DNA of 34,449 nt, taken from Pseudomonadota bacterium. GTDB lineage: Bacteria; Pseudomonadota; Alphaproteobacteria; RF32; CAG-239. The notes under the pieces were generated by a model. The model saw only the letters and a program-made list of their open reading frames with translations, was not told the DNA's origin and did no database searches. The stretch spans positions 1,749 through 36,197 of the forward strand of contig JAUNIW010000005.1 in NCBI GenBank assembly GCA_030523245.1, written 5' to 3'. How positions within the stretch are numbered: the first letter of the stretch is position 1; each line of letters opens with the position of its first letter. This document shows, one piece after another, positions 1 through 34,449 of this stretch. The position numbers and the translations under genes are program-made.

Positions 1-486
1 TTAAAGACGAATCCTGAAAACAACTTGTTATTTGAGAGTTTTTACAGCCGACTGGATAGTATAGAAAAGCGGATAAAAAATTGTGATGATGCTGAAATAA
101 GAACTTGGTGCAAGGAAAAATGGTTTGATTATCTGAGCTCTGTCTTAAATGGACACGATTTTAATATTGACTGGGTTAATAATGCTCGCGGTGGTTTTTA
201 TGCTTGCTATTTTGATTGGGTAAATTGCGGAAATGGTGAGAATTACAAACAAATAGAAATATCTTTTGAGGACGGCGTAACTTCTGAGGTCAAACTCTGC
301 TTTAAGTTTGCCAGTGATAATAAGGAAATAACCCTTAATAGTAAATCTTTAATAAAAGATTTACAGGAAGCAGTTGTAACAAAAGGATATAAAGCGGCTT
401 ATCGTCTGGGAAGAACAACGACCTACGCTTATAAAAAGGCAATAGATATAAAAGATGTCCAAGATTTTATAAACAATGCGTCATAG
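1..486 (+). CDS. Hypothetical protein, N-terminus outside window
   Basis: The reading frame is open from base 1, with no in-frame stop before the TTG at 25, so this is most likely the last 161 residues of a longer protein rather than a gene starting at that TTG. The visible part is a soluble mixed alpha/beta sequence rich in Trp, Asp and Lys. A stretch around the middle (YKQIEISFEDG, then EVKLCFKFA) looks like beta-strands, and the last third is helical. I recognise no family and assign no function. It lies in the integrated element, 46 bp before the coupled operon that starts at 533, so it may belong to the same transcript. Confidence 0.6.
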   Translation, partial: LKTNPENNLLFESFYSRLDSIEKRIKNCDDAEIRTWCKEKWFDYLSSVLNGHDFNIDWVNNARGGFYACYFDWVNCGNGENYKQIEISFEDGVTSEVKLCFKFASDNKEITLNSKSLIKDLQEAVVTKGYKAAYRLGRTTTYAYKKAIDIKDVQDFINNAS

Positions 487-532
487 TTTGACGTAGCTAA
501 AAAGTATAGTTTTTTTGTGAAAGGATGTGAAA

Positions 533-799
533 ATGATTGATTTTATAGAGGATAGTTGTACCGGAAGAATAAATAATTTTCCTCACATTATGCAAGGTGT
601 TTTAAATGTTTCTCTTACTAATGGAAATGGAATAGCTCTTGGCGGATGTTGTTCAGGTGCTGTTCCTGGTTGTGAAATATTAAAGTGTGATAATAGTTAC
701 ATCTATGTTCGCGACAGAAATATGGCGTCTCTTGTTAATGTTTATGATGAAAATGGATATAAAATAAAAGAAATTTCAATCAATGACTTGGATTTGTAA
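533..799 (+). CDS. Small hypothetical protein, paralogue of 1032-1286
   Basis: An 88-residue protein of unknown function. The ATG at 533 is preferred over the in-frame GTG at 527 because AAGGA (521-525) is 7 bases from the ATG but only 1 from the GTG. The C-terminal half follows the pattern EILKxD...IYV...VNVYDENGxKIKEIxIxDL, which recurs almost residue for residue in the protein at 1032-1286 (EIIKFD...IYV...VDIFDEMGVKVKEIDIKDL), so the two are tandem paralogues separated by one small gene. The middle is Gly/Cys-rich (GGCCSG). The pattern suggests a small beta-rich fold, but no family is recognised. It appears to be the first gene of a tightly packed operon running to 2609 in the integrated element. 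Confidence 0.7.
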   Translation: MIDFIEDSCTGRINNFPHIMQGVLNVSLTNGNGIALGGCCSGAVPGCEILKCDNSYIYVRDRNMASLVNVYDENGYKIKEISINDLDL

Positions 800-802
800 A
801 AT

Positions 803-1039
803 ATGAATGATGATATTTTTAAGGCGAAACTGCAAGTATTGGCGGATATGCAACATTCTTTTTATGTTGATTTTATGCCTCTTGTTCAGCAAATCAAAAA
901 AGATATTGCAACCTTAAAAATTGATAAAAAAGACATTCTTACAGTTAATCATATAAATGAAAATCTATCAAAAGCTAATAGCCTTTTAGAATTTCTGAAT
1001 AAACAATCTAATATCACAAAGGATAAAATCAATGATTGA
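803..1039 (+). CDS. Small helical hypothetical protein
   Basis: A 78-residue, Lys/Ile/Leu/Asn-rich and probably all-helical protein with no recognisable family. It begins 3 bp after the stop of the preceding gene, and its last 8 bases overlap the start of the next, which implies translational coupling. It sits between two paralogous small proteins (533-799 and 1032-1286). If those arose by tandem duplication, this gene either was already between them or was inserted later. Function unknown. Confidence 0.65.
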   Translation: MNDDIFKAKLQVLADMQHSFYVDFMPLVQQIKKDIATLKIDKKDILTVNHINENLSKANSLLEFLNKQSNITKDKIND

Positions 1040-1286
1040 ATACCTTAAAGATATGTCCGTTATCGGTTCTAAAATAACAACTTGTCCTTATACGCTTAAA
1101 GGTCCGATTGCTATTGTGCGGAATGGCGGGAAAAATGTGCGTTGCCCTGCGTGGGGTACTGGTCAAGAAATTATTAAGTTTGATAAAGAACATATTTATG
1201 TCAAATCTGATATTGTCGGCATGGTTGATATATTTGATGAAATGGGCGTTAAGGTTAAAGAAATTGATATTAAGGATTTAGGATAA
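1032..1286 (+). CDS. Small hypothetical protein, paralogue of 533-799
   Basis: An 84-residue protein starting MIEYLKDM, related to the 88-residue protein at 533-799. Shared features are the MI(E/D)(Y/F) start, the central EI(I/L)K(F/C)D, IYV(K/R), V(D/N)(I/V)(F/Y)DE.G, and the final KEI.I.DL. It has two Cys-Pro pairs (CPYTL and CPAWG). The start overlaps the preceding gene by 8 bp and the stop TAA shares its last A with the next ATG. No family assigned. Divergence between the copies is large, mainly in the N-terminal half, so the duplication is not recent. Confidence 0.7.
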   Translation: MIEYLKDMSVIGSKITTCPYTLKGPIAIVRNGGKNVRCPAWGTGQEIIKFDKEHIYVKSDIVGMVDIFDEMGVKVKEIDIKDLG

Positions 1287-1648
1287 TGAACACACCGGAA
1301 GAAAATATAAAGAATAAAATTTATCGGATAACGAATAAGGAACAGTTTATTCAGTTAATCAAAGATAATCCCTTATTGCGGATTTTAACCAATGGTGCTG
1401 GTGTATTTGCTTGGAAATATGAGCTTGCCTGTCACGATGATGTTCGGCGGTTGTTTCCTGAAATAACGGACGATTGGACGGGGTACTTGATAGACAACGG
1501 GCGGTTACTCCACTCTGTTAAAATAGATTTTCCTGTAATGGATAGGTTTCTTTGTCAGTGGTTTCCCGATAGTTGTGAACGCGTTGATGAATATAATCGG
1601 CGTGAGGGGTTACAGCTATTCTCTGTAAAGGAAAAATTAAATGGATAA
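1286..1648 (+). CDS. Hypothetical protein of element operon
   Basis: A 120-residue soluble protein of unknown function. It is rich in aromatic and charged residues (WKYELACHDDVRRLFPE, DDWTGYLIDNG, CQWFPDSCERVDEYNRREG). The ATG overlaps the upstream stop by one base and the gene overlaps the DnaB-like gene by 8 bp, so it is probably translationally coupled to that ATPase and may work with it. No transmembrane segment or signal peptide is seen. The identity of the protein is open. Confidence 0.65.
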   Translation: MNTPEENIKNKIYRITNKEQFIQLIKDNPLLRILTNGAGVFAWKYELACHDDVRRLFPEITDDWTGYLIDNGRLLHSVKIDFPVMDRFLCQWFPDSCERVDEYNRREGLQLFSVKEKLNG

Positions 1649-2609
1649 AAATTGTTATCATATTTCTTCTGTAATTCAATCTTATTTGGAAGAATTGGAT
1701 TATAGATACCAAAATCGAGGTCAACCATTGGGGCTTTCTACTGGTATAAAAACATTAGATGAGCGAATGGAATGGATGAGAAATGGTGAGGTTATTTTGC
1801 TTGGTGCTAGACCTGCAATGGGAAAAACTTCTTTTGCAGTTAACTGTTCATATCAATTAGCGAAAACTTTTTTAGAAATTCCACAAAATAGAGATTGTGT
1901 TTTATATTTTAGTTTAAAATCTTCAAGAGATATACTTTTGCCACGATTTATTTCTCATGAAACAAAACAACCTAGCTGGGAAGCAAGATATCAGCGGTAT
2001 AGTGACGTCTGTTTTGAAAAAACTTATGAGGATTTTGAAGCAATTATAAATGCGACTAAACGTATATCTGAATTGCCTTTGTATATTTGTGATTATCTTG
2101 ATGATATGTGTGAAATGGAAAATATTATTCAACAGGTTAATCAGCAGAAACATGTTGCTTTTATTGTAGTTGATTATATACAACTATTTCCGTTTATGGG
2201 AAGCGATATGGGAATGAAAGAAATAAAAAAGCTTGCTCAAGCTTTTAATGTTCCTATTCTGGTTTTATCGCAATTAAATCGTAATTTGGAACATAGAAAA
2301 GATAAACATCCATATTTGAGTGATATTCGTGGCGAAGATAAAAAGATTTTGCCATATGTTGATAAAATATTGTTTCTTTTTAGAGAATATTATTACCTTT
2401 GGAATGAAGAACCTAAAATCAAATCTGGTGAAAAACAGGAACATTTTGAAAAACGATGGCGTGAGTGGGAAAAACAATGCGATAAAATAAAAAATGAATG
2501 TGAGATAATACTTGCAAAAGGTTGTTACGGCAGGGTTAAATGTTTTTTTGATAGCTATACAGGAATATTTGATGATTTAGTACGTTCTGAAGATGATATT
2601 CCATTTTAA
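1641..2609 (+). CDS. DnaB-like helicase-domain ATPase, N-terminal domain absent, altered active site
   Basis: A 322-residue RecA-fold protein matching the C-terminal domain of replicative helicase DnaB. A full DnaB is about 450-470 residues, so the N-terminal collar domain is missing. Walker A is GARPAMGKTS (residues 55-64). Walker B is FIVVDYIQL (about 174-182). The following motif LSQLNRNLEHRKDKHPYLSDIRG (written in two parts: LSQLNRNLEHR, then KDKHPYLSDIRG, about 209-231) is typical of DnaB. Two positions differ from active DnaB: the FSLE motif reads FSLK (Lys93), and the KQRNG segment that carries the basic fingers reads KGCYG. This could be a degenerate helicase, a regulatory partner of a hexamer, or a specialised ATPase. 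It ends the operon 533-2609 of the integrated element, facing the primase gene, and may take part in element replication or interfere with host DnaB. The function is inferred. Confidence 0.8.
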   Translation: MDKNCYHISSVIQSYLEELDYRYQNRGQPLGLSTGIKTLDERMEWMRNGEVILLGARPAMGKTSFAVNCSYQLAKTFLEIPQNRDCVLYFSLKSSRDILLPRFISHETKQPSWEARYQRYSDVCFEKTYEDFEAIINATKRISELPLYICDYLDDMCEMENIIQQVNQQKHVAFIVVDYIQLFPFMGSDMGMKEIKKLAQAFNVPILVLSQLNRNLEHRKDKHPYLSDIRGEDKKILPYVDKILFLFREYYYLWNEEPKIKSGEKQEHFEKRWREWEKQCDKIKNECEIILAKGCYGRVKCFFDSYTGIFDDLVRSEDDIPF

Positions 2610-2610
2610 T

Positions 2611-2640
2611 AAAAGGGCGGGGTTTTAATCCCGCCCTTTT
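2611..2640. terminator. Bidirectional terminator between convergent operons
   Basis: An 11-bp perfect stem, AAAAGGGCGGG paired with CCCGCCCTTTT, with an 8-base loop. The A-run on one side and T-run on the other let it serve both the + operon ending at 2609 and the - strand gene whose stop is at 2654. Confidence 0.85.
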
Positions 2641-2653
2641 GTCGTTGCCTTTC

Positions 2654-4999
2654 TTAATAATTTTCTGCCAATTCGTAAACTTCGGAATTAACATAATAAG
2701 TTTTGCGTGATCTTCCTTTTGTATTTCCCTCGCGGGAAGATTTACAAGTTAACCAACCTAAGGCAATAAGTCTGTTTGCGGCTTGTTCGGTTGGTTCTTT
2801 AAATCGTAGATGTTTTACATTGCCTTTGTGGTAAACATCGTGTAATGTAAAACTACTTGGCTTGTTAGCTATAATCCACCGTGCTAAAGTACGAGCCTCA
2901 ATGTTTTGATTTGGATTGTAATACATATTATAAACCCTTTCACACATCGGGGTTAAATATATGTCATACAATTCAATCGCCATTTGGACAGCTTCAAGGC
3001 TTACTTCTGTCGGTTCGCTATATTCGGAGCTTGCCCACCATAGCAGTTCAAGCAATAAAGCAAAACGCAAAACATAGCCTTGACCTTTGCCAAGAAAATC
3101 TTTTAACTTTTCGTCTTCTTCCTTACGTATTTTATGTAAATGCGGAAGAAGCCAATCGTCAAAGTGTTTTTGTGCAATATCACTTAAACACAAACATTTT
3201 CTTTGTTCTTCTACATTTTCATCGTAAGGAGATAGCAATTTATCTAATTTCTTTAAGGCATTATAAACTACCGTTGCTGAGGGCTTTTTTGAGGGGATAG
3301 CAGGCGGTATAGGGGCTGGATATACCCAAAGAAAGCGGGCAAGGAACCCGTCCCCGCTGTCATTATTAACCGTTTTCTTGAGCCTTTGAGGCTGAATAGA
3401 GCCAAAAACTGTAGCCATTAAATCTTCAACTTCTTCCCTATCCGTTCCGAATTTAACACGGTTGACTATATATTTTCCGCCACTGAACGTTTCCAACCAA
3501 AAACTTCGTTCAGATCGTCCGCTTGAATATTTGTTCATACCATCAATCCAACCAGATAACTCATCTCTCAGAACTAATGCCCCTTTGACATTATTACCTA
3601 ATTCTTTTGTTATGGATTCTTGGGTTGTATCTCCATACAAAAGATGGTAGGTGCTAGGCATTTCTGGTATGTATGTATCTTCTGGTCGCTCCACATCTCC
3701 GCAAGGGAGTTTTCTTATTTGTTTATACCAATTTCTCTCTTTTTGTTCTGCAATCGCTTTAGCCCCCTCCCATTTGCGATATGCTCTCAAATAATAAGGC
3801 TTACGTTCGGATTCTATTTGATTTAGGATGTCTCTTATAGGTTTCATTGCAGGACTTTTACCAGAACTTGGTTCTCCAACGATTCCTATCCATAAACAAC
3901 AATGTTGTACCCAATCGGTTTGTGTTGAAATGGTGCGGGATAACCCGACAACTCCTGCTGCACCTGCTAACAATGAAAAAGCGACATAATCAACAGGCGC
4001 ATTTGTATTTTTAGCCGTTTGAGTTACCCAATCTTCCAGCCCTTTAAATATTTTTGTATTTAGGGTTGGTGCGGGCAATAAATCCTTTGTTTTGAGAATA
4101 TCCATATCAGGTTCAGAATCTGTCGGAATATTGCAATTTTCTTCCACAAACCTCAGAGCATTCTCAAAGGTTTTAATAGATTCCTCTTTTGATAATCCGG
4201 ACAGTATAGCGGCATTTATAATATTTTGTTTAATTTCTTCCATATCTAAAAATTCCTTTTTTGCACGTCCTATAAGGCTGATAGAACGCTTATAGAGTGT
4301 ATCGTTGCGTTCTCCCTCGGGTGCACTTGCAATTTCTTCTAGCACGCCTGAAACGGGCAAAGGTTGTTTTTCGGCATTGGTAATCAAAGAGATTAACCAA
4401 CTGGGAGCCTCAGGAAAACCTTGATTAGGAATAAAGTTTTTCCAAGTATATTGATGTCCGTTTTCGTGGATAGAGGGTGGAGCGACCACATAACCACCAT
4501 TAGCCCGTATATCAATGTGGTCAGCAATTTTTTTAGTACTGCATTTTAACTCTACATTTTCAGGCATTTTGAAATATAAATGCTTGCCCTTGCCTGTAAT
4601 AACAGTAGGTGCGTCCAATTTACCATAAATAAGTTCTAGACGGTTTAAGGATTCAAAACCTTGTTTGCCGTCTACATCAACAACAAAAATGTTATTGATA
4701 CGTCCTGTCGGAATTCCCACATTACAGTTGGGAAATTTGTTGTTCCATTCCTGCAATACGACTTTATCCGTAGTTGCATCCTTAAAACCATTGGGGCAAA
4801 GTGGGGATTTGCCTTGCCTTTTTACTGGAAAGGTTTTAATATTATGTTTTGTATAGAACATTGCAATATCAAAGAAATTATGCGTTTCCAAGATTTTGTT
4901 TATGTCCTGAGAAGATATTGCCGTATCTTCTCGTTTGGGGAGTGGAGAGGCTTGCGCCTCTCTCTCCTGTTTTTCAATTAAAAGATTCTTCATCTTCAT
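2654..4999 (-). CDS. Primase-helicase fusion: prim-pol (AEP) domain plus DUF3987 ATPase
   Basis: A 781-residue replication protein of mobile-element type. Residues about 40-200 are a bifunctional primase/polymerase (archaeo-eukaryotic primase) domain: FPVKRQGKSP, VGIPTGR, the metal-binding FVVDVDG (Asp108, Asp110), KHLYFKMP (His140) and DIRANGGYVVAPPS. Residues about 310-700 match the DUF3987 helicase-like domain: Walker A GEPSSGKS (375-382), Walker B LVLRDE (475-480), sensor-like VFGSIQPQRL (531-540) and GFLARFLW with a candidate arginine finger at Arg555. The C-terminus (about 700-781) looks like a winged helix (TEQAANRLIALGWL). The start is supported by GGAG 8 bases upstream. Together with the integrase this points to an element that replicates autonomously after excision, in the manner of P4-like satellites. 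No origin was identified. Confidence 0.88.
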   Translation of the reverse strand: MKMKNLLIEKQEREAQASPLPKREDTAISSQDINKILETHNFFDIAMFYTKHNIKTFPVKRQGKSPLCPNGFKDATTDKVVLQEWNNKFPNCNVGIPTGRINNIFVVDVDGKQGFESLNRLELIYGKLDAPTVITGKGKHLYFKMPENVELKCSTKKIADHIDIRANGGYVVAPPSIHENGHQYTWKNFIPNQGFPEAPSWLISLITNAEKQPLPVSGVLEEIASAPEGERNDTLYKRSISLIGRAKKEFLDMEEIKQNIINAAILSGLSKEESIKTFENALRFVEENCNIPTDSEPDMDILKTKDLLPAPTLNTKIFKGLEDWVTQTAKNTNAPVDYVAFSLLAGAAGVVGLSRTISTQTDWVQHCCLWIGIVGEPSSGKSPAMKPIRDILNQIESERKPYYLRAYRKWEGAKAIAEQKERNWYKQIRKLPCGDVERPEDTYIPEMPSTYHLLYGDTTQESITKELGNNVKGALVLRDELSGWIDGMNKYSSGRSERSFWLETFSGGKYIVNRVKFGTDREEVEDLMATVFGSIQPQRLKKTVNNDSGDGFLARFLWVYPAPIPPAIPSKKPSATVVYNALKKLDKLLSPYDENVEEQRKCLCLSDIAQKHFDDWLLPHLHKIRKEEDEKLKDFLGKGQGYVLRFALLLELLWWASSEYSEPTEVSLEAVQMAIELYDIYLTPMCERVYNMYYNPNQNIEARTLARWIIANKPSSFTLHDVYHKGNVKHLRFKEPTEQAANRLIALGWLTCKSSREGNTKGRSRKTYYVNSEVYELAENY

Positions 5000-5016
5000 T
5001 TTATTTCTCCATTATT

Positions 5017-5418
5017 TTATTTATAACTAAATCCTTGTGGGTAAATTGAATTTGCTTGTTCCTTTTTCAGCTCGTCCAATTCCTTTTGAGCTTTCTCAAT
5101 TTTTTGCTTTGGCTTATCGCAATAAATATACCGTAAAAATGCAACAGCTTCCTCCACTTCATATATGACTTGATTGTTATTAGGATCGTGAAGAGGATTT
5201 TTTATTCCTTCCTTTCTTAAATCAAGGTTCTTCAAAGTATGAGCATTGAGAGGTGTAATCTCACAAAGCTTTACTCGATTAATTAATGGAGCATAGGCTA
5301 AAATTTTCTGCTCATATTGCTTTAAAAATTTTTCCGGTAATGGTTGAGGCAATTTCTCAATTTTCGCAACCAATTTTGTTATTTTTTCCGCTATCGTTTT
5401 TTGTCTAAAATTTGCCAT
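5017..5418 (-). CDS. Hypothetical coiled-coil-like protein between primase and integrase
   Basis: A 133-residue charged, largely helical protein. The N-terminal 40 residues (AEKITKLVAKIEKLPQPL) and the C-terminal 30 (KQKIEKAQKELDELKKEQ) have heptad-like spacing of hydrophobic residues. A good AAGGAG lies 8 bases before the ATG. The primase-helicase starts 17 bp after this gene's stop, so the two are probably cotranscribed. The family is not recognised. Its position would suit an accessory replication or excision factor, but no DNA-binding motif is obvious and this is only inference. Confidence 0.6.
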   Translation of the reverse strand: MANFRQKTIAEKITKLVAKIEKLPQPLPEKFLKQYEQKILAYAPLINRVKLCEITPLNAHTLKNLDLRKEGIKNPLHDPNNNQVIYEVEEAVAFLRYIYCDKPKQKIEKAQKELDELKKEQANSIYPQGFSYK

Positions 5419-5571
5419 TTTTTTACTCCTTTATGGCTCGTTAAAGACAATAAAGTCGATTCTGCGTTTCATTTTAAAATTTGCAAAATAACACATTGTT
5501 TTTACAGAATAAATTTTCGGAGCATTTCTTTCGCAATAATAGACAAAATAATTTGGTAAAATTTCTCAAGT

Positions 5572-6702
5572 CTATTCATTTAATCGGGCAACTGCTTGAC
5601 GTAGTGTTTCATTTGCCAAATGTGAGTAACGTTGTGTCATTGCAATATCAGAATGCCCCAACAATTCTTTTACTTCATAAAGGGAAACTCGCTTTTGAAC
5701 TAATCGGCTTGCGAAAGTGTGCCGCAAAGAATGGAAAACTACCCTTTGTCGACGGTCGGTAATGCCGTCATTTAAGCCCAACGCCTTTACTGCTCTTTCG
5801 AAAGTCCGTGAAACGTGTTCAATCTTGCTTCCTGTTTTACTTTGGAAAACAAATTCGTTTCCCTCGCCTTGTTTGAGTTTAGAAAATTCTTCTGCAACGC
5901 GGTTTGTCATATAGGCAAAACGATTCTTGCCGTTTTTGGTATCACGCAAAAACAACATTTTTTCTTCAAGGCTTACATCTGCCCAAGTTAATTTAAAAAT
6001 TTCTCCGGCACGCAAACCACAATCAGCGGAAATGAGCGCCATTAAATAAACGGAATAACTATGTTTTTTAAGTTCTTCCAGAAGATTGTTTAATTCTTCA
6101 TCTGAAAGAAACTTCATTCGGCGATTATCTTCTTTTTTCAGTTCGTCAAATCTTGCTGCCGGATTATCTCCTGCAAAAAGTTCGTTTCTAATGGCAAAAT
6201 TGAAAACCTGTCGTGTTAATGCAATAGCATAATTCTTTGAGCGATTGGATAAACGTCTTTTATCCATAGGTTGTAACACCCTTATGAGGCTAATGCGGCT
6301 AATGAGGTTCAACTTAACACCGCCCAAAACAGGCTTTAACCACTTTTTATATAAATGGACTTCCCTGTCATAGGTTGATTTTCTATCTTTATTTTGAATA
6401 TGAGGTTGGTAATATTCTTCAAAAAGCTCTGAGAACGTCATATTTGCCGCCTCATTTGCTATTTTCTCCTGCTCGCGTTGTTCGGTTTTCTCTCTTAAAG
6501 AAAGTGCTCTACCAGTTTTTATATCGCGTTTTAATTCGCTTAAAATTTCATAAGCCTGAGCTGCTGTAAATCCTTCCGATTTATAGCCGATGCTTTCTTC
6601 ATACTGTTTACCGTTCCGCGTATAGCGAATAGAAAAATAAACATCTTTTTTATTATTACGGATACATTCTTTTGTGCGTACCCCTGGAAAACTTTTAACC
6701 AT
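5572..6702 (-). CDS. int: Tyrosine recombinase / phage-type integrase
   Basis: A 376-residue integrase that should recombine the element's attP with the chromosomal att site. The N-terminal arm-binding type domain (about 1-70) is followed by a SAM-like core-binding domain (about 88-185) and the catalytic domain. Catalytic residues are visible in order: Arg231 (GLRAGEI), Lys256 (TKNGK), His324-x-x-Arg327 (HSLRH), His350 (LLGHSD) and the nucleophile Tyr359 (QRYSHL). All are present, so the enzyme is probably active. The start has GGAG 9 bases upstream. It lies about 170 bp from the disrupted tRNA-Trp, reading away from it, so the host tRNA promoter at 6952-6980 points into this gene. It is the outermost gene on this side of the element. 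Confidence 0.93.
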   Translation of the reverse strand: MVKSFPGVRTKECIRNNKKDVYFSIRYTRNGKQYEESIGYKSEGFTAAQAYEILSELKRDIKTGRALSLREKTEQREQEKIANEAANMTFSELFEEYYQPHIQNKDRKSTYDREVHLYKKWLKPVLGGVKLNLISRISLIRVLQPMDKRRLSNRSKNYAIALTRQVFNFAIRNELFAGDNPAARFDELKKEDNRRMKFLSDEELNNLLEELKKHSYSVYLMALISADCGLRAGEIFKLTWADVSLEEKMLFLRDTKNGKNRFAYMTNRVAEEFSKLKQGEGNEFVFQSKTGSKIEHVSRTFERAVKALGLNDGITDRRQRVVFHSLRHTFASRLVQKRVSLYEVKELLGHSDIAMTQRYSHLANETLRQAVARLNE

Positions 6703-6770
6703 TTTCTAAAACTCCGTATCGTTGTTTTCATAACCCTGTATACTACCCAAAAAGTTAGAAAAAACGAGTG

Positions 6771-6797
6771 CGCCTAGGTACGCCTAAGTACGCCAAG
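6771..6797. repeat. Three 10-bp direct repeats near att site (candidate integrase arm sites)
   Basis: CGCCTAGGTA, CGCCTAAGTA and CGCCAAG(CAA) follow each other with an exact 10-bp period, one helical turn, in the integrase leader and about 80 bp from the tRNA junction. Tandem helically phased sites in this position fit arm-type integrase or excisionase binding sites. The sequence shows the repeats; the role is inferred. Confidence 0.55.
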
Positions 6798-6816
6798 CAA
6801 AAAAAATTTTTTGCTT
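6795..6816. repeat. Perfect inverted repeat beside the direct repeats
   Basis: AAGC followed by eight A, six T and GCTT: a 10-bp inverted repeat with a 2-base centre. There is no T-tail beyond it on either strand, so it is not a standard terminator. It may be a bent A-tract bound by a host factor, a cruciform, or a recombination accessory site. Confidence 0.4.
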
Positions 6817-6875
6817 AAACGTATTGAAAAATCAATAAAAATGTAGGAAATTTAAATACTTGAAAAAATCAATTT

Positions 6876-6892
6876 GGGGTTTTGGAGACCGA
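6876..6892. other. Candidate attachment-site core (att) in the tRNA-Trp anticodon arm
   Basis: The tRNA identity stops at 6878, right after the anticodon loop, a common crossover point for tyrosine integrases. The core therefore probably lies within the anticodon stem-loop (6876-6892). The second copy of the repeat should be at the element's far end, outside the window, so the exact limits cannot be set here. Confidence 0.5.
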
Positions 6893-6918
6893 TGCTCTAC
6901 CAACTGAGCTATACCCCT
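6878..6918 (-). pseudogene. 5' half of tRNA-Trp(CCA), cut in the anticodon stem
   Basis: Reading the - strand, AGGGGTA (acceptor arm), the D arm GCTC-AGTTGGTAG-GAGC and the anticodon arm TCGGT-CTCCAAA-ACC can be traced as tRNA positions 1 to 41, with anticodon CCA (Trp). Position 42 should pair with the anticodon stem, but the sequence changes to CCAAATTGATT and no variable loop, T arm or 3' acceptor strand follows. The rest of the gene must be at the other end of the element or elsewhere. This marks the boundary between element (left) and chromosome (right). Confidence 0.8.
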
Positions 6919-6951
6919 ATAAAGATAGAGAATAAATCAATATCCTGATAC

Positions 6952-6980
6952 TTGATACACATTTCTTTAGAATAAATCAA
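6952..6980 (-). promoter_or_regulatory. Sigma-70-like promoter of the split tRNA-Trp
   Basis: On the - strand TTGATT (6975-6980), a 17-bp spacer and TATCAA (6952-6957). The -35 box is part of a 12-bp direct repeat AGAATAAATCAA (+ strand, 6929-6940 and 6969-6980). With the tRNA truncated, this promoter reads into the element's end and towards the integrase. Confidence 0.5.
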
Positions 6981-7032
6981 GCATTTTTTTCAGATTATTT
7001 GTTTTTTTCATAAGATTTATTCTCGTATCTTG

Positions 7033-8133
7033 TTATATAAACGGTAACGGGTAAATGGTGCCGCCGTCTTTAACCAGACGACCTTCGTCTCTGTCCAGTT
7101 TGTAGTCTGAATCAATTCCTAAATTTTTGTCGTAGATATCGGCATAACTTCCTAATAAAGAAAGAACTTCTTTAACCCAGTTCGGTTTGGCTTTCAAATC
7201 TGTCCACAACTGCGGTTCGTCTCCTAACAAATTTCTTATTTCAGGATTATCATTTGTGGTATAAAATTCCAGATTTTGTACATTGATATCATATTGTTCA
7301 GCCAGAAAGAGGGCATTCAGTATCCATTTCAATGCCAGCTGTAATTCGGCATTGTCTTTTTGAACATAAGCATATACGGGATGTAAAGCAATTTTATGCG
7401 GCAGGACTTTTGCGTTGGCACTCGGTAAATCTTTCAGAATGCCGTTCAGCATCAGGCCGCTTGCCGTCATCATCTGGCAGCGGTTAAGCAGGAAAGCTTC
7501 CCGAGCTTCCCGCAGTGTACCGAAAGTTAAATATTTCAGTCCCAAGTTATAGCGCATATTGTAATCATCAAAATTTTTATAATAGTCCGAATCTGTTGAT
7601 AAACAAATTTTTTTACCGCGGTAATTTTCCAAATCATCGGAATCATCCGCATGAACCATAAGCATTTGGTGGTCATAATAAAGAAAACCTGCGTTTAATG
7701 CCTGTCGGGATGTTTCTGTTTTGGCCGAATAGGCACCGCCGCTCAGCATCACATCAATTTTATTTTCGTTCAGAGCACGCGCCATATTTTTTTGCGAAAC
7801 ATTGACCATTTGGATTTTTTTGTTATCACCCAAAAGGGCCTGAGCAAAGACCCGACATAAATCGGCATCAATGCCGCTCCATACACCGTCTTCCTTATGG
7901 GCATAGGACTTTACGCTTAAATCACTGCCGCAGCGTATTTTGTTGTTCCAGACCATTTGTTCAATGGGACTGCGTTTTATCTGAGCCTGAACAGCCAGCG
8001 GATGATTATAAACAGGCTGTTGGTAATAAGCCGGTGACTGAAATTGCGTTATTGTCTGTGTTTGAGCGGAAGTTGTCCAGCAAATCACAAATAACATACC
8101 AAATATTGAAAATATTTTCATCTTTTTAACCAT
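7033..8133 (-). CDS. AapJ/BztA-like periplasmic amino-acid-binding protein
   Basis: A 366-residue exported solute-binding protein resembling the general L-amino-acid binding proteins of alphaproteobacteria. The N-terminal signal peptide (KKMKIFSIFGMLFVICWTTSAQ) is given in two parts: a basic KKMK start, then FSIFGMLFVICWTTSAQ. The mature part carries NKIRCGSDLS, GVWSGIDADLCRVFAQALLGD (that is, GVWSGIDADL then CRVFAQALLGD), REAFLLNRCQMMTASGLML and the ending GGTIYPLPFI, all at family positions. The family normally feeds an AapQMP ABC permease, but no permease or ATPase gene is nearby, so this is an orphan receptor or uses a distant transporter. The first ATG (8133) and one four codons later (8121) are both possible, and neither has a strong Shine-Dalgarno. 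It diverges from the mlaC-like gene. Confidence 0.8.
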   Translation of the reverse strand: MVKKMKIFSIFGMLFVICWTTSAQTQTITQFQSPAYYQQPVYNHPLAVQAQIKRSPIEQMVWNNKIRCGSDLSVKSYAHKEDGVWSGIDADLCRVFAQALLGDNKKIQMVNVSQKNMARALNENKIDVMLSGGAYSAKTETSRQALNAGFLYYDHQMLMVHADDSDDLENYRGKKICLSTDSDYYKNFDDYNMRYNLGLKYLTFGTLREAREAFLLNRCQMMTASGLMLNGILKDLPSANAKVLPHKIALHPVYAYVQKDNAELQLALKWILNALFLAEQYDINVQNLEFYTTNDNPEIRNLLGDEPQLWTDLKAKPNWVKEVLSLLGSYADIYDKNLGIDSDYKLDRDEGRLVKDGGTIYPLPFI

Positions 8134-8182
8134 TTTTCTGCTAAACTTATTAAAAATTTGTCATCAGTGTATAGGATTTGGA

Positions 8183-8869
8183 ATGAAAAGAAAATCTTTT
8201 TTAAAACTTATTATACTGTTTTTGAGTCTGATGTTGCCGACATTGGTATCTGCTGCCGAAGTAATCACGCCTGCCGAAGCCGAAAAATGGGCCGAAAGTA
8301 AAGGTGAGGAGATATTGGATATTTTATCGGATAAAAACTTGCAGCGCAAATATAAAGAGCTTGATACAATTCTGTATAATGATGTTGATTTGGATAATGC
8401 CGCAAAATTTGCCATGGGGAAGTATTGGAAAACCATGACACCGGAACAGAAGCAAAGATATGTTCCCTTGTTTAAGCAGTATATATCCAGTCTGTATAAG
8501 AGCTATCCGCTGGATTTGGGGAAGGGAAACATAAATTTTGCCATTTCCCGTGTAGTTCCGACAAAAAGCGGCGTGGATGTTTTTTGCGCTATCAGTCTGA
8601 ATGGTTCGGCCAAAGATAAGACTGCTGCCGACAAATCACAGGGTTTGTTCAGTGTATTGTTTGCTTTGGCTAAAAATAACGGCCGTTTGCAGGTCAGAGA
8701 TATAAAAATCGGCGAAAGCAGTCTGCTTCTGGCTTTTCGCAGCCGTTTTTATCAGATGATTTATAATGACAGCGATGGCGAAATTGACTGGTTTTTAGAT
8801 GATTTGCAAACAATTACCGCCGATAATGAAGAAAAAAATGAACAAAAACTGGAAGATGCTGCATTTTAA
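8183..8869 (+). CDS. MlaC/Ttg2D family phospholipid-binding protein
   Basis: A 228-residue periplasmic protein. The signal peptide MKRKSFLKLIILFLSLMLP is followed by cleavage near VSAAE. The hallmark DLDNAAKFAMGKYWKTMTPE (about 70-90) and QRYVPLFKQYISSLYKSY match the MlaC fold, which in other bacteria carries phospholipids between the outer-membrane MlaA complex and the inner-membrane MlaFEDB transporter to maintain outer-membrane asymmetry. AGGA lies 6 bases before the ATG. No other mla genes are adjacent, so the partners must be elsewhere. The C-terminal 25 residues are an acidic extension. A related role such as hopanoid-type transport cannot be excluded. Confidence 0.85.
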   Translation: MKRKSFLKLIILFLSLMLPTLVSAAEVITPAEAEKWAESKGEEILDILSDKNLQRKYKELDTILYNDVDLDNAAKFAMGKYWKTMTPEQKQRYVPLFKQYISSLYKSYPLDLGKGNINFAISRVVPTKSGVDVFCAISLNGSAKDKTAADKSQGLFSVLFALAKNNGRLQVRDIKIGESSLLLAFRSRFYQMIYNDSDGEIDWFLDDLQTITADNEEKNEQKLEDAAF

Positions 8870-8871
8870 GG

Positions 8872-8900
8872 TTGAAATTGGCGGACAACATTTATATGAT
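8872..8900 (+). promoter_or_regulatory. Sigma-70-like promoter of gltX
   Basis: TTGAAA (8872-8877), a 17-bp spacer and TATGAT (8895-8900), starting 2 bases after the mlaC-like stop and 44 bases before the gltX ATG. Confidence 0.6.
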
Positions 8901-8943
8901 ACGCAAAGATTTTGAATTAAATTTGCGCAAAATAGGAAATTAA

Positions 8944-10266
8944 ATGTCTGAAATAAAAGTAAGATTTGCACCGAGCCCGACTGGCTTTATGCATATCGGC
9001 AATACCAGAACGGCTTTGTTTAATTGGCTTCTGGCAAAAAAACTCGGCGGAAAATTTATGCTGAGGATTGATGATACGGACAGACTCCGTTCTAAAAAAG
9101 AATATGAAGATTCTATGCGGGAAAGCCTTGTCTGGCTGGGGTTTGAGTGGAGTGAAGAGGCACGCCAGTCGGCTCGTTTTGACCGCTATAATGAAGTAAA
9201 AGAAAAATTGATAGCAGACGGTCGTATTTATGCTTGTTATGAAACGCCGGAGGAACTGGAAATAAAACGGAAACGTGCTATGGCCAAAGGCTTGGCACCG
9301 ATTTATGACCGTCAGGCTTTACATTATACGGCAGAAGATTTGGAAAAATTCAAGGCGGAAGGTCGTAAACCCCACTATCGTTTTAAGCTCTTGCCGGGGG
9401 TTATCGAATGGGACGATATTGTCCGCGGCCACTGTCGGTATGAAGCGGAAAAATTAAGTGACCCGATTATCATCCGCGAGGACGGAAGCTATTTATATCA
9501 TTTGCCGTCATGTATTGATGACAGTGATTTCGGCATTACCCATATTGTGCGCGGTGAAGATCATACCACAAATACGGCTTCGCAAATTCAGATGTTTGAA
9601 GCTATCGGCGGCAAAGTACCGACTTTTGCCCATTTACCTCTTTTGACCGGAACGGAAGGTAAACTTTCTAAACGTCTGGGCAGTCTCGGTGTGCGCGAAT
9701 TGAAAGCTGAAGGGGTAGAAGCTTTGGCAATTTGTTCTTTTCTGGCCAAACTCGGCACCTCGGAAATAATTGAACCTTATTATTCGCTGGATACTCTGGC
9801 TGATTCGCTGGATTTTTCCAAACTTGGCCGTTCACAGCCGAAATTTGATGAGGAAGAACTGAAGCGGTTTAATACCAAACTGGTGCGTTCAATGCCTTAT
9901 GATTTGGTCAAAAAACGTATTTCTGCCGATGAAGTATTTTGGAATGATGTACGTGCTAATCTGACAGTTGTTGATGATGTCAAAGTCTGGGAAGATATCT
10001 GCCATAAAGAGGTTATGCCGGTTATTGAAGACAAGTCCCTGACCGATACGGCCGCCGCTTTGCTGCCGCCGGAACCATGGAATGATAATACATTTGGTGA
10101 CTGGCTGGGCGCTCTAAAAAAACAAAGCGGAAAAAAAGGTCGCGAGCTGTTTCATCCGCTGCGCAAAGCCCTGACAGCATTGGACGACGGACCTGAACTG
10201 AAAAATTTATTGCCGCTGATCGGTTATAATAAGGCAAAACAGCGTCTTTTGGGAAAGAAAGCCTGA
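8944..10266 (+). CDS. gltX: Glutamyl-tRNA synthetase
   Basis: A 440-residue class I synthetase that charges tRNA-Glu, and perhaps tRNA-Gln or tRNA-Asn systems if discriminating activity is relaxed. The HIGH motif appears as FMHIGN (15-20) within VRFAPSPTGFMHIGNTRTAL, and the KMSKS motif as KLSKR (239-243). FAPSPTG and LRIDDTDRLRSKKEY are typical of GluRS, not GlnRS. The length is slightly short for the family (about 460-490) and resembles the second GluRS type common in alphaproteobacteria, which often have two gltX genes, so a second copy may exist. It has its own promoter and is followed 23 bp later by cysS, probably in one transcript. Confidence 0.95.
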   Translation: MSEIKVRFAPSPTGFMHIGNTRTALFNWLLAKKLGGKFMLRIDDTDRLRSKKEYEDSMRESLVWLGFEWSEEARQSARFDRYNEVKEKLIADGRIYACYETPEELEIKRKRAMAKGLAPIYDRQALHYTAEDLEKFKAEGRKPHYRFKLLPGVIEWDDIVRGHCRYEAEKLSDPIIIREDGSYLYHLPSCIDDSDFGITHIVRGEDHTTNTASQIQMFEAIGGKVPTFAHLPLLTGTEGKLSKRLGSLGVRELKAEGVEALAICSFLAKLGTSEIIEPYYSLDTLADSLDFSKLGRSQPKFDEEELKRFNTKLVRSMPYDLVKKRISADEVFWNDVRANLTVVDDVKVWEDICHKEVMPVIEDKSLTDTAAALLPPEPWNDNTFGDWLGALKKQSGKKGRELFHPLRKALTALDDGPELKNLLPLIGYNKAKQRLLGKKA

Positions 10267-10289
10267 AATACAGGCAGATAGGAGAGAAA

Positions 10290-11666
10290 ATGACTAAAAT
10301 ATATTTGCACAATACCTTAAAACAGCGCAAAGATGAATTTATACCCATTGATGCCGATAATGTGCGGATGTATGTCTGCGGACCGACTGTGTATGATAAA
10401 GCTCATCTCGGCAATGCCAAAACGCCGGTCGTGTATGATGTTTTGTATCGTCTGCTTTGCCATGTCTATGGTGAAAAACACGTAACCTATGTTTCCAACA
10501 TTACCGATGTTGATGATAAAATCTTAAATAAGCATAAAGAAACCGGAAAGTCTATCCGTGAGATTACGGAACAGACGTATAACTGGTATATTGACGATAT
10601 GAAAAAACTGAATGTTTTGTCGCCGAATTACCGGCCGCGTGCAACCGAATATATTGCGGAAATGATAAAGCTGGTGGAAATGCTTTTGCAAAATGGGCAT
10701 GCTTATGTTGCCGACAAACATGTTTTGTTCAGTGTTGATTCTATGCCGAATTATGGTTTTCTGTCCGGTCGCTCCATGAAAGAAATGGTGGCAGGGGCCC
10801 GCGTGGAAATCGCTGACTATAAGAAGAATCCGGCCGATTTTATCTTATGGAAACCGTCTGCAGCGGATCAGCCGGGATGGGACAGCCCGTGGGGATACGG
10901 TCGTCCGGGGTGGCATTTGGAATGTTCGGCCATGAGTTCAAAATTATTGGGAAATGATTTTGATATTCACGGCGGCGGGTCGGATTTGATTTTTCCGCAT
11001 CATGAAAATGAATGCGCTCAGTCTTGCTGCGCTTATCCGGGGACGCATTTTGCCCATTACTGGGTACATACGGGAATGCTGATGATTAACGGTGTTAAAA
11101 TGTCCAAATCACTGGGTAATTTTTATACGGTTGATGAAATTCTGGCCAAATATCCGGCTGAGGCTTTGCGTCTTTTGTTTTTGACAACTCATTATCATCA
11201 GCCGTTTAATTTTACATTTGAAGGTCTGGAACAGGCAAAATCAGTCTTGGACAAGTTTTATAATGCATTGCTGAAAAATGCCGAAGTACCTGTAGTTTCA
11301 ACGTCACCAAGTGCAAAACTGATTGAAGCGCTGGCTGATGATTTGAATACGCCGCTGGCACTTTCGTATCTGCATGAAACGCTGGGCAATCTGAATAAAG
11401 CCGACTGTCCGGAAGCTCGTTCGCAGTATAAATCACAACTGCTGGCAGATGCATATATGCTTGGGTTGTTGTATAATGATGCGCAGAACTGGTTTAAAGG
11501 GACAGTGACGGACAATGATGCTGAAATTGAAGCCTTGATAGCCAAACGTGCCGAAGCAAAAAAGAATAAAGACTGGGCGACAGCTGATGCTATACGCAAT
11601 CAGCTGAAAGAACAGGGGATTGTTCTAGAGGACAGTGCTGCCGGAACGATTTGGAAAAAATTGTAA
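10290..11666 (+). CDS. cysS: Cysteinyl-tRNA synthetase
   Basis: A 458-residue class I synthetase charging tRNA-Cys. The HIGH motif is HLGN (39-42) and the KMSKS motif is KMSKS (270-274). The four zinc ligands expected for CysRS are present: Cys30 (YVCGPTVYD), Cys212 (WHLECSAMS), His237 and Glu241 (FPHHENECAQS). GGAG lies 6 bases before the ATG. Its length is the usual one for the family. It probably forms an operon with gltX, with a terminator-like structure after the stop. Confidence 0.96.
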   Translation: MTKIYLHNTLKQRKDEFIPIDADNVRMYVCGPTVYDKAHLGNAKTPVVYDVLYRLLCHVYGEKHVTYVSNITDVDDKILNKHKETGKSIREITEQTYNWYIDDMKKLNVLSPNYRPRATEYIAEMIKLVEMLLQNGHAYVADKHVLFSVDSMPNYGFLSGRSMKEMVAGARVEIADYKKNPADFILWKPSAADQPGWDSPWGYGRPGWHLECSAMSSKLLGNDFDIHGGGSDLIFPHHENECAQSCCAYPGTHFAHYWVHTGMLMINGVKMSKSLGNFYTVDEILAKYPAEALRLLFLTTHYHQPFNFTFEGLEQAKSVLDKFYNALLKNAEVPVVSTSPSAKLIEALADDLNTPLALSYLHETLGNLNKADCPEARSQYKSQLLADAYMLGLLYNDAQNWFKGTVTDNDAEIEALIAKRAEAKKNKDWATADAIRNQLKEQGIVLEDSAAGTIWKKL

Positions 11667-11674
11667 AAAAACAG

Positions 11675-11744
11675 CCTCGTGTTCAGTTTGAAGCATATCT
11701 GAAAACCGGAATGTGTTTCAAACCGGAAACGGGGTTATTTTTTT
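11675..11744 (+). terminator. Probable terminator after cysS
   Basis: An outer stem CCTCGT (11675-11680) with ACGGGG (11729-11734, one G-T pair) and an inner stem GTTTGAA (11686-11692) with TTCAAAC (11717-11723), followed by TTATTTTTTT. The loop is large (24 bases) and the stem interrupted, so this is weaker than the other terminators here. Confidence 0.45.
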
Positions 11745-11768
11745 AAGCTTTTTATTCTTTCTTTTTTA

Positions 11769-11797
11769 TTGCCAAAAAATAAAAAATCGTCTATACT
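11769..11797 (+). promoter_or_regulatory. Sigma-70-like promoter with a ~200-base leader
   Basis: TTGCCA (11769-11774), a 17-bp spacer and TATACT (11792-11797). Transcription would start near 11804, leaving about 200 AT-rich bases before the ATG at 12004. I see no clear riboswitch or closer strong promoter in 11804-12003; the stretch otherwise holds no gene. Confidence 0.55.
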
Positions 11798-12003
11798 AAA
11801 AACGTTACATATATATATTTTATTTGAAATTCTGCTAATTATTTATAAGCTTTTTCGTAGTTTTCAGAGAATTACTCTTTGGATGACGTTGCTTTATGTT
11901 TGATTTGTAGAATTTTTATAAAATATATTTTTTTAGAATTAAAAAAGTTGAACATAAAGAGGATGTAGTCTAAGGAGCGAACCTCATTAAAAAAATAAAA
12001 ACT

Positions 12004-12675
12004 ATGAAGAAGATATTTTTAATTTGTGTTGTTGCTGTTTTGTCAATGGCTGTTCAGGCTCAGACTTTTACGCCGTTGCTTGGCGTTGTAAAAGAAAACA
12101 AGGCATTTTATGCCGTTGATGCCGCCAATAACCGAGTGGCTATCAGTGCCATTCAGTATGCCATATTAAAAGAGTCTGGTGCCGGTCATGACATCGTCCG
12201 TTATACCGGAAACGATGCGGCATCGAGCTTTGCCATCGTTGTTTCCCGCTCGGAATATGATAATGTTCCGCTGACGGTGGACAGCATCGGTTTGGCTGAG
12301 GACGGTCGAGTTGAGGTCTATTTTAATGACGGCAGCAAATATCTGACCAAGTCATTATCATGGGCCGATGTTCTGGTAGGGCAGACCGTTATTCATACAA
12401 CAATCAAAAGTCCGCTCAGGGTTTTTGAAAAGTATGAAGCTGTAACGGAAATGCCGGAAGGTTTCTTTGCCAACAAGGGTATAAAGCCCGCGGTAAAGAA
12501 TGCACCGGTGGCTGTGGCTCAGGCGACAACGACAACAAGCTCTCCGTCGCGGTTAAAGACAGCGTATGAAAGAGCAAGAAATGTTGTAAAGGAGGCGGTT
12601 GAGTCGTTTACGGATTCTGCCGAACCCGAACAACAAACATATTCTTTCGGTAATATAAAAATTATCGAAGAATAG
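12004..12675 (+). CDS. Secreted or periplasmic protein of unknown function
   Basis: A 223-residue protein with a clear signal peptide (MKKIFLICVVAVLSMAVQA, cleavage before QTFTP). Residues about 20-150 are beta-rich with no recognised motif. The segment about 165-205 is Ala/Thr/Ser/Pro-rich and then charged (APVAVAQATTTTSSPSR), like a linker, and the extreme C-terminus reads SFGNIKIIEE. No Cys in the mature part, so it is not a lipoprotein. No Shine-Dalgarno is obvious immediately upstream (the ATG follows AAAAAAATAAAAACT), although AAGGAG lies 31 bases before it. It is a monocistronic unit between a promoter at 11769 and a strong terminator. Function unknown. Confidence 0.75.
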   Translation: MKKIFLICVVAVLSMAVQAQTFTPLLGVVKENKAFYAVDAANNRVAISAIQYAILKESGAGHDIVRYTGNDAASSFAIVVSRSEYDNVPLTVDSIGLAEDGRVEVYFNDGSKYLTKSLSWADVLVGQTVIHTTIKSPLRVFEKYEAVTEMPEGFFANKGIKPAVKNAPVAVAQATTTTSSPSRLKTAYERARNVVKEAVESFTDSAEPEQQTYSFGNIKIIEE

Positions 12676-12716
12676 AAAAAAAGTCCGTTTTTCTTTTAAG
12701 AAAAGCGGACTTTTTT
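12676..12716 (+). terminator. Rho-independent terminator
   Basis: Immediately after the TAG stop: AAGTCCG-(T)-TTTTCTT paired with AAGAAAA-(G)-CGGACTT, loop of two bases, followed by a run of T. It is a strong terminator. Confidence 0.85.
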
Positions 12717-12785
12717 GTTGCCAAGTAAAAATTTTAGTGCTAAGAGCAACAACGTTTTTTTTATTATTATCTAAATTGTTAGCTT

Positions 12786-12947
12786 ATGAATTGTAAAAAT
12801 TTTGTATCAGGGTCACAAAAAAACACTCAAAAGTTTTTTGATGAAATGCGTCGTCCTCTTGCCATGGGAATCCATGCCATAGAGCATGATTTTATAGATG
12901 TGCCTCTGGAAGATTCCGACTTTACAAAAAAGGGAAATTCTTTCTGA
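12786..12947 (+). CDS. Candidate 53-residue small protein
   Basis: An ATG-to-TGA frame of 53 codons (begins MNCKNFVSGSQKNTQKFFDE, ends TKKGNSF) fills the space between two terminators. It is hydrophilic, with no signal peptide or membrane segment. A weak promoter-like pair lies upstream (TTGCCA at 12718-12723, 17-bp spacer, TAAGAG at 12741-12746). No Shine-Dalgarno is visible, which lowers confidence. A strong hairpin with T-run follows 8 bases after the stop, as expected for a genuine short transcript, though that hairpin also serves the convergent pntB. It may instead be a small RNA. Confidence 0.4.
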   Translation: MNCKNFVSGSQKNTQKFFDEMRRPLAMGIHAIEHDFIDVPLEDSDFTKKGNSF

Positions 12948-12954
12948 TACTGTT

Positions 12955-12995
12955 AAAAAATATCGGCTTTTTTTGAAAGAAAGCCGATATTTTTT
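12955..12995. terminator. Bidirectional terminator facing pntB
   Basis: A stem AAAAATATCGGCTTT paired with AAAGCCGATATTTTT around a 9-base loop, with A-run and T-run flanks. It can end both the + strand transcript from 12786 and the - strand pnt operon whose last stop is at 13000. Confidence 0.85.
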
Positions 12996-12999
12996 GTTA

Positions 13000-14322
13000 T
13001 TATTCCATATCTTTTACAATTTCTTCCGTTATTGTTTTAGCATCACCCAAAAGCATGATTGTGTTCGGTGCGTAAAACAGAGGATTGTCAACACCGGAAT
13101 AACCGGTTCCCAGTGAACGTTTAACAAAGAAAATCGTTTTGGCTTTTTCCACATCCAGAATCGGCATACCGTACAGAGGCGAGTTTACTTCGGTTTTGGC
13201 AACCGGATTAGTAACGTCGTTAGCCCCGATGACATAAGCGACATCGGCCGAGGCGAATTCAGAATTTATGTCGGCCATGGAATATACGTTTTCATACGGA
13301 ACCTGTGCTTCGGCGAGCAAAACATTCATATGTCCCGGCATTCGTCCCGCTACGGGGTGAATAGCATATTTTACATCAACACCGTATTTCTTACTCAGAA
13401 TATCCGTCATACTTTTCAAGGCTTGTTGAGCGTGTGCCGCAGCCATACCGAATCCCGGAACAATAATGATTTTCCTTGCATTACTCATAATAAATGCGGC
13501 TTCTTCCGGTGAGCCCTTTTTAGCTATACCGTCTGTATTGTCCTCTTGTTTTTTCTGTATTTTTTTCGGCCAGATAATTTTTAGAAGCGGTCTGTTCATT
13601 GCCTTACTCATAATATAAGACAGGATTGTTCCGCTGGTGCCGACCAGTGTTCCTGTAATGATTAAGAGAAGATCGCCTGACAGCAGGCCGACCAGAACAA
13701 CTGCCCAGCCGGAAAATGAGTTGAGCAGCGAAATGACAACAGGCATATCTGCTCCGCCTATCGGCATGGTCAGACATATACCCAAAAGCAGAACAATGGT
13801 CACGAGGGCGTGGAAACCGGCTCCGTCATTTTCTATATAGAACCATGTAACGAAACAAAGTAAAACAAACAAAATCAGACTCAGCCACTTGGTCCATGAA
13901 AGATTCCGGTGCATCCAGCCGTGTAGCTTGGCAAAAGCAACCATGGAGCCGCTGAAGGTTATCAAACCGATGACAAAGCACAAAACAATAATAAAATTGA
14001 TGTGGGAATGGGTGGCGACACACCACATTAAAAGCGAAGACGAAAGTCCGCCGATACCATTAAGCAGGGCAACCATTTGCGGTAAAGCCGAAAGCTCGAC
14101 TCTGAGGGCAAACCAAATACCAATTCCGCCGCCGGCTAACAAAGCGGCAGTTATCAGGTGTGCATTATAATTGATGTTTGTAGCGATACAGGTTATCAGT
14201 GCCAGTCCCATGGCTACGGCAGAAATATAATAGCCGCGTACTGCACGATAGGGAGAAGACATGCAATCTATAGAAATGACAATCAAAAAGGCACTTAACA
14301 AATAAATCAAAGAACTAATCAT
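13000..14322 (-). CDS. pntB: NAD(P) transhydrogenase beta subunit
   Basis: A 440-residue subunit of the proton-translocating transhydrogenase, which uses the proton-motive force to move hydride from NADH to NADP+. The first about 250 residues form hydrophobic membrane helices (domain II), followed by a linker (PKKIQKKQEDNTDG) and the NADP(H)-binding domain III with IIVPGFGMAAAHAQQALK, YAIHPVAGRMPGHMNVLLAE, IGANDVTNPVAK and the C-terminal VKRSLGTGYSGVDNPLFY and MLLGDAKTITEEI motifs. It is slightly shorter than usual (about 460). The start overlaps pntAB by 8 bp. It is the last gene of the pnt operon. Confidence 0.95.
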   Translation of the reverse strand: MISSLIYLLSAFLIVISIDCMSSPYRAVRGYYISAVAMGLALITCIATNINYNAHLITAALLAGGGIGIWFALRVELSALPQMVALLNGIGGLSSSLLMWCVATHSHINFIIVLCFVIGLITFSGSMVAFAKLHGWMHRNLSWTKWLSLILFVLLCFVTWFYIENDGAGFHALVTIVLLLGICLTMPIGGADMPVVISLLNSFSGWAVVLVGLLSGDLLLIITGTLVGTSGTILSYIMSKAMNRPLLKIIWPKKIQKKQEDNTDGIAKKGSPEEAAFIMSNARKIIIVPGFGMAAAHAQQALKSMTDILSKKYGVDVKYAIHPVAGRMPGHMNVLLAEAQVPYENVYSMADINSEFASADVAYVIGANDVTNPVAKTEVNSPLYGMPILDVEKAKTIFFVKRSLGTGYSGVDNPLFYAPNTIMLLGDAKTITEEIVKDME

Positions 14323-14608
14323 TTTTTCTGTTATCCTTTTTCTTAAAAAGTTCCAGCATACGCAGGGTGACGACTAAACCGCCAACCAAGTTCAAAATTC
14401 CAAGAAAGACAGCCATCAGACTAATCGTTAAAATCTCAGGATTATTTGTGTTTCCGGCCACGATAATGGCTCCTAAAACAACCAAGCCGCTGATGGCGTT
14501 TGTAGCACTCATCAGGGGCGCATGTAACGAAGGGGAAACCCGCCATACGGTAAAATAACCTAAAAAAGCGGCTAAAATCAAAATTGTTAAAAGATATATC
14601 GTTTCCAT
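14315..14608 (-). CDS. pntAB: NAD(P) transhydrogenase alpha-2 (membrane) subunit
   Basis: A 97-residue membrane subunit (about three helices) that contributes the first part of domain II. The correct start is the ATG at 14608, METIYLLTILI, overlapping the pntAA stop (TAATG) and preceded by GGAGG 4 bases upstream; a longer reading frame back to 14644 lies inside pntAA. WRVSPSLHAPLMSATNAISG is the conserved signature. The separate small subunit shows the three-gene type found in Rhodospirillum and other alphaproteobacteria, as opposed to the fused PntA of E. coli. Confidence 0.93.
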   Translation of the reverse strand: METIYLLTILILAAFLGYFTVWRVSPSLHAPLMSATNAISGLVVLGAIIVAGNTNNPEILTISLMAVFLGILNLVGGLVVTLRMLELFKKKDNRKND

Positions 14609-15609
14609 TAGTCCTCCGCACTTGTTAGTAAAATTTGTGACCATACTTCCGTATCTTTTTTAAGTTTATTAAAACCGGAAATAACATTGTAAACGTTTTG
14701 GGAGTAAAGCATACTCGACGAATAAGCAATGTCAGCTGCCAGATGAGAATCTGCCAGCAGTTTGTAGCGGCCGTTGTCCAGCAGGCGGTCGTTAATGGCT
14801 CCTTCAACGTTGCCGTCAGCCATGTCCAAAACAACGGCTCCTCTCGGCAGACGATTGAGCTGAAATTGTGATAAAATTTGCGGTACAACACCGCTGATTG
14901 TTGCAACACAGGCTATTACAATACTGCATTCCGGCAGTACCTGATTGATGTATTCCGTCTCGGACGGCATAAATTTTGCTCCCAGAGACTTAACCTGTTC
15001 TGCCGCTTCCGGACGTACATCCGCGGCATAGACTTGCGCCCCCATACGCTGTAAAGTGGCTATTGCCTGCAGGCCAGCCACACCGGCACCGATAACCAGA
15101 GCTTTAAGCGGCATCAGCGTGCCGGCCGCGGTCATCATCAGCGGAATAGACTGGTCCAGCATATCCATTGTCAATAAAGCGGCTTTATAACCGGCCAGAT
15201 TGTGTTGTGAAGACAGGACATCTATATCCTGAACACGCGGCAGACGCGGCAGGCGTTCAAATGCCAGCGCATTGATTTTATATTTTTTCCAGATAGCCAG
15301 ACGTTCAGGATATTTGTAGCTGTCAAAATGTGCCAAAATCCATAAATTTTCATGCATGAACACATATTCTTCTTCATGCGGCGCCCAGATTTTCGGCATG
15401 AGTTCCGATTTTTTATAAACCTCTTCAGCTTGACGCAATAAGATTGCACCGGCTTCTCTGTATTGCTCGTCTGAATATCCGGCGCGTTCTCCGGCACCTG
15501 TTTCCATCAAGACCTGATGTCCGTCAGACATCAGTTGTTTGACGGTTTGCGGTACAAGGGCAACTCTGTATTCCCAAGCAGGACGTTCTTTTACAAATCC
15601 GATAATCAT
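14608..15609 (-). CDS. pntAA: NAD(P) transhydrogenase alpha-1 subunit
   Basis: A 333-residue soluble NAD(H)-binding domain I. The start at 15609 (MIIGFVKERPAW) is chosen because GAGGA lies 5 bases upstream; longer frames reach back to 15693 but have no such signal and cross the promoter. The RQD loop is intact (LPRVQDID has Arg, Gln and Asp with the family spacing), followed by VLSSQHNLAGYKA. The NAD-binding Rossmann motif is GAGVAGLQAIATLQRMGAQV. It is about 40 residues shorter than typical PntAA (about 375-380), with a short C-terminal end. First gene of pntAA-pntAB-pntB. Confidence 0.93.
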   Translation of the reverse strand: MIIGFVKERPAWEYRVALVPQTVKQLMSDGHQVLMETGAGERAGYSDEQYREAGAILLRQAEEVYKKSELMPKIWAPHEEEYVFMHENLWILAHFDSYKYPERLAIWKKYKINALAFERLPRLPRVQDIDVLSSQHNLAGYKAALLTMDMLDQSIPLMMTAAGTLMPLKALVIGAGVAGLQAIATLQRMGAQVYAADVRPEAAEQVKSLGAKFMPSETEYINQVLPECSIVIACVATISGVVPQILSQFQLNRLPRGAVVLDMADGNVEGAINDRLLDNGRYKLLADSHLAADIAYSSSMLYSQNVYNVISGFNKLKKDTEVWSQILLTSAED

Positions 15610-15628
15610 TTTCATCCTCAAAAAATGC

Positions 15629-15657
15629 TTGCATTGCAGGCTTATTATTTTTATATA
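15629..15657 (+). promoter_or_regulatory. Promoter of split chromate transporter, overlapping pnt promoter
   Basis: TTGCAT (15629-15634), a 17-bp spacer and TATATA (15652-15657), 37 bases before the ATG at 15694. Its -10 box overlaps that of the opposing pnt promoter. Confidence 0.5.
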
Positions 15658-15678
15658 ATAAGCAAAACTAAAAAGCAA
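15650..15678 (-). promoter_or_regulatory. Promoter of the pnt operon
   Basis: On the - strand TTGCTT (15673-15678), a 17-bp spacer and TATAAA (15650-15655), 41 bases upstream of the pntAA start. An inverted repeat CTTATTAT/ATAATAAG (15641-15662) lies over both -10 boxes. Confidence 0.5.
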
Positions 15679-15693
15679 AGGAAATATAGCCAA

Positions 15694-16233
15694 ATGGTTA
15701 GGTTGTGGGATTTATATGCTATTTTCTTTAAAATGGGCATTTTTACTTTTGGCGGCGGTTATGCCATGTTGCCGATTTTAAAAAGCGAAGCCGTAGAAAA
15801 AAGAAAATTTCTCACGGAAGAAGAATTATTGAATTACTATTCCATCGGCCAATGTACGCCGGGGATTATTGCCGTCAATGCGGCCTCTTTTATCGGCTAT
15901 AAGCAGCGCGGGTTCTGGGGGATTATTTTTGCAACTCTGGGTGTTATTTCTCCTTCTGTTATCATTATTCTTTTAATGGCAGCGTTATTGCGTCAGTATA
16001 TGGATAATCTTTATGTTCAATGGGCTTTTGACGGTATTCGCGTCAGTGTGATTGCTTTGATTATTGATACGGTTTGGGGAATGTGGAAAAAAGGTGTCAG
16101 TCAGGTGCGGGACTATATTGTTTTTGGTCTGGCGGCAGCTTTGTTGTTATGTTTCAATCTTTCGGCAGTCGTGGTGGTCGTGTTGGCGGCAGCCGGCGCG
16201 TTTATTCCTGATATTAAGAGTAAAAAACAATGA
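15694..16233 (+). CDS. chrA: Chromate transporter family, N-terminal half (short-chain ChrA)
   Basis: A 179-residue membrane protein of the CHR family. It has the hallmark FFKMGIFTFGGGYAMLP and the CTPGIIAVNAASFIGY motif, then about five to six hydrophobic helices. The start at ATG 15694 (MVRLWDLYAIF) is preferred, since a longer frame back to 15517 overlaps pntAA and its promoter. AAGGA lies 11 bases upstream, a little far. CHR proteins may be one long chain or two short partners; this gene and the next (4-bp ATGA overlap) form the split kind. The substrate (chromate or another oxyanion) cannot be told from sequence. Confidence 0.88.
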   Translation: MVRLWDLYAIFFKMGIFTFGGGYAMLPILKSEAVEKRKFLTEEELLNYYSIGQCTPGIIAVNAASFIGYKQRGFWGIIFATLGVISPSVIIILLMAALLRQYMDNLYVQWAFDGIRVSVIALIIDTVWGMWKKGVSQVRDYIVFGLAAALLLCFNLSAVVVVVLAAAGAFIPDIKSKKQ

Positions 16234-16748
16234 TTTATGTTTTGTTGGCTTATGAATTTTTTAAAATAGGTTTGTTTGCTGTCGGCGGCGGATTGGTTAC
16301 CGTACCGTTTTTGTATGATTTGACGGAACAATATGACTGGTTCACGGCCAAGGAACTAACGGATATGATAGCCGTTTCCCAGTCTACGCCGGGGCCGACC
16401 GGTATCAATATGGCAACCTATGCCGGTTATAAGGCTGCCGGAATTGCTGGTGGTGTATGGGCAACATTGTGGCTGGTAGCACCTTCGGTTATAGTGGTGT
16501 ATCTGATAGCAAAAATTTTGAATAAATGGTCGGATAATCCGAATGTTTTGCGGGTACTCGGCGGTATTCGTCCGGCGGTTCTGGCTTTGATTTTGTTTGC
16601 CGGATGGGATATTGCCAAGGAGTCGATTACCAATGTTCAAACCGTTGTGTTGTTGGTTGTTCTGGTTGTTTTGATGCGGTTTTATAAAAAAAGTGCTATT
16701 TTTTATATTGTGCTTTCGGCGGTGGCCGGCCTTATTTTTCGTATATAA
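16230..16748 (+). CDS. chrA: Chromate transporter family, C-terminal half (short-chain ChrA)
   Basis: A 172-residue membrane protein and partner of the preceding gene, coupled by an ATGA overlap. It carries FFKIGLFAVGGGLVTVPFL and SQSTPGPTGINMATYAGYK, the family signatures in the second-half form, and several hydrophobic helices. Pairs of short CHR proteins act together, probably as antiparallel halves. The conserved STPGPTG contrasts with CTPGII in the first half, as expected for the two halves of long ChrA. Confidence 0.88.
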   Translation: MIYVLLAYEFFKIGLFAVGGGLVTVPFLYDLTEQYDWFTAKELTDMIAVSQSTPGPTGINMATYAGYKAAGIAGGVWATLWLVAPSVIVVYLIAKILNKWSDNPNVLRVLGGIRPAVLALILFAGWDIAKESITNVQTVVLLVVLVVLMRFYKKSAIFYIVLSAVAGLIFRI

Positions 16749-16752
16749 TGGC

Positions 16753-16781
16753 TTGAAATTTTTTAATTTGAAGCATAATGT
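16753..16781 (+). promoter_or_regulatory. Possible promoter of adenosine kinase
   Basis: TTGAAA (16753-16758), a 17-bp spacer and TAATGT (16776-16781). The -35 box is good and the -10 weak, just after the second chrA stop. Confidence 0.3.
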
Positions 16782-16812
16782 AAAAAAATAAATGGTTTTA
16801 GAGGAAATAAAG

Positions 16813-17835
16813 ATGAGCGAGCAAGATACGGTTTATGATGTGGTTGGTATTGGCAATGCTATTGTCGATGTATTGGCAAAAGTGGGCGATACATTTTTAA
16901 AAGAACGCGGTTTGACAAAGGGATGTATGACACTGGTTGAGGCCGCTGATGCCGGAAAGATATATGCGGATATTATTCCCGAACGCGAAGTTTCCGGCGG
17001 TTCTGCCGCTAATACCGTGGCGGGAATGGCCTCTCTCGGTGCTGACTGTGCTTTTATCGGCAAGGTTCATGATGACGAACTGGGACAAATTTTCAAACGG
17101 GATATCGGTGCAGCCGGTATTGACAGCTTTACCACGCCTTTGGAGGAAGGACCGGCAACCGGCCGGAGCATTGTTTTGGTTACGCCGGATGCGCAGCGCT
17201 CAATGTTTACTTATCTCGGTGCCTCGCGCAAACTTTCAACGGAAGACATTGACGAAAAACTTATCAGCGAGTCTAAAATTACTTTTATTGAAGGTTATCT
17301 CTGGGATGAACCATCTTCGCACGAGGCCGTTATTAAAGCGTGCGAGCTGGCTCATAAATACGGGCGTGAAGTGGCATTTACGGTGTCGGACCGCTATTGT
17401 GTTTCTTCTCACCGCGACCATATGCTTGATTTGATTCAAAATCATGTAGATTTGTTATTTGCCAATGAAATGGAATTGAAAGCTCTGTTTGAAACAGATG
17501 ATTTTGCCGCGGCGCTGGATAAGATAAAATCAATGGTTAAAATTGCTGCGATTACCCGTGATTCCCGTGGTTCGGTTGTTGTTAACGGCCGTGTTAAAAT
17601 ATTTGTCGAAGCCGAGCCGGTCAGTCAGGAAACAGTTGTTGATTCAACCGGTGCCGGTGATTTGTATGCCGCGGGTTTTCTGTTTGGTCTGGTTAATATG
17701 CGCAGTTTGGGAACATGTGCCATGATAGGGGGAATTGCCGCTTCGGAAATCATCAGCCATTACGGTGCTCGTCCGGAAGTTTCGCTGCGTGGTTTTGTTC
17801 GCAACAAATTACTGCAATACGGCAAAAGATTTTAG
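16813..17835 (+). CDS. Adenosine kinase / PfkB-family carbohydrate kinase
   Basis: A 340-residue ribokinase-family (PfkB) enzyme, most like bacterial adenosine kinases that make AMP from adenosine and ATP. The start at 16813 is chosen over 16792, because GAGGA sits 7 bases upstream. The N-terminus has VVGIGNAIVDVLAKV and VSGGSAANTVAGMASLG, the substrate-side Gly-rich motif, and the C-terminal DSTGAGDLYAAGFLFGL contains the anion hole and catalytic Asp283. No other purine-salvage gene is adjacent. Specificity for adenosine is inferred from overall resemblance; another nucleoside or sugar is possible. Confidence 0.8.
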   Translation: MSEQDTVYDVVGIGNAIVDVLAKVGDTFLKERGLTKGCMTLVEAADAGKIYADIIPEREVSGGSAANTVAGMASLGADCAFIGKVHDDELGQIFKRDIGAAGIDSFTTPLEEGPATGRSIVLVTPDAQRSMFTYLGASRKLSTEDIDEKLISESKITFIEGYLWDEPSSHEAVIKACELAHKYGREVAFTVSDRYCVSSHRDHMLDLIQNHVDLLFANEMELKALFETDDFAAALDKIKSMVKIAAITRDSRGSVVVNGRVKIFVEAEPVSQETVVDSTGAGDLYAAGFLFGLVNMRSLGTCAMIGGIAASEIISHYGARPEVSLRGFVRNKLLQYGKRF

Positions 17836-17947
17836 AGACAAAAATCTTTCGGAAATAAAACAGGACAGTTGTACTTCCTTTGTATACAGTTTTGTTTTTT
17901 ATATTTTAATTGTGTTAGCTCTTTAAAACACCAGATGACTTCTTTGT

Positions 17948-18073
17948 TCAAATATTGGTGGTATTAGTGTCTGTGTTTTTGTCTTTCGTTGTATTTTGTT
18001 CATTTTTATTGCTGGATAATGCATCAACTATTGCTGCAATAATTTCAGCTATTGCCGTAATAAAAAACTCCAT
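17948..18073 (-). CDS. Candidate 41-residue membrane-type peptide
   Basis: An ATG-to-TGA frame of 41 codons below the length of usual ORF calls. Its first half is a hydrophobic helix (MEFFITAIAEIIAAIV) and its second half is hydrophilic and Asn/Thr/Lys-rich. A good AAGGA lies 9 bases before the ATG. It begins 28 bp after the tRNA-Val terminator in the same direction, leaving little room for a promoter, so expression would need readthrough or an unseen start. It could be a small membrane protein or type I toxin-like peptide. The rest of 17836-18100 holds no other feature I can support. Confidence 0.4.
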   Translation of the reverse strand: MEFFITAIAEIIAAIVDALSSNKNEQNTTKDKNTDTNTTNI

Positions 18074-18100
18074 AGTAAAACATCCTTATTGCAGATAAAA

Positions 18101-18138
18101 CAAAAGCCCTAAAATTCTTTTTGAATTTCAAGGCTTTG
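18101..18138 (-). terminator. Terminator of tRNA-Val
   Basis: On the - strand a long stem: CAAAGCC...GAAATTC pairs with GAATTTT...GGGCTTTTG around AAAAA, with a small mismatch in the middle, and the downstream sequence is T-rich (TTTTGTTTT). Confidence 0.75.
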
Positions 18139-18140
18139 AT

Positions 18141-18216
18141 TGGTGGGCGCTGAGAGGTTCGAACTCCCGACCCTCTCGGTGTAAACGAGATGCTCTTCCA
18201 GCTGAGCTAAGCGCCC
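18141..18216 (-). tRNA. tRNA-Val (anticodon UAC)
   Basis: A complete 76-base cloverleaf on the - strand: acceptor GGGCGCT pairing with AGCGCCC, D arm with GCTCAGCTGGAAGAGC, anticodon loop TTTACAC (UAC, Val), T arm with GGTTCGAAC-like GAGTTCGAAC, and an encoded CCA end. It has its own promoter at 18234-18262 and terminator at 18101-18138. Confidence 0.96.
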
Positions 18217-18233
18217 ATCTCATTAACAAAATC

Positions 18234-18262
18234 CTTATACACGCTAATTTTTTTTAAATCAA
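18234..18262 (-). promoter_or_regulatory. Promoter of tRNA-Val
   Basis: On the - strand TTGATT (18257-18262), a 17-bp spacer and TATAAG (18234-18239), placing the transcript start about 11 bases before the tRNA. The -35 box TTGATT is the same as in the split tRNA-Trp promoter. Confidence 0.6.
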
Positions 18263-18387
18263 GCTTTTTTTTCAAATATTTTAATTTTTTTGCGCGTCAT
18301 CTGCAAAATATTTGTAACATATTGTAAAAACTTATAAAATATATATGTCCTATATATTGTTTTCTCATAAAACCGGAATTTTGGGTC

Positions 18388-18415
18388 TTTACATTTAAAT
18401 AATGTGCGTTATAAC
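18388..18415 (+). promoter_or_regulatory. Promoter of MATE exporter
   Basis: TTTACA (18388-18393), a 16-bp spacer and TATAAC (18410-18415), 44 bases before the ATG. No other feature is seen between 18263 and 18387, which is AT-rich. Confidence 0.45.
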
Positions 18416-18459
18416 TCTCGCGTATTGAAAAGATTTGATGATAAAAAAAGAGGCAAAAG

Positions 18460-19851
18460 ATGATAAATGATTTAACAAGCGGTAATCCGCTGACTTTAAT
18501 TGTAAAATTTGCTATTCCGCTTTTATTAGGTAATATTTTTCTGCAAATCTATCAAATTTCTGACATGGTTATTGTCGGACGTCTTCTGGGAACGTCTTCT
18601 TTGGCAGCTGTCGGTTCTTCGGCGCCGATTTATCTGGTATTTTTGATGATAGCTTTTGGTTTTACCGGCGGCTTGACGGTCGTAACGGCGCAGCGATTCG
18701 GGGCGCATGATGACGATGGTGTCAGAAAATCGGTTTTTCACAGTTTGATAGCATCTTTGTCTTTAAGTGTTATTATGACCATCAGTTTGATTTTGTTTCT
18801 TAAACCTTTGCTGCATCTGATGAATGTTCCAGAATCTATTTTTGACGAATCCTATAAATTTATGTTTATTCTGGCCCTCAGTTCCGTTATGATTATTCTT
18901 TATAATTTGCTGTCAGGTTTTATCCGTGCTTTGGGTGACAGCAAAACACCTTTGTATTTTTTAATTTTTTCATCACTTATCAATATTGTCCTGAACTTTA
19001 TTTTTATCAAGTATTTTCACTGGGGCGTTGCCGGTTCTGCTACCGGAACATTTGTTTCCAATACATTGTCTACGATTTTGTGCTATACTTATATGTGGAA
19101 GAAGTTTCCTCTGCTGCGTCTGGATAGAAAATTTATGAAATTCAATTATAAGATTCTGCGCGACCATTTAAATATAGCCGTTCCGATGGCGTTGCAGTTT
19201 TCGGTTTTGTCTTTCAGTATTTTGATTATACAAAGTGTCTGTAATTCTTTCGGTCCGTCTGTTATTGCGGCTTTTGCCTCGGCCCTGCGGATTGAACAGG
19301 TTGCTACACAGCCGCTGATGGCTATCGGTTTGGCGATGGCGACGTTTTCAGCGCAGAACTGGGGTGCAAATTTACTTTCCCGTATCCGGCGCGGCGTTAA
19401 ATATGCTTTTTGGATTTCTACCGGATTAAGTATTTTCGGTTTTCTTTTAATGCGCGAAGTGGGCGAAAATATGATAGGTATTTTTGTCAGTGACGGTAAT
19501 TCTGATATTATTCGTATCGGAAAAGAATATCTGGTTATCAGTACGCAATTTTACTTTTTTCTCGGCTTAATATTTGTTTTTCGCAATACGGTACAGGGTA
19601 TGGGTAAGCCGATTGTTCCGTTTATTTCGAGTATTATTGAGTTGTCTTCCCGTATTTTTGCGGCAATTTATCTGGCCAAAATTATGGGGTATCGGGGAAT
19701 TTTTTATGCCAGTGCCATTTCCTGGACATCCGGCGGTTTATTTGTTTTGTGCGGCTATCTTTATTATGTACGCAAATTCAGCAGGGATACTTTCCGCTGG
19801 AAAATGGGAAGTGTCCGGCAGCATTTGCGCGAAAACGGTCCGGTAGACTAG
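18460..19851 (+). CDS. MATE family efflux transporter
   Basis: A 463-residue inner-membrane protein with about twelve hydrophobic helices in two similar halves, the size of NorM/DinF-type exporters. MATE hallmarks are visible: IYQISDMVIVGRLLGTSSLA near the N-terminus, TAQRFGAHDDDGVR, the loop GFIRALGDSKTPLYF, and in the second half the equivalent AQNWGANLLSRIRRGVK and FRNTVQGMGKPIVPF. It exports organic cations or other small molecules by Na+ or H+ antiport; the substrate is unknown. AGAGG lies 7 bases upstream. Its stop overlaps that of the convergent GltD-like gene by 4 bases, with no terminator between them. Confidence 0.93.
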   Translation: MINDLTSGNPLTLIVKFAIPLLLGNIFLQIYQISDMVIVGRLLGTSSLAAVGSSAPIYLVFLMIAFGFTGGLTVVTAQRFGAHDDDGVRKSVFHSLIASLSLSVIMTISLILFLKPLLHLMNVPESIFDESYKFMFILALSSVMIILYNLLSGFIRALGDSKTPLYFLIFSSLINIVLNFIFIKYFHWGVAGSATGTFVSNTLSTILCYTYMWKKFPLLRLDRKFMKFNYKILRDHLNIAVPMALQFSVLSFSILIIQSVCNSFGPSVIAAFASALRIEQVATQPLMAIGLAMATFSAQNWGANLLSRIRRGVKYAFWISTGLSIFGFLLMREVGENMIGIFVSDGNSDIIRIGKEYLVISTQFYFFLGLIFVFRNTVQGMGKPIVPFISSIIELSSRIFAAIYLAKIMGYRGIFYASAISWTSGGLFVLCGYLYYVRKFSRDTFRWKMGSVRQHLRENGPVD

Positions 19852-21035
19852 GCCGCAAGTTTCTCGGCTAATTCACGGGCGGCGGTTTTGCCCGAAGCAA
19901 CGGCTTCAACGGCCGTTGAACCGCCGGTTTGGCAGTCTCCGGCATAAATAATATATGGATTTTCCAGTTTTTCTTCTTTGCAACAGCTTCCCAGAGCCAG
20001 AATAATCAGCGAGAAATCCGGACGGGCGGTGAGGGTGTTTGCAATATCTTCCAGCCGGCCTTCCTTATTGAATTTGGTTTTAACGGCCCATGCTGTTAAT
20101 AAATCCGGTGTCTGCCGTTCTATTTTGCTTATTCGGGTCATTGTGGTTACATTGATTTCATGGTGAATTAAATCCATATAGTCATCCGGTCCCATGCGCA
20201 TGTCACTCAGGCGGCGGCGGACAAACATTTCGACTGTGCCGCCGAGACGTTTTGCGGTCAATGCACAGTCCAGAGCGACTTCTCCGCCGCCGACCACGGC
20301 GACATTTCCCGTCGTCTGATAACGTTGCGGTTCACGCAGATAGTCAACATAAGAGATGCTTAAATTTTCGCCGTCAATTCCCAGAGTTCGGCATTTTTGT
20401 TCGCCAATGGCGACAATAACACCGGCAAATCCTTGTTGCAGCAAAGCTTTATAGTCACAGACAATTTGGCGGCATTTCAAGGTTAATCCCGATTTTTTAA
20501 CCAGACTCTGCCAGTCGGCGGCAATAATGCTTTGCGGTAATCTTTCCGGCGGAATTAAGTTTAAGGCACCGCCGATTCCGGCTTCTTTTTCAAAAACAAC
20601 AACCCGATATCCGCGTGCCGACAATTCGGCTGCAGCGCCGATACCGGCCGGACCGGCTCCGATAACGGCCACATATTTGCCGTCGGGTGCAGATACCGTT
20701 TCCGGTTTTTCTGTTTGCGTTTCTGTTTCTGCTCGGGCTTTTTGCATAATAGCGGCTTGTACGGCCGGAATTTTGATAGGTCTGTCCAAATTGGCACGGA
20801 TACAGGCTTTCATGCAGAATTTATCAGGACAAATCAGACCGCAGCTTTGTGCCAGCGGATTTTGACTTTCTATCAGTGCCGCGGCTTTCTGCCAGTTGCC
20901 GGCTTTTGCTTCCGCAATAAAATCACAGGGCGAGCAATGTACCGGACAAGCTTTCATACAAGGTTTGGCAGCACAGTGCAGACATTTATCCAATTCGGCT
21001 TTGAGTTGAGCCGGCTTTAAATTGCGGTTTGTCAT
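19848..21035 (-). CDS. GltD-like NAD(P)H-dependent flavoprotein with 4Fe-4S domain
   Basis: A 395-residue protein of the glutamate synthase small-subunit type. The N-terminal about 100 residues form a Cys-rich 4Fe-4S domain (Cys 18, 21, 26, 30, 34, 37 and then 65, 69, 74, 78). An FAD-binding Rossmann motif follows (VIGAGPAGIGAAAELSARG, 124-142), then an NAD(P)H-binding motif (VVGGGEVALDCALTAKRLG), and the end reads YAGDCQTGGSTAVEAVASGK. It is shorter than GltD (about 470), and no gltB is near, so it may serve another electron-transfer partner such as a dihydropyrimidine or ferredoxin system. AAAGGA lies 6 bases upstream. Confidence 0.85.
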   Translation of the reverse strand: MTNRNLKPAQLKAELDKCLHCAAKPCMKACPVHCSPCDFIAEAKAGNWQKAAALIESQNPLAQSCGLICPDKFCMKACIRANLDRPIKIPAVQAAIMQKARAETETQTEKPETVSAPDGKYVAVIGAGPAGIGAAAELSARGYRVVVFEKEAGIGGALNLIPPERLPQSIIAADWQSLVKKSGLTLKCRQIVCDYKALLQQGFAGVIVAIGEQKCRTLGIDGENLSISYVDYLREPQRYQTTGNVAVVGGGEVALDCALTAKRLGGTVEMFVRRRLSDMRMGPDDYMDLIHHEINVTTMTRISKIERQTPDLLTAWAVKTKFNKEGRLEDIANTLTARPDFSLIILALGSCCKEEKLENPYIIYAGDCQTGGSTAVEAVASGKTAARELAEKLAA

Positions 21036-21108
21036 TTTTTATCCTTTCTGTTTGTGCCATTAAAACATAAAAAAGAATAAAAAACACCTAATATTTTGGT
21101 TTTTCAGA

Positions 21109-21136
21109 TTGTATTTCTTAAAAAAGCCTGTATGAT
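21109..21136 (+). promoter_or_regulatory. Promoter of the lipid A/Kdo operon
   Basis: TTGTAT (21109-21114), a 16-bp spacer and TATGAT (21131-21136), 40 bases before the first ATG of the DUF374-waaA-lpxK operon. Confidence 0.5.
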
Positions 21137-21176
21137 ATTGCTGTAAAATCAAAAAAACAGAAAAAATTAAAGAAAA

Positions 21177-21923
21177 ATGAAAGATTTATTAAAAAAAATT
21201 CTTAAGTCTGAAACGGGTGAAGCTTTTATCGGTCACGTGGCTTATCTTTATTTGAAATTTGTCGGTTTGACCACACGCTGGAAGGTAAGCGGCGTCAGGG
21301 AAACTTATGAAATGCTGGATAAATGCGGCAGTATGATTGTTATCGGCTGGCACGGCCGTACTTTGGAAATGCCTTATTTCTGGAATAAATCCCGACCGCT
21401 GAACGCTTTGGTTTCGCCGCATCGTGACGGACGTTTGATTGTTAATATCTTAAAAAAGTTCGGTATCGGTAATATCAGCGGTTCTTCTAATAAAAATTCT
21501 ACCGAGGCGGCTTTGGAACTGATGCGTAATTTGCAACAAAATAACAGCATTGCCATTATTCCGGACGGCCCGCGCGGACCGAGTATGAAACTGAGTATGA
21601 GTCCGTTGTTTTATGCCCAGAAGTCAGGCAAGCCTATTATCGGTATTACATACAGTATTGCCGGTTCGGTGGTTATTGCCAAAAGCTGGGACAGAATGCT
21701 GGTGCCTTTGCCGTTTCACCGCGGGGCGTACAGTATTACGGAACCGTTTTTTATTCCGGCAGACGCCACAGCCGAAGAACTGGAACAGTACCGGCAGAAG
21801 ATAGAAACAATTTTGAACGAGCTGACTTGGAAATTGGACCGTGATATGGGATTACCCTATATTCCGCAGGGGACGGTTGCTAAAAAAAGCCGCAAACAGA
21901 TTAAAGCTGAAAAAGGAAAATAA
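21177..21923 (+). CDS. DUF374 / lysophospholipid acyltransferase-like protein
   Basis: A 248-residue protein of the LpxL/PlsC-like acyltransferase superfamily known as DUF374, commonly found beside waaA in alphaproteobacteria. Motifs include GWHGRTLEMPYFW (57-69, replacing the HxxxxD motif), VSPHRDGRLI, GNISGSSNKNSTEAA and the PDGPRGPS signature (129-136). It probably acylates a lipid A or other lipid intermediate at the inner membrane, though activity of this family is not well established. It is the first gene of the operon, and its stop is directly followed by the waaA ATG. The C-terminus is Lys-rich. Confidence 0.85.
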   Translation: MKDLLKKILKSETGEAFIGHVAYLYLKFVGLTTRWKVSGVRETYEMLDKCGSMIVIGWHGRTLEMPYFWNKSRPLNALVSPHRDGRLIVNILKKFGIGNISGSSNKNSTEAALELMRNLQQNNSIAIIPDGPRGPSMKLSMSPLFYAQKSGKPIIGITYSIAGSVVIAKSWDRMLVPLPFHRGAYSITEPFFIPADATAEELEQYRQKIETILNELTWKLDRDMGLPYIPQGTVAKKSRKQIKAEKGK

Positions 21924-23201
21924 ATGTTTATCGGAATTTATAACACACTTGTTCGCACTCTTTATCCGCTGGTTATCCGCCGCTATATCGAAAAACGCAA
22001 AAAAATGGGCAAGGAAGATGTTAAACGCTTTAACGAACGTATCGGCCGGCCGACAAAACCGCGGCCGGAGGGGCGTCTTATCTGGCTGCACGGTGCATCT
22101 GTCGGCGAATCGATATCTATGCTGCCGTTGATTAACCGGCTTCTGGAGTTATATCCGGATGCGCATGTTATGGTTACGACCGGTACGACAACATCGGCCG
22201 AAGTTATGGCAAAACGTCTGCCTGAAAGAGCTTTTCACCAATATCTGCCGATTGATAATCCTGTTTTTTCGGCTCGTTTTGTCCGGCACTGGCAGCCAAC
22301 AATAGCTTTATGGTTTGAATCTGAATTCTGGCCGGCGATGCTTTCGACAATTAAACGCCGCAATATTCCGCTTATCTTAATCAACGGTCGTATTTCTAAC
22401 AAATCATTTAAACGCTGGCAGCAATTCGACTTTATTATTAAAGAACTTCTGGATTGTTTTACGGCATGTCTCGGCCAGTCGGAAGAAGATGCCTATCGTC
22501 TGCGCGCTCTGGGGGCCAAAGATGCAATGTGTCTGGGAAATCTGAAATATGCCGGTTTACCGATACCGGTTGATGAAAACAAAAAAAGAGAAATTCAGGA
22601 GAAAATCGGCGAACGCGCCGTATGGCTTGTCAGCTCAACCCATCATGATGAAGAAGCTAAAATCGGCCGTTTTTTGAAAGATTTGGAAGCAAAGCATCAG
22701 GGATTATTGACCATTATTGCGCCGCGTCATCCTAACCGCGGAACGGAAATACGTGATGTTTTGCGGGATACTTATGGCCTGAAAACGGCTTTACGCTCGG
22801 CCAATGAAGAAATCGGCGAAGATACGGAAGTTTATATTGCCGATACGATTGGCGAAATGGGAATTTGGTATGAACTCTGTCCGATTGTGTTTATCGGCGG
22901 TTCGCTTATTCCGCATGGCGGACAGAATTTTATGGAGCCGTCGCGTTGTCGGGATGCCGTGATTGTCGGGCCGCACATGCACAACTTTACCGACGCCATG
23001 AACCGGGCTAAGCGGGCGGACGGTGTTATTCAGGTTAATGATGTGATTGATTTAATTGATATGGTTAATCAGCTGCTTGATAATAAAGAACTTTTGGAAG
23101 CCAAGCGCAGTCTGGCTTATAACTGGGCAACAAGTGAGGCCAAAGTTCTGGACGGTATAGCCGAAAAAATTCAAGGATATATGGAAGATGAAAACTCCTA
23201 A
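21924..23201 (+). CDS. waaA: 3-deoxy-D-manno-octulosonic acid transferase
   Basis: A 425-residue GT-B glycosyltransferase that attaches Kdo to lipid IVA at the inner face of the inner membrane. An N-terminal hydrophobic segment (IYNTLVRTLYPLVI) is followed by IWLHGASVGE with the candidate catalytic Glu62, then HVMVTTGTTTSAEVM, WFESEFWP, INGRISNKSFKRW and the C-terminal IGGSLIPHGGQNFMEP. The length and motifs are typical. The ATG follows the upstream stop without a gap, and its end overlaps lpxK by 14 bp. No heptosyltransferase gene is seen, so the number of Kdo residues added cannot be said. Confidence 0.95.
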   Translation: MFIGIYNTLVRTLYPLVIRRYIEKRKKMGKEDVKRFNERIGRPTKPRPEGRLIWLHGASVGESISMLPLINRLLELYPDAHVMVTTGTTTSAEVMAKRLPERAFHQYLPIDNPVFSARFVRHWQPTIALWFESEFWPAMLSTIKRRNIPLILINGRISNKSFKRWQQFDFIIKELLDCFTACLGQSEEDAYRLRALGAKDAMCLGNLKYAGLPIPVDENKKREIQEKIGERAVWLVSSTHHDEEAKIGRFLKDLEAKHQGLLTIIAPRHPNRGTEIRDVLRDTYGLKTALRSANEEIGEDTEVYIADTIGEMGIWYELCPIVFIGGSLIPHGGQNFMEPSRCRDAVIVGPHMHNFTDAMNRAKRADGVIQVNDVIDLIDMVNQLLDNKELLEAKRSLAYNWATSEAKVLDGIAEKIQGYMEDENS

Positions 23202-24153
23202 GTATTGGCAATCCAATTCTGTCGTATCCCGCCTTTTGCAGCCGGTCGGTTCTGTTTATGGTTTGCTGACGCGGCTGCGTTTGCGTCTGATAAAGCCGCA
23301 AAAAGTGGAAGTGCCGGTTATCTGTATTGGCAATATTACGGCCGGCGGCACGGGGAAAACGCCTGTTTCTATTTCTATAGCCAAACTTTTGGGCGGCGAA
23401 TTATATCATCCTTATTTTGTGACACGCGGTTACGGCGGAAAGCTACAAAACATTATTGTCAACAACAAAAAACATACGGCGGCAGAAGTCGGGGACGAAC
23501 CGTTGCTTTTGACACAGCAGGCGCCGGTGGTTGTCAATGCTGACCGTTTTGCCGGTGCGGAACTTGCGCTTAAAGAGGGGGCGGACGTCATTATTATGGA
23601 CGACGGTTTTCAAAATCCGTCGCTTTTTAAAGATTTGTCTTTTTTGGTTTTTGACGGAACTTATGGTATCGGCAACGGCCGGATTATTCCGGCAGGCCCG
23701 CTGCGGGAAACTTTTGCCGACGGGATCAAGCGTGCAGATGCCGTGATTATTTTGGGCAAAGATAAGCATAATCTGGCGCAAAGAAGCGGCTTGCCGGTAT
23801 TTTTCGGTCATACTGAAGCTGTGCAGACGGCTTGTGTTGAAAATCTTAATGTTTTGGCTTTTGCCGGTATCGGACATCCGCAGAAATTTTATCACACGCT
23901 GAGCCAGCAAGGGTTTAATATTCTTGAAACCGTGGATTTTCCGGACCATCATTTTTATACGCATAAAGAATTGGATGCGTTATTGGAAAAGGCGCAGAAG
24001 CTTCAGGCCGAGATTTATACAACAAGTAAAGATTATGTCAAAATTCCCAACAGCTATAAAAAAGATATTAAAGTGCTGGAAATCGCTGTTGTCTGGGATA
24101 ATCCTGAAGAATTGATTCGCTTCATCCGTAAAAAAATAGAGCCGGATGCTTGA
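23188..24153 (+). CDS. lpxK: Tetraacyldisaccharide 4'-kinase
   Basis: A 321-residue peripheral inner-membrane kinase that phosphorylates the 4' position of the lipid A disaccharide. The P-loop is ITAGGTGKTPVS (50-61), preceded by a hydrophobic N-terminal helix and VPVICIGN. The conserved VTRGYGGKLQ, GDEPLLLTQ, IIMDDGFQNPSL and RIIPAGPLRE are present, with KDYVKIP near the end. Start overlaps waaA by 14 bp, so translation is probably coupled. Last recognisable LPS gene of the operon. Confidence 0.96.
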   Translation: MKTPKYWQSNSVVSRLLQPVGSVYGLLTRLRLRLIKPQKVEVPVICIGNITAGGTGKTPVSISIAKLLGGELYHPYFVTRGYGGKLQNIIVNNKKHTAAEVGDEPLLLTQQAPVVVNADRFAGAELALKEGADVIIMDDGFQNPSLFKDLSFLVFDGTYGIGNGRIIPAGPLRETFADGIKRADAVIILGKDKHNLAQRSGLPVFFGHTEAVQTACVENLNVLAFAGIGHPQKFYHTLSQQGFNILETVDFPDHHFYTHKELDALLEKAQKLQAEIYTTSKDYVKIPNSYKKDIKVLEIAVVWDNPEELIRFIRKKIEPDA

Positions 24154-24207
24154 CAAAAAATGTATCTTATGAAACAATGAAAGAAGTTTTTTATTTTATT
24201 GTTTCAT
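24150..24207. promoter_or_regulatory. Perfect -35 box and inverted repeat before the 393-residue gene
   Basis: TTGACA at 24150-24155 overlaps the lpxK stop but has no good -10 at the right distance. A perfect 10-bp inverted repeat ATGAAACAAT/ATTGTTTCAT (24169-24178, 24198-24207) follows. It may be a weak terminator of lpxK or an operator for the gene starting at 24226. Confidence 0.3.
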
Positions 24208-24225
24208 TATTTATACTTAATCATT

Positions 24226-25407
24226 ATGAACAAAGGAAAGTTTAAGCAGTACTTGCTTAAAAAAGGCGAGTTATGGCAATCCGTTTTTATGATAATGTAT
24301 TTGCGGCGTTTCGGTCTGTTGCCGACAGATTTGAAAGATCGTCCTTTTGACGCGGTTTCTTGTCTGAAATACTGCCGAAATGTGGATGATCTGGACGAAC
24401 TTTGGGATTTGGCCGAAGAAATCGATGAAAATTATCAGGCCATAGAAAGCGGTCTTGATACCATTCGTTACGGCAGGCCTATTCCGTGGCAATATGATTT
24501 TATTGACGTCATATCCGAATTTTGCAATGTCAAAATAGTCCAGACTCTGGGATTTGGCGCTTTGGTCACGGCATATTGCTGGGCGTATTCGGAGCCGGGT
24601 GACGTGTTAAACGCAATGTTTAATCTTATGGACGAGCGTTATGAGAAAATCATAAAAGGTCTGACGGAAAAGCAAATCAAACTGAAACGCAATATGCTTT
24701 TGACTCTGGAATGCTTATATGGCCAAAAGGTTCATGCACCTATTCAGGAAATTCCTTTCCGGCAGATTTTGGATGATTATTTGTCTGTCGCCGGCCACAG
24801 GGGTTTTCTAAAGGTGTTAAAAGCGGGAAGTACGCCGGATACGGAACTGACTGAAAAAGAGAAAAAATGTCTGATGTTTGCGTATTATTCGCCTTATTGG
24901 GACGACTCTGTCAACTTGGTTCGCGGGGTATTGCCGCAAAGCAGTTTGTTTTCGCAGGTTCATGAGATTATGCACGAAATGTATGGTCTCTGGGTATCCG
25001 AACAGGAACAAAGTCTGAAAGACACGGAGTTTGACGCACTGAAAAGAGTGGCAATATATGCCGATACTCTGGAGGGATGTATTGTAGATGTTCACATGGA
25101 TAAGATTTTTTATGCCAATGTCTACATAAAGCGTCTGCCTGTAGATTCTATCTGTAACGGCTATCCTGATTTTCTGGTTTATTTCCGGAAATTTCTCTAC
25201 ACCGTGGAATTTGTAGATGATTTTTCGGAATGTCCGGCAACCCGAAAGTTTGAGAAAGAGGTTGATTCCTGCCGCCAATCACTGCAGGATATTAACGAAA
25301 AACTGGACAGAATGTCACCGGAGCCGTCAGCCGAGCGAACGAAATATCTGAAACACAGGCAGGAACTGCTCAGGTTTTTGGATTCCTGTTATCATATTGT
25401 AATGTAG
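24226..25407 (+). CDS. Conserved-looking protein of unknown function
   Basis: A 393-residue, predominantly helical, acidic soluble protein starting MNKGKFKQYLLKKGELW. The start at ATG 24226 is preferred to the TTG at 24199, which lies inside an inverted repeat; neither has a good Shine-Dalgarno. Recognisable stretches such as LKYCRNVDDLDELWDLAEEI and DFLVYFRKFLYTVEFVDDF match nothing I know. The last about 50 residues (SCRQSLQDINEKLDRM) look like a coiled coil. It follows lpxK by 72 bp and ends with a strong terminator. No signal peptide. Any link to LPS assembly is only positional. Confidence 0.65.
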   Translation: MNKGKFKQYLLKKGELWQSVFMIMYLRRFGLLPTDLKDRPFDAVSCLKYCRNVDDLDELWDLAEEIDENYQAIESGLDTIRYGRPIPWQYDFIDVISEFCNVKIVQTLGFGALVTAYCWAYSEPGDVLNAMFNLMDERYEKIIKGLTEKQIKLKRNMLLTLECLYGQKVHAPIQEIPFRQILDDYLSVAGHRGFLKVLKAGSTPDTELTEKEKKCLMFAYYSPYWDDSVNLVRGVLPQSSLFSQVHEIMHEMYGLWVSEQEQSLKDTEFDALKRVAIYADTLEGCIVDVHMDKIFYANVYIKRLPVDSICNGYPDFLVYFRKFLYTVEFVDDFSECPATRKFEKEVDSCRQSLQDINEKLDRMSPEPSAERTKYLKHRQELLRFLDSCYHIVM

Positions 25408-25408
25408 C

Positions 25409-25442
25409 AAAAAGAGGTTATCCGAGAGATAACCTCTTTTTT
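25409..25442 (+). terminator. Terminator, left member of a near-identical pair
   Basis: Stem AAAAAGAGGTTATC with GATAACCTCTTTTT, loop CGAGA, followed by T and TT. The same stem recurs at 27880-27914 with loop CGAAA, one base different. Confidence 0.9.
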
Positions 25443-25598
25443 CTTAAGATTTATATTTTTAGTTTTTCGGACAGGAAAATCGAAAATTTTAAAGCAAAGG
25501 AACAATGTTACAATTTTGTGAATAAACCTATAAATTTCTAATAGTTACTTGTCAGAAAACAATCTTTATGTTACTATAACAACAGGTAAAATTGGGGA

Positions 25599-25627
25599 GT
25601 CCGAAAAAAACGGTCGTTTTTTTGGAC
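25599..25627 (+). promoter_or_regulatory. Hairpin in leader of the surface protein
   Basis: GTCC-(G)-AAAAAAAC pairs with GTTTTTTT-GGAC around a GGTC loop. It lies in a 303-bp stretch (25408-25710) without genes. No strong promoter was recognised there; TTACAA...TATAAA (15-bp gap) near 25510-25530 is only a weak candidate. Confidence 0.4.
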
Positions 25628-25644
25628 AATGGAATTACCTGAAA

Positions 25645-25698
25645 ACAACATAATTTCTTGAATACAAAGGAAATTGTGAAAATTATAACAACATAATT
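25645..25698 (+). repeat. Direct repeat ACAACATAATT in the same leader
   Basis: An 11-base sequence occurs at 25645-25655 and 25688-25698, 43 bases apart, with the second copy just before the AGGAG of the surface-protein gene. It may be an operator or an RNA-level element; both are inference. Confidence 0.4.
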
Positions 25699-25710
25699 AG
25701 GAGAAAATCG

Positions 25711-27807
25711 ATGAATAGGCGATGTTTGATACAGATAGGTTGTACCCTCATCTGTTTTTTTATTTATCTGACACCGGCAGCATCCAGAACATGTTTTTTG
25801 CCCGACTCCGAAGACTGCGGTCAAGGTGATGGCGGTGTTTCCGACATTTCGGATGTGGGCAGCTGCCGATATTATACCTGTAAAGATGCCGGTTATAAAA
25901 ATGACAATCCGTATCAGGAATGTTATGTTGAAAACACGGTAAACATTAAAAATAACAAAGTTTCATGTTATGCCGTGCGCTGCAAAATGTCACAGACAGC
26001 GTGCGAGGAAAAAGCAGAAGGAACGAATAAATGCTGCAACAGAGATGTCGCTTCCGGCTGCTACTATGTCGGTACTTGCCCGAAAGATTGTGATCGGAGC
26101 ATTTATTCTTATGACAGCGAACAGACTGGGGACGGTTGGACATGTATTTCCTGTCATGACGGCAAGGGAACGTTTTATAAATGTAACTATGATAAGACAT
26201 GCGAAGAGCAGGGCTATGCTACGAGTTGCAGCGATGAGCAGATAGCGGAAGAAGTAACGGGTGCCAAAGGCCAGAACGGCGAAAAATGCTACACCTGTAA
26301 GGGTAAGCCGCTTTCGTGTCCGGACGGATATTCAACGACGGTCAAGACTTGTGCCACAGGTTACAAACTTGAAACCAACGGAGCGATAGAAGGCGCGGCC
26401 TGCGGTAAATGCGTAGAAGAGGGATGTCCGAGCGGATATGCAACAAGCACAACGAGCTGCCCGAGCGGATATACTCTGGAGACGAACGGTAAATCCGGTT
26501 CCAAAACCTGCGGTAAATGCGTTGCTAATCCGGATGTGCCTCCGGCCACAAAAGGCGACTTATATATTTATGTAGAAAAAGAAGGTATGTGTCATCATGG
26601 AATTTATCTTGAAGAAGGTAATGGTATTACTTTGGTTAACAAAGATAGTAATTTGTATAAGATTTCTTTTGGTTCAACAGCCAATATTAAGTATACTTCT
26701 GTTGATGAAACCATTTACAGTAATAATAAAATTGTAAGTGACTGTGAATTTTCAAACTGGGAATTAAGCGATTTAAATTTACAGTTTGTACAAAATAATT
26801 TCACCTATGATGATAATATGTATAACAGCTTACGAAAAATTGATGCCGACAAAAAATGTGTTGCCGGAAGTCTGGATTGTCCGGAAACATTAAATATATA
26901 TGACACCCAATGCGACGGACCATGTAGAAATAGTGTTGAGATAGCATCTATCAGCGCAACCAGAGCTATTCCTTATGTTATGGGCGTAAGAACCGGCGGA
27001 GGTGATGAATATACTGAAAAAATGAATTCCCGCTATGAATTTTATATAATTTATGAACCAGAAAAAAATATAACACAGCTTAATGCTACAGCTTATAAAT
27101 GTCATATGGGAAACGATGGAAGTTACAGAACTAATTTACCTAGTATAGATTACAACTATATAGGATTTATGAATAACACACCATATTTGGTGGGAAAAGC
27201 TATCAGAAAAGGAAGTAGTGATGTATTCAATGATATATATTATACAGCTGAAGATGGTGCAGACAGATCATCACTTTCAGATATAATCATTCGGGATGAT
27301 ACTTTTGGAGTGTATGATAATCAGGTATATTATGATACAATCAGTAACAATTATTACTCGGAACATATTGTATATTGCGAGCCATTTAAACTCGAAAACG
27401 GTAAATATGGTCTATATACTCTTGATACTACAAGTACAGACTTTATAGATATATCGGCAAACAAACTAGCTTTAGCTTTTTGGGAAACAACTGGTAATCT
27501 TTATCCTGATACTTATTTGAAAGTAAAAAGAAATATAATTACGGGTCAACCGAATAAAACCAAGTTTGAATATAATTTTGTCGGTAATAATTTTAAAAAT
27601 AACAGTACCTGTAAAATTAGTTGCGGTGATAAAAACTGGAATGAGTCTATAAACAACGGAAAAGGTGTTGAAATAAAATATTCAGCAGGCAGAACAGGAA
27701 CAATTGAAGCAGACTATGTTGTTGGTGCTAATTTAGAACCAAAGGCATTGTTGCCGACCGGTTGTACCTGTCACTGCACCGGCGGTTACACCTGCATCAT
27801 CGAGTAG
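25711..27807 (+). CDS. Secreted Cys-rich protein with composition-shifted central domain
   Basis: A 698-residue exported protein of unknown function. The signal peptide (MNRRCLIQIG, then CTLICFFIYLTPAAS) is followed by a Cys-rich part to about residue 270, with two 32-residue repeats at 203-234 and 239-270 of the form CPxGY-x6-CxxGYxLETNG-x6-CGKC. Residues about 282-680 are Asn/Tyr/Asp/Ile-rich, probably a beta-rich domain. The last 18 residues are again Cys/Gly-rich (LPTGCTCHCTGG). The gene changes from GC-rich to AT-rich at about 26555 and returns near 27750, which suggests that the middle was exchanged. AGGAG lies 7 bases before the ATG. Disulphide-rich repeats suggest a surface-exposed or adhesin-like role. 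It stands alone between twin terminators. Confidence 0.75.
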   Translation: MNRRCLIQIGCTLICFFIYLTPAASRTCFLPDSEDCGQGDGGVSDISDVGSCRYYTCKDAGYKNDNPYQECYVENTVNIKNNKVSCYAVRCKMSQTACEEKAEGTNKCCNRDVASGCYYVGTCPKDCDRSIYSYDSEQTGDGWTCISCHDGKGTFYKCNYDKTCEEQGYATSCSDEQIAEEVTGAKGQNGEKCYTCKGKPLSCPDGYSTTVKTCATGYKLETNGAIEGAACGKCVEEGCPSGYATSTTSCPSGYTLETNGKSGSKTCGKCVANPDVPPATKGDLYIYVEKEGMCHHGIYLEEGNGITLVNKDSNLYKISFGSTANIKYTSVDETIYSNNKIVSDCEFSNWELSDLNLQFVQNNFTYDDNMYNSLRKIDADKKCVAGSLDCPETLNIYDTQCDGPCRNSVEIASISATRAIPYVMGVRTGGGDEYTEKMNSRYEFYIIYEPEKNITQLNATAYKCHMGNDGSYRTNLPSIDYNYIGFMNNTPYLVGKAIRKGSSDVFNDIYYTAEDGADRSSLSDIIIRDDTFGVYDNQVYYDTISNNYYSEHIVYCEPFKLENGKYGLYTLDTTSTDFIDISANKLALAFWETTGNLYPDTYLKVKRNIITGQPNKTKFEYNFVGNNFKNNSTCKISCGDKNWNESINNGKGVEIKYSAGRTGTIEADYVVGANLEPKALLPTGCTCHCTGGYTCIIE

Positions 27808-27879
27808 GAACAAGGTTATTCAAATGAATAAAATTCCCGTAAGGAGGTGCTTAAAAACAATAAAATATAAATTTTAAGA

Positions 27880-27914
27880 AAAAAAGAGGTTATCCGAAAG
27901 ATAACCTCTTTTTT
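27880..27914. terminator. Terminator, right member of a near-identical pair; bidirectional
   Basis: Stem AAAAAAGAGGTTATC with GATAACCTCTTTTTT, loop CGAAA. It ends the surface-protein transcript and, in the other direction, the tadA transcript whose stop lies at 27945. It is nearly identical to 25409-25442. Confidence 0.88.
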
Positions 27915-27944
27915 GGTAAGGTGAGGGAAAATTCAGGCTGTTGC

Positions 27945-28409
27945 TTACTTGCCGGTTTTTCTTTTATTTTTGAAAAAATCTTGCAGCATTTTGGTGCTTT
28001 CGGCGGCGTATATTCCGCTTTCAACCTGCGGCCGGTGATGACAGGTCGGAGAATCATAAAATTTAACGCCGTTGATAACAGCGCCGCCTTTGCTGTCTTC
28101 GGCACCGAAATAAAGGTTTTTGATACGGGCAAAAGATATGGCAGCGGCACACATGGCGCATGGTTCCAAAGTCACATATAAATCCATATCCCATAAACGG
28201 GACTGTCCGAGTTTTTCGCAGGCGCGCCGGATGGCCAAAATTTCAGCATGAGCCGTTGCATCGCCGTTATGGGCACTTTGGTTGTGCGCCGTTGCCAGAA
28301 TTTCACCGTTTTTCGGATTAACCACGACGGCGCCAACCGGTATTTCGTCAGCTGCTGCGGCTTCTTCCGCCAGTTTCAGAGCCAGCTGCATATAATCTTC
28401 TTTGGTCAT
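27945..28409 (-). CDS. tadA: tRNA(adenine-34) deaminase
   Basis: A 154-residue cytidine-deaminase-fold enzyme converting A34 to inosine in tRNA-Arg(ACG). The zinc site is complete: His54-Ala-Glu56 (TAHAEILAI) and Pro-Cys84-x-x-Cys87 (LEPCAMCAAAI). VGAVVV and NQSAHNGDATAHAE match the family, and length is typical. AAAGG lies about 7 bases before the ATG. Guanine deaminase and other relatives lack this full pattern, so TadA is favoured. Monocistronic. Confidence 0.92.
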   Translation of the reverse strand: MTKEDYMQLALKLAEEAAAADEIPVGAVVVNPKNGEILATAHNQSAHNGDATAHAEILAIRRACEKLGQSRLWDMDLYVTLEPCAMCAAAISFARIKNLYFGAEDSKGGAVINGVKFYDSPTCHHRPQVESGIYAAESTKMLQDFFKNKRKTGK

Positions 28410-28474
28410 CAGTTCACCTTTTTTTCATAAATTAGAGGTATTATAATCAGCAAAAATGTAAAAAGGAAGAAAAA

Positions 28475-29197
28475 ATGGCGGAAAGACTGGCAAAATTTAT
28501 GGCTCGTAGCGGCGTGTGTTCGCGTCGGGATGCAGAAGTTATGATAAAACAAAAACGCGTCACGGTTGACGGCGAAGTTATTGAAACACCGGCTTTTAAT
28601 GTGGAAGGTACGGAAAATATTCTTTTGGACGGAGAAAAATTACCGGCTGCCGAACAAACGCGTTTATGGTTGTATCATAAACCGGCCGGTCTTTTGACAA
28701 CTCATAAGGATACGGAAAACCGCGCTACGGTATTTTCGCATTTGCCGCCCGGATTACCGCGTGTCATCAGCGTGGGGCGTCTGGATTTGAATTCCGAAGG
28801 ACTTCTGCTTTTAACAAATAACGGCGAACTTTCGCGCAAACTGGAACTGCCGGAAAATGGCTGGAGCCGCCGTTATAAGGTGCGGGTTCATGGTTTTGTT
28901 AATAAGAAAAAACTGGCCGATTTGGCAAACGGAACGGTGGTGGACGGTGTCTGTTACGGTCCGGTTAAGGCTGAACTGGAAAGCCAGAACGGAACAAACA
29001 GCTGGCTGATTGTTACGCTGAATGAGGGAAAAAACCGCGAAATCAGGAAACTGATGAAATCTATCGGGTTGGAAGTGGCCAGACTGATTCGTTTGTCGTA
29101 CGGGCCTTTTCAGCTGGGCAGCCTTAAAAAAGGTGAAGTAAAAGAAGTTCCGCAAAAAGTGTTGAAAGAACAGCTGGGGGACAAAGTAAAACTATGA
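28475..29197 (+). CDS. rluB: 23S rRNA pseudouridine synthase, RluB/RsuA family
   Basis: A 240-residue enzyme that isomerises uridine in rRNA (U2605 type, if RluB). An N-terminal S4 RNA-binding domain (MAERLAKFMARSGVCSRRDA, about 1-60) is followed by the synthase domain with SVGRLDLNSEGLLLLTNNGE, where Asp104 is the catalytic residue, and the NEGKNREIRKLM motif. AAGGAAG lies 5 bases before the ATG. A perfect TATAAT occurs at 28442-28447 with only a T-run at the -35 position. The stop overlaps rsmD by 4 bp. RluB is favoured over RluE or RsuA by its length and S4 domain, with moderate certainty. Confidence 0.88.
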   Translation: MAERLAKFMARSGVCSRRDAEVMIKQKRVTVDGEVIETPAFNVEGTENILLDGEKLPAAEQTRLWLYHKPAGLLTTHKDTENRATVFSHLPPGLPRVISVGRLDLNSEGLLLLTNNGELSRKLELPENGWSRRYKVRVHGFVNKKKLADLANGTVVDGVCYGPVKAELESQNGTNSWLIVTLNEGKNREIRKLMKSIGLEVARLIRLSYGPFQLGSLKKGEVKEVPQKVLKEQLGDKVKL

Positions 29198-29745
29198 GAA
29201 TTGTTGCAGGAAAATATCGCGGCAAAAAGCTGCGGACTCCGGAAGGAAAAGAGGTGCGGCCGACATCGGAACGGGCGCGTGAAGCTGTTTTTAATATTTT
29301 GAACTCGCGTTTCGGCAGTGATTACAGTGATATTCGGCTGGCGGATATTTTCGCGGGAACGGGGGCTTTCGGACTGGAGGCAATCTCCCGCGGGGCGGCA
29401 GCGGTTGTTCTGGTGGACAAGGATACAACTCTGGCTGCAAAAAATGCTAAAATGTTTGACAAAGAGCAGGACAAAATAAAAGTTTTACGGGCAGATGCCT
29501 TGAATTTACCCCGTATGTATGCCAAATTTAATATGGTATATACGGATGCACCGTATGCCCAAGGTTTGACAGAAGAAGTGTTAAGACAGCTTATTGCTAA
29601 AGAATGGCTGGCAGAAAATGCTTTGTGCATTGTGGAAATAAGGCAGGATGAACATATTGATATTCCGTCAGAATATGATATTATTGACGAACGTGTCTAC
29701 GGGTTAGCCAGACTTTTGTTTTTGGAATATAAATCAGAAAAATAG
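29194..29745 (+). CDS. rsmD: 16S rRNA (guanine-966-N2) methyltransferase
   Basis: A 183-residue SAM-dependent methyltransferase acting on 16S rRNA. The N-terminal MRIVAGKYRGKKLRTPEG and RPTSERAREAVFNIL are RsmD hallmarks, and the SAM-binding motif is DIFAGTGAFGLEAISRGA (51-68). The catalytic (N/D)PPY motif reads DAPY (118-121), with Ala in place of the first Pro. Start overlaps the rluB stop (ATGA), so the two rRNA-modifying enzymes are translationally coupled. Confidence 0.9.
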   Translation: MRIVAGKYRGKKLRTPEGKEVRPTSERAREAVFNILNSRFGSDYSDIRLADIFAGTGAFGLEAISRGAAAVVLVDKDTTLAAKNAKMFDKEQDKIKVLRADALNLPRMYAKFNMVYTDAPYAQGLTEEVLRQLIAKEWLAENALCIVEIRQDEHIDIPSEYDIIDERVYGLARLLFLEYKSEK

Positions 29746-29830
29746 TTGTTATTTTTTTGTCAAAAATGATTGATATTTGCTAAAAAATATGTTAGCTTAT
29801 AGATAAATAAAATTTATAAAAGAGGTCAAT

Positions 29831-32098
29831 ATGGCAGACGTTTTATTAGAAAATACAAATGTTTTTGAATTGAAACCCGAATACAGCGTTGCTGCTTTGC
29901 GGAAAAAATTCGGTACCGAACAGAGTGAACTGAAAAACGGCTACAATGTTAATGTGGCGGAAAAGCATCGCATTCAGGGTGCTTATGAAGATATGTCTGC
30001 CGATAAAGAGGCCATGTTTGATTATGATGAAAAAGATTTGCTGCTTTATAAAGACGAAGTGGAAAGCAATCAGCAGCATATTATCAAAAATGCGGCGGGA
30101 AACCGCAACTATGCGGAACTTTTGGATAGATACGAAAATTCTTTTGCCGCGCTTTATCAAATAAAAGAACAAAGTGAAAAAGCCGGTGAAACGACAAAAT
30201 TTTCTTTTGTGGAAACAGAACAGAAACATCCGGCCGGTATTATTACGCAGGAACAGTATTTTGAAATGAGCGCTAATCCTGACGGAGTGACCAAAGAACT
30301 GGCTATGCAGGTGGAACTGCCGTCCGGCGAACACTTTGATTTGATTATGCCGCCGTATGATAAACCGGGGGTAGATTCTAAAAGTTTTAAAGCACAGCTG
30401 GCTTTTGATAATACCGCTCTGCAGGAACTGAATGCCGCCAGACTGGCCAGAATTATGGAATTTTGCGAAAGCCACGGATTGTCCACGTTTCAGATGGATG
30501 TACCGTATTCTTTTGACGGTAATATTGATGCTGAAGAAAAAATGAAGGGGCTTCTGCAACAACTGCAAGAGCAAAATCTGCAGAAAAATGAAACGGGTTC
30601 CAGACAGGAAGCAGAAAATCAACGGCAGCATGAAAAATTTTTGATGCAGGAAGCCGTCCGGAATGGACATAATACTCTGCCGGCAGGTATTTCTTATGAC
30701 GAACCGCGGGCGCAGGAAATTGTTGATACGGATGTTATGCAGGATGCGCAGGCTGCAATGCCTGTAAACAATGCACCGCAACCGAAACAGCCCAAAAATA
30801 CCAAACCGGCAAAAACAATAAAAGATGCCGAAAAAGGTATTGAAAAATTTCTTGAAAAAGGGTTGTTCAAAGATAAAGATTTTAACTACTTTAAAGAGCA
30901 TACGGGATTGTTTGGCAGCGGCTGGACAGAATATATTGTTTATGATAAGTCCGATCCCGATAACCGTAAGAAAGATGGTATTATTGATCCTAAATCAGGC
31001 GAAGCTAAATTTACATACAGCTTTAAAATCTTTGTTAAAGAAGAAAACGGCAAATTCCGGTTTGCTTATCGTACACCCGGCAATAAAAAAATTGATGATA
31101 CGGTTGTCAACGGTTTGGTCGGACAATTCAGCGATTTGGGAATTACGCATGTGCGTTTTCCGGACGGTTTGCAGGATGTCGAGAAAAAATTATGGCGTAT
31201 TGCTTTGGCCGAAAAAGGTATTGTTCCTGTCGGAATGGGACTGGATCATGCTAAAGCCGAAGGTATGCTGAAAGCTGCAAAAGAAAAACTTTCAACCGAA
31301 GCGTATCGTAAATTCAGATACAGACTTGCCGTTCAGATGGATAAGGAAAACAAAGAAAAAGGGAAGGTTGTCTCTCCTTCGGAACAAGATTTTATTGACG
31401 GCCTGTTAAACAGTCAGAAATATCTGGCGTTTACCGAAGGGTATGGCAACAAACTTAAAGGTATGCTGCGTGATTATCTGGATAAAGCCGATATCAATCA
31501 TGATGACGGTGCCGTTGAAAAAACCGCGGCTTATATGGCTATGCGGCGCTTGTTTGATGCTTATACGGAAACGGTTGATAATGTCAATATTCTGAGCAGC
31601 AACAATCTGAGCGCGACGGAAAAACAGCTTATTTCTCAAGCCGGCCTGACCGGTCCGGTCAGTGAATTCAGTCCGGCGCAAATCGGACAGCTGTATGAGA
31701 TTATGATGATTAAGAGCAAACAAGATGCCAAAAAAGAAATTGATCAGGCTTTGCTGGATGCCCGCGATTTGCAGAATCAAACTTCAAAAGGTGCAAAACG
31801 TGCCGATAACGTTATTATAAAAGAAGTTTTTGACGGTGCGCGCAATCGTTTTGAAAAGGTTAATGAAATGCTGACGCCGCTGGGGGTTGATGAAATCAGT
31901 TTTCCGAAGTCGTTTGGTCGGCTGCACTATGATAATTTCTACAGAGAGCATCCTGAACTGATGAGAAGAAATACACCGCAGCAGACGCAAAATCCGAACC
32001 AAAATCAGCCAAATCAGCCAAATACGGCAACAGCCAGAAGAAACAATCAGGCTGCTCAGACCTTTGTGCAGACTCTGGACAGAGGCAGACAGATGTAA
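29831..32098 (+). CDS. Large protein of unknown function with two possibly related modules
   Basis: A 755-residue soluble protein with no signal peptide. GAGG lies 5 bases before the ATG. The N-terminal part (1-130) is charged and helical. Residues about 186-226 (LARIMEFCESHGLSTFQMDV) and about 393-450 (VVNGLVGQFSDLGITHVRFP) have the same beta-alpha-beta spacing and may be related. The second one resembles the LPD7-type domain of relaxase-associated large polyvalent proteins, a suggestion rather than an identification. A Pro/Gln/Lys linker lies near 311-330, and the C-terminal 40 residues are Asn/Gln/Pro-rich. It is monocistronic with a strong terminator. Function unknown; a role in DNA transfer, secretion or cell architecture cannot be chosen. 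Confidence 0.7.
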   Translation: MADVLLENTNVFELKPEYSVAALRKKFGTEQSELKNGYNVNVAEKHRIQGAYEDMSADKEAMFDYDEKDLLLYKDEVESNQQHIIKNAAGNRNYAELLDRYENSFAALYQIKEQSEKAGETTKFSFVETEQKHPAGIITQEQYFEMSANPDGVTKELAMQVELPSGEHFDLIMPPYDKPGVDSKSFKAQLAFDNTALQELNAARLARIMEFCESHGLSTFQMDVPYSFDGNIDAEEKMKGLLQQLQEQNLQKNETGSRQEAENQRQHEKFLMQEAVRNGHNTLPAGISYDEPRAQEIVDTDVMQDAQAAMPVNNAPQPKQPKNTKPAKTIKDAEKGIEKFLEKGLFKDKDFNYFKEHTGLFGSGWTEYIVYDKSDPDNRKKDGIIDPKSGEAKFTYSFKIFVKEENGKFRFAYRTPGNKKIDDTVVNGLVGQFSDLGITHVRFPDGLQDVEKKLWRIALAEKGIVPVGMGLDHAKAEGMLKAAKEKLSTEAYRKFRYRLAVQMDKENKEKGKVVSPSEQDFIDGLLNSQKYLAFTEGYGNKLKGMLRDYLDKADINHDDGAVEKTAAYMAMRRLFDAYTETVDNVNILSSNNLSATEKQLISQAGLTGPVSEFSPAQIGQLYEIMMIKSKQDAKKEIDQALLDARDLQNQTSKGAKRADNVIIKEVFDGARNRFEKVNEMLTPLGVDEISFPKSFGRLHYDNFYREHPELMRRNTPQQTQNPNQNQPNQPNTATARRNNQAAQTFVQTLDRGRQM

Positions 32099-32133
32099 TT
32101 CTGCAAGATTTGATTATTTATAGAAATCAGAAC

Positions 32134-32174
32134 AAAAAAAGAGAGAAGATACTGAAATCTTCTCTCTTTTTTTT
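32134..32174. terminator. Bidirectional terminator
   Basis: A 17-bp perfect stem AAAAAAAGAGAGAAGAT with ATCTTCTCTCTTTTTTT and a 6-base loop. It serves the + gene ending at 32098 and the - strand lipoprotein gene whose stop overlaps the outer end. Confidence 0.88.
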
Positions 32175-32616
32175 AATCAAAATCAGGATTTTCTTCTTCA
32201 GTTACATCGACGCGTTGCGATTCCTGAACCAAATTAGCCTGACACCATTCACGCAGAACACGCCATTGCTGGTCAACGCCGACGTTAGGATCGGCTCTGA
32301 GCAAAAGGAAGCGGTCGCCTTTTTTCCATACCCGAACACGGTCACCGTCTGCAACAGGATCATCCGTGTTGGCATAGCTCATGTCACTGATTACATGTTT
32401 GTACTGGGGGCTGCCCAAATAGATTTCCCCGTCTGCAGCTTTATAAGCGAAGTGAAACTTTCGCAAATAATTGTTTACGGCTACATCGGCAGATTTACCG
32501 AAGAGTTCTGAACGGGTATAACCGTCGGAGCCACCATTCTTACTATCCTTGCTTGCGCAGGACATAAGAATAAAACAAACAAAAGGTAATGCTAAAAGCG
32601 CTAAATGTCTTAACAT
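32173..32616 (-). CDS. Small lipoprotein of unknown function
   Basis: A 147-residue protein. The signal sequence MLRHLALLALPFVCFILMSC ends in a lipobox (LMSC), so the Cys at about residue 20 would be lipidated. The mature part is acidic (GYTRSELFGKSADVAV, WKKGDRFLLLRADPNVG) and ends TEEENPDFD. The ATG at 32616 is taken as the start, since the earlier in-frame GTG (32622) overlaps the leader. There is no Shine-Dalgarno, but a strong promoter and a short leader are seen. Probably anchored to the outer membrane; function unknown. It shares promoter design and leader sequence with the gene at 32753-33253. Confidence 0.75.
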   Translation of the reverse strand: MLRHLALLALPFVCFILMSCASKDSKNGGSDGYTRSELFGKSADVAVNNYLRKFHFAYKAADGEIYLGSPQYKHVISDMSYANTDDPVADGDRVRVWKKGDRFLLLRADPNVGVDQQWRVLREWCQANLVQESQRVDVTEEENPDFD

Positions 32617-32628
32617 AAACACAAAAAT

Positions 32629-32646
32629 TTAAAGGTTAATAATAAA
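32629..32646 (-). promoter_or_regulatory. Leader element shared with 33259-33278
   Basis: On the + strand TTAAAGGTTAATAATAAA. Its close match TTAAAGGGTTAATAATTAAA lies at the same place relative to the promoter of the next gene (33259-33278). The element would cover the first transcribed bases, fitting an operator or RNA-binding site. Confidence 0.45.
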
Positions 32647-32658
32647 GTATATGTTGTC

Positions 32659-32686
32659 ATCATATCATTGTATTATTTATTGTCAA
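32659..32686 (-). promoter_or_regulatory. Promoter of lipoprotein gene
   Basis: On the - strand TTGACA (32681-32686), a 16-bp spacer and TATGAT (32659-32664), a near-consensus sigma-70 promoter. Confidence 0.7.
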
Positions 32687-32712
32687 TATTTTTGTTTATT
32701 TTTGGCAAATAA

Positions 32713-32746
32713 AAAACGGTCAGACAATCAGAGTCATAACCGTTTC
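32713..32746 (-). terminator. Terminator of the gene at 32753-33253
   Basis: On the - strand AACGGT pairs with ACCGTT, with GAC/GTC inside the loop, followed by TTTTTT. The stem is short. Confidence 0.6.
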
Positions 32747-32752
32747 TTTAAA

Positions 32753-33253
32753 TCACTTTTTAGGAATAAGGTTCAGCATGCGGCGAATCAATCCGGGGTA
32801 TGAAGCCAGACAGATGCCTACAGAAAATAAAAATGAAGCCGTCATCTTTTTTCTGCTTTGTGTCTTGCGGTATTCCTTAATTGTTGCTTTCCACTCAGAA
32901 TGACTATGGCCAAAGGCGTGTTTATACAAGTAGTATTTATGACTGCCGTCTTTTTCATCCGTTTTTATGATAGCAAATTCTTCTCCCGGCTGCGGCTTTC
33001 TGCCTGTGTTAATATATTCCGCATCCTGCGGGAATTTTTTCACGAACATCGGCGGCAAAGTGAAGTCGAGCTTGCCGTTTCTTTCAACCACGCGATTGTA
33101 TTGTCCGTATACGGCAACAGGCGTTTCATACATGGGGTTGATAGCAAGGTACAATGTTGCCAGAGAGGCCATGGCCATAACTTTTCCGTAATTTGGAAGA
33201 TTTCGCAAAATGCAGTAAAAATCATCCATGAGTTTAGAGAAAATCATAAGCAT
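32753..33253 (-). CDS. Small membrane protein of unknown function
   Basis: A 166-residue protein with a hydrophobic segment near the N-terminus (about 22-40, GKVMAMASLATLYLAINPM) and another near the C-terminus (about 137-155, TASFLFSVGICLASYPG). The polar part between (about 45-130) probably faces one side of the membrane. The topology is a hairpin with its middle in the periplasm or cytoplasm. ATG codons at 33253, 33247 and 33229 are all possible; no Shine-Dalgarno distinguishes them. The family is not recognised. Its promoter and leader resemble those of the lipoprotein gene downstream, suggesting shared control. Confidence 0.65.
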   Translation of the reverse strand: MLMIFSKLMDDFYCILRNLPNYGKVMAMASLATLYLAINPMYETPVAVYGQYNRVVERNGKLDFTLPPMFVKKFPQDAEYINTGRKPQPGEEFAIIKTDEKDGSHKYYLYKHAFGHSHSEWKATIKEYRKTQSRKKMTASFLFSVGICLASYPGLIRRMLNLIPKK

Positions 33254-33258
33254 AAGAA

Positions 33259-33278
33259 TTAAAGGGTTAATAATTAAA
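33259..33278 (-). promoter_or_regulatory. Leader element shared with 32629-32646
   Basis: TTAAAGGGTTAATAATTAAA on the + strand, starting 5 bases upstream of the ATG at 33253 and immediately after the likely transcript start. Confidence 0.45.
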
Positions 33279-33287
33279 ATTTGTTAT

Positions 33288-33316
33288 TTTATATCATTTT
33301 TATATTTTTTTGTCAA
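33288..33316 (-). promoter_or_regulatory. Promoter of the small membrane protein gene
   Basis: On the - strand TTGACA (33311-33316), a 17-bp spacer and TATAAA (33288-33293), a near-consensus sigma-70 promoter. Confidence 0.7.
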
Positions 33317-33358
33317 CTTGTTTTTGATGATTGCGGAAGAACTAAGGTTTCTCTATCA

Positions 33359-33394
33359 AAAAAACAGGGCGGATTTTGTAAGCCGCCCTGTTTT
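33359..33394 (-). terminator. Terminator after glyS
   Basis: AAAACAGGGCGG pairs with CCGCCCTGTTTT around a 10-base loop, just beyond the glyS stop at 33412. It has T-rich flanks on the - strand. Confidence 0.8.
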
Positions 33395-33411
33395 GAGATG
33401 TGTAAGACTGA

Positions 33412-34449
33412 TTATAAAAAGTAGTTGCGCAGATAATCAGCCAAATCAGCCGTGTTAACGCGAATTTGTTCCATGGTGTCACGGTCACGCAAGGTTACGC
33501 TTTCCGGCTGCTGTTCAATCGTTTCAAAGTCAACGGTCAGACAAAGCGGTGTACCGACTTCATCATGACGGCGGTAAGCTTTACCGATGTTGCCCGTATT
33601 TTCCAGTGCGACACGGCCAATTCCCAATTTCATAAGCTGTTTTTTCAGTTCATGACATTTGGCCATAATTTGTTCGTTGTTCTTTTTAAGCGGGATAATT
33701 GCTACTTTAATCGGTGCCAGATGTTTTTTCAGTTTCAAAACAATGCGGCTGTTGCCTTCGCCTAAGTCTTCTTCAGTATAGGCCTCGGTCAATACAGCCA
33801 GAACACCGCGGTCCACTCCCATAGACGGTTCAATAACAAAAGGAATAATCCATTTGCCGTTTTCATCCTGAACACAAAGTTTTGTCGTGGAATCCGGATT
33901 GACATGGCAATGTGCTTCCAGTTGGAATTCACTCTGGTTTTTGGTATGGTTACCCAAATCATAATCGCGGCGGTTGGCTATGCCTTCCAGTTCTTCCATA
34001 CCATGCGGAAATTGGTATTCAATGTCATAGCAGGCTTTGGCATAATGAGCCAAATCATCATCAGGTGTTTTGTAGATGTTCATGTGTTCCTCACACAAAC
34101 CTTGTTCCAGCCACCAGCGGATACGGGTTTCTTTCCATTTTTCATGCCATGAAACATCTGTACCCGGCGCTACAAAATATTCCAGCTCGGCTTGTTCAAA
34201 TTCGCGCACACGGAAAATAAAGTTGCGCGGTGTAATTTCATTGCGGAAGGATTTACCGATTTGCGCAATGCCGAATGGCAGCTTACGTGATGTTGAATCC
34301 ACAACGTTTTTGAACTGGGTAAAAATGGCCTGAGCCGTTTCCGGACGCAGATAAGCAATATTTTCATCACATTCAACCGGACCGACCTGTGTTTTGAACA
34401 TCAGGTTAAACGGCCGTGGTTCGGTTAAATCCGTTGAGCCGCAGACAGG
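33412..34449 (-). CDS. glyS: Glycyl-tRNA synthetase, dimeric (alpha2) type, 5' end outside window
   Basis: The last 345 residues of a class II synthetase charging tRNA-Gly. The frame runs to the window edge and the visible N-terminal part reads [20 protein letters not shown], a zinc-knuckle-like segment of single-chain GlyRS. Class II motifs follow: [24 protein letters not shown] (motif 2), [11 protein letters not shown] and, at the end, [14 protein letters not shown] (motif 3), then an anticodon-binding domain ([23 protein letters not shown]). This is the alpha2 type used by many Gram-positives, Bacteroidetes and eukaryotes, not the alpha2beta2 GlyQ/GlyS pair usual in proteobacteria. No promoter can be seen because the start is missing. 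Confidence 0.93.

Follow-up and report, generated by a model that had tools for sequence, protein, structure and literature searches.

Introduction

In the usual islands that target the anticodon loop (Islander, PMC4383910), a tyrosine integrase is accompanied by a direct repeat bounded by that loop, with the tRNA gene at one end of the element and a fragment of it at the other; these islands displace a 3' fragment and leave the gene with its native promoter. Targeting of the 5' region is described as considerably rarer, or as seldom met with in bacteria, yet it is known (PMC6563490, PMC8371274), and with very few exceptions a bacterial tRNA keeps its original promoter (PMC8371274). One reversed-orientation element (Zhao & Williams 2002, J Bacteriol 184:859, as cited in PMC6563490) recombines, according to that citation, with the 5' region of a tRNA gene and supplies its 5' end. 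The nearest analogue of the locus described here is provided by the pTN3-like archaeal elements (PMC8371274), in which the 5' half of a tRNA gene serves as attB, the element carries a 5' half of its own, and the restored tRNA is expressed from a promoter otherwise serving the integrase.

The element analysed in this study shares with the usual islands the tyrosine integrase, the anticodon-loop-bounded repeat and the arrangement of gene and fragment at opposite ends, but it is the 5' fragment that is displaced and the promoter that is replaced. In the suicide integration of pTN3-like/SSV-type elements att lies inside the integrase gene (int), which is split, whereas here att lies outside an intact int. 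From the element of Zhao & Williams, as far as the citing paper describes it, the present one differs in its target (the anticodon loop of tRNA-Trp), in its hosts (rumen/gut alphaproteobacteria) and in having sister elements of the usual polarity. The initial annotation of this DNA had called such a polarity unusual, which is right; precedents have been published, and the element therefore belongs to a known, rare kind.

The two ends of the element

The window (the whole stretch of DNA analysed, 34,449 nt; C26:1749-36197) originates from genome G000 (1.45 Mb, 97 contigs, 98% complete), which is that of a gut-type alphaproteobacterium. The locus is best explained, with a probability of about 0.93, as an 8.1-kb integrative element inserted in the genome's only tRNA-Trp gene with reversed target polarity, i.e. 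with a promoter and a 5' half of the tRNA gene brought in by the element. The identified features are listed in Table 1.

Table 1. Coordinates of the features identified at the tRNA-Trp locus of G000 (window positions unless prefixed by C26)
Feature	Position	Strand	Basis
Small element genes and 3' part of a PDDEXK_4-family nuclease gene	1..1648	(+)	nuclease gene extends left of the window over a 10-N gap
DnaB-like helicase domain protein, 322 aa	1641..2609	(+)	domain matches
PrimPol + DUF3987 replication protein, 781 aa	2654..4999	(-)	domain matches
Element gene directly downstream of int, 133 aa	5017..5418	(-)	only a sub-threshold DUF4041 match
Tyrosine integrase, 376 aa, intact	5572..6702	(-)	Phage_integrase 1.1e-33; phrog_1 9.5e-70; no internal stop
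Candidate arm-type sites in int, GGCTAATG(A/C)G repeats	6281..6329	(-)	inverted relative to copy C26:774-822 near the far end
att arm next to int, with the int leader; core CTCCAAAACC, then CCAAATTGATTTTT	6703..6877	(-)	alignment of 10 tRNA-Trp elements
Attachment junction on the int side: displaced (lone) tRNA-Trp 5' half, which stops in the anticodon stem	6878..6918	(-)	identity to C26:473-548
Native chromosomal tRNA-Trp promoter TTGATT-17 nt-TATCAA, cut off from its tRNA and facing via the 5' half into int	6952..6980	(-)	layout
Family-3 solute-binding protein (SBP) gene; chromosomal flank, upstream neighbour of tRNA-Trp	7033..8133	(-)	homologue beside tRNA-Trp in G113, G126
Predicted element-borne tRNA-Trp promoter	C26:564-592	-	predicted from conserved layout

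At the int end, the lone half reads AGGGGTATAGCTCAGTTGGTAGAGCATCGGTCTCCAAAACC, followed by CCAAATTGATTTTT, and corresponds to tRNA-Trp positions 1-41, with 100% identity to the 5' half of a complete gene on the same contig; beyond position 41 (at 6878) there is an abrupt change to AT-rich element DNA. ARAGORN called no tRNA at 6878-6918, and a permissive search with the Rfam model gave 24.8 bits there, under the 29-bit cut-off. The displaced fragment thus consists of positions 1-41 with a native-type promoter, as opposed to the 3' fragment left by the usual islands. The earlier description of this site (an intact tRNA-Trp 1-41 with a promoter, then element DNA) is borne out by the sequence, by the ARAGORN/Rfam comparison and by the upstream promoter layout.

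The complete tRNA-Trp (CCA), called by both ARAGORN and Rfam, lies outside the window, 1.2 kb to its left (C26:473-548). The two 5'-half copies enclose int, are separated by 8,118 bp and form a 46-bp direct repeat of 98% identity (lone half versus C26:508-553), which is not due to chance, because its E value in a whole-genome search was 1.7e-16. The repeat is part of a tRNA gene at both ends of the element, and the full gene is present at one end only. The initial annotation had correctly stated that the tRNA is not restored at the lone half; restoration is found at the element's other end. Of the two explanations offered there, the first, an element-borne 5' half and promoter joined to the chromosomal 3' half, matches what we observed at C26:473-592, and the second copy of the core joined to a tRNA-Trp 3' half, which was to be sought left of the window, lies in the complete gene. 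The second explanation, another tRNA-Trp gene, is excluded for the present assembly (98% complete): the genome-wide tRNA search detected a single complete tRNA-Trp, and the remaining query matches were the lone half and a partial match to tRNA-Met.

Since a 10-N gap separates the two tRNA copies and the assembly is in 97 contigs, the copies might have been wrongly placed on one scaffold. This is very improbable: the gap (C26:1739-1748) is internal to the element and is spanned, at 89-97% identity, by homologous contigs from G001, G020 and G049, and the complete layout with both ends is repeated in G001, G020, G042 and G078.

We consider it extremely improbable that the element was inserted with the usual polarity, that an element-borne 3' half once present beside int has decayed and that a separate tRNA-Trp gene is the working one. 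Most tRNA-targeting elements do restore the gene at the promoter end, and a different integrase does so in the tRNA-Trp gene of G102, which has a lone 3' half. The sole complete tRNA-Trp of G000, however, is found precisely at the element's opposite end, with the same 5' half; the int-side sequence past position 41 is att-arm DNA conserved in ten genomes and contains no decayed 3' half; and the two-ended anatomy, conserved in five genomes, refutes this explanation. Equally remote is the notion that the DNA right of 6918 is what moved and that the int segment belongs to the resident chromosome, for although the DNA right of the lone half differs from that beside the complete gene, it carries the SBP gene, found beside intact tRNA-Trp in element-free members of the genus, and the glutamyl- and cysteinyl-tRNA synthetase genes, while the int, primase and helicase genes that move between genera lie left of the half.

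Chromosomal flanks and the unoccupied site

To the right of the lone half the SBP gene is followed by the two aminoacyl-tRNA synthetase genes. In G113 and G126 (same genus), in which the search detected no integrases of this family, a 57-59% identical SBP gene is located immediately upstream of an intact tRNA-Trp. These genomes represent the unoccupied site that the initial annotation had proposed to look for in related strains, and the int end therefore retains the native promoter together with the 5' half that was displaced. The downstream flank of the tRNA-Trp site gave no match in G113 and G126; the left chromosomal flank on C26 amounts to just 472 bp.

In one genus (loci L077-L084) the immediate upstream neighbour of tRNA-Trp varies (SBP gene, secF-like gene and others), and a 60-80-bp promoter block is common to several of these loci despite their differing neighbours. 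It seems that either tRNA-Trp or its promoter changes neighbourhood.

Gene content of the element

The element encodes a tyrosine integrase, a PrimPol-DUF3987 protein, a DnaB-like helicase and a PDDEXK_4-family nuclease, together with several small genes. The int gene begins about 175 nt from the att junction and is open over 376 codons, i.e. it is not split by integration. The int-proximal att arm contains, in the alignment of 10 tRNA-Trp elements, a AAGCAAAAAATTTTTTTTGCTT palindrome and direct repeats of the TACGCCTA(A/G)G type. A second repeat, GGCTAATG(A/C)G, occurs in inverted orientation at the two ends of the element (49 nt within int, 80% complementary to the copy near the far end); in both the tRNA-Trp and the tRNA-His elements (see below) the motif is about equally far from the core, and these repeats are candidate arm-type sites of the integrase.

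No contig carrying an attP junction or excised circle was found; the sole match among viral contigs was a distant integrase (27% identity). In the phage and plasmid collections and the viral contigs there was no close relative among the matches listed, beside which two plasmid records showed 60-80% identity.

Proposed mechanism of integration

The following model of integration and excision is based on the comparison of junctions. The circular element would carry a tRNA-type promoter and tRNA-Trp 1-41 upstream of int and in the same orientation, as one side of attP, which would read: element promoter, 41-nt 5' half, CCAAATTG. The integrase would recombine the anticodon-loop segment CGGT-CTCCAAA-ACC, the probable place of crossover, with the identical segment of the chromosomal gene. 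The promoter and 5' half of the element would thereby be joined to the chromosomal 3' half, yielding a full tRNA-Trp at the far end, and the host promoter and 5' half would stay at the int end, reading toward int. In the circle a promoter and a half gene would lie upstream of int, and in the integrated form a search for intrinsic terminators between the lone 5' half and int detected none; integration would therefore swap promoters between int and tRNA-Trp.

Promoters of the split gene

On the forward strand the native promoter reads TTGATA (6952-6957), 17 nt, AATCAA (6975-6980), a sigma-70-like arrangement whose layout matches that upstream of the complete tRNA-Trp in the element-free genomes G126 and G113. 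The usual layout before tRNA-Trp in this taxonomic family is TTGATT, 17 nt and a TAT-type -10 hexamer, and every element far end observed carries TTGATT-17-TATAAA/TATAAG followed by the tRNA. A consensus promoter scan gave nothing above shuffle level at either site of G000, because its hexamer rule is stricter than the motif seen; the case for both promoters thus rests on conservation. The host tRNA-Trp would accordingly be transcribed from the element-borne promoter.

In some element-free genomes (e.g. G122 and G103) the tRNA-Trp promoters match the last 60-80 bp of the element far ends, and the sequence beyond is unrelated. This indicates a common ancestry of element cassette and host promoters, with which transfer in either direction would fit: the host promoters may be the source of the cassette, or may be scars of lost elements. 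In G030 tRNA-Trp is directly preceded by a far-end remnant of about 2 kb, promoter included (L117:4529-6551, G030:C5), and neither an int of this family nor a lone 5' half was found in the data for this genome. G030 evidently holds a relic without int, whose promoter presumably still supplies tRNA-Trp.

Distribution of the element family

The lone 5' half was present, with 100% identity, in 10 of the 152 genomes of the taxonomic family. In G000, G001, G020, G042 and G078 a single contig covers both ends, and the far end carries the complete tRNA-Trp; the int-side junction was identified in G012, G043, G049, G053 and G063 (in G049 the far end is on a separate contig). In all of them, the alignment of the tRNA-Trp elements shows that element identity goes no further than tRNA position 41. 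Identity among the integrases is 82-97% over five genera, which indicates mobility and would fit horizontal movement. Named records with related integrases belong to uncultured Alphaproteobacteria, in part from the rumen.

The copies in G063 (L019) and G053 (L028) at first looked like tandem or circular forms, owing to int-side promoters similar to the far ends of elements. This was rejected, as the upstream genes look chromosomal (the translations read as S66-peptidase-like in both genomes and as EF-Tu in G053); both are evidently chromosomal sites with a similar native promoter.

Two loci deviate from this pattern. At L027 (about 6250-7552), which is probably the G317 locus, the partner of the int-side end is an mfd-like ORF in place of tRNA-Trp, with the junction at AAAACCCC, and int is frameshifted; this is possibly a secondary site or an assembly chimera, and the locus, with its frameshifted int and single end, was left out of the second tree. 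In G004 (L076:2343-2518, G004:C29) the anticodon loop of tRNA-Trp is interrupted by about 90 bp containing NN, which is likely to be a scaffolded-over insertion.

Target polarity in related elements

The nearest relatives outside the tRNA-Trp group are two elements in tRNA-His, in G019 (L105, integrase 70% identical) and G005 (L106, 66%). They have the usual polarity, with a reverse-complemented 3' half on the int side and a complete tRNA-His at the far end. The tRNA-Trp and tRNA-His elements share the far-end backbone GTGTGGGGCAAA...CTAATGAGGCTAA...GAGG...ACATTGTGAATAGGTAT, and in both, int contains inverted copies of the far-end repeats, the putative arm-type sites, with a comparable spacing from the core. 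The sole difference lies in the last 100-200 bp: the far end supplies a promoter and a 5' half in the tRNA-Trp elements, and a terminator-like hairpin and a 3' half in the tRNA-His elements. The difference being confined to the terminal cassette, the layout from attP to int has been kept and the tRNA gene flipped, a likely reason being that the inner anticodon stem has the sequence GGT-N7-ACC on either strand. Integrases at 40-44% identity likewise have an int-side 3' half, in genes read as tRNA-Arg, -Met, -Leu, -Thr and -Lys.

The integrase tree fits a tRNA-His clade either beside or inside the tRNA-Trp group (a tree with the tRNA-Trp elements held together was not rejected; AU p 0.416), and so leaves the polarity switch without a direction. 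On balance, we favour the view that one element family switched its target polarity by swapping just the terminal att cassette, as the GGT-N7-ACC symmetry would permit, and that the host is left dependent on the element promoter, a dependence that would persist after decay of the element, as in G030. In the literature searched, which covered Zhao & Williams (2002) through its citation, we found no description of such a within-family contrast in polarity or of a relic like that in G030.

Elements of reversed polarity would take over the transcription of an essential and, in this case, single-copy tRNA gene, whereas almost all others preserve the host promoter. The occurrence of close relatives of both polarities in one bacterial family makes the determinant of polarity (integrase, core sequence or captured cassette) directly testable, as well as the effect of promoter takeover on element stability.

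Two further loci were noted. In G102 (L120:6012-7322, G102:C35) a different tyrosine integrase lies next to a lone 3' half of tRNA-Trp; judging from this arrangement, it is a usual-polarity insertion into tRNA-Trp by an unrelated element. In G105, which has a complete tRNA-Thr beside int and was left out of the polarity scoring, two distant integrase copies (L113 and L114, G105:C42), 39% identical to the query and with the same score, are situated 42 kb apart on a single contig in identical flanks, and each adjoins a complete tRNA-Thr (CGT).
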